A DNA stretch of 64,000 bases, from positions 2,859,501 through 2,923,500 of the forward strand of contig NZ_CP092183.1 in NCBI RefSeq assembly GCF_023499255.1, written 5' to 3'. The notes beneath the pieces are model-generated. The model made no database searches. It had not been told where the DNA came from and saw only the letters and a program-made list of their open reading frames with translations. Positions within the stretch are counted from its first letter, which is position 1; each line of letters begins with the position of its first letter. Position numbers and translations under genes: made by a program. Source of the DNA: Couchioplanes caeruleus. Its GTDB lineage: Bacteria; Actinomycetota; Actinomycetes; Mycobacteriales; Micromonosporaceae. Positions 1 to 64,000 of the stretch are shown here, piece by piece.

Positions 1-1212
<1,212 letters not shown>

Positions 1213-1216
<4 letters not shown>

Positions 1217-1305
1217 CCGCCTGCACCGAGCGTCGCCCGGCGTGCGCCGGCGACCGCCGTGACCGTGAGGGCCAGAAGGCCATGCGAAAGGTGAGTGCAG
1301 CATGA
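1213..1305 (+). CDS. Small ORF (30 aa) between pyrB and pyrC, function unknown
   Basis: A 30-codon frame fills the pyrB-pyrC gap exactly: its ATG overlaps the pyrB stop (ATGA) and its TGA overlaps the pyrC ATG (ATGA). A strong Shine-Dalgarno GGGAGG lies six bases before the ATG (1201-1206), better than the one before pyrC. The peptide is basic, has two Cys (positions 4 and 11) and many Arg, and has no membrane segment. I do not recognise it. It may act only by translation, carrying ribosomes from pyrB to pyrC, or encode a real peptide; conservation would decide. Confidence 0.5.
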
Positions 1306-2567
1306 CCTCGTACCTCATCAAGGGTGTCTCCGTGGTCGGCGGGAAGCCGGCCGACCTGCTGATCCGCGACGGTGTCGTCGCCGAGGGCGGCGGCAGGGCG
1401 GACGAGACGATCGACGGCGAGGGCCTGGTCGCGCTGCCCGGCCTGGTCGACCTGCACACCCACCTGCGCGAGCCGGGCCGCGAGGACGCCGAGACGGTCG
1501 AGACCGGCTCGCGCGCGGCGGCCCTCGGCGGCTACACCGCGGTCTTCGCGATGGCCAACACCTCCCCGGTCGCCGACACCGCCGGGGTGGTCGAGCAGGT
1601 CTGGCGGCTGGGCCGCGAGGCCGGGCTGGTCGACGTGCAGCCGATCGGCGCGGTCACCGTCGGGCTGGCCGGCAAGCAGCTCGCCGAGCTGGGCGCGATG
1701 GCCACCTCCGCGGCGAACGTCCGGATCTTCTCCGACGACGGCCACTGTGTCGCCGACCCGCGGCTGATGCGCCGCGCGCTGGAGTACGTGAAGGCTTTCG
1801 ACGGGATCATCGCCCAGCACGCCGAGGAGCCGCGGCTCACCGAGGGCGCACAGATGCACGAGGGCGAGATCTCCACCCGGCTGGGCCTGACCGGCTGGCC
1901 CGCGGTCGCCGAGGAGGCGATCATCGCCCGCGACGTGCTGCTCGCCGAGCACGTCGGCAGCCGCCTGCACGTCTGCCATGTCTCGACCGCCGGGTCCGTC
2001 GAGGTGCTGCGCCAGGCCAAGGCCCGGGGGGTACGGGTGACCGCCGAGGTCACGCCGCACCACCTGCTGCTCACCGACGAGCTCGCCGCCAGCTACGACC
2101 CCGTCTACAAGGTGAACCCGCCGCTGCGCACCACCGCCGACGTGCAGGCGTTGCGGCAGGCGCTGATCGACGGGGTCATCGACATCGTCGCCACCGACCA
2201 CGCCCCGCACGCCGTCGAGGACAAGGAGTGCGAATGGGCGTACGCCCGGCCGGGCATGGTGGGTCTGGAGACCGCCCTGCCGGTGGTCCTCAGCATCCTC
2301 GGTGAGAAGTGGGAGCTGATCGCCGAGCGCATGTCCCGCACCCCCGCCCGCATCGCGGGCCTGACCGGGCACGGCACCGACCTGGCGGTCGGCTCGCCGG
2401 CCAACCTCACGCTGGTGGACCCGTCCGCCCGCCGGGTCGTCGACCCGGCCGAGCTGGCGAGCCGCAGCCGCAACACACCGTACGCGGGCACCACCCTGCC
2501 GGGTCGCATCGTCGCGACCTTCCTCCGGGGAGAGCCGACAGTCCTGGACGGGAAGGCCGTCAAGTAA
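1302..2567 (+). CDS. pyrC: Dihydroorotase
   Basis: 421 residues, a class I type amidohydrolase of normal length. It cyclises N-carbamoyl-aspartate to dihydroorotate. The metal-binding HTH of [12 protein letters not shown] is at residues 52-54; FSDDGHCV lies near 147 and the late metal/catalytic motif TDHAPH near 297-302. The start ATG overlaps the stop of the upstream small ORF and the TAA shares a base with the carA ATG (TAATG), so it is translated within the coupled pyr operon. The small membrane gene that mycobacteria have between pyrC and carA is absent here. Confidence 0.97.
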
Positions 2568-3675
2568 TGAAACCAGCGATTCTCGTGCTCGAAGACGGGC
2601 GCACATTCAAGGGAACGTCCTACGGCGCCGAGGGGGAGACCTTCGGCGAGGCCGTGTTCACCACCGGCATGACCGGCTATCAGGAGACGCTGACCGATCC
2701 GTCGTACCACCGGCAGGTCGTGATCCAGACGGCTCCGCAGATCGGCAACACCGGCGTCAACGACGAGGACGACGAGTCCGGCCGGATCTGGGTCGCCGGC
2801 TACGTCGTGCGCGACCCGGCCCGCCGCCCGTCCAACTGGCGCGCCACCGGCGACCTGGGCGAGCGCCTCGCCGCCGAGGGCGTGGTCGGCATCAGCGGTG
2901 TCGACACCCGCGCGCTGACCCGCCACCTGCGCTCGCGCGGCGCGATGCGGGTGGGCATCTCCACCGTCGACCTCGACCCGGCGTCGCTGCTGGAGCGGGT
3001 GAAGGCGTCGCCGCAGATGGTCGGCGCCGACCTCTCCGCCGAGGTCACCACGCCGCAGCGGTACACGGTCGAGGCCGTCGGCGAGCACCGGTACACCGTG
3101 GCGGCGCTCGACCTGGGCATCAAGCGCAACGTGTCGCGCCGGCTGGCCGAGCGCGGCGTCACCACGCACGTCTTCCCGGCCACCTCGTCCATCGAGGACC
3201 TGCTCGCGGTGAGCCCGGACGCGGTGTTCCTCTCGCCCGGCCCGGGCGACCCCGCCACCGCCGACGGGCCGGTCTCGCTGGCCCGCGCGGTGCTGAGCCG
3301 CCGGGTGCCGCTGTTCGGCATCTGCTTCGGCAGCCAGATCCTCGGCCGCGCGCTCGGCTTCGGCACCTACAAGCTCGGGTACGGCCACCGCGGCATCAAC
3401 CAGCCGGTGTTCGACAGGACCACCGGCAAGGTCGAGGTGACCAGCCACAACCACGGGTTCGCGGTCGACGCGCCGCTGAACACCGTGATCGACACCGACT
3501 TCGGCGGGGTCGAGGTCTCACACGTCTGCCTCAACGACAACGTGGTCGAGGGCTTGCGGGCGCTCGAGGTGCCCGCCTTCACCGTCCAGTACCACCCCGA
3601 GGCGGCGGCGGGCCCGCACGACGCGGATTACCTGTTCGACCGGTTCGTCGAGCTCGTCGAGAAGGTTGATGCCTG

Positions 3676-3676
<1 letters not shown>
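2567..3676 (+). CDS. carA: Carbamoyl-phosphate synthase small (glutaminase) subunit
   Basis: 369 residues. It hydrolyses glutamine and channels ammonia to CarB, supplying carbamoyl phosphate for both pyrimidines (PyrB) and arginine (ArgF, also in this window). The start is the ATG inside TAATG after pyrC. The N-terminal CPSase domain has [17 protein letters not shown]; the class I amidotransferase domain has the nucleophile Cys (about residue 253) in GICFGSQ and the His/Glu pair in QYHPEA. The loop reads GICFGSQ where many homologues have GICLGHQ. Its stop overlaps the carB start by one base (TGATG). Confidence 0.97.
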
Positions 3677-6980
<3,304 letters not shown>

Positions 6981-6984
<4 letters not shown>

Positions 6985-7985
6985 CGATCTTCGAGACCGC
7001 CGTCCGCCCGGTGCTGTTCCGGGTGGGCGGCGGCGACGCCGAGAAGGCGCACGAGTTCACCCTCGGGCGCCTGGCCGGCCTCGGCTCCGGCACCCGTGCG
7101 CTGCTGCGCCGCCGGTACGCGGTCAGCGACCCGGTCGAGGTCTTCGGCGTCCGGTTCCCCAACCGGGTGGGCCTGGCGGCCGGCATGGACAAGAACGGCG
7201 TGGCGCTGCCGGCGTGGCCCGCGCTCGGCTTCGGCTTCGTCGAGGTCGGCACGGTCACCGCGAAGGCGCAGCCCGGCAACGACAAGCCCCGGCTGTTCCG
7301 GCTGCGCGAGAGCGAGGCCGTGATCAACCGGATGGGCTTCAACAACGCGGGCGCGGCGGCCCTCGCCGAGCGGCTGCGCGCGCTGGGACCGATCGGGGTC
7401 CCGCTCGGGATCTCGCTCGGCAAGTCCAAGGTGACGCCGCTGGAGGAGGCGGTCCAGGACTACCTGGCCTCCTACGAGTTGCTGCACCCGTACGCGGACT
7501 ACATCGCGGTCAACGTCTCCTCGCCGAACACGCCGGGCCTGCGCACGCTGCAGGACAAGAGTGCCCTGGCGGCGCTTCTCGGTGCTCTCGTGGGCAAGGT
7601 TCCGGTGCTCGTCAAGATCGCGCCGGATCTCACCGAGCCGGCGATCGCCGAGCTGCTCGAGGTCTGCCTCGCGTCCGGCGCCGCCGGCGTGATCGCGACG
7701 AACACCACGCTCGGCCGCGAGGGTCTCGCCGGCCCGGACCAGGCTCGCGCCGCGGAGGCGGGCGGCCTCTCCGGGCGGCCGCTGACCGAGCGGGCCCGCA
7801 AGATCGTCCACTTCGTCCACGAGGAGACCGGCGGCCGGCTGCCGATCATCGGCGTGGGCGGGATCGTGGAGGCCGACGACGCGGCCCGGATGTTCGACGC
7901 CGGCGCCTCGCTGATCCAGCTCTACACCGGCTTCATCTACCGAGGCCCGGCGCTGGTCAGAGCGGCGGCCAGGGCACGCCCATGA
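6981..7985 (+). CDS. pyrD: Dihydroorotate dehydrogenase (quinone), class 2
   Basis: 334 residues starting at the GTG that overlaps the carB stop. It oxidises dihydroorotate to orotate with FMN and passes electrons to membrane quinones. Class 2 markers are the N-terminal amphipathic extension (about 40 residues, helix for membrane contact), [15 protein letters not shown], the catalytic Ser in [11 protein letters not shown] and the phosphate-binding GVGGI near the end. It is followed, with an ATGA overlap, by bioA rather than by pyrF, which is unusual for a pyr operon. Confidence 0.95.
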
Positions 7986-9241
7986 ACCTGCTCGCTCTCG
8001 ACCGGGCACACGTCTGGCATCCGTACGGGCCCATGCCCGGCCGCGCCGAGCCGTACCTGGTCGAGAGCGCGCAGGGCGTACGCCTGCGGCTCGCCGACGG
8101 CCGCGAGCTGGTCGACGGCATGTCGTCGTGGTGGGCGGCGATCCACGGCTACCGCCACCCGGTGCTCGACGCGGCGCTCGCCGAGCAGGCGGGCCGGATG
8201 AGCCACGTCATGTTCGGCGGGCTCACCCACGCGCCCGCCGTCGAGCTCTGCCGCACCCTCGTCGAGCTGACCCCGGACGGGCTGGAGCACGTGTTCCTCG
8301 CCGACTCCGGGTCGGTCGGCGTCGAGGTCGCGATCAAGATGGCGCTGCAGGCCCAGCTCGCCGGCGGCCACCCCGGCCGGCGCCGGCTCGCCACCTGGCG
8401 GGGCGGCTACCACGGCGACACGTTCCACCCGATGAGCGTCTGCGACCCGGTCGGGGGCATGCACTCGCTGTGGACGGGCGTGCTGCCGGCCCAGGTCTTC
8501 GCCGGGCCGCCCCCGGCGGACTACGACGAGGCGTACGCGGCCGAGCTCACCGAGATGGTCGAGCGGCACGCGCCCGAGCTGGCCGCGGTCATCGTCGAGC
8601 CCGTCGTGCAGGGCGCGGGCGGAATGCGGTTCCACGACCCGCGGTACCTGCGGGTCCTCCGCGAGGCCACCGCGGCGCACGGGGTCCTGCTCATCTTCGA
8701 CGAGATCGCGACGGGCTTCGGGCGCACCGGGGAGCTCTTCGCCGCGGGTCACGCCGGGGTGACACCCGACATCATGTGCGTCGGCAAGGCGCTGACCGGG
8801 GGATACCTGACGCTCGCCGCGACGCTGTGCACGCCGCGGGTCGCGCAGGCGGTGAGCGCCGGCAGCGCGGGCGGCCTCGCGCACGGTCCCACGTTCATGG
8901 GCAACCCGCTCGCCTGTGCCGTCGCAAACGCCTCCATCGGGCTGCTGACGGGCGGGGACTGGCGGGCCGGGGTGACGGGCGTGGAGCGGGGTCTGCGCGC
9001 CGGTCTGGAGCCGCTGAGGAGCGCGCCCGGTGTCATCGACGTCCGCGTCCTGGGCGCCATCGGCGTGGTCCAGCTGGACCGGCCCGTCGACATGGCGAAG
9101 GCGACCGCGGCCGCCGTGGACGCGGGGGTGTGGCTGCGCCCGTTCCGCGACCTGATCTACACGATGCCGCCGTACGTCACCGGCGACGCCGACGTCGCCC
9201 TCATCACCCGCGGGATCGCCGCGGCCGTGTCGGCCGCCTGA
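7982..9241 (+). CDS. bioA: Adenosylmethionine-8-amino-7-oxononanoate aminotransferase
   Basis: 419 residues of a class III PLP aminotransferase. HVWHPYGPM at the N-terminus and [13 protein letters not shown] near residue 45 are BioA-specific; the PLP lysine is in GKALTGGY near residue 269, preceded by [14 protein letters not shown]. It transfers the amino group of SAM to KAPA, making DAPA for biotin. It overlaps pyrD by ATGA, so it must be on the same transcript as the pyr genes. No other biotin gene is in the window. A related omega-aminotransferase is possible but the N-terminal motifs argue against it. Confidence 0.9.
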
Positions 9242-9315
9242 GCGGCTCCGCGACCCACTACCCGGGCCATCGTGGCGGCGCTGTCCGCCAGCTGACAGGA
9301 GAGGAAATCAGCCCC

Positions 9316-10146
9316 ATGGAGACCTTTGGAAACCGGCTGCGCGCCGCCATGGACAAGCGGGGGCCACTGTGTGTCGGCATCGATCCCCACGCCGCTCTGC
9401 TGGCGCGGTGGGGGCTCTCCGACGACGTCGCCGGCCTGGAACGCTTCAGCTTTACGGTTGTCGAAGCACTGGCCGATCGGGTCGCCGTCCTGAAGCCGCA
9501 GTCGGCGTTCTTCGAGAGATTTGGGTCACGTGGCATCGCCGTTCTTGAGTCAACTATCCGACAGTCACGCGAGGCCGGTGCGCTCGTGCTTCTCGACGTG
9601 AAACGGGGCGACATCGGCTCGACGATGGCGGCGTACGCGGCCGCCTACCTGGATCCGGACAGTCCTCTGCGTGCTGACGCGATTACTGTCAGTCCCTATC
9701 TTGGGGTGGGCTCGTTGCGGCCGGCGTTCGACATGGCGACCGCTCACGGCGGCGGCGTCTTCGTGCTCGCGCTGACGTCCAATCCGGAAGGACCGGAGGT
9801 TCAGCACGCCCGAGCGGCCGGCGGACGGACCGTCGCGCAGACCGTCATCGACGAGATTTCCCAGCTCAACGGGGGTGCGACGGGTCTCGGAAGTTTCGGA
9901 CTCGTGGTCGGAGCGACCATTGGGGACACCGGGCACGACCTCTCACGCGTCAACGGGCCGCTGCTCGCTCCGGGCCTCGGCGCCCAGGGCGGCGACCCCG
10001 CGGGGCTCGCGTCGATCTTCGGCGAGAGCCTGCGGAACGTGCTGCCGTCGTACTCACGCGAGGTTCTCTCCGCGGGCCCGGAAACGGTCGCGTTGCAGGC
10101 CGCGGCGGACCGCGCGGTGGCCGCCTGCCGGGCCGTGATCGGGTGA
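9316..10146 (+). CDS. pyrF: Orotidine 5'-phosphate decarboxylase, type 2 (mycobacterial type)
   Basis: 276 residues, longer than the 230-residue type 1 enzymes and typical of actinobacterial PyrF. It decarboxylates OMP to UMP, the last step of de novo synthesis. Visible motifs are LCVGIDPH near residue 16, LKPQSAFFE, and the catalytic LDVKRGDIGSTM with Lys near 96. The ATG at 9316 follows AGGAGAGG. The gap of 74 bases from bioA is the only real gap in the operon. Local base use is slightly less GC-biased than in carB. Confidence 0.95.
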   Translation: METFGNRLRAAMDKRGPLCVGIDPHAALLARWGLSDDVAGLERFSFTVVEALADRVAVLKPQSAFFERFGSRGIAVLESTIRQSREAGALVLLDVKRGDIGSTMAAYAAAYLDPDSPLRADAITVSPYLGVGSLRPAFDMATAHGGGVFVLALTSNPEGPEVQHARAAGGRTVAQTVIDEISQLNGGATGLGSFGLVVGATIGDTGHDLSRVNGPLLAPGLGAQGGDPAGLASIFGESLRNVLPSYSREVLSAGPETVALQAAADRAVAACRAVIG

Positions 10147-10330
10147 AACGGCCTGCTTACCAGGCTCGGCCGCAGCCGGGTGGGGGGTACCCCCACGTTG
10201 CCGAAACGGCCATTGACCGCTAGTTTTCCCGGCGCCGGGAACCACATGCCCCTTTGGTTCCCTGGCACACCACGTTTCACAGATGCGCCGGTATTGGACT
10301 ACAGGCGCGATAGGGACCTGAGGAGAACTG

Positions 10331-10648
10331 GTGCCGCTCCCGTCACTGAGCCCCGAGCAGCGTGCAGCCGCGCTGGAGAAGGCTGCGGAGATTCGCAAGG
10401 CCCGGGCCGAGCTGAAGGATCAGCTCAAGTCCGGCAAGACCACCCTCGCCGCCGTGCTCGACCGGGCCGAGGGCGACGACGTCGTCGGCAAGCTGAAGGT
10501 TTCGGCCGTGCTCCAGGCGCTGCCGGGCATCGGCAAGATCCGGGCCACCCAGATCATGGAGAAGCTCAAGATCGCCGACAGCCGTCGCCTTCGTGGCCTC
10601 GGCGAGCAGCAGCGTAAGGCCCTCCTGGGGGAGTTCGCTGCGAACTGA
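10331..10648 (+). CDS. mihF: Actinobacterial integration host factor (mIHF)
   Basis: 105 residues, the expected size of the actinobacterial IHF, which is unrelated to enterobacterial IHF. Known members bind and bend DNA and shape the nucleoid. The N-terminal helix is rich in Lys/Glu/Ala, and the helix-two-turn-helix core contains ALPGIGKIRATQIMEKL and RRLRGLGEQQRKALL. The GTG start follows AGGAG. Its place between pyrF and gmk is the conserved actinobacterial order. The 184 bases upstream are comparatively T-rich near 10210-10300 and probably hold its own promoter. Confidence 0.95.
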   Translation: MPLPSLSPEQRAAALEKAAEIRKARAELKDQLKSGKTTLAAVLDRAEGDDVVGKLKVSAVLQALPGIGKIRATQIMEKLKIADSRRLRGLGEQQRKALLGEFAAN

Positions 10649-10679
10649 CTCACGGGCTCGTGTAGGAATGAGCCGTGAG
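10649..10679 (+). promoter_or_regulatory. Hairpin that would enclose the gmk start codon
   Basis: A nine-base-pair stem with a single bulged G pairs 10649-10658 with 10671-10679. The gmk GTG (10675-10677) is in the 3' arm and the only purine-rich ribosome-binding candidate (AGGAAT) is in the 12-base loop. The stem could limit gmk initiation, or act as a weak terminator for mihF. Structure drawn by eye only. Confidence 0.35.
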
Positions 10680-11280
10680 CATGGATGACGACGCGCGCCC
10701 GGCGGCCCGACTCACCGTCCTCTCCGGCCCCTCGGGGGTGGGCAAGGACAGCGTGATCGAGCTGATCCGGGCGCGCTCGCCATGGATCAAGCTGTCGGTG
10801 TCGGTGACCACCCGCAAGAAGCGCGACTACGAGACGGACGGCGAGCACTACCACTTCGTCACCCGTTCGGAGTTCCAGCGCCTCGTCGACGGCGATCAGC
10901 TCCTCGAATGGGCGGAGTTCGCGGGCAACCTCTACGGCACGCCCCGCGCCCAGGTCGAGGGCTGGCTGTCGCAGGGCCGGCCGGTGCTGCTGAAGATCGA
11001 TCTGCAGGGCGCGCGCCAGGTGCGAGCCACGATGCCCGACGCCCAGCTGGTGTTCCTCGCCCCGCCGAGCGTCGAGGAGCTGCGCCGCCGGCTGATCGGG
11101 CGCGGCACCGATGACGAGGAGACCATCCGCCGCCGCCTCGCCCACGCGGACGAGGAGCTCGCCGCGGAGAAGGAATTCGACCGTACGGTGGTCAACGACT
11201 TCGTCGAGCGCGCCGCGGACGAGCTGGTAGGATTGCTCGGTTCGTCATTTCTGACCCCCGCGCAGGTGCCGGAGTCCTAG
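10675..11280 (+). CDS. gmk: Guanylate kinase
   Basis: 201 residues from GTG 10675; an in-frame ATG at 10681 is an alternative start. It phosphorylates GMP to GDP. The P-loop [10 protein letters not shown] is near residue 17, the GMP-binding region has [18 protein letters not shown] and GNLYGTP, and [10 protein letters not shown] forms the Walker B region. The P-loop ends in KDS rather than the more usual KST/KGT, which still supplies the lysine and a serine. It lies between mihF and rpoZ as in other actinobacteria. Confidence 0.96.
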
Positions 11281-11343
11281 AACCTCCCGCACTTCTGGAC
11301 ATCGCACCGGGTCGCCCGGGTCCTCAGTCGTCGTCGTTAGGAC

Positions 11344-11616
11344 ATGAATTCCGTGGGAACCATCGCCAACCCCGAGGGCATCACCAACCCGCCGATCGAC
11401 GAGCTGCTCGACAAGACCTCGTCGAAGTACTCGCTGGTGATCTTCGCGGCCAAGCGCGCCCGCCAGGTCAACGCCTACTACAGCCAGCTCGGTGAGGGCC
11501 TCCTGGAGTACGTCGGCCCCCTGGTGGAGACCACGCCGCAGGAGAAGCCGCTCTCGATCGCGATGCGTGAGATCAACGCGGGTCTGCTCACCGCCGAGGC
11601 CACCGACAACCCCTGA
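11344..11616 (+). CDS. rpoZ: RNA polymerase omega subunit
   Basis: 90 residues, the actinobacterial length. Omega helps fold and assemble the beta' subunit and in many bacteria contributes to ppGpp response. The conserved core is [19 protein letters not shown] followed by [17 protein letters not shown] 11344 is chosen; a GTG three codons downstream is possible. Just upstream the Shine-Dalgarno is weak (TTAGGAC). A strong terminator lies 155 bases downstream. Confidence 0.95.
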
Positions 11617-12092
11617 CGGCCCGACCCTGGCGGCCCCGAGATCACCGGTGGCCGGCGCCGCCGGGTTCGTCGCAGCCCGTAGGCCCGTTCGTCGGCGGGC
11701 TCCCGTCGCCAGACCCCATCGGCGACCCGTTCGTCGCCGCGGTCCCGGCTTCCGTGCCGCCTCATTGCTTCGCGCCCGCGTCCGCTTCTTGCGGGCGCGG
11801 GTTTTCCGTTCCGTGAGCGATTCTCCGTATGGGGGAATCGCACATCGAGGCCCGCGTCCTTCCCGTGCTCGCCGGTCTTACCCGCGGATTCAGCCCCCGG
11901 CGCTCCGCCGCCGTGCAGAGTCCGGTGGTCGCCGGTCCGTTGGCCGCCGGTCTGTCGGCCGGCGGTCCGTCACGCCGAAATTGTGTGGGCCGGGGATCCG
12001 GTGCCCGGGAGATCCGTCACACGGCAGGGTCTTCGCCGTCCGGCCGTTTGTCGCCGTCGGGCAGAATTGGCATCCGGCAGAGGAGGGTGGTC
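11617..12092 (+). other. Intergenic stretch rpoZ-coaBC
   Basis: 476 bases without a convincing gene. It holds the rpoZ terminator (11771-11807) and, at about 11926-11970, three imperfect 15-base direct repeats of a GGCCGCCGGTCTGTC-like unit. The frame open upstream of coaBC lacks family similarity and a ribosome-binding site until 12081. I see no clear promoter, although coaBC probably has one near 12060. Confidence 0.6.
11771..11807 (+). terminator. Rho-independent terminator after rpoZ
   Basis: A perfect nine-base-pair GC stem (11771-11779 with 11791-11799, 11-base loop) is followed by GGTTTTCCGTT. The T run makes this one of the two clearest intrinsic terminators in the window and ends the mihF-gmk-rpoZ transcription block. 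Confidence 0.8.
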
Positions 12093-13316
12093 ATGACCGA
12101 GGTCGTGCTCGGCGTCTGTGGCGGGATCGCCGCCTACAAGGCTTGTGAGCTCCTCCGGCTGTTCACCGAGTCCGGGCATGCTGTCCGGGTGGTGCCCACC
12201 GCCTCGGCCCTGCAGTTCGTCGGCGCCCCCACCTGGGCGGCGCTCTCCGGGCGGCCCGTCGCCACCGAGGTGTGGGACGACGTGCACGAGGTGCCGCACG
12301 TACGGATCGGCCGGCACGCCGACCTCGTCGTGGTCGCGCCCGCCACAGCGGACATGCTGGCCAAGGCCGCTCACGGCATCGCCGACGACCTGCTGACGAA
12401 CACGCTGCTCACGGCGACCTGTCCGGTGGTGTTCGCGCCGGCGATGCACACCGAGATGTGGGAGAACGCCGCCACCCAGGCCAACGTCGCGACGCTGCGC
12501 AGCCGCGGGATCGTCGTCATCGAGCCCGCCGTCGGCCGGCTCACCGGCGCCGACACCGGCAAGGGCCGGCTGCCGGACCCCGAGGCGATCTTCGCGACCG
12601 CGCTGCGGGTGCTGCGCCGGGGCGCCGCCGAGCGCGGCGACCTGGCGGGGCGGCGGGTCGTGGTGACCGCGGGGGGCACGAGGGAGCCGCTGGACCCCGT
12701 ACGGTTCCTGGGAAACCGGTCGTCCGGCAAGCAGGGCTTCGCCCTCGCCCGCTCGGCCGTCGCCCGTGGGGCGCAGGTCACGCTCATTGCGGCGAACGTC
12801 ACTCTGGCCGTACCCGCAGGGGTGGATCTTGTCCGGGTCGGCACGACCGAGGAGTTGCGCAAGGCGGCCGTCGAGGCCGCCGCAGCGGCCGACGTCGTCG
12901 TCATGGCGGCCGCGCCCGCCGACTTCCGGCCCGCCGCCGTCGCCGGGCGGAAGATCAAGAAATCCGACGACGGTACGGCGCCCACGATCGAACTCGTCAC
13001 CAACCCGGACATCGCCGCGGAGCTCGGCGCGGCCAAGCGCCCTGGTCAGGTGCTCGTCGCGTTCGCCGCGGAGACGCACGACGCGCTGGAGAACGCCCGC
13101 GGCAAACTCGCCCGGAAACGTGCCGACCTCATCGTCGTTAACGAGGTGGGTACCGACCTGGTCTTCGGCGCCGACCACAACACGGTGACCATCCTCGGCG
13201 CCGACGGAGCCACCGTGCAGCTCGGGGAACTCCCCAAAGACGATGTGGCGGATGCGATATGGGACCAGGTCGCCTCGCGTCTTGATCCGCAGGCCAGCGA
13301 GGATGGGACGGCGTGA
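12093..13316 (+). CDS. coaBC: Bifunctional phosphopantothenoylcysteine decarboxylase / phosphopantothenate-cysteine ligase
   Basis: 407 residues from ATG 12093, chosen because AGGAGG lies just upstream and the flavoprotein domain begins at once with GVCGGIAAYKACELLR. The N-terminal CoaC domain (about 1-185) has VVAPATADMLAK and PAMHTEMWENAATQ; the C-terminal CoaB domain has VTAGGTREPLDPVRF, NRSSGKQG and GRKIKK. It carries out two successive steps of coenzyme A synthesis. The frame is open for another 88 codons upstream, but that part is low-complexity and lacks homology. Confidence 0.95.
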   Translation: MTEVVLGVCGGIAAYKACELLRLFTESGHAVRVVPTASALQFVGAPTWAALSGRPVATEVWDDVHEVPHVRIGRHADLVVVAPATADMLAKAAHGIADDLLTNTLLTATCPVVFAPAMHTEMWENAATQANVATLRSRGIVVIEPAVGRLTGADTGKGRLPDPEAIFATALRVLRRGAAERGDLAGRRVVVTAGGTREPLDPVRFLGNRSSGKQGFALARSAVARGAQVTLIAANVTLAVPAGVDLVRVGTTEELRKAAVEAAAAADVVVMAAAPADFRPAAVAGRKIKKSDDGTAPTIELVTNPDIAAELGAAKRPGQVLVAFAAETHDALENARGKLARKRADLIVVNEVGTDLVFGADHNTVTILGADGATVQLGELPKDDVADAIWDQVASRLDPQASEDGTA

Positions 13317-13392
13317 GGCCGGGCCTGCGCCCCCCGCGCGGCGGTGACTACACTGCCGCGGAACGAACCTTCGACGAAATCTGAGGAGCACC

Positions 13393-14583
13393 GTGGCACG
13401 CCGCCTGTTCACTTCCGAGTCGGTCACGGAAGGCCACCCGGACAAGATCGCTGACCAGATCAGCGACGGTATTCTCGATGCCCTGCTGACGCAGGACCCG
13501 CGCAGCCGCGTCGCGGTGGAGACGCTGATCACGACCGGTCAGGTGCACGTGGCCGGTGAGGTCACGACGCAGGCGTACGCGGATATCCCGAGCATCGTGC
13601 GCGAGACGATCCTGGGTATCGGTTACGACTCGTCGAAGAAGGGCTTCGACGGCGCGTCGTGCGGCGTGAGCGTGTCCATCGGCTCGCAGTCGCCGGACAT
13701 CGCCCAGGGTGTGGACAGCGCGCTCGAGTTGCGTGAGGGTGACTCGGAGCACGTTCTGGACGCGCAGGGTGCGGGTGACCAGGGCATGATGTTCGGGTTC
13801 GCGTGCTCGGAGACCCCGGAGCTGATGCCGCTGCCGATCGCCCTGGCGCACCGCCTCGCCCGCCGGCTGTCGGCGGCCCGCAAGGACGGCACGATTCCGT
13901 ACCTGCGCCCGGACGGCAAGACGCAGGTCACGATCGAGTACGACGGCCTGCGCCCGGTACGCCTCGACACGGTGGTGGTGTCCTCGCAGCACGCCGCGGA
14001 CATCTCCCTCGAGTCGCTGCTGACCCCGGATGTGCGTGAGCACGTCATCGCTCCCGAGCTCGAGGGTCTCGGTCTCGACACCGAGGGTTACCGGCTGCTG
14101 GTGAACCCGACCGGCCGGTTCGAGATCGGTGGTCCGATGGGCGACGCGGGTCTGACCGGCCGTAAGATCATTGTGGACACGTACGGTGGGTACGCCCGGC
14201 ACGGTGGTGGCGCGTTCTCGGGTAAGGACCCGTCGAAGGTGGACCGGTCGGCGGCGTACGCGATGCGCTGGGTGGCCAAGAACGTGGTCGCGGCGGGCCT
14301 GGCGGAGCGGTGTGAGACGCAGGTCGCGTATGCGATCGGCAAGGCGCACCCGGTGAGCCTGTTCGTGGAGACCTTCGGTACGGAGAACGTGCCGGTGGAG
14401 CGTATCGAGAAGGCGATCCACGAGGTGTTCGACCTGCGTCCGGCGGCGATCATCCGTGACCTGGACCTGCTGCGCCCGATCTACCAGCAGACCGCCGCGT
14501 ACGGCCACTTCGGCCGCGAGCTGCCGGAACTGCTGTGGGAGAGCACGGACCGCGCCCAGGACCTGAAGAACGCGGCAGCCTGA
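13393..14583 (+). CDS. metK: S-adenosylmethionine synthetase
   Basis: 396 residues from a GTG preceded by TGAGGAG. It makes SAM from methionine and ATP. Signatures: [19 protein letters not shown] near residue 16, [12 protein letters not shown] near 118, and [16 protein letters not shown] near 275, which bind ATP, Mg2+ and K+. The 76-base gap after coaBC has a possible -10 (TACACT, about 13349), so it may be transcribed separately. I looked for a SAM riboswitch in the short leader and found none. A perfect 12-base-pair terminator follows. Confidence 0.97.
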
Positions 14584-14643
14584 CGGCTGCCGTACGGCCG
14601 GGCGATCCGTCGCCGCGGGCCACAGCGCATTGACGACGAAGCC

Positions 14644-14671
14644 AGATGCCCCGGCCATTGCCGGGGCATCT
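14644..14671 (+). terminator. Strong hairpin terminator after metK
   Basis: A perfect 12-base-pair stem (14644-14655 with 14660-14671) closes a CATT loop and is followed by GCTCTTTGCC. It sits 60 bases after the metK stop, so it probably ends metK transcription. Its presence also argues against a PriA start upstream of this point. Confidence 0.85.
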
Positions 14672-14739
14672 GCTCTTTGCCGGTCACCGGCCGCCGTCCC
14701 GTCGGCGGCCTTGTCTTCGTCTCTGGCACCGTCCTTGTC

Positions 14740-14905
14740 CGGGGCCCTGTCCTCGTCCGTGTCACCGTCCTCGTCGTCCGGGGGCGTGTCCGCGTCGTCG
14801 TCCTCAGGGGGCGTGTCCGCGTCGTCGTCCTCCGGGGGCTTGTCATCGGGTTCCTCCGGGGGCTCGTCGTCGTCCCTGCCCGGGAGGTCCTCGCCGGGCT
14901 CGTCC
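14740..14905. repeat. 27-base tandem repeats in the metK-priA spacer
   Basis: The 385-base spacer 14584-14968 contains, besides the terminator, about three degenerate copies of a 27-base unit with a GGGGGCGTGTCCGCGTCG core (about 14778-14850) and flanking TCG/TCC-rich sequence. Read forward in the priA frame it encodes Ser/Gly-rich SSSSGGVSA repeats; read on the reverse strand it encodes acidic PPEDDDADT repeats, also with G/C-rich third positions. Neither reading has a credible start and stop as a separate gene. Confidence 0.7.
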
Positions 14906-14968
14906 GGCGGCCCGGCGGCGGCTGCGCTGTTCGGCGAAAACGTCGTACCCCGGCGCGAGAATGTCCGG

Positions 14969-17245
14969 GTGACGGCGAAGAGCAAGGAACGCGAACCGGC
15001 GGCGGCGCTGCCGGTCGCCCGCGTCTGCGTCGACGTGCCGTTGCCGCACCTCGACCGCCCGTTCGACTACCTGATCGCCGCCGCCGACGACGCGGCCGCG
15101 CAGCCGGGGGTGCGGGTCAAGGTCCGGTTCGCGGGCCAGATGGTCAGCGGCTTCCTGCTCGAGCGGGTGGAGTCGAGCACGCACGCCAAGCTGGCCTTCC
15201 TCGACAAAGTCGTGTCGCCCGAGCGGGTTCTCGACCCGGAGGTCGCCCGGCTCGCCCGGGCCGTGGCGGACCGCTATGCGGGAAACCTCTCCGACGTCCT
15301 GCGGCTGGCCGTGCCGCCCCGGCACGCCCGCGTCGAAGGGCAGGCCACGACCGGCGCGGGGGCCGGGGGAGAGCAACCGGCCGGCGCTGAACCCGTCGGC
15401 GCAGAGCGAAACGCCGAGCCGGGTGGGGACGACCCGGTCGGCGATGAGCGAGTCGGGTCCGGAGCGGCTTCGGCGGTTGCGCCTTCCGGCGAGGGCGGGG
15501 TGGTTACGTCCGCCGATCCGAGCGGGGTGCCGGTGTCCGCCGATCCTGGCGGGGTGCCGGCGTCCCCCGATCCTGGCGGGGTGCCGGTGTCCGCCGAATC
15601 CGGCGGGGTGCCTGCGTCGGCCGGTCCCAGCGGTCCGGTTGCGCTCGCCGGGACCGATGACCTGGGCTCGGTCGGTGCCGGGCGCGGCGGTGAGTTCCTC
15701 TCGGGCTGGGCGGACTACCCGGCCGGGCCCGCGTTCCTGCACGCGCTCTCGGAGGGGCGGCCCGCGCGCGCCGTGTGGTCCGCGTTGCCGGGGGAGGACT
15801 GGCCCGCTCGGATCGCCGAGGCCGCCGCTGCCACCGTACGGGCCGGTAAGGGCGTTGTTGCCGTCGTTGCCGACGCGCGGGACCTGGAGCGGCTCGACCG
15901 GGCGCTGAGCAAAGCGCTCGGGGACGGGCGGCACGTCGCACTCAATGCCGCCGCCGGGCCCTCCGAGCGGTACCGGCGCTTTCTCGCCGCGAGCCGGCAT
16001 CGGGTTCCGGTGGTCGTCGGGACGCGGGCGGCCATGTTCGCGCCCGTCGCCGACGTGGGGCTCGTCGTGATCTGGGACGACGGCGACGACCTGCACGCCG
16101 AGCCGCGCGCGCCCTATCCGCACGCGCGGGATGTGCTGCTCACCCGGGCTCAGCTCGCCGGGTGCGCTGCGCTTGTCGGGGGCTTCGCCCGTACGGGTGA
16201 AGGGCAGTTGCTCCTGGAGACCGGCTGGGCGAAGGAGATCGTGGCGACGCGCGACACGTTGCGGGCGCGCAGCCCGGCGATCGCGCCGACCGGGGACGAT
16301 CCGCAGCTCGCGCGGGACCCGGGGGCGGCGACCGCGCGGCTGCCCAGCCTGGCCTGGCAGGCTGCGCGGCAAGCCCTGCAGGGCGGGGCGCCGGTCCTGG
16401 TCCAGGTGCCGCGCCGTGGCTATCTGCCGTCCGTCGCCTGCGCCGAATGCCGCACTCCCGCCCGCTGCCCGCACTGTGCCGGGCCGCTCGGGCTGGCCGG
16501 GGCACGTTCCGTTCCGACCTGCCATTGGTGCGGGCGCGCCGCCGCGGCGTACGCGTGTCCCGCCTGTGGCGGCCGTCGCCTGCGCGCCTCGGTCACCGGG
16601 GCGCGGCGCACAGCCGAGGAGCTCGGGCGGGCCTTTCCCGGCGTGCCGGTACGCACCTCCGGCCGCGACGAGATCCTCGACACCGTCCCCGGCGACCCGG
16701 CGCTGGTCGTGGCCACGCCCGGCGCCGAGCCGGTCGCCGAGGGCGGGTACGGCGCCGTCCTCCTGCTGGACACGTGGGCCCTGCTGACCCGCGCCGACCT
16801 GCGCGCGGCGGAGGAGACGATGCGCCGCTGGCTGTCCGCGGCCGCACTGGCCCGCCCGGCGCCCGCGGGCGGCCGCGTCGTCGTCGTGGCCGACGGTTCG
16901 CTCGCGCCGGTGCAGGCCCTGCTGCGGTGGGATCCCGGCTGGTTCGCCGCCCGCGAGCTCGCCGAGCGGCGGGAGCTGGGCTTCCCGCCGGCCGCCCGGA
17001 TGGCGAGCCTCACCGGCAAGGCGGAGGCGGTGGCCGAGCTCCTCGACGCCACCCGCCTGCCACCGGGTGCCGAGGTGCTGGGACCGGTGCCGGCCTCGGA
17101 CGACCAGGAACGGATGCTCGTCCGGGTGACTCGGGGCAAGGCGGCGGAGCTGGCCCGGGCGCTGCACGAGGCGGCGGCGGTGCGGAGCGCGAAGAAGGCG
17201 GCGCTGCCGGTCCGCATCCAGGTCGATCCGGCCGAGCTGCTCTGA
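14969..17245 (+). CDS. priA: PriA-like primosomal protein N' (helicase-defective actinobacterial type)
   Basis: 758 residues from GTG 14969, where the 3'-DNA-binding domain begins (VCVDVPLPHLDRPFDYLI). PriA restarts stalled replication forks. The four CxxC pairs of the zinc region are present near residues 490-535 (CAEC, CPHC, CHWC, CPAC). The helicase domain has no GxGKT/S Walker A, and the usual DEEH box is VIWDDGDD, as known for actinobacterial homologues, so unwinding activity is unlikely. Residues about 125-230 are a low-complexity insertion with 9-residue repeats. The frame is open further upstream, across a terminator. Confidence 0.88.
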   Translation: MTAKSKEREPAAALPVARVCVDVPLPHLDRPFDYLIAAADDAAAQPGVRVKVRFAGQMVSGFLLERVESSTHAKLAFLDKVVSPERVLDPEVARLARAVADRYAGNLSDVLRLAVPPRHARVEGQATTGAGAGGEQPAGAEPVGAERNAEPGGDDPVGDERVGSGAASAVAPSGEGGVVTSADPSGVPVSADPGGVPASPDPGGVPVSAESGGVPASAGPSGPVALAGTDDLGSVGAGRGGEFLSGWADYPAGPAFLHALSEGRPARAVWSALPGEDWPARIAEAAAATVRAGKGVVAVVADARDLERLDRALSKALGDGRHVALNAAAGPSERYRRFLAASRHRVPVVVGTRAAMFAPVADVGLVVIWDDGDDLHAEPRAPYPHARDVLLTRAQLAGCAALVGGFARTGEGQLLLETGWAKEIVATRDTLRARSPAIAPTGDDPQLARDPGAATARLPSLAWQAARQALQGGAPVLVQVPRRGYLPSVACAECRTPARCPHCAGPLGLAGARSVPTCHWCGRAAAAYACPACGGRRLRASVTGARRTAEELGRAFPGVPVRTSGRDEILDTVPGDPALVVATPGAEPVAEGGYGAVLLLDTWALLTRADLRAAEETMRRWLSAAALARPAPAGGRVVVVADGSLAPVQALLRWDPGWFAARELAERRELGFPPAARMASLTGKAEAVAELLDATRLPPGAEVLGPVPASDDQERMLVRVTRGKAAELARALHEAAAVRSAKKAALPVRIQVDPAELL
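15512..15633 (+). repeat. 27-base in-frame tandem repeat inside priA
   Basis: About four and a half copies of a 27-base unit encode a nine-residue Pro/Gly motif: ADPSGVPVS, ADPGGVPAS, PDPGGVPVS, AESGGVPAS, then AGPSG. It lies in a disordered linker between the DNA-binding and ATPase-like domains of PriA. Copy number probably varies between strains. Confidence 0.85.
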
Positions 17246-17318
17246 CACTCGAGCGCTCGCCGGAAGCTGACAGTGGTAGTTGATCGACAGGGGGTGGGCG
17301 GGTCAGCACAATGGAGCG

Positions 17319-18527
17319 ATGGATGCCGCCGCCGCCATCTCGACCCTTCTCTCCGCCGGTGCCGGGCGGAACCCGTACCCGGCGTACGAGGCGCTGCGGT
17401 CGTACGGGCCCGTTGTCGCTCACGGCGGGGCGTTCTTCGTCTGCGGGTACGCCGCCGCCGATGCGATCCTGCGTGACCCGGCGATGGTCGCGTACGACTC
17501 GACGCTGCTGGACGCGCAGTGGTCGGACTGGCGGGCGAACCGGGGTGTCGCGCTCTTCGCCGACTCGATGCTGCGGCAGAACCCGCCGAACCACACGCGG
17601 ATGCGCCGGCTCGCGTCCGGGGTGTTCACCGCCCGCCGGGTCGCGCGGCTGCGGGACGTGATCGTCGCCCAGGTCGACGAGGCGCTCGACGAGCTGGCCG
17701 GGCGGGCCGACGGCGGGGTCGTGGACTACATGACGCATCTGGCGTACCCGTTGCCCATCGGGGTGATCTGCGCCCTGCTGGGCGTGCCGACCAGCGATCG
17801 CGGGCAGTTCCGGCGCCTCGCCGAGGCGCTGACCGCGGTGCTCGAGGTGCGGTTCACCGAGGAGCAGGCGGTCGCGGCGCACAGCGCTGCCAAGGAGCTG
17901 GAGGACTACTTCACCTCGCTGATCGAGCTGCGCCGGCGGGAGCCGCGGGACGACCTGGTGACCGCGCTGGCGGCTGCGCACGACGCCGGCGGCGACAAGC
18001 TGACCGCCGACGAGCTGATGGGCAACCTGGCGTTGCTGCTGGTCGCGGGCTTCGAGACCACCACCAACCTGCTCGGCAACGGGCTGCACCTGCTGCTGCA
18101 ACGGCCGCAGCACGCGGCGCGGCTGCGCGAGGATCCGGAGCTGGCCCCGGCCGTCGTGGAGGAGATCCTGCGGTACGACTCGCCCGTGCAGCTCACCGAG
18201 CGGTTCGCGGGGGCGGACGCCGAGGTCGCCGGGGTGCCGGTGCCCGCGGGCAGCGAGCTCATCCTGTTCCTCGGTGCCGCGAACCGGGATCCGCAGCGCT
18301 TCGCCGACCCGGACCGGTTCGACCCGGACCGCCCGGACAACGCTCCGCTGTCGTTCGGCGCGGGCGCGCACTACTGTCTCGGCGCGCCACTGGCCCGGCT
18401 CGAGGCGCGGGTGGCGCTGCCCGCGCTGCTGCGCCGCTTCCCGCGGATCGCCCCGGCGGGCGAGCCGACCCGCCGCGACCGGCTCACGCTGCGGGGATGG
18501 GCGACGCTCCCGGTCGCGCTCGGCTGA
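17319..18527 (+). CDS. Cytochrome P450
   Basis: 402 residues from ATG 17319; a TTG 13 codons upstream is a weaker start. Soluble bacterial P450 with all key motifs: I-helix AGFETTTN near residue 245, ExxR in EEILRYDSP, and heme-ligand Cys in [17 protein letters not shown] near 350. It needs a ferredoxin and reductase, none of which is nearby. The substrate cannot be read from sequence. It is inserted between priA and def, normally near neighbours in actinobacteria, and no biosynthetic genes surround it, so it is probably a stand-alone oxidase. Confidence 0.93.
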
Positions 18528-18890
18528 ACCCGCCGGCCCGCCCAGCGGGGCCCGGCCCCACCAGCAGAGCCCGCGCGGTGAGGCGTGCCCGGCAAGGCCG
18601 CGCCTGCCTGGCAAGGCCGCGCCCACCCAGCGGGCCCGGCCCACCCAGCGGACCGGCTCGGCCAGCGGGCCCGGCCCGGCGAGCAGGGCCCGGCCCGGTG
18701 ATGAGATCGGCCGGCGATGAGGCCGGCCGGCGGCTGCGGCCGCGCCCCGCGACGGGGATCGGCCCCGCGGACGCGTCCCGGCCCGGGGGGAGGGCCGGTC
18801 CGGCCGCCGGTGAGGCTCGCTGCAGCCGGTCCTGCCAGCTCCGTAGACTGCAAGGGTGTCCCACCGTACGGCGATCAGGAGTGGCATCGC
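18528..18890. other. Repeat-rich GC intergenic stretch P450-def
   Basis: 363 bases with no convincing gene. 18540-18730 is a mosaic of short recurring words (CCCAGCGGGCCCGGCCC, GGCAAGGCCGCGCC, GAGCAGGGCCCGGCC) able to form many alternative GC hairpins. All frames through it are low-complexity. The def promoter lies at its right end. Confidence 0.6.
18844..18849 (+). promoter_or_regulatory. Candidate -10 element (TAGACT) for def-fmt-rsmB
   Basis: A GTAGACTG sequence 42 bases before the def GTG matches the actinobacterial TAnnnT -10. The same G-TAGACT word occurs before infC and pheS. No good -35 is visible at 17 bases, which is common in this phylum. Confidence 0.45.
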
Positions 18891-19448
18891 GTGACCGTTC
18901 AGCCCATCCGTCTGTTCGGCGACCCGGTGCTGCGTACGCAGGCCGACCCGGTCACCGACTTCGACAAGGAACTGCGCGCCCTCGTGCGGGACCTCACCGA
19001 CACCATGCTCGACGAGTCCGGGGCCGGGCTGGCCGCCCCGCAGCTGGGTGTGGGCCTGCGGGTGTTCACGTTCAACGTCGACGACGTGGTGGGGCACATC
19101 GTCAACCCGGTGCTGAGTTTCCCCGACGCGGAGGAGCAGGACGGGCCGGAGGGCTGCCTGTCGATCCCCGGCGTCTACGTGGACACGAAGCGACGGCAGA
19201 ACGTCGTCGCGGAGGGCCTCAACGAGTACGGCGACCCGATCAAGCTCGTCGGCACCGGCCTGATGGCGCGCTGTGTGCAGCACGAGACCGACCACCTGGA
19301 CGGCGTGCTGTTCCTGGACCGGCTCGACGCCGCCGCCCGCAAGGACGCGATGAAGCAGATCCGCGCCGCCGAGTGGTACGACGCCGGGAAGCCGCCGGTG
19401 GTCAAGACCAGCCCGCACGGCAGCGGCCTCTTCGGCCTGGGGCGGTGA
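18891..19448 (+). CDS. def: Peptide deformylase
   Basis: 185 residues from GTG 18891, preceded by CAGGAG. It removes the formyl group from nascent N-terminal methionine. All three conserved motifs are present: [10 protein letters not shown] near residue 44, EGCLSIPG with the metal-binding Cys near 87, and QHETDHLDG with the HExxH metal site near 130. It is followed four bases later by fmt, the enzyme that adds the formyl group, so attachment and removal are encoded together. Confidence 0.96.
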
Positions 19449-19452
19449 CCGG

Positions 19453-20379
19453 GTGCGCCTGATCTTCGCCGGTACGCCGGAAGTCACCCTCCCGTCCCTC
19501 GACGCGATCGCGGCGTCCTCCCATGAGCTCGTCGCCGTGGTGACCCGCCCGGACGCCCCGGCCGGCCGTGGCCGCCGGCTGGTCCGGTCGCCCGCCGGTG
19601 CCTGGGCCGACGAGCGTGGCATCGAGGTGCTCGCCCCGCAGCGCCCGCGGGAGCCGGAGTTCCAGGAGCGGCTGCGCCAGCTCGCGCCGGACTGCGTGCC
19701 CGTGGTCGCGTACGGTGCGCTCGTGCCGCCGTCGGCGCTGGAAATTCCCGAGCACGGCTGGGTGAACCTGCACTTCTCGCTGCTGCCCGCCTGGCGGGGC
19801 GCGGCGCCCGTGCAGCACGCCGTCCTGCACGGTGACGAGGTGACCGGCGCCAGCGTGTTCGAGCTGGAGGCCGGCATGGACACCGGCCCGGTGTACGGCA
19901 CGCTCACCGAACGCATCCGTCCCGACGACACGGCGGGTGACCTGCTGGGCCGGCTCGCCACCGAGGGTGCCGGGCTGCTCGTGGCGGTCCTCGACGCGAT
20001 CGAGGCGGGCACCGCGCGGGCCCACCCGCAGCCGGCCGACGGCGTCTCGACAGCGCCCAAGATCACGGTGGAGGACGCCCGCATCCGCTGGTCCGATCCG
20101 GCGTTCGCGGTGGACCGGCGCATCCGCGCCTGCACGCCCGCCCCCGGCGCCTGGACCACTCTGCGCGACGAGCGGGTCAAGCTGGGCCCGGTCCGGCCGG
20201 TGGCCAACGCCGAGCCGCTCAAGCCCGGCGAGCTGCTGGTCGAACGCACCCGCGTGCTGGCCGGCACCGCGACGACCCCGGTGATCCTCGGCGAGGTCCG
20301 GGCCGCCGGCAAGAAGCCCATGTCCGCGAGCGACTGGGCCCGTGGCCTGCGCATCAACCCGGGAGAGCAACTCCAGTGA
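19453..20379 (+). CDS. fmt: Methionyl-tRNA formyltransferase
   Basis: 308 residues from GTG. It formylates initiator Met-tRNA using 10-formyl-tetrahydrofolate. The N-terminal Rossmann domain carries [12 protein letters not shown] at the start and the catalytic [15 protein letters not shown] near residue 107; the C-terminal domain begins near 205 with APKIT. It starts four bases after def and overlaps rsmB by GTGA, so def-fmt-rsmB is one translation-related operon. Confidence 0.96.
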
Positions 20380-22034
20380 GTGCCGAGGACCGTCCGGACA
20401 ACAACGAGCGGCCGCCGGGCAGCGCGGATCGCACCGACCGTCCGGACAACAGCGCGCAGCGCCCGGCGAGCAGCGAGCACCGCGCCGGCCGTCCGGACAG
20501 CGAGCGGCCCCCAGCGGGCGGTGAGCACCGCGCAGACAGGGGGACGGACACCAGGGCGCACCGCGCGGATCGTCCGCACAACTCCGGTCGGCCGCGGCGC
20601 CCCGGCGGGCCCGGCTACGACCGGACGCAGAGCCGCGATGCCCGTTCCGGTCGCGCGCCGCGGGGCGGTCGGCCGCCGTCCGACCCGGCGCGGCAGGCGG
20701 CGTACGAGGCGATCGCGGCGGTGCATCGCGATGACGCGTACGCGAATCTCGTGTTGCCCGACATCCTGCGCGGCATGGGGCTGCACGGGCGGGACGCGGC
20801 GTTCGCCACCGAGCTCACGTACGGAACCCTGCGCGCGGTCGGCGCCCTCGACCGGATCATCGCCGAGGCGGCCGGGCGTGAGGTGTCGCGCATCGACCCG
20901 CCGGCCCGGGACGCGCTGCGGCTGGGGGCGTACCAGCTGCTCTTCACCAGGGTGCCCGCCCACGCCGCGGTGAACCAGACCGTGGACCTGGTCCGGTCGG
21001 TCGCGCCCGGCGCGGCCGGCTTCGCGAACGCGGTCATGCGCGGCATCTCCGAGACCAGCCTCGACGACTGGCTGGCCCGGGTGGCGCCGGACTACGAGCA
21101 GGACCCGATCGGCAACCTCGCCGTCGTGCACAACCATCCCGAGTGGATCATCCGGTCGTTCGCGGAGTCGCTCGGCGGCGACCTGGAGGACACCGCGCGC
21201 CTGCTCATCGAGGACAACCAGCCGCCGGTCGTGCACCTGTGCGCCCGCCCCGGCCGCGCCGACGCCGTGGACCTGGCGGACGAGGTGGGCGGGGTGCCGG
21301 GCGCGTTCTCGCCGTACGCGGTCTATCTCAACGGCGGCGCCCCCGGCGACCTCGCGGCCATCCGCGACGGCCGCGCCCACGTCCAGGACGAGGGTTCGCA
21401 GCTGGTGGCGGCGGCCCTGGTGGCGGCGCCGCTCGAGGGCCGCGACACCCGCTGGCTGGACCTGTGCGCGGGCCCCGGCGGCAAGACCGGCTTGCTGGGC
21501 TCGATCGCCGCGCAGCGCGGCGCCGACGTCACCGCGGTGGAGGTCGCCGACCACCGGGCCCGGCTGGTCGAACAGGCCACGGTCGGGCTGCCGGTCACCG
21601 TCCTGCCGACGGACGGGCGTACGGTGGGCCGCGATCCCGACCTGCCCGAGGAGTCGTTCGACCGGGTCCTGGTCGACGCGCCGTGCACGGGCCTCGGTGC
21701 GCTGCGCCGGCGCCCGGAGGCCCGCTGGCGCCGCCAACCGGCCGACCTGCCGCCGCTGACCCGCCTGCAGCGCGAGCTGCTCGTCGCGGCCCTGCGCGCG
21801 GTACGCCCCGGCGGCGTGGTCGCGTACGTGACGTGCTCCCCGCACATGGTGGAGACCCAGGTGACGGTGTCGGAGGGCTCCCGCCGCAGCGGCGTCGAGG
21901 TGGACTTCGTGGACGCCCGGCCGCTGCTGCCGCCCGGCATGCCGAAGATCGGGCCGGGGCCGACGGTGCAGCTGTGGCCGCACCGGCACGGCACGGACGC
22001 GATGTTCCTGGCGGTCCTGCGCCGCACCAGCTGA
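20376..22034 (+). CDS. rsmB: 16S rRNA (cytosine-967-C5)-methyltransferase, with disordered N-terminal extension
   Basis: 552 residues, about 100 more than usual. The GTG overlaps the fmt stop. Residues 1-108 are a low-complexity, charged region rich in Asp, Arg, Pro and Asn with recurring DRPDN words; then comes a NusB-like RNA-binding domain (ARQAAYEAI onward) and a Rossmann methyltransferase domain. SAM motif [12 protein letters not shown] is near residue 367, with catalytic Cys in [16 protein letters not shown] and in VTCSPH. It methylates C967 of 16S rRNA. The extension may bind RNA; that is a guess from charge. Confidence 0.93.
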
Positions 22035-22312
22035 GCGGGTCGGGACGGTCCGCCCCGCTCAAGCCACTGCGCGGCTTGAGCCCGCAGGCCCGGGGCGGCC
22101 TGCGCGGCTTGGGCCAGGAGGCTCATGGCCGGTCCGTGCCGCACCGGCTGAGCGGGTCCCGGCGTACGGCAGCTTGTGCCGAATGCGGCGTACCCGGCAT
22201 ATCGCGTCCATGCCAGGTCGGCGGGTCGTCGCGACGCAGCGACCGGCCCGCCTGTCGATATCACGCTTAAATGTTCACGTTTTGGGTCGACAAACCCTGG
22301 TATTGATGACGG
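22035..22312. other. Intergenic spacer with probable sulfotransferase promoter
   Basis: 278 bases. The left half is GC-rich with two copies of a TGCGCGGCTTGAG/GGGC word (about 22069-22110). The right end (22260-22312) is markedly AT-rich for this genome (CGCTTAAATGTTCACGTTTTGGG) and most likely holds the promoter of the downstream gene. No gene seen. Confidence 0.5.
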
Positions 22313-22939
22313 ATGGATGTCATCGGAGCGGGATTCGGTCGGACCGGCACTCTCAGCCTCAAGAACGCCGTCGAGCGGCTCGGCTTCGGGCCGTGCATGC
22401 ACATGACGTCGATGTTCGAAGCGCCGGAGCGCGCCGGGCTGTTCATGCGGGCCGTCGAGGGGGATCCCGCCGCGCTGGCCGCCGCGATGGCCGGCTTCCG
22501 GTCCACCGTGGACTGGCCGGGCGCGTATTTCTGGCGGCAGCTGACGGCCGACCACCCGGACGCCAAGGTGATCCTGACCGTGCGAGAGCCGGGCGCGTGG
22601 TACGAGAGCGCCCGGAAGACGATCTTCCAGGCGGCGACCGTCGCCCGGCAGGGTGGCGCCACGCCCGCCGGCGCGGTGGTCGACATGATCGACGCGCTGG
22701 TCTGGCAGGGCACGTTCGGCGGCGGCTTCGCCGACCGCGAGCGGGCGATCCGGATCTTCGAGGAGCACAACGCCGCCGTACGCCGCGAGGTGCCCGCGCA
22801 CCGGCTCCTCGAGTTCCAGGTGAGTCAGGGCTGGGAGCCGCTCTGCGCCTTCCTCGGCGTGCCGGTCCCGGAGGAGCCGTTCCCGCGCACCAACGACAGC
22901 GCGGAGTTCCAGGCCCGGATCGAGGCCGCACGCGGCTGA
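22313..22939 (+). CDS. Sulfotransferase family protein
   Basis: 208 residues. The N-terminal GAGFGRTGTLSLKNA is the 5'-phosphosulfate-binding loop of PAPS-dependent sulfotransferases, and VREPGAWYESARKT near residue 85 fits the 3'-phosphate-binding region. The pattern, including MHMTSMFE and a C-terminal FLGVPVPEEPFPRTN, resembles the Sulfotransferase_4 family. The acceptor is unknown. It stands alone after an AT-rich promoter region. Some members of this family have no shown activity, so the reaction is inferred only from the family. Confidence 0.82.
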   Translation: MDVIGAGFGRTGTLSLKNAVERLGFGPCMHMTSMFEAPERAGLFMRAVEGDPAALAAAMAGFRSTVDWPGAYFWRQLTADHPDAKVILTVREPGAWYESARKTIFQAATVARQGGATPAGAVVDMIDALVWQGTFGGGFADRERAIRIFEEHNAAVRREVPAHRLLEFQVSQGWEPLCAFLGVPVPEEPFPRTNDSAEFQARIEAARG

Positions 22940-22980
22940 CCCACGACGTCCGGCAGCCGGAACAGCGGCCGGCCCGCCGA

Positions 22981-23126
22981 GGGAGAGCGCCGGCCTGCTC
23001 CGGGGGAGAGCGCCGTCCTGCGCCGGGGGAGAGCGCCGTCCTGCGCCGGGGGAGAGCGCCGTCCTGCGCCGGGGGAGAGCGCCGTCCTGCGCCGGGGGAG
23101 AGCGCCGGCCTGCGCCGGGGGAAAGC
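22981..23126. repeat. 23-base tandem repeat array
   Basis: About six copies of a 23-base unit (GGAGAGCGCCGTCCTGCGCCGGG) run head to tail; the central four are identical or nearly so and the outer ones carry C/T and G/T changes. A degenerate seventh copy follows. The 330-base stretch 22940-23269 between the convergent sulfotransferase and lipoprotein genes has nothing else recognisable. It could form hairpins or serve as a protein-binding array; a 23-base unit does not preserve a reading frame, so it is not coding. Confidence 0.85.
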
Positions 23127-23269
23127 GCGGGTCCGCCCCGCAGGAAAGGGGCTGGACCGCCCGAGGAAGAGCGGCGGCCCGCGGAGCAAAGGGGCCGGCC
23201 GGCCCGCAGGGAAGCGGTCGGCCGGCGGGCGCAGAAGGCCGGCGGCCGGGCGGACAGGAGAAAGGGCGG

Positions 23270-24136
23270 TCAGTCGACGGGCAGGACGTCCGGTCCGGCG
23301 TTCTTCAACGACCGCGTCAGCGTGCGCTCCGCGAAGTAGATGAAGCAGCGCACCCGCCGCTCACCCGCCAGCCACTCCGTGCGCGTCGGGTTGTAGGAGA
23401 TCCAGCCGCTGCGATACTGCATGTCCGGATCGTCCGGCAGATCGGCGAAGCGGGCGATCACGCTGCGGCAGCCCGCCGCGCTGCGGGCCGTGCCGGCTTC
23501 GAGCTCCGCGTACGACGTGTCCGGCGCCTGCCAGAGGCCGGCGAACTCGGCGCGGTGCCTGCTGGTGCAGCGTACGGGCTTCATCTCGGTGACCGTCTCG
23601 CCCTTGACCGACGGGGCGAAGCAGCCCAGCCGCAGCGGGGACGGGCCGGTGAGTTCCCCCTTGAGGGTTTCCGCGCGGCCGCTCTGGCCGTACCCGTCGA
23701 GATCCGACTGGGTGACGTCGCAGCGGAACCAGCGCGCGCCGCCGGACCAGGCGTGGCGGGTCGGCCACACCACGTGGACCGCGAGGCGGGCGGCTCGCCA
23801 CTGGCCGCCCAGGAAGGCCACCGCCTCGTCCGCGCATTCGCGGTAGGCCGCCTTCGCCCCGGCCGTGCCCGCGGCCGGTGGCACGTCGGCGTCGGCGGCG
23901 GTGCCGACCGCGTACGTCTCGCTGACGTGCACCTGGTCGCAGGAGAGCGGGCGGTAGTCGGCGGCCGTCTCGGTCTGGGTGAGGCTCGCGTGGCAGAAGC
24001 CCGGCTGCGGGCGGAACGGCGCGGGCGCCGACGGCAGCGCCCAGCCGTCGGTCAGGTCGCCGTCGGTGCCGTCCGGGGGCGCGGCCGTGCAGCCGGCGGC
24101 GAGAAACACCACCAGCAGGTACGCGAACCGCCGCAT
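23270..24136 (-). CDS. Septum-formation-family lipoprotein (hypothetical)
   Basis: 288 residues. A type II signal peptide (MRRFAYLLVVFLAAGC, lipobox Cys 16) predicts attachment to the outer face of the membrane. The mature part has two weakly similar halves, each with a Cys followed by an H-x-x-E/F pattern (CDQVHVSETYAVG and CTSRHRAEFAGLW) and further paired Cys, as in the actinobacterial septum-formation family. Function is unknown. RBS GGGAGG precedes the ATG. It is divergent from rpe; a GATACT -10 candidate at 24163-24168 on the reverse strand lies close to the rpe promoter. Confidence 0.75.
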   Translation of the reverse strand: MRRFAYLLVVFLAAGCTAAPPDGTDGDLTDGWALPSAPAPFRPQPGFCHASLTQTETAADYRPLSCDQVHVSETYAVGTAADADVPPAAGTAGAKAAYRECADEAVAFLGGQWRAARLAVHVVWPTRHAWSGGARWFRCDVTQSDLDGYGQSGRAETLKGELTGPSPLRLGCFAPSVKGETVTEMKPVRCTSRHRAEFAGLWQAPDTSYAELEAGTARSAAGCRSVIARFADLPDDPDMQYRSGWISYNPTRTEWLAGERRVRCFIYFAERTLTRSLKNAGPDVLPVD

Positions 24137-24190
24137 GCCAGCCTCCCCGGGAGAACTCCATGAGTATCCCGGCCCCCGTACGTGAGGCCA

Positions 24191-24196
24191 TACACT
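24191..24196 (+). promoter_or_regulatory. Candidate -10 element of rpe, implying leaderless mRNA
   Basis: TACACT lies seven bases before the GTG at 24203, so transcription would start at or next to that codon. This spacing decided the chosen rpe start over the GTG at 24182. Confidence 0.5.
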
Positions 24197-24202
24197 TCAC
24201 CG

Positions 24203-24910
24203 GTGGAGTCATCGCCGATCACCGCCCCCAGCAGCGCCGCCCCCAGCATCATCGCCCCCAGCATCCTCGCCGCGGACTTCGCGCACCTCGCCGACGCGGT
24301 GCGTGCCATCGAGGGGGCGGCCGACTGGGTGCACGTGGACGTCATGGACAACCATTTCGTGCCGAACCTGACCATCGGCCTGCCCGTGGTGCAGAGCCTG
24401 CGCAAGGCGACGGCCATCCCGTTCGACGTGCACCTGATGATCACCGACCCGGAGCGCTGGGCGCCCGGGTATGCGGAGGCCGGCGCGTACAACGTGACGT
24501 TCCACGCCGAGGCCTGCGAGAACCCGGTGGCGCTGGCGAAGACGCTGCGGGCGGCCGGGGCGAAGGCGGGGCTGGCGATCGACCGGGACACGCCCGTGGA
24601 GCCGTACCTGGAGCTCCTGCCCTACGTGGACACCCTGCTGATCATGACGATCAAGGCCGGTTTCGGCGGTCAGAAGTTCCTGCCGGAGATGCTGGACAAG
24701 GTCCGCGACGTGCGGCGCCGGATCTCCGCGAAGGACCTGCAGGTGCGCCTGGAGGTGGACGGCGGCATCGCGGCCGACACGATCGAGCAGGCCGCGGCGG
24801 CCGGCGCCGACGCCTTCGTGGCCGGCACCGCGGTGTACGGCGCCGAGGACCCCGCGGAGGCGGTCCGCAAGCTGCGGGCCCTCGCCGAGCGATCCCTGGC
24901 CCACTCATGA
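24203..24910 (+). CDS. rpe: Ribulose-phosphate 3-epimerase
   Basis: 235 residues from GTG 24203 (probably leaderless). It interconverts ribulose 5-phosphate and xylulose 5-phosphate, so it controls supply of the ribulose 5-phosphate used by RibBA nearby. The TIM-barrel motifs are clear: [29 protein letters not shown] (metal-binding His and Asp), [20 protein letters not shown] and the catalytic VDGGI. The first 15 residues are a low-complexity Ser/Pro/Ala tail. An ATGA overlap joins it to the response regulator gene. Confidence 0.95.
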
Positions 24911-25929
24911 GCACCGGGGTCGTCCGCCGCGCCGGTGAGGGGCCGGGCAGCGAGCCCGAGGAGAAGCGCGACCTGATCATGGTCGTGGACGACGACGCCG
25001 ACATCGCCGGGTTCGTCGCCTTCAACCTCGAGGTGCACGGCTTCGACGTGGTCCGCGCCCGCAACGGCCAGGAGGCGCTGGAGCTGATGGAGACCCGCCG
25101 CCCCGACCTGGCGGTGGTGGACTGGATGATGCCGCAGATGGACGGCGTCGAGCTGACCCGCCGGCTGCGCGCGGAGCCGCTCACCTCGGCGCTCCCGGTG
25201 ATCATGCTGACCGCCAAGGGCATGACCGTGGACAAGGTCGTCGGCCTCACCGCCGGCGTCGACGACTACCTGGTGAAGCCGTTCGACACCGCGGAGCTCA
25301 TCGCCCGGGTCTCCTCGACGCTGCGGCGCAACAAGGAGTTCCGCGAGGTGTCGCCGCTGACCGGCCTGCCCGGCAACGCCCGCGTCACCCGCGAGATCGT
25401 GGACCGGATGAAGGCGAGCGGCGACTTCTCCGTCGGCTACGTCGACATCGACCGGTTCAAGCCGGTCAACGACGTGTACGGGTTCGACCGCGGCGACGAG
25501 TTCATCACCGTGCTGGCGCGCAGCCTGCACCGGGCCGCGGCCGCCGCCGGGCGCCCGCCGGTGTTCCTGGGCCACATCGGCGGCGACGACTTCGTGTTCA
25601 TCTGCCACCCCGACCAGGTGCTGCCGCTGACCAAGCACATGGTCACCGACTTCGAGGCCTCAGCCGACCAGTTGTACGACCCGGAGGACGCCCAGCGCGG
25701 CTACATCGAGGTGCCGGACCGCCGCGGCGGCAAGCAGCGGGCCGCCCTGGTCACCCTGTCGATCGGCGTCGCGCAGTCGATCTCGGGCGGCCGCCTGTAC
25801 GACGATCACCGTGCGGTCGTCGCGGTCGCGTCGGAGATGAAGAAGGTGGCCAAGAGCCAGCCCGGCTCGTACGTGGCGATCGACCGCCGGCGCAGCGACT
25901 CCGACCTGGACGACGAGCCCACCCTCTGA
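24907..25929 (+). CDS. Response regulator with GGDEF domain
   Basis: 340 residues. Residues about 22-140 are a receiver domain: acidic pocket VDDDAD, phospho-acceptor Asp in [13 protein letters not shown] near residue 75 and the Lys in [15 protein letters not shown] domain follows: [12 protein letters not shown] supplies the first metal Asp and the signature reads IGGDDF, a conservative Glu-to-Asp form, so diguanylate cyclase activity is possible but uncertain. An RxxD inhibitory site is not seen at the usual place. No histidine kinase is adjacent. It overlaps rpe and precedes the FMN riboswitch. Confidence 0.88.
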
Positions 25930-26012
25930 CGCCGCGTGTCGGTGTTGTGACGTGGGTCGCCCGGCAGGTGGCAGATCGCGCGAGACGTGGAAGACTGGCC
26001 GGTGACCCACCA

Positions 26013-26191
26013 CGCGCTGGCGGGACTCGGTGAAATTCCGAACCGGCGGTGATCCTTCCCTGACGGGAGGGTAAGCCCGCGACCCGGACGTCGACCTTCG
26101 GCGGCCGGTGGACCTGGTGAGACTCCGGGGCCGACGGTTGATCGACCGGCACACGCCGATCGGTCAGACAGTCCGGATGGGAGACAGCGCG
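26013..26191 (+). promoter_or_regulatory. FMN riboswitch (RFN element)
   Basis: Conserved blocks appear in order: GGTGAAATTCCGAACCGGCGGTGAT (26029 on, here split by position only), AGCCCGCGAC at 26074, GGTGAGACTCCGGGGCCGACGG at 26116-26137, and CAGTCCGGATGGGAGA at 26169-26184. P1 is CGCGCT at 26013-26018 with AGCGCG at 26186-26191. The variable arm between GACGG and CAGTCC is an extended 11-pair helix (26139-26167). It senses FMN and controls the rib operon. 172 bases separate it from ribD; a TTCCCT/AGGGAA pair (about 26311 and 26347) could mask the ribD ribosome-binding site. Confidence 0.93.
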
Positions 26192-26363
26192 CGGGAACAG
26201 GACCGAGGTGTCCCGGGGTCGGCCCGCCCGGGCTCAGCGCCGTGGGCATGCCGACGCCGCCGCCTTGCCCGGGGCGCGCGAAGCGTACCCTGATGTCCGG
26301 TTTCCGGCTTGTTTCCCTCACCTTCCGGCGCGTGACCGTACCGCGTCAGGGAAGGGCAGAGAG

Positions 26364-27461
26364 ATGGTCACCGAGGACGAGGCGATGCGCCGCGCGATCG
26401 CGCTTGCCGCCCGGGGCCTCGGCACCACCAGCCCCAACCCGGTCGTCGGCTGCCTGCTGCTCAGCGCCGGCGGCGAGGTGGTCGGCGAGGGCTTCCACGC
26501 GTACGCGGGCGGCCCGCACGCCGAGATCGTGGCGCTGGCCCAGGCCGGCGACCGCGCCCGCGGCGGGACGGCGGTGGTCACGCTCGAGCCCTGCAACCAC
26601 ACCGGGCGTACCGGGCCGTGCGCCCAGGCCCTGATCGCCGCCGGCATCACCCGGGTGGTCATCGCCGTCGACGACCCGACGCCCGTCGCGGCCGGGGGCG
26701 CCGCGACGCTGCGGGCCGCCGGGGTGGAGATCGAGACGGGGGTACGCCGGCAGGAGGCCGAGGCGGGCAACGTCGCCTGGCTGACCGCCGTACGCCGGAG
26801 CCGCCCGTACGTGACGTGGAAGTACGCGGCCACCCTCGACGGGCGCTCGGCGGCGGCCGACGGCACCAGCATGTGGATCACCTCGGAGCCGGCCCGCGCC
26901 GACGTGCACCGGCTGCGCAGCACCGTCGACGCCATCGTCGCGGGGGTCGGCACGGTGCTCGCCGACGACCCCCAGCTCACCGTCCGGGACCTGCGCGACG
27001 GCAGCCTCGCGATCAAGCAGCCGCTGCGGGTGGTGGTCGACTCCTCCGGCCGTACCCCCGCGAAAGCGCGCGTGCGCGACGCCGCCGCGGAGAGCTGGAT
27101 CGCGACGGCGGCCGCGGTCGGCGCCGGACCCGACGGCCACGTCGACCTGTCCGCCCTGCTGCGCGAGCTGTACGCCCGCGGCGTGCGCGCGGCCCTGCTG
27201 GAGGGCGGCCCGACGCTGGCGGGCGCGTTCCTCGCGGCCGGCCTGGTCGACCGGGTGGTCGGCTACGTGGCGCCCAAGCTGCTCGGTGCGGGCCGCACGG
27301 CGCTTGTCGACGCCGGCGTCACCACGATCGCCGAGGCGATCGACCTGGACCTGATCGAAGTCACGCAGATCGGCCCCGACCTGCGTTTTGTTGCATCGCT
27401 GCGGCCCAAGCCATCCGACCACCCCACCCACCACCCACAAGCGGAACGAGGCAGAGTCTGA
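26364..27461 (+). CDS. ribD: Bifunctional riboflavin deaminase/reductase
   Basis: 365 residues from ATG 26364. The N-terminal deaminase domain has the zinc site (HAEIVAL and EPCNHTGRTGPC), the C-terminal reductase domain has WKYAATLDGRSAA, LRSTVDAIVAGVGTVLADDPQL and the NADPH-region LLEGGPTLAGAFL. It performs the second and third steps of the GTP branch of riboflavin synthesis. It is the first gene after the FMN riboswitch and its TGA shares a base with the next ATG (TGATG). The last 20 residues are a His/Pro-rich tail. Confidence 0.95.
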   Translation: MVTEDEAMRRAIALAARGLGTTSPNPVVGCLLLSAGGEVVGEGFHAYAGGPHAEIVALAQAGDRARGGTAVVTLEPCNHTGRTGPCAQALIAAGITRVVIAVDDPTPVAAGGAATLRAAGVEIETGVRRQEAEAGNVAWLTAVRRSRPYVTWKYAATLDGRSAAADGTSMWITSEPARADVHRLRSTVDAIVAGVGTVLADDPQLTVRDLRDGSLAIKQPLRVVVDSSGRTPAKARVRDAAAESWIATAAAVGAGPDGHVDLSALLRELYARGVRAALLEGGPTLAGAFLAAGLVDRVVGYVAPKLLGAGRTALVDAGVTTIAEAIDLDLIEVTQIGPDLRFVASLRPKPSDHPTHHPQAERGRV

Positions 27462-28063
27462 TGTTCACGGGGATTGTTGAAGAACTGGGTGAGATCGTCC
27501 GCCTGACCGACGCGGGAGGCGACTCGGCGCTCATCGCCGTCCGCGGACCGCTCGTCACGTCGGACGCGCGGCACGGTGACTCCATCGCCGTCAACGGGGT
27601 CTGCCTGACGGTGATCGACGCCGGGGACGGCGTCTTCACCGCCGACGTCATGGGGGAGACCCTCAAGCGGTCCTCGCTCGGCGCGCTGCGCGAGGGCAGC
27701 CCGGTCAACCTCGAGCGGGCCGCGACGGTCGGTTCGCGCCTCGGCGGGCATCTCGTGCAGGGCCACGTCGACGGGGTCGCCACGATCCTGTCCCGCGAGC
27801 CCGCCGAGCAGTGGGAGGTGCTGCGCTTCTCGCTGCCGGCCGAGCTGTCGCGCTACGTGGTGGAGAAGGGCTCGATCACCGTCGACGGCGTCTCGCTGAC
27901 CGTCATGGCGGTCTCCGCCGACTCGTTCGCGGTCGGGCTGATCCCCACCACGCTGAAACTCACCGTCCTCGGCGCCAAGGGCCCCGGCGATCCGGTGAAC
28001 CTCGAGGTCGACGTCATCGCCAAGTACGTCGAGAAGATGCTGGGAGACCGCAATGCTCGCTGA
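27461..28063 (+). CDS. ribE: Riboflavin synthase (alpha chain)
   Basis: 200 residues with two homologous barrel halves. [10 protein letters not shown] is the standard N-terminus; NGVCLTV (near residue 47) and DGVSLTV (near 145) are the paired lumazine-binding motifs, and [10 protein letters not shown] joins the halves. It dismutates two 6,7-dimethyl-8-ribityllumazine to riboflavin. It starts within the ribD stop and overlaps ribBA by 11 bases. Confidence 0.96.
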
Positions 28064-29258
28064 TGTGCGCCGGGCCGTGGCCGACATCGCCGCCGGCCGT
28101 CCCGTGATCGTGGTCGACGACGAGGACCGCGAGAACGAGGGCGATCTGATCTTCGCCGCCGAGCACGCCACACCCGAACTGGTCGCGTTCATGGTGCGGT
28201 ACACCTCCGGCTACATCTGCGTGCCGCTGACCGAACAGGAGGCGGACCGGCTGGACCTGCCACCGATGTTCCACACCAACCAGGACCGGCGCGGGACGGC
28301 GTACGCGGTGACCGTGGACGCCGCCGCGGGCATCTCCACCGGCATCTCGGCCGCCGACCGGGCGCACACGATCCGGCTGCTGGCGGGCGCGGACACCAAG
28401 CCGACCGACCTGTCCCGGCCGGGGCACGTGGTGCCGCTGCGCGCCAAGCCCGGTGGCGTGCTGCGCCGGCCCGGGCACACCGAGGCCGCGATCGACCTGG
28501 CCGTGCTGGCGGGGCTGCGGCCGGCCGGGGCGATCTGCGAGATGGTCAACGACGACGGCACGATGATGCGCCTGCCCGATCTGGAGAAGTTCGGCGCCGA
28601 ACACGACCTGGCGGTGATCAGCATCGAGCAGCTGATCGCGTATCGGCGGCGGCACGAGCAGCAGGTCGAGCGGGTCGTCGAGACCCGGCTGCCCACCGAG
28701 CACGGCGACTTCACGGCGGTCGGCTACCGCGCGGCCGTCGACGGCGCCGAGCACGTCGCCCTGGTGTACGGCGACCTCGGCGACGGCGAGGACGTGCTGG
28801 TCCGCGTCCATTCGGAGTGCCTCACCGGCGACGTCTTCGCGTCCGTACGCTGCGACTGCGGCCCCCAGCTCGACGCCGCCCTGGAACGGGTGGCGCTGGC
28901 CGGGCGGGGAGTGGTGCTGTACATGCGCGGGCACGAGGGGCGCGGGATCGGGCTGCTGCACAAGCTGCAGGCGTACCAGTTGCAGGACCGCGGCCTGGAC
29001 ACCGTCGACGCCAACCTTGAGCTGGGCCTGCCCGCCGACGCCCGCGACTACGGCACCGGCGCGCAGATCCTGTACGACCTCGGCGTGCGCTCGATGCGCC
29101 TGCTCACCAACAACCCGGCCAAGCGCGCCGGGCTGGAGGGGTACGGGCTGACGATCACCGGGCGGGAGGCGCTGCCCGTGCGGCTGCACCCGGAGAACGT
29201 GCGCTACCTGCGGACCAAGCGCGACCGCATGGGTCATCTGTTCGAGGCGTTGGGCTGA
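28053..29258 (+). CDS. ribBA: Bifunctional 3,4-dihydroxy-2-butanone-4-phosphate synthase / GTP cyclohydrolase II
   Basis: 401 residues. The RibB half (1-200) has [17 protein letters not shown], the metal-binding acidic site, and [10 protein letters not shown]; the RibA half has [20 protein letters not shown] with three zinc Cys, and [14 protein letters not shown] near residue 292. It supplies both branches of riboflavin synthesis, from ribulose 5-phosphate and GTP. The 11-base overlap with ribE suggests coupled translation. Confidence 0.97.
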
Positions 29259-29302
29259 TCCGGCCTCGCCCGGCATGGGAACATCGTGAAAAAGGGGGCA
29301 TC

Positions 29303-29779
29303 ATGGCCGGTTTCGGGGATCCGCACCTGAACACCGTCGACGCCGCCGGGCTCAAGCTCGGCATCGTCGGCTCGCGCTGGCACGCCGACCTGGTCGACCA
29401 CATGGTCGACCGGGCGCAGGCGGCCGCGAAGGCGTGTGGCGTGGACGAGGTCATCGTGACCCGGGTAGCGGGCTCGGTCGAGCTGCCGATCGTGGCGCAG
29501 GCGCTGGCGAAGAAGTGCGACGCCGTGGTGGCCCTCGGCGTGGTCATCCGCGGCGAGACCGCGCACTTCGACTACGTCTGCGACTCGGTCACCGCGGGCC
29601 TGACCCGGGTGGCGCTGGACGCCGGGACGCCGGTGGCGCACGGGGTGCTCACGGTGGAGAGCCTGGGTCAGGCCAAGGACCGCGCCGGCCTGGAGGACTC
29701 GATCGAGGACAAGGGCTGGCAGAGCACGGTCGCCGTGCTGGACGCCGTGCTCGCCATCCGCCACGTGGAGAAGAGTTGA
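29303..29779 (+). CDS. ribH: 6,7-dimethyl-8-ribityllumazine synthase
   Basis: 158 residues, usual size. It condenses the RibA-branch pyrimidine and the RibB-branch butanone phosphate to lumazine, and forms icosahedral or pentameric cages. Key motifs: GIVGSRWHADLVDHMVDRA, VTRVAGSVELPIVAQALA and GVVIRGETAHFDYVCD with the catalytic His. It begins 44 bases after ribBA. Its stop is four bases from the end of the convergent ABC ATPase gene, and I see no terminator hairpin between them. Confidence 0.96.
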   Translation: MAGFGDPHLNTVDAAGLKLGIVGSRWHADLVDHMVDRAQAAAKACGVDEVIVTRVAGSVELPIVAQALAKKCDAVVALGVVIRGETAHFDYVCDSVTAGLTRVALDAGTPVAHGVLTVESLGQAKDRAGLEDSIEDKGWQSTVAVLDAVLAIRHVEKS

Positions 29780-29783
29780 AGAG

Positions 29784-30527
29784 CTAAAGCCGTCCCGCTT
29801 CGATGATGCGGGCCAGGAACTGGCGGGTCCGCGGCTCCACCGGGTCGCCCAGCACCTGCGACGGCGGCCCGGACTCGAGCACGCGGCCGCCGTCGAGGAA
29901 GACGACCCGGTCCGCGACCTGACGGGCGAAGCCCATCTCGTGGGTGGCCAGGACCATCGTCATGCCCTCCTCCTTGAGGCCGCGGATCATCGTCAGCACC
30001 TCGCCGACCAGTTCCGGGTCGAGCGCCGAGGTGACCTCGTCGAGCAGCAGCAGGCGCGGACTGTTCACCAGCGCCCGGACGATCGCGACGCGCTGCTGCT
30101 GGCCACCGGAGAGCCGGTCGGGGTAGCTGTCCGCCTTGTCGGCGAGGCCGAGCCGGGTCAGCCATTCCATCGCCTGGTCACGTACGTCGGCCGCCGCGCG
30201 CTTGTGCACCTTGGCGGGCGCCAGCGTGATGTTGCGCAGCACGGTCATGTGCGGGAACAGGTTGTACGCCTGGAACACCATGCCGATGCGGCGGCGGACC
30301 AGGTCCGGGTTCACCCGCGGGTCGGTGATGTCCTCGCCGTCGAGCCGGATGGTGCCGTCGTCCACGCCGGTGAGCAGGCTGACGCAGCGCAGCAACGTGG
30401 ACTTGCCCGAGCCGGACGCGCCGATCAGCGCCACCACCTCGTGCTCGCCCACGTCGAGGGACAGGTCGTCGAGGACGACCTGCGACCCGAACACCTTGCG
30501 CACGTTCTCGCACGACAGCAGCATCAT
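29784..30527 (-). CDS. Polar amino acid ABC transporter ATP-binding protein (GlnQ type)
   Basis: 247 residues. Walker A GASGSGKST near residue 38, Q-loop VFQAYNLFPH, ABC signature LSGGQQQRVAIVRAL and Walker B LLLDEVTSALDPE followed by the H-loop THEMGFA, all typical of the GlnQ/HisP group. It drives uptake through the permease encoded upstream, with which it shares an overlap at the start (double Met start; first used). The Walker B has DEVTSALDP, standard for amino-acid importers. It is convergent with ribH. Confidence 0.93.
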   Translation of the reverse strand: MMLLSCENVRKVFGSQVVLDDLSLDVGEHEVVALIGASGSGKSTLLRCVSLLTGVDDGTIRLDGEDITDPRVNPDLVRRRIGMVFQAYNLFPHMTVLRNITLAPAKVHKRAAADVRDQAMEWLTRLGLADKADSYPDRLSGGQQQRVAIVRALVNSPRLLLLDEVTSALDPELVGEVLTMIRGLKEEGMTMVLATHEMGFARQVADRVVFLDGGRVLESGPPSQVLGDPVEPRTRQFLARIIEAGRL

Positions 30528-31387
30528 GACCCCGCGGACTGGCGGCGGGCTGCGCGCAGCGTCACCCAGTCGGTGACGCCGATGAGCGGCAGGGCGAGCA
30601 GGACGAACAGCACCCCGGCCACGATGTACGGCGTGAAGTTGGCGTCCTGGGCGGTGGCGATCTGAGCCGCGCGTACGGCGTCGATCGGGCCCGCGAGCGA
30701 CACCAGCCCCACGTCCTTCTGCAGCGCGACGGTGTCGTTGAGCAGGGGCGGGGCGACGCGGCGCACAGCCTGCGGCAGGACCACGTGCCGCATCGTCTGC
30801 CGGTACGTGAGCCCGAGCGAGCGCGCGGCGGCCAGCTGGCTGGGGTGCACCGACTCGATGCCGGCCCGGAACACCTCGGCCAGGTACGCCCCGTACGTGA
30901 TCACCAGCGCCGCCCCGCCGAGCACCAGCACCGACGGCATCCCCTGCAGCCGCAGGCCGGGCACGCCGAGGGTGCACACGTACAGCACGATGATCAGCGG
31001 GAGGCCGCGGAACGCGTACGTGTATCCCGTCGCCAGCGCGCGCACCGGGAAGAAGACCGGTCCGCGCAGCGTGCGCAGCACCGCGACCAGCAGGCCGAGC
31101 GCGAGCGCGGCGGCGGCGCAGACGACCAGCAGCCGGATGTTCAGCCAGAGACCCTCGAGGATGTCGGGCAGGTACTTGCGGGCGATGCCGGCGTCGAAGA
31201 AGGACGACTTCACGCGGTCCCAGCCCGGCGCCCCGGTGACCGCGAACGCCAGGGCGGCGCCGACGGCCGCGGTGGACAACGCCGCCAGCAGCACCGAGCG
31301 GATCGTCTGCCGTCGCCGGTAGGCGATCCGCCCGAGCTGGACGTCGCTGGGCCGATGGAGCTCGGGCCGGTGGAGCTCGGCGGTCAC
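30524..31387 (-). CDS. Polar amino acid ABC transporter permease
   Basis: 287 residues from a GTG overlapping the stop of the binding-protein gene. About five or six membrane segments: one near residues 27-47, then several from about 78 on and a last near 255. The family fold is shown by [13 protein letters not shown] and the EAA loop [25 protein letters not shown] followed by [16 protein letters not shown]. An N-terminal cytosolic stretch has repeated LHRPE words. It likely forms a homodimer since only one permease is encoded. Confidence 0.92.
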
Positions 31388-32262
31388 GAAAGCTCGGGGG
31401 CCCCGCCGCTGCCGGCGAGCCAGGTCTTCTCCAGTACCGCGAGGGTGCCGTCCTGACGCAGCTGGTCGACGGCCGCGCTCACGCACGGGGTCAGCTTGGA
31501 GCCGAGGTCGAGCACCATGCCGAACTGTTCGGGTACGCCCACCTGCGGCAGCTGACCGACGATGACGCCGTCGTCCAGCTCCGCCGCGGTCATGTAGAAC
31601 GCGGTCGGCAGGTCCACCACGATGCCGTCGACCTGCTTGTTCTCGAGCGCCTTCTTGGCGTCGTCGTTGTTGTTGAAGACCTGCGGCTGCGCGTCCGGCT
31701 TGATCAGCTCGGTGATCGCCTGGTAGCTGGTCGTGCCGACCTGGGCGCCGAGCTTGGCGCCCTTGAGCTCGGCCAGCGTCTTCGCGCCGGCGATCTTCGA
31801 GCCCTTGGTCGTGATCACGGTCTGCCGCACGAGGTAGTACGGCGACGAGAAATCGACCGCCTTGCGCCGCTCGGGCGTGATGGAGAACTGGTTGATGTCG
31901 ACGTCGAACGTCTTCGGGCCCGGGGCGATCGCGTTGTTGAACGTCACCTGGGTCCAGACCACATTCGGCGCCGGGTAGCCGAGGCGCTCGGCCACCTGGT
32001 ACGCCACCGCGGACTCGAAGCCCTTGCCGTTGGCGGGCTTGTTGTCGCTGAACCACGGCTCGTACGCCGGGTTGTCGGTGCCGATCGTGAGCTTGCCCGG
32101 CGTCATCGTGTCGAGGGCGCCCGGGGCGCAGGCCGCGCTGGAGGCGGACGCGGAGCCGCTCGCGGCGGGGGTGCCCTGCTCGTCCGCGGGCGCGCAGGCG
32201 GCGAGCGTGACGGCGAGCACAGCGGCGCCGCCGAGCGCGGCGAAGGTGTTTCTGCTGACCAT
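31384..32262 (-). CDS. Amino acid ABC transporter substrate-binding lipoprotein
   Basis: 292 residues. Lipoprotein signal peptide with lipobox VTLAAC (Cys 23) and a short Ser/Ala linker, then a SBP_bac_3 domain: [57 protein letters not shown]. The Arg in [11 protein letters not shown] fits binding of an amino-acid carboxylate, but the exact ligand is not readable. First gene of the three-gene importer operon; divergent from hisE across 78 bases. Confidence 0.93.
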
Positions 32263-32340
32263 GACGCGCAGGCTAACCCACGTCCCAAGAGATGGGGCCG
32301 TCCGTCGTCATCGGTTAATGAGCTGCAACAATTCCCTCCC

Positions 32341-32604
32341 GTGAAGACGTTCGAAGAGTTGTTCGCCGAGCTTCAGGCGAAGGCGGTGCAGCGGCCCGAG
32401 GGCTCGGGCACCGTCGCGGCGCTGGACAAGGGCGTGCACTTCATCGGGAAGAAGGTCGTCGAGGAAGCAGCCGAGTCGTGGATGGCGGCCGAGCACGAGG
32501 GCCCCGACCGCGCCGCCGAGGAGATCTCGCAGCTGCTCTACCAGGCACAAGTCCTGATGATCGCCACCGGTCTCGAGCTGAAGGACGTCTACCGACATCT
32601 CTGA
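32341..32604 (+). CDS. hisE: Phosphoribosyl-ATP pyrophosphatase
   Basis: 87 residues from GTG 32341. It converts PR-ATP to PR-AMP, second step of histidine synthesis. The all-alpha MazG-like fold is shown by [14 protein letters not shown] and [14 protein letters not shown], whose acidic residues bind Mg2+. The region just before the GTG has an AACAAT -10 candidate (32326-32331) only ten bases away, so the mRNA may be leaderless or nearly so. hisG follows 44 bases later; the other his genes are not in the window. Confidence 0.94.
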
Positions 32605-32648
32605 CGTGCCCTCTCGCCCCCATCGAGCCTCGTCGAAGGAGCACGTCC

Positions 32649-33494
32649 ATGCTGCGCATCGCCGTACCCAACAAGGGAACCCTGTCCGCACCGTCCGCCC
32701 AGATGCTGCGCGACGCTGGTTACCGCCAGCGCACCGACCCGAAGGACCTCGTCTGCCGTGACGAGGACAACAATGTCGAGTTCTTCTACCTGCGTCCCCG
32801 GGACATCGCCACGTACGTCGCCTCCGGTGATCTGGATCTCGGTATCACCGGGCGGGATCTGCTGGTGGACTCGGCCGTACCCGCTCAGGAGCTGCTCGAC
32901 CTGAGCTTCGGCGGGGCCACGTTCCGCTGGGCCGCGCCGGCCGGGACGCTGGAGTCTGCCGCCGAGATCGGCGGCCGGCGCATCGCCACCGCGTACCCGG
33001 GGGTGGTGGAGCGGTATCTCGCCGAGCACGACCTGAAGGCCGACGTGGTCCGCCTCGACGGGGCGGTGGAGAACGCCGTACGCCTCGGGGTCGCGGACCT
33101 GATCGCCGACGTCGTCGAGACCGGCACCACGCTGCGCCAGGCGGGGCTGGTCACGGTCGGGGAGCCGCTGCTGCGCTCGTCGGCCATCCTGATCGGCCGG
33201 CACAACGACACCGCCGAGGCCAAGACGTCGCAGCTCATCCGGCGGCTGCAGGGCGTCCTGGTGGCCCGCAGCTACGTGATGCTGGCGTACGACGTCCGCG
33301 CCGACCTGCTGGAGAACGCGACCGCGCTGACCCCGGGCATCGAGTCGCCGACCGTCTCGCCGCTGCACCGCGAGGGCTGGGTGGCGGTGCAGGCGATGGT
33401 CCGGCGCGCGGAGGTGCACCGGATCATGGACGAGCTGTACGAGCTCGGCGCCCGCGCCATCCTGGTCACCGACATCTCCAACTGCCGGCTGTAG
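32649..33494 (+). CDS. hisG: ATP phosphoribosyltransferase (long form)
   Basis: 281 residues, the HisZ-independent long form with a C-terminal regulatory domain. It starts histidine synthesis by joining ATP and PRPP and is feedback-inhibited by histidine in known long forms. Motifs: RIAVPNKGTLS, DLDLGITGRDLL, DLIADVVETGTTLRQAGL (PRPP loop) and the C-terminal SPTVSPLHREGWVAVQAMV. ATG 32649 follows AAGGAG. Order hisE-hisG next to rib genes is conserved in actinobacteria. Confidence 0.96.
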   Translation: MLRIAVPNKGTLSAPSAQMLRDAGYRQRTDPKDLVCRDEDNNVEFFYLRPRDIATYVASGDLDLGITGRDLLVDSAVPAQELLDLSFGGATFRWAAPAGTLESAAEIGGRRIATAYPGVVERYLAEHDLKADVVRLDGAVENAVRLGVADLIADVVETGTTLRQAGLVTVGEPLLRSSAILIGRHNDTAEAKTSQLIRRLQGVLVARSYVMLAYDVRADLLENATALTPGIESPTVSPLHREGWVAVQAMVRRAEVHRIMDELYELGARAILVTDISNCRL

Positions 33495-33504
33495 TGGCAG
33501 AGTT

Positions 33505-33963
33505 ATGAGCGTGACTACTCCGACCCGTGACGCCGTCGAGTTCCGCCCGCGGCGCATCCGCTGGGTGGCCGGCATCTCGGCCGCCGCCGTGGTGATCCTC
33601 TTCACCGCGCTCAGCTTCGGCCTGCACGGCGCGACGGGCGACGGCATGGGCCAGTTCGAGCGGGGCGACCAGACGGCCATGATCGGCCTGGGCCTCCTCG
33701 CCGCCGCGGGCATCCTCGCCTTCACCCGGCCCCGGGTCCGCGCGGACGCGGAGCACGTACGGATCCGCAACGTCATCGGTAACTTCGATCTGCCCTGGTC
33801 GGCGGTGCGGGCGGTGCGCTTCGACCGCAACGCCGCCTGGGCGATGCTGGAGCTGCACGACGACGAGACCGTCCCGGTGCACGCCCTCCAGGCGGCCGAC
33901 AAGGAATACGCCGTCGAGGGTGTCCGTGCACTGCGGGCCCTTCATTCGGCAGCGTCTTCCTGA
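33505..33963 (+). CDS. Small membrane protein with bacterial PH-like domain
   Basis: 152 residues, two membrane segments (about 20-42 and 58-78) followed by a short soluble domain: RVRADAEHVRIRNVIGNFDLPWSAVRAVRFDR matches the bacterial PH-like domain family 6 pattern common after hisG in actinobacteria. Role unknown; it likely sits in the inner membrane with the soluble domain in the cytoplasm. It begins 10 bases after hisG, so it is in the same transcript. ATG 33505 or GTG 33511 could be the start. Confidence 0.82.
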   Translation: MSVTTPTRDAVEFRPRRIRWVAGISAAAVVILFTALSFGLHGATGDGMGQFERGDQTAMIGLGLLAAAGILAFTRPRVRADAEHVRIRNVIGNFDLPWSAVRAVRFDRNAAWAMLELHDDETVPVHALQAADKEYAVEGVRALRALHSAASS

Positions 33964-33968
33964 GCTGG

Positions 33969-33974
33969 TAGACT
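33969..33974 (+). promoter_or_regulatory. Candidate -10 element (TAGACT) of infC operon
   Basis: GGTAGACTTCG follows the stop of the PH-domain gene at once and marks the likely start of the long infC leader. No convincing -35. The word recurs before def and pheS. Confidence 0.45.
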
Positions 33975-34167
33975 TCGCCGCAGTCGACCACGCCTGCCCT
34001 CCTGACCCTCGGGTCCGGTGGCCGCGGGCGCGAAAGAGGAGCCCGCTGGTTCCCACCCGAGTCGCCTCCCGCGTTCGCGCGGGACGGTGTCCGGGTCCGG
34101 TCAACCGGCCCGGGGAATACCCCGGTGCCGGTGTGCGTCCTCATGGACGCCGATGACCGGTCGAGCG

Positions 34168-34200
34168 GGCCCTGGCATGCGCCGGGGCCTTCTGCTTTCC
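34168..34200 (+). terminator. Intrinsic terminator/attenuator inside the infC leader
   Basis: A nine-pair stem (GGCCCTGGC with GCCGGGGCC, one G-U) closes an ATGC tetraloop and is followed by TTCTGCTTTCC. It lies about 130 bases upstream of infC and downstream of its probable promoter, the arrangement expected of a transcription attenuator. It could also be the terminator of the hisE-hisG unit if the TAGACT promoter is wrong. Confidence 0.7.
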
Positions 34201-34298
34201 CGTCGCCTCGTGACACGAGGGCGGCGCGAGGCCGACCGACATTGGCAGACAGCGCCCGGCACGTGCCGGACGCGAGCAGATCGTTCTGAGGAGGCCAC

Positions 34299-34928
34299 AT
34301 CAGCGTCGAACCACGCGTGAACGAGCAGATCCGGGCACGGGAAGTCCGGCTGGTCGGACCTGAGGGTGAGCAGGTGGGCATCGTCCCGCTCGAGCGCGCC
34401 CTGCAGCTGGCCGCGGACGTCGACCTGGACCTGGTCGAGGTGGCGCCGATGGCGCGCCCGCCGGTGTGCAAGCTCATGGACTTCGGCAAGTTCAAGTACG
34501 AGAGTGCACTCAAGGCGCGCGAAGCCCGGCGCAACCAGCAACAGACCGTCATCAAGGAAATGAAGCTGCGGCCGAAGATCGACCCGCACGACTACGAGAC
34601 CAAGAAGGGTCACGTGGTGCGGTTCCTCAAGGCGGGCGACAAGGTCAAGGTGACGATCATGTTCCGCGGCCGTGAGCAGAGCCGTCCGGAGCTGGGCTTC
34701 CGGCTCCTGCGCCGGCTCAGCGAGGAAATCTCGGAGCTCGGCTTCGTCGAGGCCAGTCCCAAGCAGGACGGCCGCAACATGATCATGGTGCTGGCGCCTC
34801 ACCGGGCCACCAAGGCGGCCGCCGCGGCCACGATCGCGGCCAACGCCCGCCCGCCGCGGGAACCGCGCGAGGAAGACGGTGCCGAGGCACCGCCGGCCGA
34901 AGCCCCCGCCGACACCACCGCAGAGTGA
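34299..34928 (+). CDS. infC: Translation initiation factor IF-3, probable ATC start
   Basis: 209 residues if started at ATC 34299, 203 if at GTG 34317. IF3 keeps the 30S subunit free and proofreads the start codon; E. coli infC uses AUU and is autoregulated because IF3 rejects it. Here AGGAGG (34289-34294) is four bases before ATC, and the translation [12 protein letters not shown] continues the conserved N-terminus seen in actinobacterial IF3; the GTG has no ribosome-binding site. Core: [43 protein letters not shown]. The tail from about 180 is acidic and Ala/Pro-rich. Confidence 0.92.
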
Positions 34929-34980
34929 TGGAATCCCCGGGGTCCTCCGGCCTCGGGGAGCAGAGAGAGTAGGCGTTCAA

Positions 34981-35175
34981 GTGCCGAAGATGAAGAGCCA
35001 CACCGGCATGGGTAAGCGGGTGAAGCTCACCGGCAAGGGCAAGATCGTCCGCGAGCAGGCCGGCAAGCGGCACCTGCTGGAGGGCAAGTCCTCCCACGTC
35101 ACGCGCCGGATGACCGGCACCGTCGTGGTCGCCAAGGCCGACGTGAAGCGCGTGAAGAAGTTGCTCGGCCGCTGA
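34981..35175 (+). CDS. rpmI: Ribosomal protein bL35
   Basis: 64 residues from GTG 34981, highly basic. [20 protein letters not shown] and [11 protein letters not shown] are characteristic of bL35, a 50S protein. The spacer of 52 bases after infC has a short GC hairpin (CCCCGGGG with CCTCGGGG, about 34936-34960) and GAGAGAG before the start. Confidence 0.95.
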
Positions 35176-35212
35176 CGCGAGCCACACCCGTTCCCCTGTT
35201 AGGAGTACCGAA

Positions 35213-35605
35213 ATGGCACGCGTCAAGCGGGCAGTGAACGCCCAGAAGAAGCGTCGCACGTTGCTGGAGACTGCCAGCGGCTATCGCGGACAGCGCTCGC
35301 GCCTGTACCGCAAGGCCAAGGAGCAGGTGCTGCACTCGATGCAGTACGCGTACCGCGACCGCCGTGACCGCAAGGGCGACTTCCGCCAGCTGTGGATCAC
35401 GCGCATCAACGCGGGCGCCCGGGCCAACGGCCTGACCTACAACCGCCTCATCCAGGGCCTCAAGCTGGCCGGCGTCGAGGTGGACCGCAAGATCCTGGCC
35501 GACATGGCCGTCAACGACGCCGCCTCGTTCGCGGCGATCGTCGAGATCGCTCGCGCCGCCGTGGCGGCCGAGGGCACGGGCGGCGCCGCCGCCCAGGCTG
35601 CCTGA
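35213..35605 (+). CDS. rplT: Ribosomal protein bL20
   Basis: 130 residues. bL20 is an early 50S assembly protein that in several bacteria represses its own operon through the leader. Motifs: [18 protein letters not shown] at the start, [30 protein letters not shown] and [17 protein letters not shown] short Ala/Gly tail is added at the C-terminus. AGGAGT lies before the ATG. A 15-pair hairpin follows the stop. Confidence 0.97.
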
Positions 35606-35617
35606 GCAAGTCCTCGT

Positions 35618-35652
35618 CGGGGCGTCTTCCGGTTCGTCCGGGAGGCGCCCCG
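35618..35652 (+). terminator. Long hairpin after rplT
   Basis: A 15-base-pair stem (35618-35632 with 35638-35652, two G-U pairs) closes a five-base TTCGT loop 13 bases after the rplT stop. There is no T run, as in many actinobacterial terminators; the methyltransferase gene begins 24 bases later, so termination may be partial. Confidence 0.65.
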
Positions 35653-35675
35653 ATGCTGTGCCCACCGGAGGAAGC

Positions 35676-36470
35676 GTGACGTTCACCCCCCGTACCCCGA
35701 GGGTTGTCGCGGCCCGGCGCCTTCAGCGCCGCCGCGACCGCGACCAGACCGGCCGCTTCCTCGCCGAGGGACCGCAGGCCGTGCGCTCGGCCCTGGCCGC
35801 GGGGGTCGTCCTCGAGCTGTTCGGTACGGACGCAGCCCTCACCCGCCACGGCGATCTCGCGATGCAGGCGCCCGTCGTGTCCCCGGTGACCGAGGAAGGA
35901 CTCGCCGCGCTCGCCGAGACCGTCCAGCCGCAGGGCCTCGTCGCGGTGTGCGAGCAGGTCGACGTGCCGCTGTCCGGCGCCCTGGCCAAGAAACCCCGGC
36001 TGGTGGCGGTCGCGGCGGAGATCCGCGACCCGGGCAACGCGGGTACGGTCCTGCGCACCGCCGACGCCGCCGGGGCCGGAGCCCTGGTGTTCGCCGGCGA
36101 CGCGGTGGACCCGTACAACGGGAAGTGTGTGCGTTCCTCGGCCGGAAGTCTGTTCAACGTGGACGTGGTCCGGTCGCCGCTGACCGTCGCCGGCGACCTG
36201 CGCGCCGCCGGGCTGCAGGTGCTGGCCACCACCGGGTACGGCGACAGCGACCTCGACGACCTCCTCGACGACGGCACCCTCGCCGCCCCCACGGCCTGGC
36301 TCTTCGGTTCCGAGGCGCACGGGCTCCCCGACGACCTGTTGAAGGCGGCGGACCGGCGGGTGCGCGTACCCATCTACGGCGGCGCCGAGAGCCTTAACCT
36401 GGCTGCCGCGGCGGCCGTCTGCTTGTATGCTTCGGCCAGAGCGCAACGCTCCCCGAGGAGACCGTCATGA
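35676..36470 (+). CDS. SpoU/TrmH-family RNA 2'-O-methyltransferase
   Basis: 264 residues from GTG 35676, selected because GGAGGA lies just before it. It probably methylates a ribose of 23S rRNA, like actinobacterial relatives between rplT and pheS. The N-terminal substrate-binding domain covers about 1-100; the SPOUT knot has EIRDPGNAGTVLRTADAAG (motif 1), LFGSEAHGL (motif 2) and VPIYGGAESLNLAAAAAVCLY (motif 3). The exact nucleotide is not known. The stop overlaps the start of a 15-codon ORF (ATGA). Confidence 0.92.
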   Translation: MTFTPRTPRVVAARRLQRRRDRDQTGRFLAEGPQAVRSALAAGVVLELFGTDAALTRHGDLAMQAPVVSPVTEEGLAALAETVQPQGLVAVCEQVDVPLSGALAKKPRLVAVAAEIRDPGNAGTVLRTADAAGAGALVFAGDAVDPYNGKCVRSSAGSLFNVDVVRSPLTVAGDLRAAGLQVLATTGYGDSDLDDLLDDGTLAAPTAWLFGSEAHGLPDDLLKAADRRVRVPIYGGAESLNLAAAAAVCLYASARAQRSPRRPS

Positions 36471-36514
36471 GTCGGATGTTTACCCAGCCCGCTGGTCGCG
36501 GGCGCGTGGGCTGA
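36467..36514 (+). CDS. Candidate leader peptide (15 aa) upstream of pheST
   Basis: A 15-codon ORF, MSRMFTQPAGRGRVG, starts at the ATGA overlap with the methyltransferase stop and has GAGGAG nine bases before it. Codon 5 is Phe, written TTT, the rare Phe codon in this genome. The ORF ends inside a set of mutually exclusive hairpins upstream of pheS. It may be a leader peptide coupling ribosome position to leader folding; one Phe codon is a weak sensor, so this is tentative. Confidence 0.4.
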   Translation: MSRMFTQPAGRGRVG

Positions 36515-36562
36515 CTGGTCTCACCCTCAACTCCCCGACCGGCGGGCGGCGGCGAAGCCGCA
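36485..36562 (+). promoter_or_regulatory. Competing hairpins in the pheST leader
   Basis: The segment GCCCGCTGGTC (36487-36497) can pair in three exclusive ways: locally, CCCGC with GCGGG (36488-36492/36498-36502); with GGGCTG, CAGCCC (36485-36490/36508-36513); or over 11 pairs with GACCGGCGGGC (36537-36547). A further GCGGC-GAA-GCCGC hairpin lies at about 36548-36560, then TAGACT (36569-36574), a possible second promoter. The layout resembles an attenuator but lacks a T-run terminator. Confidence 0.4.
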
Positions 36563-36576
36563 CGTCCGTAGACTGA

Positions 36577-37734
<1,158 letters not shown>

Positions 37735-37736
37735 TC

Positions 37737-40214
37737 ATGAAGCTGTCCCTGTCCTGGCTGCGCGAGTACGTCGAGCTGCCGGCGCCCGTCGACGCCGCCG
37801 AGCTCGAGCGCAAGCTGGTCGACCTCGGCATCGAGGTGGAGTCCGTCGTCGACCAGGCCGCCACGATCAAGGGCGACCTGGTCGTCGGCCGGGTGCTCGA
37901 GATCGAGGAGCTGACCGGCTTCAAGAAGCCCATCCGCTTCTGCCGCGTCGACGTCGGCAACGCGGCGGCGCAGGAGATCGTCTGCGGCGCCCGCAACTTC
38001 GCGGTGGGCGACCTGGTGGTCGTCATCCTGCCCGGCGGCGAGCTGCCCGGCGGTTTCACGATCGGCGCGCGCAAGACGTACGGGCGCAACTCCAACGGCA
38101 TGATCTGCTCCGCCGCCGAGCTGGGCCTCAGCGGCGACCACTCGGGCATCATCGTGCTCCCGCCGGAGACCGCTGCGCCCGGCACCGACGCGCGTCCCGT
38201 GGTCGGGCTCGACGACGTCATCGTCGACGTGGAGATCACCCCGGACCGCGGCTACCAGATGAGCGTCCGGGGCATCGCCCGCGAGCTGTCGTACGCGTAC
38301 GCCGCCGCGTACACCGACCCGGGTTCCGCCGCGGCGCCGGCCGGCACCGCGGAGGTGCCGTACGAGATCCGCATCGAGGACACGGTCGGCTGCGACCGCT
38401 TCGCGGCGCGGGTGGTCCGCGGCATCGACCCGTCGGCGCCGTCGCCGGAGTGGATGCAGCGCCGGCTCATCGCGGCGGGCATCCGGTCGATCTCGCTCGC
38501 CGTCGACATCACCAACTACCTGATGCTCGAGCTCGGGCAGCCCATGCACGTGTTCGACCTCAACCTGCTGCGCGGCGGGCTGGTCGTGCGCCGGGCCCGC
38601 CCGGGGGAGAAGCTGACCACCCTGGACGGTGTCGCGCGGGTGCTCGACGCCGAGGACATGGTGATCTGCGACGACTCCGGCCCGATCTCGCTCGCCGCGG
38701 TCATGGGCGGCGAGACCAGCGAGGTGCAGCCGGACACCGTGGACGTGCTGCTCGAGGCGGCCCACTGGGACCCGGTGATGGTCGGGCGCACGGCCCGGCG
38801 GCACAAGCTGTTCAGCGAGGCCGCCAAGCGGTGGGAGCGCGGTGTCGACCCGCAGCTGCCGCTGGTCGCGCTGCAGCGGGCCGTCGAGCTGCTCACCACG
38901 CACGCGGGCGGCACGGTCGACGAGCGGATCCTCGACATCGACCACGTCGTCCCGCCCGCCCCGGTGCCGCTGCCCGGCAACCTCGCGAGCCGGCGCATCG
39001 GCGTGGCGTACCCGGTGGAGCAGGTCACCGAGCTGCTCGGCCAGGTCGGCTGCGCTGTCAAGGGCGTCGAGCCGCTCGAGGTCACCCCGCCGTCGTGGCG
39101 GCCCGACCTGCTCGCCCCCATCGACCTGGTCGAGGAGGTGGCGCGGCTCGGCGGCTACGACGCGATCCCCAGCGTGCTGCCCCCGGCCCGCGGCGGTCGC
39201 GGCCTGACGCCGGAACAGGTCCGGCGGCGTGCGATCGGGGTCGCCCTGGCCGAGAACGGGTACGTCGAGGTGCTCTCGTACCCGTTCATGACGCCGGCCG
39301 CGGCCGACACGCTCGGCCTGCCCGCCGACGACCCGCGCCGCAGCGCGGTCCGCCTGGCGAACCCGCTGTCCGAACAGGAGCCGCTGCTGCGTACCACGCT
39401 GCTGCCGCCGCTGCTCGCGACGCTGAAGCGCAACCTCGGCCGCGGCGAGCGCGACCTGGCGATCTACGAGACGGGTACGGTGTTCCTGCCGCACCTGGCC
39501 ACCACGGCCCCGCCCGTGCTGGGCGTCGACCACGGCCCGTCCGAGGAGGACTGGACCGCGGCCAACGCGATCGTGCCGGAGCAGCCGTGGCACCTCGCGG
39601 CGGCGCTGACCGGCGACGTCACCCCGGCCGGCTGGTGGGGCGAGGGACGGCCGGCCACCTGGGCCGACGCGGTCGAGGCGGCCCGCGTCGCGCTCGCGGC
39701 GGCGGGCATGACCCCGGACCGCGTCACCGTCCGGGCGGCGGACCACGCCCCCTGGCACCCGGGCCGCTGCGCGGCGATCTCGGTCGACGGCATCCTGGTC
39801 GGCCACGCCGGCGAGCTCCACCCCTCGGTGCTCTCGGCGCTCGACCTGCCGAAGCGCACCTGCGCGATGGAGATCGACCTCGACGCGATCCCCGCCCGCC
39901 CGGTCACCATGGCCGCGGCCATCTCCACGTTCCCGCCGGCCCTGATCGACGTCGCCCTCGTCGTCGGCGCGGCGGTCCCGGCGGCGGACGTCGAGGCGGC
40001 GCTGGTCGCGGGCGCGGGAGAGCTGCTCGAGTCGGTGCGGCTCTTCGACGTGTACGCGTCGGAGCAGTTGGGCGAGGGGCTGAAGAGCCTCGCGTACAAG
40101 CTGATCTTCCGCGCGCCGGACCGCACGCTCACCGTCGAGGAAGCGGTGGCCGCCCGGGACGCGGCGGTGGCTTCGGCGGCGGCCCGTACGGGCGCGGTGC
40201 TGCGCGGGGCGTGA
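37737..40214 (+). CDS. pheT: Phenylalanine-tRNA ligase beta subunit
   Basis: 825 residues, full length. Order of domains: N-terminal MKLSLSWLREYVELP, tRNA-binding OB fold with CGARNFAVGD (about 40-150), B3/B4 editing domain with MQRRLIAAGIRSISLAVDITNYLM and GQPMHVFDL, B5 domain, catalytic-like core and a C-terminal ferredoxin-fold anticodon-binding domain (AISTFPPALIDVALVV onward). It recognises tRNA-Phe and removes Tyr-tRNA-Phe. A 12-pair hairpin follows. Confidence 0.97.
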   Translation: MKLSLSWLREYVELPAPVDAAELERKLVDLGIEVESVVDQAATIKGDLVVGRVLEIEELTGFKKPIRFCRVDVGNAAAQEIVCGARNFAVGDLVVVILPGGELPGGFTIGARKTYGRNSNGMICSAAELGLSGDHSGIIVLPPETAAPGTDARPVVGLDDVIVDVEITPDRGYQMSVRGIARELSYAYAAAYTDPGSAAAPAGTAEVPYEIRIEDTVGCDRFAARVVRGIDPSAPSPEWMQRRLIAAGIRSISLAVDITNYLMLELGQPMHVFDLNLLRGGLVVRRARPGEKLTTLDGVARVLDAEDMVICDDSGPISLAAVMGGETSEVQPDTVDVLLEAAHWDPVMVGRTARRHKLFSEAAKRWERGVDPQLPLVALQRAVELLTTHAGGTVDERILDIDHVVPPAPVPLPGNLASRRIGVAYPVEQVTELLGQVGCAVKGVEPLEVTPPSWRPDLLAPIDLVEEVARLGGYDAIPSVLPPARGGRGLTPEQVRRRAIGVALAENGYVEVLSYPFMTPAAADTLGLPADDPRRSAVRLANPLSEQEPLLRTTLLPPLLATLKRNLGRGERDLAIYETGTVFLPHLATTAPPVLGVDHGPSEEDWTAANAIVPEQPWHLAAALTGDVTPAGWWGEGRPATWADAVEAARVALAAAGMTPDRVTVRAADHAPWHPGRCAAISVDGILVGHAGELHPSVLSALDLPKRTCAMEIDLDAIPARPVTMAAAISTFPPALIDVALVVGAAVPAADVEAALVAGAGELLESVRLFDVYASEQLGEGLKSLAYKLIFRAPDRTLTVEEAVAARDAAVASAAARTGAVLRGA

Positions 40215-40224
40215 GAGCGCGAAC

Positions 40225-40253
40225 GGCCGGGTCTCGCTCGACGAGGCCCGGCC
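40225..40253. terminator. Probable bidirectional terminator between pheT and the convergent gene
   Basis: A 12-pair stem (GGCCGGGTCTCG with CGAGGCCCGGCC, one T-G) and a five-base CTCGA loop fill the 45-base gap between the convergent stops. No T run on either side; in actinobacteria such I-shaped hairpins are accepted as terminators. Confidence 0.65.
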
Positions 40254-40259
40254 AGTGCG

Positions 40260-41015
40260 TCAGCCGACCTCGACCGGGGTTCCGGAGGTCGGGAAGCCGA
40301 ACAGCTCGGCCGCGTTGCCGCCGCGGGCGAACAGCTCGTAACAGGCCCGTCCGCCCCAGCCGGAGCTGCCCGGCGCGAAGGACACCGTCCCGGCCGGGAC
40401 CGTGAAGACGCCGTCGCTGACCATCGCCTCCACCTCGGCGCCGGCGATGCGGACGCGGACCGTCGTGCCGGTGTCGGCGGGGGCGTCGTACCAGCTGGTC
40501 TTGAGGTTGCCGTAGCCGTCGGTGTAGACCACCGCGCGCTCCGGGACGCTCGCCACGGTCACCGGGTCGCCGAGCAACCCGTCGTCGCCCCTGACCAGGC
40601 CCGCCACCGCGCCGGGGAACACGTCCCGGGACCGGAACTGCGACCCGGCGTCCGCCACGTTCACCGCGTGCAGCGGCACCCCCTCGGCGGCCAGGAACGA
40701 CAGGCTCGCGCCCGCGGCCACCCCGACCACGAGCACGCCGGAGTCGAGCCGGGCGGCCACGAGCCGCTCACCGGCGTTGTCCTCGCGCGGCTCGCCCTCG
40801 TCCTGCCGGGGTGCCACGTTCGCGTAGATCACCCGGTCGGCCGGCCCGTCGCCGAAGGCCAGCTGCGCCACGCAGAACCCGGCGCTGACCGTGTCGAACG
40901 GCGGCACCGGGATGGCGGCGACGTCCGCCTCGGGCAGAAGCTGGGCGAACCTCTGCCGCACCTCGGCGAACGCGAGATCCCCGATGCCGTAGTCGGCCAC
41001 CACCGTCAGAAGCAT
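40260..41015 (-). CDS. SAM hydroxide adenosyltransferase / chlorinase-fluorinase family protein (DUF62 type)
   Basis: 251 residues. The C-terminal YTDGYGNLKTSWYD and ELFARGGNAAELFG match the second domain of the SAM hydroxide adenosyltransferase family, which hydrolyses SAM to adenosine and methionine; fluorinase and chlorinase are relatives. The N-terminal VVADYGIGDLAFAEVRQRF fits the first domain only loosely, and the usual D-P-G-V-G stretch reads ANVAPRQDEG here. Substrate is therefore uncertain; halide use is not indicated. A -10 candidate TAGGTT lies just before the start. Last gene of a reverse-strand cluster. Confidence 0.72.
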   Translation of the reverse strand: MLLTVVADYGIGDLAFAEVRQRFAQLLPEADVAAIPVPPFDTVSAGFCVAQLAFGDGPADRVIYANVAPRQDEGEPREDNAGERLVAARLDSGVLVVGVAAGASLSFLAAEGVPLHAVNVADAGSQFRSRDVFPGAVAGLVRGDDGLLGDPVTVASVPERAVVYTDGYGNLKTSWYDAPADTGTTVRVRIAGAEVEAMVSDGVFTVPAGTVSFAPGSSGWGGRACYELFARGGNAAELFGFPTSGTPVEVG

Positions 41016-41057
41016 GCCTCCAACCTACGGACTCCGGCCGCACCCCGCTCGCGGAAG

Positions 41058-41804
41058 CTAGTCGATCGTGTGACCGCCGTTCACCGTGATCCGCTCGCCG
41101 GTGACGAAGCGGGCGGCGTCGCTGACCACGAAGGCGACCACGTCGGCGATGTCCTCCGGGGTGCCCATGCGGCCGAGCGGCACGTCGCGGACGTACCCGG
41201 CGCTGTCCTCGGCCGTGACCACGCCGTGCCGCTCGACCGGGATCCAGCCGGGCGCCACCACGTTCACCGTGACGCCGTGCCGGCCCAGCTCGCGGGCCCA
41301 CGTGCGGGCGAGGCCGATCTGGGCGCCCTTCGCCGCGTTGTACGCCGAGGCGCCCGGCAGCGCCCGCTCGAACGAGTCGGAGCCGATGTGCACGATGCGG
41401 CCGGTGCCGAGCCGGCGCATGCCGGGCAGGGTCGCCTGCAGCAGTAGCGTGGGGCTCTTGACGAAGAAGACGAGCTGATCGAGGTGGTCCTGCCAGCTCA
41501 CCTCCTCGGCCGCGACGAGCGGCTGCGGGCCGGTCGCGTTGGCGACCACGGCCTGCACCGGGCCGAGCCGCGACTCGATCTCCGCCACCATGGCCGGGAC
41601 GGCGCGCTCGTCGGTCACGTCGGCGCGGAAGGCGGCCGCCCGCCCGCCGGCCGCCTCGATGGCGGCGACCACGCGGCCCGCCCCGGCCTCGTCGGAGTGG
41701 TAGTTCACCGCGACCGGCCAGCCGTCGGCGGCCAGGCGGCGGGCGATCTGCGCGCCCAGACCCCGCGACGCCCCGGTGACCAGGGCACTCCCGGCGATCG
41801 TCAT
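41058..41804 (-). CDS. Short-chain dehydrogenase/reductase (SDR)
   Basis: 248 residues from ATG 41804. Classical SDR: cofactor loop VTGASRGLGAQIAR at the N-terminus with an RxxxD-free, NADP-type lead (NYHSDEAGA), NATGP in place of NNAG, catalytic Ser in HIGSDSFE, Tyr and Lys in SAYNAAKGA (YxxxK) and the C-terminal ITVNGGHTID. It resembles 3-oxoacyl-ACP reductase-like SDRs, but the substrate cannot be assigned. It starts one base after the stop of the DinB-like gene, so it belongs to the same operon. Confidence 0.9.
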   Translation of the reverse strand: MTIAGSALVTGASRGLGAQIARRLAADGWPVAVNYHSDEAGAGRVVAAIEAAGGRAAAFRADVTDERAVPAMVAEIESRLGPVQAVVANATGPQPLVAAEEVSWQDHLDQLVFFVKSPTLLLQATLPGMRRLGTGRIVHIGSDSFERALPGASAYNAAKGAQIGLARTWARELGRHGVTVNVVAPGWIPVERHGVVTAEDSAGYVRDVPLGRMGTPEDIADVVAFVVSDAARFVTGERITVNGGHTID

Positions 41805-41805
41805 G

Positions 41806-42273
41806 TCATTCTCCCGTCGTACCGTCGAGCAGCTCGCGGACCGCGTCGGCGTGGCCGGCATGGCGGGCCGTCTCGTTGATCAAGTGCAGGAGCACGAAGC
41901 GTAGATCGGTGCCGTCGCCCCACCGGCACGGCGTCGCGAGATCGGCCAGGGAACGGACCGCGGCGTCGGTCGCCCCGGCCCGCCGGCGGTACGCGGCGAG
42001 CGCATCCTCGATCCCCAGGCCGGCCGGGGCGTACTCGGACTCGTCCTTGCCGGTGTCGGCGCCGAGCATCTGCCCGTCGATCCAGCGCCACTCCACGTGG
42101 GTGAGGTGGTTGACGATGCCGACGAGCGGCAGCAGCCGGCCGTCGGGGCGCCAGCGGGCCTGCTCGTCGGTGATCCCGGACGCCTTGCGCAGCACCGCGC
42201 CGCGAAGGAACGCCAGCCAGCGCAGGTGCAGCTCGAGCTCGTCGGGCGTGCCGGACGGGAAGGGGGCGGTCAT
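41806..42273 (-). CDS. DinB-like / DUF664 family protein
   Basis: 155 residues, a four-helix DinB-like fold judged by pattern: LRWLAFLRGAVLRKASGITDEQARWRP, VNHLTHVEWRWIDG with the first metal His, and LLHLINETARHAGHADAVREL with the other two His (metal triad). Relatives include mycothiol-, bacillithiol- and other thiol-dependent enzymes, though most are uncharacterised. It overlaps the monooxygenase gene upstream (ATGA) and the SDR starts one base downstream. Confidence 0.85.
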   Translation of the reverse strand: MTAPFPSGTPDELELHLRWLAFLRGAVLRKASGITDEQARWRPDGRLLPLVGIVNHLTHVEWRWIDGQMLGADTGKDESEYAPAGLGIEDALAAYRRRAGATDAAVRSLADLATPCRWGDGTDLRFVLLHLINETARHAGHADAVRELLDGTTGE

Positions 42274-42572
42274 GCCACGCCGAGCCCGCCCACGACGGTG
42301 ACCTCCCGGCCGGTGAACTCGCCGGTGAGCAGGGGCATCGCCTTGGCGATCGCCGCCTTCGTCTCCGGGAGGCGCAGCGAGTCGTCGTGGTGCTGCTTGC
42401 TCTGCCACGCCTCGGTGACGTGGATCAGGTCGGCGTCGGCGTCGTCGACGCTCACCACGTACAGCAGGCAGCCTGCGTCGCGCAGGCCGTCGGTCCCGCC
42501 GAGCAGGATCTGCACGACCTCGTCGCGGTTGCCGGGGGTCGCGCGCATCGCCGCCAGATAGCCGTATGCCAC
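42270..42572 (-). CDS. Antibiotic biosynthesis monooxygenase (ABM/YgiN-like) domain protein
   Basis: 100 residues from a GTG. One ferredoxin-like ABM domain: YLAAMRATPGNRDEVVQIL, CLLYVVSVDDADADLIHVTEAWQSKQHHDDS and a final MPLLTGEFTGREVTVV. Members act as cofactor-free monooxygenases on quinols or polyketides, or as stress proteins; which applies here is not known. First gene of the four-gene reverse cluster and divergent from the terC leader; TAATGT (reverse strand, 42607-42612) is a -10 candidate. Confidence 0.85.
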   Translation of the reverse strand: MAYGYLAAMRATPGNRDEVVQILLGGTDGLRDAGCLLYVVSVDDADADLIHVTEAWQSKQHHDDSLRLPETKAAIAKAMPLLTGEFTGREVTVVGGLGVA

Positions 42573-42652
42573 CAGTGCCTCCTGTGCATCGATCGTCGGG
42601 CAGTGGACATTACCGGCTCCCAGGGACCGTTCAGGTGGGTCACATAGGGTGC

Positions 42653-42780
42653 GTGGCGAGGGGAGTACCTCGACAGATCGTCCCGGTCAGTACGGGTCCT
42701 GCAGGCCAGGAGCCCCGGGCGGTCGCCCGTCGCACGCGGCGGGTGAGGGAGACCTCAGACGATCATTCGTGTCTGAGGAG
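42653..42780 (+). promoter_or_regulatory. Mn2+-sensing yybP-ykoY-type riboswitch upstream of terC
   Basis: GAGGGGAGTA at 42659-42668 and GTGAGGGAGACCTC at 42743-42756 match the two conserved ends of this class, with GGTCAGTACGGG (42685-42696) as the central loop. Directly after, CCTCAGAC (42753-42760) pairs perfectly with GTCTGAGG (42771-42778), covering the terC ribosome-binding site (TGAGGAG). CCTC belongs to both the aptamer end and this stem, so the two folds exclude each other, indicating translational control. TAGGGT at 42645-42650 is a -10 candidate. Confidence 0.82.
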
Positions 42781-42785
42781 ACCCC

Positions 42786-43781
42786 ATGCTGGATTCGATC
42801 GGCTCGCCCCTGCTCTGGACCGTCACGGTGGCGATCCTGGTGGTGCTGCTGGCGGTCGACTTCGCGGTGACCCGCCGGCCGCACGACGTGCCGATGCGCG
42901 AGGCGGTCGGCTGGACGGTCTTCTACCTGGCGTTGCCCGTCGTGTTCGGGCTGGTGATGTGGCCGCTGTACGGCGGCGACGTGTCGGTCGAGTTCTTCAC
43001 CGGCTGGGTGGTGGAGAAGTCGCTGTCCGTGGACAACCTGTTCGTGTTCATGCTTCTGCTCACCGCGTTCGCCGTACCGTCCGCTCTCGCCCAGCGGGTG
43101 TTGCTCTACGGCATCGTCGGCGCGCTGGTCCTGCGGGCCGTGTTCATCGCGCTGGGCGCCGCGGTGATCAGCGCGGGCAGCTGGGCGTTCCTGCTGTTCG
43201 GCGCGATCCTGCTGGTGACCGCCGCCAAGGTGATGCGGGACGCGGTGTCCGGGCACGCGCAGCAGGTCGACATCGGCAGCATGCGCAGCGTCAAGCTGCT
43301 GAGCCGGCTGATGCCGGTGACCCGGGAGTACCACGGCGCCAAGCTGACCGTGCGCTCGGCGGGCCGGCGGGCGCTGACCCCGATGGCGCTGGTCGTGGTC
43401 GCCGTGTTCATGACCGACATCGTGTTCGCGGTGGACTCCGTCCCGGCCGTGTACGGCGTGACCGACGACCCGTACATCGTGTTCGCGACCAACGCGTTCG
43501 CCCTGCTCGGCCTGCGCGCGCTGTACTTCGTGCTGCCCAACGCGCTGAGCAAGCTGCGCCACCTCAACCACGGCCTGGCCGTGATCCTCGGCTTCATCGG
43601 CGTGAAGCTCGTGCTGCACTGGGCGCACACGGTGTGGTCGTGGGCCCCGGAGGTGCCGACGCCGCTGTCGCTGGTGGTGATCCTGGGCGTGCTGCTCACC
43701 GTGACCGCCACGAGCGTGGCGGCGAACCGGCGCGAGGCCGCCACGCCCGCCGCCCCGGACAAGGTCGGCGCGGGGAGCTAA
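42786..43781 (+). CDS. TerC-family integral membrane protein, likely Mn2+ exporter
   Basis: 331 residues with eight or nine membrane segments. The two TerC signatures are present: FFTGWVVEKSLSVDNLFVFMLL near residue 75 and FMTDIVFAVDSVPAVYG near 210, whose Asp/Glu residues line the ion path. The Alx/TerC group exports Mn2+ in known cases, matching the riboswitch type directly upstream. The central loop (about 145-200) has a tail resembling VMRDAVSGHAQQVDIGSM. It overlaps the convergent M28 gene by four bases at the stop codons. Confidence 0.93.
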   Translation: MLDSIGSPLLWTVTVAILVVLLAVDFAVTRRPHDVPMREAVGWTVFYLALPVVFGLVMWPLYGGDVSVEFFTGWVVEKSLSVDNLFVFMLLLTAFAVPSALAQRVLLYGIVGALVLRAVFIALGAAVISAGSWAFLLFGAILLVTAAKVMRDAVSGHAQQVDIGSMRSVKLLSRLMPVTREYHGAKLTVRSAGRRALTPMALVVVAVFMTDIVFAVDSVPAVYGVTDDPYIVFATNAFALLGLRALYFVLPNALSKLRHLNHGLAVILGFIGVKLVLHWAHTVWSWAPEVPTPLSLVVILGVLLTVTATSVAANRREAATPAAPDKVGAGS

Positions 43782-45187
43782 CCCGGGGTCGGTGCGGCCA
43801 CGGGGCTGCGGTGGCCGGCGCGGTCCACTGCCCGTACGCCGAAGAAGACGTTGTCCTTCGACAGGTCGATCGTCACCGTGGTCACGTTGCCCACCGGCAG
43901 GACGTGCTGCCAGTCCGGGGCCGTCGTCTCGCGCCACACCACCTCGTACTCCGCGAGGTCCGCCGCCGTCGACGGCTGCCAGCGCAGCGTCGTGTCGTTG
44001 GTCAGGCGGGTGGTGTCGATGACCACGCCCTTGGGGGTGCCCGGCGCCTGGGCGAGCGACCACAGCGCCGCCGCATTGACCCGGGCCACGCGGGCGATGT
44101 ACCAGAAGTCGCAGAACGTGACGAGGTCGCCGTACTGGATGCCGTTCTCGACCCGCACGTCCTGGTGCTCGTGGGCGAAGTTCTCCCGCGGCTCGGTGAA
44201 GCGCGCCGCCGGGTAGCCGCGCAGCAGGAACGAGATGTGGTCGCTGCCGCGCAGGTACCGGTCGCGGCGCCAGACGACGCGGACCTTCATACCGGTCTGC
44301 GGGTTCTCCGCGACGTCGCGGACGAAGCGGCCCAGCTGCCGCGACGGGCCGTCGTTCTCGCCGCCGACCGACTGCCGGGTCGAGGCCTGCGCGGGGGTCT
44401 CGGACGTGGGCACGCCCTCGACGAAGAGCCGGACCGTACGCGGGTCCGCGGCCGTCCCGTCGTGCGCGTCGCCGGTGCCCACGATGTCGTTGCTGAACAT
44501 GGCCTGGACGTCGGCGCCGGCGTCCTTGAACTGCTCCGCGAGACGGTCGGAGCCGTACAGGCCCTGTTCCTCGCCGGCGACCGCGGCGAACACGATCGTG
44601 GCCTCGGTGCGCCGGGCGGCCATCACCCGCGCGACCTCCATGATCGCGGCGACCCCGGACGCGTCGTCGTCGGCGCCGGGCGCGTCGCTGGTGGCGTCCA
44701 TGACGTCGGACGCCCGCGAGTCGTAGTGGCCGGTCACCACGTACACCCGGCCGGGGTCGCCGTCCCCGCGCAGGGTGGCGACGACGTTGGTGATCCGGGT
44801 CGGCTCCGGGATCCGCGACGCCGGCGGCTGGATGAACGACTGCAGCTCGACGGTCATCCGCCCGCCGGACTCGGCCGCGTACCGGCGGAACTGCTCGTGG
44901 ATCCAGTCCCGGGCCGCGCCGATCCCGCGCTCGGGGTCGTCCTGGCTGGACAGTGTGTGCCGGGTGCCGAACGCGGCGAGGCGGGCCACGGTCGCCCCGA
45001 TGCGGTGCGGATCGATCTCGCGCAGCAGCGACCTGAGCTCATGGTCGGGGTGCTGTCCGTGCAGCCCGGCGGCGTGCGCGGCGCGCCCCAGCACAGGGGT
45101 GGCGGCGACGGCGGCGGAGGCCGACAGGAACGCGCGTCGCGAGGACAGAGCCGGCACCTGCGGGGGCCGTTCGCGCTGATCCGTCAT
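43778..45187 (-). CDS. Tat-exported M28-family zinc aminopeptidase with C-terminal fibronectin-like domain
   Basis: 469 residues. The N-terminus has a twin-arginine signal (SSRRAFLSASAAVAATPVLG), so the folded enzyme is exported. The M28 core has GHYDSRASD, GADDDASGVAAIMEVAR (bridging Asp) and AGEEQGLYGSDRL (catalytic Glu, metal Glu), then RGSDHISFL with the last zinc His. Residues about 365-469 look like a fibronectin type III module (TTLRWQPSTAADLAEYEVVW). Substrate not determinable. Its stop overlaps the terC stop on the other strand; its own promoter probably lies in the AT-richer 45188-45265. Confidence 0.9.
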   Translation of the reverse strand: MTDQRERPPQVPALSSRRAFLSASAAVAATPVLGRAAHAAGLHGQHPDHELRSLLREIDPHRIGATVARLAAFGTRHTLSSQDDPERGIGAARDWIHEQFRRYAAESGGRMTVELQSFIQPPASRIPEPTRITNVVATLRGDGDPGRVYVVTGHYDSRASDVMDATSDAPGADDDASGVAAIMEVARVMAARRTEATIVFAAVAGEEQGLYGSDRLAEQFKDAGADVQAMFSNDIVGTGDAHDGTAADPRTVRLFVEGVPTSETPAQASTRQSVGGENDGPSRQLGRFVRDVAENPQTGMKVRVVWRRDRYLRGSDHISFLLRGYPAARFTEPRENFAHEHQDVRVENGIQYGDLVTFCDFWYIARVARVNAAALWSLAQAPGTPKGVVIDTTRLTNDTTLRWQPSTAADLAEYEVVWRETTAPDWQHVLPVGNVTTVTIDLSKDNVFFGVRAVDRAGHRSPVAAPTPG

Positions 45188-45265
45188 ACCTGTGCATGGT
45201 TGTCCACTAAAGACCAGATGTCCATGCTCATCGATGTCAGATCTTTTGCCGTCGCTCGGATGGGT

Positions 45266-45919
45266 TCAGGAGCGCAGGTAGCGCAGGACGGCGAGGACGC
45301 GCCGGTGATCCGTACGGGCCTGTGGCAGGTCCAGTTTGGTGAAGATCGCGGTGACGTGTTTCTCCACGCTGCGCTCGGCGAGGTGCAGCGTCTCCGCGAT
45401 GGCCACGTTGGACCGGCCCTCGGCGAGCAGGCCCAGGATCTCGCGTTCGCGCGCCGACAGCCGGGACAGCCCCGGGTCGACGGCGGGCGCGGCCAGCAGC
45501 TGCCGGACGACCTCGGGGTCGAGGGCCGTGCCGCCCTCGGCGACGCGCTGCAGGGCGCCCACGAACTCGTCCGTGCTGACGATCCGGTCCTTGAGGAGGT
45601 AGCCGACCCGGCCGGTGTTCTCCGACAGCAGCCGCCGCGCGTAGCTGGTCTCGACCCACTGGGAGAACACCAGGACCGCGATCTCCGGGTACGCCGACCG
45701 GATCGTGAGCGCGGCGCGCAGACCCTCGTCGGTGTGCGTGGGCGGCATGCGTACGTCCACCACGGCCGCGTCGGGCTGCTCGGCCGCGACCACCCGCAGC
45801 AGCTCGCCGGCGTCGGCGACGGCCCCGACCACCTCGATGCCGTGCTCGCCGAGCAGCAGCGCGACGCCGCGGCGCAGCAGCGCGTTGTCCTCGGCGATCA
45901 CGACCCGCAGTGCGCTCAT
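45266..45919 (-). CDS. NarL/LuxR-type response regulator
   Basis: 217 residues. Receiver domain: EDNALLRRG with the acidic pair, phospho-Asp in AAVVDVRMPP near residue 54 and LLKDR with the conserved Lys. DNA-binding LuxR helix-turn-helix at about 150-205: LSAREREILGLLAEGRSNVAIAETLHLAERSVEKHV. It overlaps the histidine kinase by ATGA, so they form a pair, and probably controls the adjacent ABC transporter genes. Inferred from the operon, not proved. Confidence 0.94.
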   Translation of the reverse strand: MSALRVVIAEDNALLRRGVALLLGEHGIEVVGAVADAGELLRVVAAEQPDAAVVDVRMPPTHTDEGLRAALTIRSAYPEIAVLVFSQWVETSYARRLLSENTGRVGYLLKDRIVSTDEFVGALQRVAEGGTALDPEVVRQLLAAPAVDPGLSRLSAREREILGLLAEGRSNVAIAETLHLAERSVEKHVTAIFTKLDLPQARTDHRRVLAVLRYLRS

Positions 45920-47136
45920 CCGGCCTCCCCGGGCAGCTTCATCGTGACCGTGGTCGGCCCGCCGGCCGGTGACTCGACGTGCAGGCTGCCGTCGAGCGCG
46001 GCGGCCCGGCGCGCGAGGCCGCTCAGCCCGGTGCCCGAGGCCTGCCCGGGCCCGGCGCCGCCGCACCCGTCGTCGCTGACCGTCAGCGTGAGCCACGGCC
46101 CCTGCTCGCGGACGGTGATCGACGCCCGCGTCGCCGAGGCGTGCCGGGCGATGTTGGTGAGCAGCTCGGCCACCGCGAAGTACAGCGCCGACGCCGTGGC
46201 GTCCGGCGGCCGGCGCGGGAGGTCGACGGTGAGCGTCGCCGGGACGGCGCTGCGGGCGGCGAGGGTGGACAGTGCCACCTCGAGGCCGTCGTCCAGGGCG
46301 GGCGGGTGCAGGCCGCGGACGATGTCGCGCAGCTCGGTGAGCGCCTCGGTCACCGTGCCGCGGGCGTCGCCGGCGAGCGCGCGGACCTGCTCCTCGGTGC
46401 TGCGGCGTTCGATCCGGGCCAGCGCCACGCCGAGCGAGACCAGGCGGGCCTGGGTGCCGTCGTGCAGGTCGCGTTCGACCCGCCGGAGCAGCGCCGCCGC
46501 GTCCTCCTGCAGGGCGGCGCGGCCGGCCTCGAGCTGGGCGATGCGCCGGGCCGCGGGCGTCGGCCGCAGCAGCGCGCGGACCAGCAGGCCGTCGAGGAGC
46601 ACGACGAGGCGCAGCACCCACGGCAGCACGAGCAGGACGGCGGCGCCCTGCAGCGCCCTCCACCAGGTGCCCGGCCAGGTCGCGGCCCCGTACCAGAACT
46701 CGTCGGGTGCGACGAACCACCAGAGCGGGTACGTGACCGCGACCAGGCCGGTGAACAGCCCGGCGACCGCGCTGTACGCGCCCGTGTAGACCAGCGGGAA
46801 CCGCAGGAAGCAGTACGCCAGCGCCCGCCAGGCCGTCGAGTCGCCGAGCAGCCCCACGACCCGCCGGACCCGGGTGGCTCCCGCGGGCGGGGGCGGCGAC
46901 GGCCAGGTCCAGCCGAGGAGGCGCCGCGCCGGCGCCCGGAAGTAGCGCGGGGTGAGCCGGGCCAGGGCCAGCACGCCGATCAGCAGGGCCAGGCCGAAGA
47001 TGACGACCGACAGTGCCGAGGCGACCAGGCCCAGCACGGCCAGCGCGAACGTGGGCAGGCTGAGCACGGCCCCGGTGAGCACGAAGGCCAGCTCCCGCCA
47101 CGTGCGGGAGCTGAGCCAGGCGCGCAGCACGATCAC
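45916..47136 (-). CDS. Sensor histidine kinase (HisKA_3 type)
   Basis: 406 residues from GTG 47136. About four to five membrane segments in the first 210 residues within an actinobacterial sensor domain (LLGDSTAWRALAYCFLRFPLVYTGAYSAV). The dimerisation helix carries the phospho-His in VERDLHDGTQARLVSLGV near residue 225, and the ATPase domain has ELLTNIARHASA (N-box) and VSDDGCGGAG (G1), ending GTGLSGLARRAAALDG. Its GTG overlaps the permease stop (GTGA). It is the partner of the downstream regulator. Signal unknown; the membrane sensor suggests envelope stress. Confidence 0.92.
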   Translation of the reverse strand: MIVLRAWLSSRTWRELAFVLTGAVLSLPTFALAVLGLVASALSVVIFGLALLIGVLALARLTPRYFRAPARRLLGWTWPSPPPPAGATRVRRVVGLLGDSTAWRALAYCFLRFPLVYTGAYSAVAGLFTGLVAVTYPLWWFVAPDEFWYGAATWPGTWWRALQGAAVLLVLPWVLRLVVLLDGLLVRALLRPTPAARRIAQLEAGRAALQEDAAALLRRVERDLHDGTQARLVSLGVALARIERRSTEEQVRALAGDARGTVTEALTELRDIVRGLHPPALDDGLEVALSTLAARSAVPATLTVDLPRRPPDATASALYFAVAELLTNIARHASATRASITVREQGPWLTLTVSDDGCGGAGPGQASGTGLSGLARRAAALDGSLHVESPAGGPTTVTMKLPGEAG

Positions 47137-48452
47137 CCGGCCACCTCGACGGGCGGGCGGCGCAACGCGACGGCCGCCGGCAGCACGGTGCCCGCGAGGA
47201 CCAGGACGGCCGTACCGGCGATGCCCGCCGCGAGCCAGCTCCCGGGCAGCCACGGCCGCCAGGTGCCCAGGGCCGTGTGCAGCAGCGGCAGCAGGGTCAC
47301 CGCCGCCACCACCGTGGCGACCACGAGCGCTGTGCCGGTCACCAGGAGAGCCTCGCAGACGACGACGGCGAGCGTACGCCCGCGGGTCCCGCCGGCGAGC
47401 CGGGTGACCGCCAGGTCCCGCCGCCGCGCGAGGATCGTGGTGATGAGCGTGTTGAGCGCGGCGATCGCGGCGAAGGCGGTGTACGCGCCGGTGCCCGAGA
47501 ACTCGAGCCAGCGATCCGCGGCGGGAGCGACGACCCCGGTGACGTGGGTGGTCGTCGCGGTACGGGTCAGGTTGACCCCGGCGAACGCGATGGCGAGGGT
47601 GAGCGGCACCAGCGCGCCCGACAGGCCCCGGGCGTGCACCGCGAGCGTGTCCGCCGCCAGCCGGCCGGTGTCACCGAGGAGGCGCGCCACGGGCGCGGCG
47701 ACCCGCAGCAGTGCCGGGCCGAGCAGGCCGGCGCCCGTACACATCGCCAGCATGACGAACAGGCCGGCCTGGTCGGCGGTCCCGGCGTCGAGGCCGGCGA
47801 CGAACACGGAGAGCACCGTGCCGCCGGTGACGAGGAGCAGGCCGGCGGCGGTGCGGGTCACGCCGATGCGCAGCCGGGGAGCCGCGCTGTCGGCGAGCGC
47901 CACGGCGGGGCGTACCCGCGACGGCCGGATCGCGGCGATCATCGCGCTGAGCAGGGACGTGCCCATGGTGACCGCCAGCGCGACGGGCAGAGCTCCGCCG
48001 TGCATCCGGAAGGTCACCTCGGCGGGGACCAGGCCGTGGCCGACGAAGCCGCCGACCCACGCCCGGCCGCAGAGCACGCCCACGGGCACGCCCACGAGCG
48101 TGGCCGGTACGGCGACCAGCGCGGCCTGGGCGGCCACGGCCCGGCGGACCCGCGCGGGGGTGGCGCCGACGGCCCGGACCAGCGCGATGTCACGGGCCTG
48201 GTGCCGGATCGCCGAGCTCATGGTGACGCCGACGATGAGCATCGACAGGTAGATGGAGCTCATCAGGAACAGCAGCCCGATGTCCGCGACGCCGCTGTCG
48301 GTCAGGGCCTGCCGCTGCTCGGGCCGCAGCGGCGCGGCGTCCAGCGAGGCCATCAGGCAGAGCCCGGCGGTGACCAGGGCGGCCGCGAGGCACTGGGTGG
48401 CCGCGGGGCCGAGGAAGGACCAGGGGTTGCGCCGCAGCGCCTGGCGGATCAC
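47133..48452 (-). CDS. FtsX-like ABC transporter permease
   Basis: 439 residues, small for this family, which often exceeds 800. About eight membrane segments in two FtsX-like halves; each half has the AIRHQARDIALVRAVGATPARVRR and ARRRDLAVTRLAGGTRGRTLA coupling patterns. It lacks a long extracellular domain. With the upstream ATPase it probably exports or transduces energy for a lipid or peptide substrate. The start GTG overlaps the ATPase stop and its own stop overlaps the kinase GTG, so four genes form one coupled block. Confidence 0.9.
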   Translation of the reverse strand: MIRQALRRNPWSFLGPAATQCLAAALVTAGLCLMASLDAAPLRPEQRQALTDSGVADIGLLFLMSSIYLSMLIVGVTMSSAIRHQARDIALVRAVGATPARVRRAVAAQAALVAVPATLVGVPVGVLCGRAWVGGFVGHGLVPAEVTFRMHGGALPVALAVTMGTSLLSAMIAAIRPSRVRPAVALADSAAPRLRIGVTRTAAGLLLVTGGTVLSVFVAGLDAGTADQAGLFVMLAMCTGAGLLGPALLRVAAPVARLLGDTGRLAADTLAVHARGLSGALVPLTLAIAFAGVNLTRTATTTHVTGVVAPAADRWLEFSGTGAYTAFAAIAALNTLITTILARRRDLAVTRLAGGTRGRTLAVVVCEALLVTGTALVVATVVAAVTLLPLLHTALGTWRPWLPGSWLAAGIAGTAVLVLAGTVLPAAVALRRPPVEVAG

Positions 48453-49168
48453 GCGGGCACCCGGGAGACGCCGCGCAGGTGCTCGGCGATGGCCTCGGCC
48501 TGCGGCGTGGGACCGTCGGCGACGACGACGCCGTCGCGCAGCAGCACCAGCCGGTCGCTCCAGGCGGCGGCGACCGGATCGTGCGTGACCATGAGCACGC
48601 TCACCCGGTCCAGGTCCGCGGCCGTCCGCAGCAGCCCGAGGATCTGCGCGCCGGTGGTCGGGTCGAGCGCCCCCGTCGGCTCGTCCGCGAAGATCACCGC
48701 CGGCCCGGTGACGAGCGCGCGGGCCACCGCTACGCGCTGCCGCTGGCCGCCGGAGAGCTCACCCACCGGCCGCCGCCCCAGCCCGCCGAGCCCCACCGCC
48801 TCGAGCACCTCGTCGACGGGACGCGCCCGCGGGCCGCCGAGGCGGGCGGGCAGCGCGACGTTCTGGCGTACGGTCAGCTCGGAGAGCAGGTTGTACGACT
48901 GGAAGACGAAGCCGACCCGGTCCCGGCGCAGCCGGGTGAGCGCCGCCTCCCGCAGCCGGGTGACGTCGCGGCCGGCCAGGCGCACCCGTCCGGAGGTGGG
49001 GCGGTCGAGGCCGGCGGCGCAGTGCAGCAGCGTGCTCTTGCCGGAGCCGGTCGCGCCCATCACGGCGACGAACTGGCCGGCCGGCACGTCGAGGGACACG
49101 TCGCGCAGGGCGAGCACGCCGCGCGGATAACGCCGGGACACGGCGGTCAGGGACACCACGGATTCCAT
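48449..49168 (-). CDS. ABC transporter ATP-binding protein (MacB/LolD-type)
   Basis: 239 residues. Walker A GATGSGKSTLL near residue 40, Q-loop VFQSYNLLSELT, signature LSGGQRQRVAVARAL, Walker B VIFADEPTGALD and H-loop THDPVAA, the pattern of ATPases that partner FtsX-type permeases. First gene of the ATPase-permease-kinase-regulator block. The 80-base gap to the SanA-like gene upstream contains no recognisable terminator but GC-rich inverted words near 49200. Confidence 0.94.
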   Translation of the reverse strand: MESVVSLTAVSRRYPRGVLALRDVSLDVPAGQFVAVMGATGSGKSTLLHCAAGLDRPTSGRVRLAGRDVTRLREAALTRLRRDRVGFVFQSYNLLSELTVRQNVALPARLGGPRARPVDEVLEAVGLGGLGRRPVGELSGGQRQRVAVARALVTGPAVIFADEPTGALDPTTGAQILGLLRTAADLDRVSVLMVTHDPVAAAWSDRLVLLRDGVVVADGPTPQAEAIAEHLRGVSRVPA

Positions 49169-49248
49169 GCGTCCACCCTCGCGTCCCCGCGCGGCCCGCG
49201 CAGCCGGGCCAGCCCGCCGGCGGGGGGTACGGCTAACCGCACCAGGGC

Positions 49249-49911
49249 TCAGGAGCTGACCGCGACCTCGACGCCGCCCTCGTGCGGGCCGAGGAACACC
49301 GGGTCGCGCCCCGACACCACGTCGAGCAGCGCCTTGACCACCGCGCCGCGCTCGCGGACCACGCTGTTGCGCCATGGCTCCTCGTACACGCGGACGCTGT
49401 CGTCGGCCACGCCGGAGGCGTCCACGCCGAGCCTGCGGCACAGGGCCACCGCGCGGTCGATGTGGTACGTCTGCGTCACCACGATCGCCTTGTCCACGCC
49501 GAAGACCCGCTTGGCCCGGGCACACGAGTCGTACGTGTCGAAGCCGGCGTGGTCCAGCACGACGCGGGCGCTGGGCACGCCGTGGCCGACGAGCCACTCG
49601 AACATCGCGCCGGGCTCGTTGTAGCCCCACTCCCGATGGTCGCCGGAGACGAGGATCGCCTTCACCTTGCCCGCGGCGAGCAGTTCCCGGGCGAGCTCGA
49701 GGCGGGCGGCGAGGAACGGCGAGGGGCTGCCGTCGGCGTACACCTCCGCGCCGAGCACGAGGGCGACGGGCGCGTCCGGCGCGTCGTCCACCGAGGTGAC
49801 GTGGCCGTGGGCGGCCGCGCGCACCCACAGGTCGCCGGCGGCCATGGCCAGCACCGACGCCGCCACGGCCAGCGCTCCGGCAACGACGATCTTCCTGAGG
49901 TAGGCGAGCAC
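49249..49911 (-). CDS. SanA/YdcF-like membrane-anchored DUF218 protein
   Basis: 220 residues from GTG 49911. One N-terminal membrane segment (about 6-30) then a DUF218 domain: VALVLGAEVYADGSPSPFLAARLELA, LVSGDHREWGYNEPGAMFEWL and VVTQTYHIDRAVALC. The SanA group maintains envelope barrier function and vancomycin exclusion in enterobacteria; DUF218 proteins have no agreed biochemistry. Here it is divergent from the acetyltransferase gene, with 45 bases between, which must hold both promoters. Confidence 0.88.
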   Translation of the reverse strand: MLAYLRKIVVAGALAVAASVLAMAAGDLWVRAAAHGHVTSVDDAPDAPVALVLGAEVYADGSPSPFLAARLELARELLAAGKVKAILVSGDHREWGYNEPGAMFEWLVGHGVPSARVVLDHAGFDTYDSCARAKRVFGVDKAIVVTQTYHIDRAVALCRRLGVDASGVADDSVRVYEEPWRNSVVRERGAVVKALLDVVSGRDPVFLGPHEGGVEVAVSS

Positions 49912-49956
49912 GGGGCGAGAATGCCAGGCCCGCGCAACCGGGGCATCATGGGGGTG

Positions 49957-50676
49957 ATGATCTCCCTTTACCGCATCGCCGCCGGCGACGACCCGCTGCT
50001 GCTGTGGGCCTCGCAGGACATGCGGGCCGGCGTACGCGCCTGGGCGCTGGGCGAGGCGGCCGCGGTGGCCTGCCCGGACGTGTCCCGCCGCGACCGCCTG
50101 GCGCTGCGTGGCGCGCCGGCCGACGTCGCCGCGCTCGTGGACCGCATCCGCCCCGAGGTCGCCGGCTACCACGCGGTCGGGGACCAGGACCTCATCGAGG
50201 CGATCCCGGGCCTGGTCGTGGAGGGCCGGTTCGGCTGGATGGACACCACCGCGCCGACGGGCCCGCCGCCCCGGTACGAGCCGCGCTGGCTGGACGACGA
50301 CGCCGAGGTCGCCGCGTTCCTCGACGAGCACCATCCCGGCTCGTACGCGTACCCGGGCGGCACCGGCGTGACGAGGTGGGCCGGCATCCGCGCGGGGACC
50401 GGGGAGCTGCTGGCCGTGGGCGCCGACGCGTGGTCCGTGGCGGAGATCGGTTTCATCGCCGGGGTGGCCACCCGTACCGACGCGCGGGGGAGGGGCTTCG
50501 GGCGCGACCTCTGCGCGTTCCTCACCGACGAGCTGATCGCCGGACGGGGACGGGTGGCGCTGTTCGTGGACCACTGGAACGCCGCGGCGGTCCGCACGTA
50601 CGAGAAGCTCGGCTACACGATGCGCCGGATCGCCGCGGCGACGTTTCAGGACCGCCAGGAGTGCTCCGGCTCGTAG
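49957..50676 (+). CDS. GNAT-family N-acetyltransferase
   Basis: 239 residues from ATG 49957; an in-frame ATG at 49948 adds three residues. The C-terminal GNAT domain has the acetyl-CoA loop VATRTDARGRGFGRDL near residue 170 and a terminal NAAAVRTYEKLGYTMR. The N-terminal 110 residues resemble the DUF4081-type half found with GNAT domains in actinobacteria. Substrate unknown. Its last 31 bases overlap the convergent epimerase gene. Confidence 0.87.
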   Translation: MISLYRIAAGDDPLLLWASQDMRAGVRAWALGEAAAVACPDVSRRDRLALRGAPADVAALVDRIRPEVAGYHAVGDQDLIEAIPGLVVEGRFGWMDTTAPTGPPPRYEPRWLDDDAEVAAFLDEHHPGSYAYPGGTGVTRWAGIRAGTGELLAVGADAWSVAEIGFIAGVATRTDARGRGFGRDLCAFLTDELIAGRGRVALFVDHWNAAAVRTYEKLGYTMRRIAAATFQDRQECSGS

Positions 50677-51482
50677 CCCAGCACGCGCCGGGCCTTGTCG
50701 ATCGACAGCAGCGTCTCGTGCTCGCCGAGCTCCCTGGTCACCGGTACGCCCGGGAACACCTCGGCCGCCAGCGACGCGCTGGTACGGCTCATCACCGTGT
50801 CGGCGTTGGCGATGATGAACACCTCTGTGCCCGTACCCTCGAACTCCAGGGCCTTGCGGACCGCCTGCGCGCCGTCGCGGGCGTCGATGTAGCCCCACAG
50901 GTTCCAGCTGCGGCTGCGCGGGTCGGCGTCGAACGACGGGAACTGCGCGTAGTCCTCCGGGTCCATGACGTTGGAGAACCGCAGGCCGATCATCTTCAGC
51001 TCGGGGTTCCACCGGCAGAACTGCGCGGCCATCTGCTCTTCCAGGTGCTTGACCAGCGAGTACGTCGACTCGGGTCGCGCCGGGTACTCCTCGTCGACCG
51101 GGATGTACGGCGGCGGCGTGGTGAACGGCAGCCCGAGCACCGTCTCGCTGGACGCCCACACGACGTTCGTGATGCCCGCCAGCTTCGCCGCCTGGAACAC
51201 GTTGAAGGTGGCGAGCATGTTGTTGTGGAACGTCGCGGCGTTGGGGAGCAGGCCGGGCGCGGGGATCGCCGCGAGGTGCACGACCGCGTCGACGGACCCG
51301 TACCGGTCGTCGATGCCGGTGAGCGCCTCCGCCGTCTGGCCGTAGTCGGTCAGGTCGATGCGGGTCTGCGGCGGACGCCCGGTGAGGTCCAGGTTCACCA
51401 CCTCGTAGCCGTGCTCGCCCAGATGGGCGACCACCGCCCGGCCCAGCTTGCCGTTACCCCCGGTGACCGCGACCCGCGTCAT
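50646..51482 (-). CDS. NAD(P)-dependent epimerase/dehydratase
   Basis: 278 residues from ATG 51482. Extended SDR: cofactor loop VTGGNGKLGRAVV at the start (GxxGxxG with Asn), VVHLAAIP, catalytic Ser in WASSETVLG and YxxxK in STYSLVKHLEE, then GLRFSNVM. It resembles UDP-sugar epimerase-like members that use nucleotide sugars or sugar acids, but the substrate is not assignable. It overlaps the upstream kinase gene and so belongs to a kinase-glucosidase operon; it also overlaps the GNAT gene by 31 bases in a convergent arrangement. Confidence 0.9.
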   Translation of the reverse strand: MTRVAVTGGNGKLGRAVVAHLGEHGYEVVNLDLTGRPPQTRIDLTDYGQTAEALTGIDDRYGSVDAVVHLAAIPAPGLLPNAATFHNNMLATFNVFQAAKLAGITNVVWASSETVLGLPFTTPPPYIPVDEEYPARPESTYSLVKHLEEQMAAQFCRWNPELKMIGLRFSNVMDPEDYAQFPSFDADPRSRSWNLWGYIDARDGAQAVRKALEFEGTGTEVFIIANADTVMSRTSASLAAEVFPGVPVTRELGEHETLLSIDKARRVLGYEPEHSWRS

Positions 51483-52390
51483 GTCAGCCCTCTCTCCACG
51501 TTCGCCCGCAACAGCTGCCAGCATTCCTCGTCCTCCGGGTTCCCGCTGTGCGGGCGGCGGAACCGGTGCAGGTCGACGCAGAGGTCGTTGATCAGCCAGC
51601 GGCGCCGGTACAGCTCGAGCATCCCCGGCTCGGCGCGGACGCCGGTGGCGGCGGTGTACCCGGTGAGGTCGCCGCCGAGCAGCCACAGGTCGCGCTCGGG
51701 CGGGGCGAGCAGCGCGGTCTCCCAGTCGATCAGCTTCCAGCCGTCGGCCGCGCGCATCGTGTTGCCCGGGTGCGGCTCGCCGTGGGTCAGCACCGACCGT
51801 GACCGGTCGGCCGATGCCGCGAGCTCGTCGTAACGGTCCAGCTCAGCCCGGATCCGCGCCGCGTGCGCCCCGATCAACCGGGCGGCGGGCGCGGCGAACG
51901 GGCCGGTGCCCGCCACGTTGCCGCCGGTCAGGGTCGCTTCCAGCCCGTCACGGTGGGGGATCGTGAAGTCGTCGGCGGCCGCGGCGCGGCCGGCCGCCGA
52001 CGGCGCGGTGTGCACCGCGACGAGCATGTCGAGGACGGCGGCCCGGTGACTCTCCGCCGGCCAGTCGCCCCAGGAAAAGCTTTCACCCCATATGTACGGG
52101 TACAGCGCCCCCGCATATTTCTCGCCGACACGCTGCACGGGTCGCACCGGCGCCACCACGAACGGCAGGCGCAACGCCGACGCGGCGTCGAACGCCCGCC
52201 GCAGCCGTTCGAACGAGGCGCCGGGCCGGCCGGCGTCGAGCTCGTCCACGGTCAGGAACCAGCGCGTGCCGTCGACGCCCGTGGCCGTCCAGTGGTGGCT
52301 GCCCCAGCCCACCGGCGCGTACTCCAGCTCGGCCAGCGCGAACGCCTCCCGCAGCAGGCCCTCGGGCAGATCGGCGGGAGGCGTCAACAC
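51479..52390 (-). CDS. Aminoglycoside phosphotransferase-like kinase (APH family)
   Basis: 303 residues from a GTG. APH-type small-molecule kinase: catalytic loop VLTHGEPHPGNTMR (Brenner-like HGxxxxxN) near residue 195 and the metal-binding IDWETALLAPPERDL after it. The N-lobe is divergent with WGSHHWTATGVDGTRWFLTV in place of a glycine loop. Such proteins phosphorylate antibiotics, sugars or other alcohols; the operon with a glucosidase favours a sugar or glycoside but this is inference. It lies 12 bases after the GH3 gene. Confidence 0.87.
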   Translation of the reverse strand: MLTPPADLPEGLLREAFALAELEYAPVGWGSHHWTATGVDGTRWFLTVDELDAGRPGASFERLRRAFDAASALRLPFVVAPVRPVQRVGEKYAGALYPYIWGESFSWGDWPAESHRAAVLDMLVAVHTAPSAAGRAAAADDFTIPHRDGLEATLTGGNVAGTGPFAAPAARLIGAHAARIRAELDRYDELAASADRSRSVLTHGEPHPGNTMRAADGWKLIDWETALLAPPERDLWLLGGDLTGYTAATGVRAEPGMLELYRRRWLINDLCVDLHRFRRPHSGNPEDEECWQLLRANVERGLT

Positions 52391-52402
52391 GGCCGTCGGG
52401 CC

Positions 52403-54646
52403 CTACGAGATCCGGAACCGCGCGCGCAGCAGGTTCTTCGTGCGCGAGTTCGGCCCCACGAGCAGGTCGAAGTCGCCGGGCTCGACGACGCGCCGGCCGT
52501 CCGCGGTCACCAGCGTGCAGTCGGCGGCGGCGACAGCGATGTCAACGGTGACGCTCTCGCCGGGCGCCACGGACACCTGCCGGTACGCCTTGAGCTCCTT
52601 CGCCGCCCACGTGACGCTGGTGACGAGGTCGCTGATGTACGCCTGCACGGTCTCCAGCGCCGGGCGGCTGCCGGTGTTCGTCAGCCGTACGCTCGCCCGT
52701 ACCGTGCCGTCCGGGGCCACGTCCGGCTCGGCGATTGCCAGGTCGGCGTACTCGACCGTGGTGTAGCTCAGGCCCTCGCCGAACGCGAACAGCGGGTCCT
52801 GGGTGAGGTCGGCGTACCGGTTGCCGTGCTGCCCGCGGATCTGGTTGTAGTAGATCGGCTGCTGGCCGACGTGCCGCGCGGCGGACAGCGGCATGCGCCC
52901 GGTGGGCTCGATGTGGCCGAGCAGGAGCTCCGCCACCGCCCGGCCGCCGCGCATGCCGGGGTTGAACGCCTGCACGATGGCGGACGCGCGCAGCGCCGAC
53001 GGCGGCAGCGCGGCGGGCTTCGAGTTGATGAGCACGACGACGGTGGGCGTACCCGTCTCGGCGAGGGCGTCGAGCAGCGCGATCTGACCGCCCTGCAGTT
53101 CCAGCGTCGCGGTGGACTTGCTCTCGCCGGTGAGCGCGACCGTGTCGCCGACCACCACGACGGCGTAGTCGGCGGCCCGTGCCACCGCGACCGCCTCGGC
53201 GATCATCGCCGGGTCGGCCTCCGCGGGGCGCGAGATCGGCGGCCGCGGCTGCCCGTCGCGGTAGAACTCGCCCTGCGGGTCGGGGACCAGCTTCTCGATG
53301 TCCGCGCCGCGGGCGGTGGTGACCGTCCAGTCCGCGGGGGCGACGGCCCGGAAGCCGTCGAGCACGGTCTCGATCAGCTCGCGCGGCTGGCCGTCGGGCA
53401 TCCAGTCGACCTGGCCGGAGGCGCCGGCCCAGTCGCCGAGCTGCGACTGCGGGGCGTCGGCGTTGGGGCCGATGATCGCGACGGTCCGCGGCTCGCCGGC
53501 GGGCAGCGGCAGGGTGCCGTCGTTGGCGAGCAGCACCAGCGACCGGCGGGCCACCTCGAGGTTGAGCGCGGCGTGGTCCGGGTGCCCGATGACCGCCGCC
53601 TGCCGCTGTGCGTCCGGGGCCCGCGGGTTCTCGAACAGGCCGAGCCGGAACTTCAGCCGCAGGATCCGGCGTACGGCGGCATCGATCTCCTCCTCGGCCA
53701 GCAGGCCGCGCTCGACCGCGGTCTGCGCACCCTCGAAGAACGCGGGGGTGGTCATGACCAGGTCGTTGCCGGCGCGGACGGCGACGGCCGCGGCCTCCAC
53801 CGCGTCCGCGCACACCTTCTGCTCCCAGACCATGCGCCCGACGTTGTCCCAGTCGGTGACGAGCGTGCCGGTGAAGCCCCACTCCTCCTTGAGCACGTCG
53901 TTGAGCAGCCACTTGTTCGCGGTGATCGGCACGCCGTCGATGGACTGGTAGCCCAGCATGAAGATGCTGCAGCCCTCCTTGGCCACCCGCTCGAACGGCG
54001 GCAGGAACCAGGCGCGCAGCTTGCGCGGGCTCAGGTCGGCCTCGCTGGCGTCGCGGCCGCCCTGGGTCTCCGAGTAGCCGGCGAAGTGCTTGGCCGTCGC
54101 GAGCACCGCGGTCGGGTCGCTCAAGCCGTTGCCCTGATAGCCACGGACCATCGCGGAGCCGAGCTCGCCGATCAGGAACGGGTCCTCGCCGAACGTCTCG
54201 TCGACCCGGCCCCAGCGCAGGTCCCGGGTGATGCAGAGCACGGGGGAGAAGGTCCAGTGGATGCCCGTCGCGGAGACCTCGACCGCGGTGACCCGGGCGA
54301 CCCGCTCGGCCAGCCCCGCGTCCCAGGTGGCGGCCATGGCGAGCTGGGTGGGGAAGACGGTGGCGCCGGGCCAGAAGCCGTGCCCGTGGATGCAGTCCTC
54401 GGCGGTGATCAGCGGGATGCCGAGCCGGGTGCCCGCCGCCAGGTCGATCGCCTCGAGCATGCGCTGCGGCGAGGCGTGCAGGATCGATCCGGCCAGGCGC
54501 GTGCTGACGGCGTCCTTGAGGTCCCGCCGCGCGTCGAGCTGGAGCATCTGCCCGACCTTCTCGGCCAGCGTCATCCGGCCCAGCAGGTCCTCGACCCGCT
54601 GGTCGACACTGAGCGAGGGATCACGGTACGGGTCGTCAGGGGCCAC
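52403..54646 (-). CDS. Glycoside hydrolase family 3 beta-glucosidase-like protein
   Basis: 747 residues from GTG 54646, preceded by AAGGAG; no signal peptide, so cytoplasmic. The N-terminal TIM barrel has GRMTLAEKVGQML, the acidic nucleophile in GTLVTDWDNVG, and AKHFAGYSETQGGRD (KHF motif); the alpha/beta sandwich has LLANDGTLPLP and VVVVGDT; a C-terminal fibronectin-like domain ends it (ETVQAYISDL, KAYRQVSVAPGE). It cleaves beta-linked glucosides or xylosides from the nonreducing end. GH3 members also include exo-xylosidases, so substrate is open. Upstream 54667-54770 has repeated CCGGAACC/CCGGTACCGG words. Confidence 0.92.
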   Translation of the reverse strand: MAPDDPYRDPSLSVDQRVEDLLGRMTLAEKVGQMLQLDARRDLKDAVSTRLAGSILHASPQRMLEAIDLAAGTRLGIPLITAEDCIHGHGFWPGATVFPTQLAMAATWDAGLAERVARVTAVEVSATGIHWTFSPVLCITRDLRWGRVDETFGEDPFLIGELGSAMVRGYQGNGLSDPTAVLATAKHFAGYSETQGGRDASEADLSPRKLRAWFLPPFERVAKEGCSIFMLGYQSIDGVPITANKWLLNDVLKEEWGFTGTLVTDWDNVGRMVWEQKVCADAVEAAAVAVRAGNDLVMTTPAFFEGAQTAVERGLLAEEEIDAAVRRILRLKFRLGLFENPRAPDAQRQAAVIGHPDHAALNLEVARRSLVLLANDGTLPLPAGEPRTVAIIGPNADAPQSQLGDWAGASGQVDWMPDGQPRELIETVLDGFRAVAPADWTVTTARGADIEKLVPDPQGEFYRDGQPRPPISRPAEADPAMIAEAVAVARAADYAVVVVGDTVALTGESKSTATLELQGGQIALLDALAETGTPTVVVLINSKPAALPPSALRASAIVQAFNPGMRGGRAVAELLLGHIEPTGRMPLSAARHVGQQPIYYNQIRGQHGNRYADLTQDPLFAFGEGLSYTTVEYADLAIAEPDVAPDGTVRASVRLTNTGSRPALETVQAYISDLVTSVTWAAKELKAYRQVSVAPGESVTVDIAVAAADCTLVTADGRRVVEPGDFDLLVGPNSRTKNLLRARFRIS

Positions 54647-54699
54647 GACACTCCTTCGGTCCGACCGCGCGACACACGGTCTCCGAGCTGCAACACATC

Positions 54700-54811
54700 G
54701 GTAAGCGTCGGAAGTGTCGCACAGCCCGGAACCGGTACCGGCGTCCGCGGGGGTCGGATCTTTGGTCAATGAGTACCGGAACCGGCGGGAACCGGAGTTT
54801 TCGGGACGGCT
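54700..54811. repeat. Recurring CCGGAACC/CCGGTACCGG words upstream of GH3 gene
   Basis: Within about 110 bases occur CGGAACCGGTACCGG (54727-54741), TACCGGAACCGGCGGGAACCGG (54775 on, read as a positional note) and a central palindrome CCGGTACCGG. Such clustering before a sugar gene fits operator sites for a LacI- or similar regulator, but no regulator is nearby and the motif matches no operator I know. Confidence 0.35.
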
Positions 54812-54856
54812 CAGACGCCGACCGGCCTCAGGCTCACGCGCCGGGATTGCGCCGGC

Positions 54857-55090
54857 TCAGCCCACGGCATCGCTGTCGTCGATGCTCGGCACCTCGACGC
54901 CCACCGCGGTCAGCGCGTCGAGGCGGTCCCCGGCGGCGCGCTTCTCGGCCTCGGCGAGCGTCGCGTACTCGACCTGTACGGAAGGGTCCTCGAGGTCCTC
55001 GACACGGTCGAAGAAGCGCTGGGTCGCCCGGACGGCCTCGGCGTACGCGGCGGCGGTCTCCCGGATGCGCAGCAGATCCTGATCAGCCAT
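54857..55090 (-). CDS. Small hypothetical protein, 77 aa
   Basis: I do not recognise it. The sequence is acidic, helix-prone (RETAAAYAEAVRATQRFFDRVEDLE) and Cys-free, with no signal or membrane segment. It lies ten bases after the MDMPI-like gene and is followed by the GH3 promoter region. A TAGAAC -10 candidate is six bases before the ATG, so it could be transcribed separately and leaderless. Codon use is normal, supporting a real gene. Confidence 0.6.
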   Translation of the reverse strand: MADQDLLRIRETAAAYAEAVRATQRFFDRVEDLEDPSVQVEYATLAEAEKRAAGDRLDALTAVGVEVPSIDDSDAVG

Positions 55091-55100
55091 GCCGACAGTT

Positions 55101-55598
55101 CTACCCCCGATCGGCCCGCCAACTCCGCAACGGCTCGGGCATGTCGAGCCCGGCGAACGACGGCGGCCAATCGGCGGCGGTGTATCCGGCGTCCAGGTCG
55201 ACGTGGTGCAGCTCCAGCTCGGTCAGCCGCCGCAGCAGCACCTGACTCCTGGGGAACGGATCGACGCCCGGAACGGACACCACGTCGTCCCATCGCTCCG
55301 GCGGCACGCCCAGCACGGTCGCCCGGAAGGCCTCCGCGGTCGCCGCGACGTCGCCGACGAGCTCGGCGGCCGTGCGATCCGAGCCGGCCTCGATGTCGGC
55401 GTTGCGCGCCTGCCGGCTCGCGTACGGCGGCTCGTCGACGAGGATGTTGCGCAACGCCTCCCCGCCCCGGGCCAGGTGCGCGAGCACGTAGGCGCGGCTC
55501 CAGCCGGGCAGCAGCGACGGCTGCCGGAGGTCCGCGTCGGTGAACCGGCCGGCCGTCTCCAGCAGCCGGGCGGTCGCCTGCTCGATGTCGTTCAGCAT
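55101..55598 (-). CDS. Mycothiol-dependent maleylpyruvate isomerase (MDMPI)-like DinB protein
   Basis: 165 residues. The N-terminal region LTETAGRFTDADLRQPSLLPGWSRAYVLAHLARG-type pattern (short segments LLPGWSRA and VLAHLARGGEAL seen at about residues 30-50) is the MDMPI N-terminal fold with its first metal His; the later RRLTELELHHVDLDAGY supplies the other ligands. Mycothiol-dependent isomerases and many paralogues share this. It is shorter than the full 230-residue enzyme and lacks the C-terminal domain, so the function is undefined. Confidence 0.8.
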   Translation of the reverse strand: MLNDIEQATARLLETAGRFTDADLRQPSLLPGWSRAYVLAHLARGGEALRNILVDEPPYASRQARNADIEAGSDRTAAELVGDVAATAEAFRATVLGVPPERWDDVVSVPGVDPFPRSQVLLRRLTELELHHVDLDAGYTAADWPPSFAGLDMPEPLRSWRADRG

Positions 55599-55608
55599 GG
55601 GACCGACC

Positions 55609-56138
55609 CTAAGGGCCCGTCCCGGCCGTCGGCTCCACGACCGGGTCCCGGGCGGGCCGGGCGACGAGGGCCGCGGTTCCCAGAGCGACGGCGAACAGCA
55701 GCACGCCGAGGAAACTGCACCCGAAGCCGTACGTGACGGACAGCGCCCAGAACGGTTTGCCGGGCGCGTCGCGGGTGATCGTCTGCATGACGAGCGCCGC
55801 GTACCCGAGGATGGTCTGCGGCAGCAGCAGGACCAGCGCGAATCCGGCGGTGCCCACGGTCAGCGCCCGGACGGTGCCGCCCGCGTCCTCGGTGCGGCGG
55901 CTCGCCCAGCCGGTGAGCAACCAGCCGATGAGACCGCCCGCGAGCAGTCCCAGCCCGGCGGCCGCGGGGACGCGGGCGGGCGTGACCCGTGCCGCAGCAC
56001 GTCGGCGGTCTCGCGTACGGTCGGCCGCCGCCGATCGGCGGGTGCCGCCTCCAGCAGCGTGCCGAGGAGCTCCGTGCGGCGCCGGCCCGGCGGGTACGCC
56101 CGCACCAGGAGCCGGTATCGCGCCTCCAGCCGGCTCAT
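55609..56138 (-). pseudogene. Frameshifted membrane protein paired with PadR regulator
   Basis: The reading frame starts with MSRLEARYRLLVRAYPPG (56138) and runs to LRHG at about 56000, then must change frame to continue as VTPARVPAAAGLGLLAGGLIG and a 100-residue part with three membrane segments ending at 55609; total length is not a multiple of three. The two parts read like the single actinobacterial membrane protein that follows PadR regulators. One base appears lost or gained near 55985-56000. Sequencing error, a true inactivating mutation or programmed shifting are all possible. The ATG overlaps the padR stop. Confidence 0.65.
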
Positions 56139-56476
56139 GCGGTGGCCGGGTCCAGGTGCGGCCGGGCGGCGAGCTGGCGCGTCGCCGTCCGTGCGTTGCG
56201 GCTCAGCCGTTCGGCCTCGGCGGTCACGGCGGAGATCCCGCCACTGGTGAGGCGGTAGTAGCGGCGGTCGCGACCGTCCACCTTCTCCTCGTGGTCCACC
56301 TCGACCAGCCCTTCGGCCTCGAGGCGGTCGAGTGCCGCGTACAGCGTGCCGGCCTGGAGGGTGACCTGCCCCTCGGACAGGACGGCGGCCTCCCGGATGA
56401 TCCCGTAACCGTGCAGGGGGCGGCTGACCAGAGCGGTCAGGATCCAGAAGGTGGGCTCGCGCATCGCGTGGGGCAT
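56135..56476 (-). CDS. PadR-family transcriptional regulator
   Basis: 113 residues. Winged helix-turn-helix: REPTFWILTALVSRPLHGYGI, LQAGTLYAALDRLEAEGLVEV and the wing GRDRRYYRLTSGG, followed by a short dimerisation helix. PadR proteins repress membrane or transporter genes in response to small ligands and antibiotics. It overlaps the following membrane-protein frame by ATGA, so it likely controls that gene and itself. It is divergent from argC across 130 bases. Confidence 0.91.
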   Translation of the reverse strand: MPHAMREPTFWILTALVSRPLHGYGIIREAAVLSEGQVTLQAGTLYAALDRLEAEGLVEVDHEEKVDGRDRRYYRLTSGGISAVTAEAERLSRNARTATRQLAARPHLDPATA

Positions 56477-56573
56477 GCCGGGAACACAAAGACTATCTGA
56501 CTATGGGTCAAGCCGCGGCCGTCCCGCTGAGCGGGAGCCGGGTGACACGAGCTTGCTCACGGATGGCACCCGT

Positions 56574-56579
56574 TATACG
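56574..56579 (+). promoter_or_regulatory. Candidate -10 of the arginine operon promoter
   Basis: TATACG within CCCGTTATACGG is the best -10-like word before argC, with TTGCTC (56553-56558) as a -35 about 15 bases upstream. The predicted start falls inside the ARG box. Confidence 0.55.
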
Positions 56580-56584
56580 GTTCT

Positions 56585-56600
56585 CTGCATAGTCATGCGG
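56585..56600 (+). promoter_or_regulatory. ARG box (ArgR operator)
   Basis: CTGCATAGTCATGCGG is an imperfect palindrome with half-sites TGCAT and ATGCG, close to the TGCAT-ATGCA-type operators bound by ArgR. It lies between the -10 and the argC Shine-Dalgarno, so ArgR bound here with arginine would block transcription. The argR gene is in the same operon, giving autoregulation. Confidence 0.65.
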
Positions 56601-56608
56601 AGGTGGGT

Positions 56609-57610
56609 ATGGGAATCCGGGTCGCTGTGGCCGGGGCCAGTGGATATGCCGGGGGTGAGCTGCTGCGCCTGATCGCCGGCCACCCCGAGCTCGACCTCGT
56701 GGCCGCCACGGCGCACACGCAGGCGGGTACGCCCGTCGCGGCCGTGCACCCGCAGCTCGCGGGGTTGGACCTGACGCTCGGGGCCACCGATGCCGTCACC
56801 TTGAGCGACGCCGACCTCGTCTTCCTCGCGCTCCCGCACGGGCAGTCGGCGGCCCTCGCCGCGCAGCTGCCCGGCGGGGTGAAGATCGTCGACCTGGGCG
56901 CGGACTTCCGGTTGCGCGACGCCGCGGCCTGGGAGCGCTACTACGGCGGCGCGCACGCCGGCACGTGGACGTACGGCCTCCCCGAGCTGCCCGGGCAGCG
57001 CGAGGCGGCCGCCGCCAGCGACCGGGTCGCCAACACCGGCTGCTACGCGGCCACGATCACGCTCGCCCTCGCCCCGCTGATCGCCGCCGGGGTCGCCGAT
57101 CCCGCCGACGTCGTGGTGGTCGCCGCCTCCGGCACGTCCGGGGCCGGCCGGGCGGCGAAGGTGAACCTGCTCGGCAGCGAGGTGATGGGTGACCTGTCGC
57201 CGTACAAGGTGGGTGCCCACCAGCACGTGCCGGAGATCAAGCAGGCCACCGGCGCCGACTCGCTGTCCCTGACGCCGGTGCTGGCCCCGATGCCGCGCGG
57301 GATCCTCGCGACCGTCACGGCGAAGCCGATCGGGCGTACGCACCCGCGCGACGTGCTGGCCGCGGCGTACGCGGACGAGCCGTTCGTGCACCTGCTGCCG
57401 GAGGGCGCCTGGCCGCACACCGCGGCGACGCTCGGATCCAACTCGTGCCACCTGCAGGCGACGCTGGACGTCGACTCCGGGCGCATCGTCGTGGTCAGCG
57501 CGCTGGACAACCTCGGCAAGGGCGCCGCCGCGCAGGCCGTACAGTGCGCCAACCTGATGCTCGGCCTGCCCGAGACGGCCGGCCTGTCGGTGTTCGGGGT
57601 GGCGCCGTGA
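56609..57610 (+). CDS. argC: N-acetyl-gamma-glutamyl-phosphate reductase
   Basis: 333 residues from ATG 56609 (CGGAGG lies five bases upstream; GTG 56603 would remove that site). It reduces N-acetylglutamyl phosphate to the semialdehyde, third step of arginine synthesis. The N-terminal GASGYAGGELLRLI binds NADP, the catalytic Cys is in VANTGCYATI near residue 148, and HQHVPEI follows. It is the first gene of the arginine operon under an ARG box. It overlaps argJ (GTGA). Confidence 0.96.
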   Translation: MGIRVAVAGASGYAGGELLRLIAGHPELDLVAATAHTQAGTPVAAVHPQLAGLDLTLGATDAVTLSDADLVFLALPHGQSAALAAQLPGGVKIVDLGADFRLRDAAAWERYYGGAHAGTWTYGLPELPGQREAAAASDRVANTGCYAATITLALAPLIAAGVADPADVVVVAASGTSGAGRAAKVNLLGSEVMGDLSPYKVGAHQHVPEIKQATGADSLSLTPVLAPMPRGILATVTAKPIGRTHPRDVLAAAYADEPFVHLLPEGAWPHTAATLGSNSCHLQATLDVDSGRIVVVSALDNLGKGAAAQAVQCANLMLGLPETAGLSVFGVAP

Positions 57611-58779
57611 CCGTCACCGCCCCCAAGGGTTTCCGCGCCTCCGGCGTCGCCGCCGGGCTCAAGGCCAGCGGCGGGCCGGACGTGGCGCTCGTCGTCAACG
57701 ACGGGCCCGACGCGACCGTCGCCGGCGTGTTCACCGGCAACCGGGTCAAGGCCGCGCCGGTGCTGTGGAGCCAGCAGGTGCTCAAGGGCGGCGTGATCCG
57801 CGCCGTCGTGCTGAACTCCGGCGGCGCCAACGCGTGCACCGGCACGCAGGGCTTCCGCGACACCCACGCCACCGCCGAGCACGTCGCCTCGGTGCTGCGT
57901 GGCGGGCCGAAGCCGCTGCTCATCGGGGCCGGCGACGTCGCGGTCTGCTCCACCGGCCTGATCGGTGAGCTGCTGCCGATGGACAAGCTGCTGCCCGGCG
58001 TCACCGCGGCGGTCAAGCAGCTCGGCCCGGACGGCGGCGAGGCCGCGGCGACGGCGATCATGACCACCGACACGGTCGCCAAGAACGTGCACGTGGTCCA
58101 GGAGGGCTGGTCGGTCGGCGGGATCGCCAAGGGCGCCGGGATGCTCGCCCCCGCCCTGGCCACCATGCTCGTCGTGCTGACCACGGACGCGGTCGCCGGC
58201 TCGGAGGCGCTCGACACCGCGCTGCGCGAGGCCACCCGGGTGACGTTCGACCGCATCGACGCCGACGGCTGCATGTCCACCAACGACACCGTCCTGCTGC
58301 TGGCCAGCGGCGCCTCGGACGTGCAGCCCAGCCAGGAGGAGCTGACCGCCGCGGTCACCGCCGCCTGCCACGACCTCGCGCAGCAGCTCATCGCCGACGC
58401 GGAGGGCGCGACCAAGCACGTCGCGATCCAGGTGCTGGGCGCCGCCAGCGAGGCCGACGCGGTCGAGGTCGGCCGGTCGGTGGCGGGGAACAACCTGGTC
58501 AAGACCGCGCTGTTCGGCAACGACCCCAACTGGGGCCGCATCCTCGCCGCCGTGGGTACGACCGGCGCGGCGTTCACCCCGGACCGCATCGACGTGGGCG
58601 TGAACGGCGTGTGGGTGTGCAAGGGCGGCGCCGCCGCGGAGGACCGGTCCAAGGTGGATCTGCGTGGCCGGGACGTCACGATCCAGGTGCACCTGCACGA
58701 GGGGGAGATGGACGCGACGATCTGGACCACGGATCTGAGCCACGCGTACGTGCACGAGAACTCGGCGTACAGCACATGA
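57607..58779 (+). CDS. argJ: Bifunctional ornithine acetyltransferase / N-acetylglutamate synthase
   Basis: 390 residues from GTG. It recycles the acetyl group between acetylornithine and glutamate. The precursor self-cleaves at the Thr in [16 protein letters not shown] near residue 185; other markers are [13 protein letters not shown] and IAVG-type C-terminal [13 protein letters not shown]. It overlaps both neighbours by four bases. Whether it is mono- or bifunctional cannot be told from sequence; no argA is present here, favouring the bifunctional form. Confidence 0.96.
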
Positions 58780-59638
58780 CCCCGCAGGAGAAGGCGGCCG
58801 TCCTCATCGAGTCGCTGCCGTGGCTGGAACGCTTCCACGGCTCGACCGTCGTCATCAAGTACGGCGGCAACGCGATGATCAAGCCGGAGCTGCAGCGCGC
58901 GTTCGCGGCCGACATGGTCTTCCTGCGGTACGCCGGCATCAAACCCGTCGTGGTGCACGGCGGCGGCCCGCAGATCTCGGCCATGCTCGGCAGGCTCGGC
59001 ATCGAGAGCGAGTTCCGCGGCGGCCTGCGCGTCACCACGCCCGAGGCGATGGACGTCGTGCGCATGGTGCTCGTCGGCCAGGTCGGGCGCGAGCTCGTCG
59101 GGCTGATCAACGAGCACGGCCCGTTCGCCGTGGGCCTGTCCGGCGAGGACGCGCGGCTTTTCACCGCCGTACGCCGGCACGCGGTCGTCGACGGTGAGCC
59201 GGTCGACATCGGCCAGGTCGGCGACGTGGCGTCCGTGGACACCTCGGCCGTCGACGACCTCATCGCCGCCGGGCGCATCCCGGTCGTCGCCACCGTCGCG
59301 CCCGACGCCGACGGGGTGGTGCACAACGTCAACGCCGACACCGCCGCGGCCGCGCTGGCCGTCGCGCTCGGCGCCCGCAAGCTGGTCGTGCTCACCGACG
59401 TGCCCGGCCTTTACACCAACTGGCCGGACACGTCGTCGCTCACCTCGCAGATCGACGCCGACGCGCTGGCGAAGCTGCTGCCGGGCCTCGAGTCCGGGAT
59501 GGCGCCCAAGATGGAGGCCTGCCTGCGCGCCGTGCAGGGCGGGGTGCCCGCCGCGCACGTCGTCGACGGCCGGGTCCCGCACTCGACGCTGCTCGAAGTC
59601 TTCACCTCGGAAGGATTCGGAACGATGGTGGTCCCCTC

Positions 59639-59642
<4 letters not shown>
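58776..59642 (+). CDS. argB: Acetylglutamate kinase
   Basis: 288 residues, ATG in an ATGA overlap with argJ. It phosphorylates N-acetylglutamate, the arginine-inhibited step in many bacteria. Amino acid kinase fold: [14 protein letters not shown] at the start, [13 protein letters not shown] near 60, [15 protein letters not shown] and [15 protein letters not shown]. The N-terminal helix ([16 protein letters not shown]) is the extension linked to arginine inhibition. It overlaps argD by ATGA. Confidence 0.97.
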
Positions 59643-62218
<2,576 letters not shown>

Positions 62219-62222
<4 letters not shown>

Positions 62223-63121
62223 TCGCGCAGCAGCCCGCCGTCGAGGCCTTCTTCCCGGGCTTCGCCGACAACATGCAGAAGCTCCAGGCCCGCGGGCTCG
62301 AGTTCTACCTGGCCTCCAACGACACGCTGCGCCCGTTCCTCAACGAGGCGCCGTACGGCCACAAGCTCACCTGGCTGGACTTCACCGAGACCACCGGCGA
62401 CAAGGGCTGGGACACCGGCGAGTTCCTCAACCTGTTCAACGTGATCAACGGCATCGCGTTCGGCGACCGCGGCATCCCCATGCCGCAGTGGGTGATGGTC
62501 GACCTCATCCTCATGCCGTCGGCCGCGGTGATCGCCGCGCTGCCCCAGGCGCAGTTCACCGAGACGCTGGAGACCAGCGCGTTCGACGAGGACGCCAAGC
62601 GGCACCTGCGCGCGGTCTTCGACAAGGTGAAGCAGAGCGACTACAACGGCCCGATCCCGATCGGCGGCTACTGCGCGGCGCCCAGCGCGGCCCCCGGCAC
62701 CTGGGTCGGCTGGTCGCTGTGGTCGGTGATGACCAACGCCGGGCTGGGCCGCGCGCTCAAGGCCCTGGCGCTCTCGGTCTACCAGGCCCGCAAGCTCGAC
62801 GGCGTCACCCAGTACGACAACACCGCGCTGCGCGTGCACACCCGCTTCGGCCGGCTGCACATCCTGGTCGCGACCGTGCCGTTCCACACCTCGCCCGGCT
62901 CGTTCGTCTACGAGAACGACTTCACGGTGCCCGTGGCCGAGCGCGAGCCGGAGCCCACGTTCCTGCTCGACCCGTTCGACTACGAGCGCCAGCGCGCCAT
63001 GCAGAAGGCCATCGAGGCCCGGCAGTCCACCTACTACGTGCTCGCCCCCGGCCACCTCACGAAGGATGGGACGTCGTACGTGCCGATCCTCGAACTCCCG
63101 TACTCGCCCGAAGGAAACTGA
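62219..63121 (+). CDS. Unrecognised 300-aa protein between argR and argG
   Basis: 300 residues from GTG in a GTGA overlap with argR; its TGA shares its last base with the argG ATG. I do not recognise the family. It has no signal peptide or clear membrane helix; it is rich in aromatic residues ([42 protein letters not shown]), contains a single Cys in GGYCAAPS, and ends [10 protein letters not shown]. Codon use matches the neighbours. The position suggests a role with ArgG or arginine or a by-product, but no catalytic motif is visible. Confidence 0.85.
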
Positions 63122-64000
63122 TGTCCAAGCGCAAGATCGTCCTCGCGTTCTCCGGCGGCCTCGACACCTCGTACGCCCTGGTGTCCCTGCGTGAGCAGGG
63201 CTGGGAGGTGCTGACCGCCAACATCGACACCGGTGGCCTGCACAGCGGCGAGGCCGACGTGGTCCGCAAGCGCGCCGAGGAGCTGGGCGCGGCGCAGCAC
63301 TTCGTCATCGACGCCCGCGAGGAGCTCTACGCCCGCGTCATCACGTACGCGATCAAGGCCAACTACCTGCGCAACGGCGGCTACCCGTCGTGCGTGGGCG
63401 CCGAGCGGCTGGTGCAGGCCGAGAAGGTCGTGCAGGCGGCGATCGACAACGGCGCGGACGCGGTGGCCCACGGCTCCACCGGCGCCGGCGCCGACCACGT
63501 GCGCTACGACTCGGTGATCCGCGCGCTCGCCCCGCAGATGGAGATCATCACGCCGATCCGCGACGAGCGGCTGACCCGCGAGTACGAGCGCGACTACCTG
63601 CGCGAGCGCGGCTTCGAGACGCCCGAGAAGGTCACCACCTACTCGATCAACGAGGGCCTGATCGGCACGTCGATCGGCGGCAAGGAGACGTACGGCTCCT
63701 GGGACTACCTGCCCGAGGACGCGTGGACGTACACGAAGTCGATCGCGGACGCACCCGCCGACGGCGTCGAGCTGATCCTCGGCTTCGACAAGGGCGAGGT
63801 CGTCTCCGCGACCACGGCCGACGGCACGCCGATCGAGGGCACCGGCCCGGACGCGCCCAACTACGCGATCCTGCGCGCGCTCAACGTGCTCGCGGCCGAG
63901 CACGGCGTGGGCCGCGGCATCCACATGGGCTCGACGATGGTCGGCAACCTCGCCCGCGTCGGCTTCGAGGCCCCCGGCATGCTCACGCTGATCGCCGCGC
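63121..64000 (+). CDS. argG: Argininosuccinate synthase (atypical type), 5' part
   Basis: The frame is open to the window end; 293 residues are visible, about three quarters of the usual 400. The ATP pyrophosphatase P-loop AFSGGLDTSY is near residue 9. It joins citrulline and aspartate to argininosuccinate. The text differs from common actinobacterial ArgG: TANIDTGGL for AVDVGQG, NYLRNGGYPSCVGAERLVQAE, and HGSTGAGADHVRYD where most have HGCTGKGNDQVRF. It resembles the Bacteroidetes-type ArgG group as I recall it. argH would be expected beyond the edge. Confidence 0.93.
   Translation, partial: MSKRKIVLAFSGGLDTSYALVSLREQGWEVLTANIDTGGLHSGEADVVRKRAEELGAAQHFVIDAREELYARVITYAIKANYLRNGGYPSCVGAERLVQAEKVVQAAIDNGADAVAHGSTGAGADHVRYDSVIRALAPQMEIITPIRDERLTREYERDYLRERGFETPEKVTTYSINEGLIGTSIGGKETYGSWDYLPEDAWTYTKSIADAPADGVELILGFDKGEVVSATTADGTPIEGTGPDAPNYAILRALNVLAAEHGVGRGIHMGSTMVGNLARVGFEAPGMLTLIAA

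Follow-up and report, generated by a model that had tools for sequence, protein, structure and literature searches.

To our knowledge, argininosuccinate synthase (ArgG) is treated as a self-sufficient enzyme. In Bacteroidota a GNAT-type gene adjoins argG, and its product, ArgA2, is predicted, with fitness data in support, to be an N-succinylglutamate synthase; BT3761, a protein of this type, is described as having a part in arginine synthesis and is more than 50% identical to a reported N-acetylglutamate synthase, NAGS (relevant sections of PMC9026213 and PMC7311316). When plasmids were searched with the ArgG described below, 87 records matched, and the best seven (37-40% identity) were six from Bacteroidota and one from Xanthomonas. 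A GNAT-type gene lay directly before argG in all six Bacteroidota records read (four of these genes were annotated and two were identified by open reading frame (ORF) and likeness), in the order argR-GNAT-argG in Parabacteroides and B. finegoldii and GNAT-argG in Persicobacter (two records), Phocaeicola and Bernardetia; an annotated argR thus preceded the ArgA2-type gene in two of the six. In the Xanthomonas sacchari record the GNAT gene lies directly after argG. A second GNAT gene of this plasmid stands before argC (L111:10340-10969) and is possibly the counterpart of the 203-residue GNAT of the Xanthomonas campestris arginine operon, which is described as having no NAGS activity in the part of PMC1865377 that deals with it.

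Here we describe gene X, found in a window (the whole stretch of DNA analysed) of 64,000 nucleotides from Couchioplanes caeruleus, whose genome of 8.42 Mb forms a single contig and carries one copy of X. As with ArgA2 of the BT3761 type, the GNAT gene, here a predicted one, immediately precedes an argG belonging to the same subfamily. ArgA2 proteins have 185-231 residues and a cysteine-rich tail, whereas X is far longer and lacks those cysteines, and genomes carrying X keep another NAGS. The short actinobacterial NAGS (NF005921) is likewise of GNAT type, as X is predicted to be, and tied to arginine synthesis, but X has no NF005921 match and a separate NAGS gene is present. This gene, elsewhere in the window's genome, scores 284 bits against NF005921, and X was consequently rejected as the organism's sole N-acetylglutamate synthase. 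The Xanthomonas ArgG (NF003385) belongs to the same subfamily as the window's, has G and F at the places of Glu270 and Tyr282 in the citrulline site, and adjoins a GNAT gene; that GNAT differs from X in being 150 residues long, in having clear GNAT Pfam matches and in being encoded downstream of argG.

Gene X and the arginine operon

The features of the locus are as follows.

56603..57610, + strand: argC-like ORF, the operon's first gene (translation read; relatives 81-97% in 30 Actinoplanes-group X loci)
57607..58779, + strand: argJ-like ORF (translation read; relatives 82-97% in the same 30 loci)
58776..59642, + strand: argB-like ORF (translation read; relatives 84-99% in the same 30 loci)
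59639..60796, + strand: argD-like ORF (translation read; relatives 78-98% in the same 30 loci)
60793..61722, + strand: argF, ordinary ornithine carbamoyltransferase (OTC) (NF001986 and TIGR00658 above cut-offs)
61719..62222, + strand: argR, arginine repressor (PF02863, PF01316; NF002880 and TIGR01529 above cut-offs)
62219..63121, + strand: X, protein of 300 residues, GNAT-like fold predicted, C-terminal extension (ORF, homologous clusters, AF2 model, structural matches)
62729..62791, + strand: codons 171-191 of X, predicted loop and helix corresponding in position to the CoA loop of GNATs (AF2 model, conservation)
63121..64000, + strand: argG of an atypical subfamily, truncated by the window end (PF00764, PF20979)
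L002:9954-11021, - strand: dapE, inverted between argG and argH, just past the window end

The gene order is argC-argJ-argB-argD-argF-argR-X-argG, with X as the seventh gene; argR, argF and argG were identified by profiles, and the names of the other four were read from translations. X is an intact ORF of 300 codons with a GTG start at 62219 and a TGA stop at 63119-63121. Both overlaps reported in an earlier sequence-only reading were confirmed: the argR stop and the X start overlap as GTGA, and the X stop and the argG start overlap as TGATG, with one base common to both. AAGG-containing stretches lie upstream of the starts of X and argG, and the two overlapping genes are probably co-translated in the window. 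The same reading had called the gene codon-normal and its product aromatic-rich with one cysteine, and this also proved correct: the codon habits of X are like those of its neighbours (GC by codon position 0.63/0.44/0.98, compared with 0.74/0.48/0.96 in argF and 0.67/0.45/0.98 in argG), and the protein has 12% F+W+Y and a single Cys. Synonymous and non-synonymous codon differences between X and five relatives numbered 15:3, 40:19, 41:29, 50:39 and 51:31, indicating that X is under protein-level constraint. A chance ORF was ruled out by conservation, this constraint and the existence of 126 homologous clusters. The nearest named relative in a GTDB scan, which may omit the window's own genome, was Nucisporomicrobium flavum (99% in X).

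Pairing of X with an atypical ArgG

X was present in 46 of the 67 genomes of the genus, and an ArgG 78-100% identical to that of the window was found in exactly these 46 and in none of the 21 others. X and ArgG were on the same contig and strand in 46/46 genomes, with 2-42 bases between the aligned parts. The survey proposed in the sequence-only reading places X beside this ArgG type in each of the 46 genus genomes that have it. That reading had also taken absence of X from close relatives as evidence against a link; X is indeed absent from 21/67 congeners, but these carry other types of ArgG, 13 having a canonical ArgG (33-36% identity) and eight an E. coli-type ArgG only (24-29%), where both names are labels of this analysis and the canonical protein scanned (L075) fell to NF001770. 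Three ArgG types consequently alternate within one genus (46/13/8 genomes). The claim that X is locked into the arginine operon held in so far as X is a gene of that operon, but X is tied to the atypical ArgG and not to the operon generally. In 37 of the 46 genomes with X this ArgG was the sole match found, and the remaining nine had an extra one, in one case a 65-residue fragment; in the window's genome this ArgG was the only PF00764 match found.

A survey of 300 genomes from 44 genera of the family gave matches at E <= 1e-65 in the same 46 and nowhere else. In phylum samples X was found in 2/296 genomes after removal of one spurious match, and ArgG (E <= 1e-70) in 2/396, which were the same two. 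A phylum-scan match in genome G143 (E 8e-4, 39 residues, one stop) was rejected as mostly antisense to a longer ORF. The GTDB scan, which used two peptide patterns and overlaps with the genus genomes, gave X at 32 loci, of which 30 belong to the Actinoplanes group and two to Solirubrobacterales MAGs (L066 and L067), and ArgG was directly downstream of X in 32/32. In the two MAGs X was 37-40% and ArgG 56-59% identical to the window proteins, and no other arg genes were detected in the stretches read; the L066 genome had one ArgG match, and that of L067 a further match at 33% and a short piece. The linkage recurs in G199, a distant actinobacterium of low GC (35%) with X at 29% identity and an ArgG; X was found in 1/58 genomes of its order. 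The matches to argJ, X and argG in L065 (Actinoplanes liguriensis, KL571294.1) are each split in two by roughly 230-260 bases, possibly through faulty assembly.

The presence of X beside an unusual ArgG in the surveyed genomes suggests that the two work together. For four of the seven ArgG clusters P0233-P0239 (60-73% identity), no X row came from a contig of the same length; the contigs of three of these clusters are shorter than 4.3 kb. Pairing by equal-length contigs, which is illustrative only because it used 86/120 X rows and 37/120 ArgG rows partly picked for matching, made 33/37 ArgG rows coincide with X rows and 4/37 not. In addition, 905 ArgG clusters passed 1e-100 compared with 132 X clusters. 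Given these four unpaired clusters and the unequal cluster numbers, the pairing is established for the surveyed genomes rather than for the whole subfamily; a diverged X could be missed, since the surveys rest on E-value thresholds and two peptide patterns.

In the four operons without X that were read, argC to argR are followed by a canonical argG and argH, and in operons with X the place of the canonical argG is occupied by X and the atypical argG. The OTC and ArgH of these four genomes are 80-85% and 86-90% identical to those of the window, ArgH thus changing little with the presence of X. Because OTC and ArgH are the same orthologs, the X-argG pair should still make argininosuccinate from citrulline and take over the function of canonical ArgG. 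In 26/30 Actinoplanes-group loci argG and argH are separated by a dapE gene, which in two more follows an inverted argH; of the other two, one meets a contig end and one has no dapE. None of the four operons without X contained dapE. The dapE product scores as an ordinary DapE (TIGR01900, 507 bits, cut-off 304), and a dapE query gave nothing in the L066 stretch or that of G199 (L073). At L058, L059 and L065 argG and argH are encoded on opposite strands, and in L058 and L059 dapE follows past argH on the argG strand, as if a dapE-argH segment had been inverted.

The order in G199 is argG-argH-X, with X overlapping argH, and its congener G485 carries an E. coli-type argG and argH between what appear, from ORF translations, to be the same flanking genes. 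In both genomes argC, argJ, argB and argD are on other contigs, and none of these four genes was found beside X in G199 or at either Solirubrobacterales locus. We infer that X and ArgG have moved together on at least two occasions and left the upstream pathway behind. In G199 a GNAT protein (L132:7546-8070, - strand; PF13302 and PF00583 above cut-offs) overlaps the end of argC.

The adjoining argG had been read as atypical. The whole protein has 410 residues (L002:8622-9854), the PF00764 and PF20979 domains and the P-loop SGGLDTS. Its best model is NF003385, with 311.6 bits below a cut-off of 603 that the Xanthomonas protein exceeds at 822.7 bits; it does pass the TIGR00032 argG cut-off (274.7 vs 268.2). 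The best model for the ArgG of G199 is NF001770. In a tree of 26 rows, for which long-branch warnings were given, the window ArgG grouped with those of Bacteroidota and Xanthomonas apart from the canonical type (99/98), the X-linked and Bacteroidota proteins formed a supported clade of 18 rows, and the ArgG of G199 was placed with Bacteroidota.

The citrulline contacts of human argininosuccinate synthase are listed as Tyr87, Asn123, Arg127, Glu270 and Tyr282, and replacement of Glu270 by Gln is stated to abolish activity (pertinent passages of PMC13289927). Among the best 120 of the 905 ArgG homologs, Tyr87 and Arg127 were kept in 119/119, but the place of Asn123 held A, S or G in 118/119 and N in 1/119, that of Glu270 held G or A in 120/120 and that of Tyr282 held F in 120/120; the window ArgG has A, G and F at these three places. 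Glu270 and Tyr282 were also changed in the five Bacteroidota and Xanthomonas ArgG proteins aligned, which had no recognisable X adjoining. Their change is therefore a mark of the subfamily and not of X alone. The Asn123 change was seen in the Actinoplanes-type branch and several metagenomic relatives and was absent from G199, L066, L067 and P0239. An apparent loss of Glu191 in one alignment hinged on gap placement and was discarded.

Sequence family and predicted fold of X

X has 126 homologous protein clusters among 5.8 billion proteins, a number that rose no higher than 132 in a profile search. Homologs named in their source are hypothetical or uncharacterized proteins, and literature searches, judged at the level of search results, returned no paper recognised as naming X. 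No Pfam domain was found in the best 120 of the 126 clusters, and no Pfam, NCBIfam (NF005921 included) or PHROGs model matched X at E <= 1. In alignment A1, which has 32 members, four Pfam families each hit a single member (E 0.058-0.28), and none of the four is a GNAT family. PDB sequence searches and a viral structure library (best E only 1.9e-3) gave nothing useful. The sequence-only reading thus stands in holding that X is not a known arginine-pathway enzyme, since no such model matches, and no clear match by sequence to a well-studied family emerged to contradict it.

The structure prediction which that reading had suggested was run, and residues about 25-238 of the AF2 model adopt a predicted GNAT-like fold, with structural matches to GNAT-fold proteins such as NatC, Ard1, RimI and CBU0801 (7-19% identity among the matches listed). 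On the strength of this model X would count as a GNAT-fold protein. Unlike those proteins, it has two additional helices following strand three and carries some 60 further residues at its C terminus; it also matches no Pfam family or profile, and its CoA motif is without Arg/Gln. The acetyl-CoA motif of GNAT proteins is (R/Q)xxGxG/A. At the corresponding place, where the model has a strand (161-169) and a helix (176-188), X carries G-x-G and K181, the latter being constant throughout alignments A1 and A2 and almost constant in A4. The G-x-[GA] pattern occurs in 114/124 homologs (one has N-x-A and nine are unmatched). Where the motif has Arg/Gln, most A1 rows have T or P, and the loop is two residues shorter in L066, L067 and, by alignment, G199. 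Several polar residues are invariant across all three alignments.

Profile comparison of X with six ArgA2-type GNATs brought the CoA loop into register for A2, A3, A4, A5 and A6, and column shuffles did as well in 2/200 (A2), 1/99 (A3), 0/100 (A5) and 0/99 (A6). The hhalign P-values were 0.014-0.037 for A2, A3, A5 and A6, 0.21 for A4 and 0.48 for A1, which was out of register; HH-suite probabilities were 0.1-3%, and hmmsearch of X against ArgA2 proteins gave no signal. By these comparisons the relation between X and ArgA2 appears weak and is formally non-significant. The X profile was near chance against 14 GNATs of the same genome (9/99, 20/100 and 4/99 column shuffles matching), and the same method links those 14 to Bacteroidota GNATs with 79% probability.

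Candidate roles of X

Our analysis adds to the sequence-only reading the predicted GNAT-like fold, the kinship of the ArgG with those of Bacteroidota and Xanthomonas, and the changed citrulline site. The basis for interpretation was observed: a real gene, strict linkage in the surveyed genomes, joint replacement, a predicted fold and an altered ArgG site. We tentatively propose, at a little under an even chance, that X is a GNAT-fold protein serving one divergent ArgG subfamily, most likely by binding ArgG and activating or regulating it. X and argG would be inherited and exchanged as a unit, and in Actinoplanes-type bacteria the pair would stand in place of canonical argG, with OTC and ArgH orthologs unchanged. 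Contact with ArgG and the direction of the effect are suppositions here, as is CoA use: X might acylate ArgG in a CoA-dependent manner or serve as a subunit that senses CoA or a ligand. The simplest account would be that X is a partner or regulator dedicated to this ArgG. Counted against it are the lack of GNAT support for X from sequence, the missing Arg/Gln of the CoA motif, the Glu270 and Tyr282 changes in ArgG proteins without an adjoining X, the 4/7 unpaired clusters and the further 33% ArgG in the L067 genome. A stronger version, which we consider unlikely, is a two-component argininosuccinate synthase, in which an ArgG without the full citrulline clamp would need a GNAT-fold partner to complete, acylate or license its active site; the need for an adjoining GNAT may then be ancestral to the subfamily, including Bacteroidota and Xanthomonas.

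It also seems improbable that X acts as an N-acylglutamate synthase, in which case it would be an ArgA2 counterpart that has diverged strongly and was brought into Actinomycetota with a GNAT-argG cassette. The same position before argG, the role and NAGS likeness of BT3761 (in the sections cited above), the supported clade uniting X-linked and Bacteroidota ArgG, and the register of the two profiles at the CoA loop, which few shuffles match, all favour such an origin, but the HH-suite and hmmsearch results do not, and a short NAGS lies above the NF005921 cut-off in 67/67 genomes of the genus, with or without X. X moreover follows ArgG and not the upstream genes, in G199 and at both Solirubrobacterales loci; its greater length and want of the ArgA2 cysteines weigh less. 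The loss of Glu270 and Tyr282 from the citrulline site would also fit a route in which citrulline is acylated by X on its alpha-amino group and serves ArgG as N-acyl-citrulline, with the acyl group being taken off ahead of ArgH by an M20 deacylase, for example the DapE encoded nearby. Pathways of the Bacteroides and Xanthomonas lineages are described as passing through succinyl- or acetyl-citrulline (relevant parts of PMC7311316 and PMC1865377), the candidate Bacteroides desuccinylase is described as a distant DapE relative (PMC7311316, same part), and dapE accompanies X in most Actinoplanes-group loci and in none of the four operons without it. We nevertheless regard this route as very unlikely, since the published schemes place deacylation before ArgG, the dapE product scores as an ordinary DapE, dapE is without match in the G199 and L066 stretches, ArgH changes little, and the route would be wasteful. 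Finally, the lost Arg/Gln, the two-residue loop deletion in L066, L067 and G199 and the strict pairing would suit a catalytically dead GNAT-like scaffold built permanently into ArgG as a structural subunit, CoA having no part in it; the G-x-[GA] loop kept in 114/124 homologs and the invariant polar residues make this distinctly unlikely.

Returning to X as a proposed binding partner of ArgG, an ArgG subfamily altered at Glu270 comes with X in every surveyed genome that has the high-identity ArgG, and the two appear to have displaced another ArgG together in two lineages. X might also bear on the wider subfamily, including the B. thetaiotaomicron member, which as of 2020 was given as less than 40% identical to any characterised enzyme (relevant section of PMC7311316). 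If X controls or enables ArgG, arginine synthesis in actinomycetes of the Actinoplanes type would have a new point of control.
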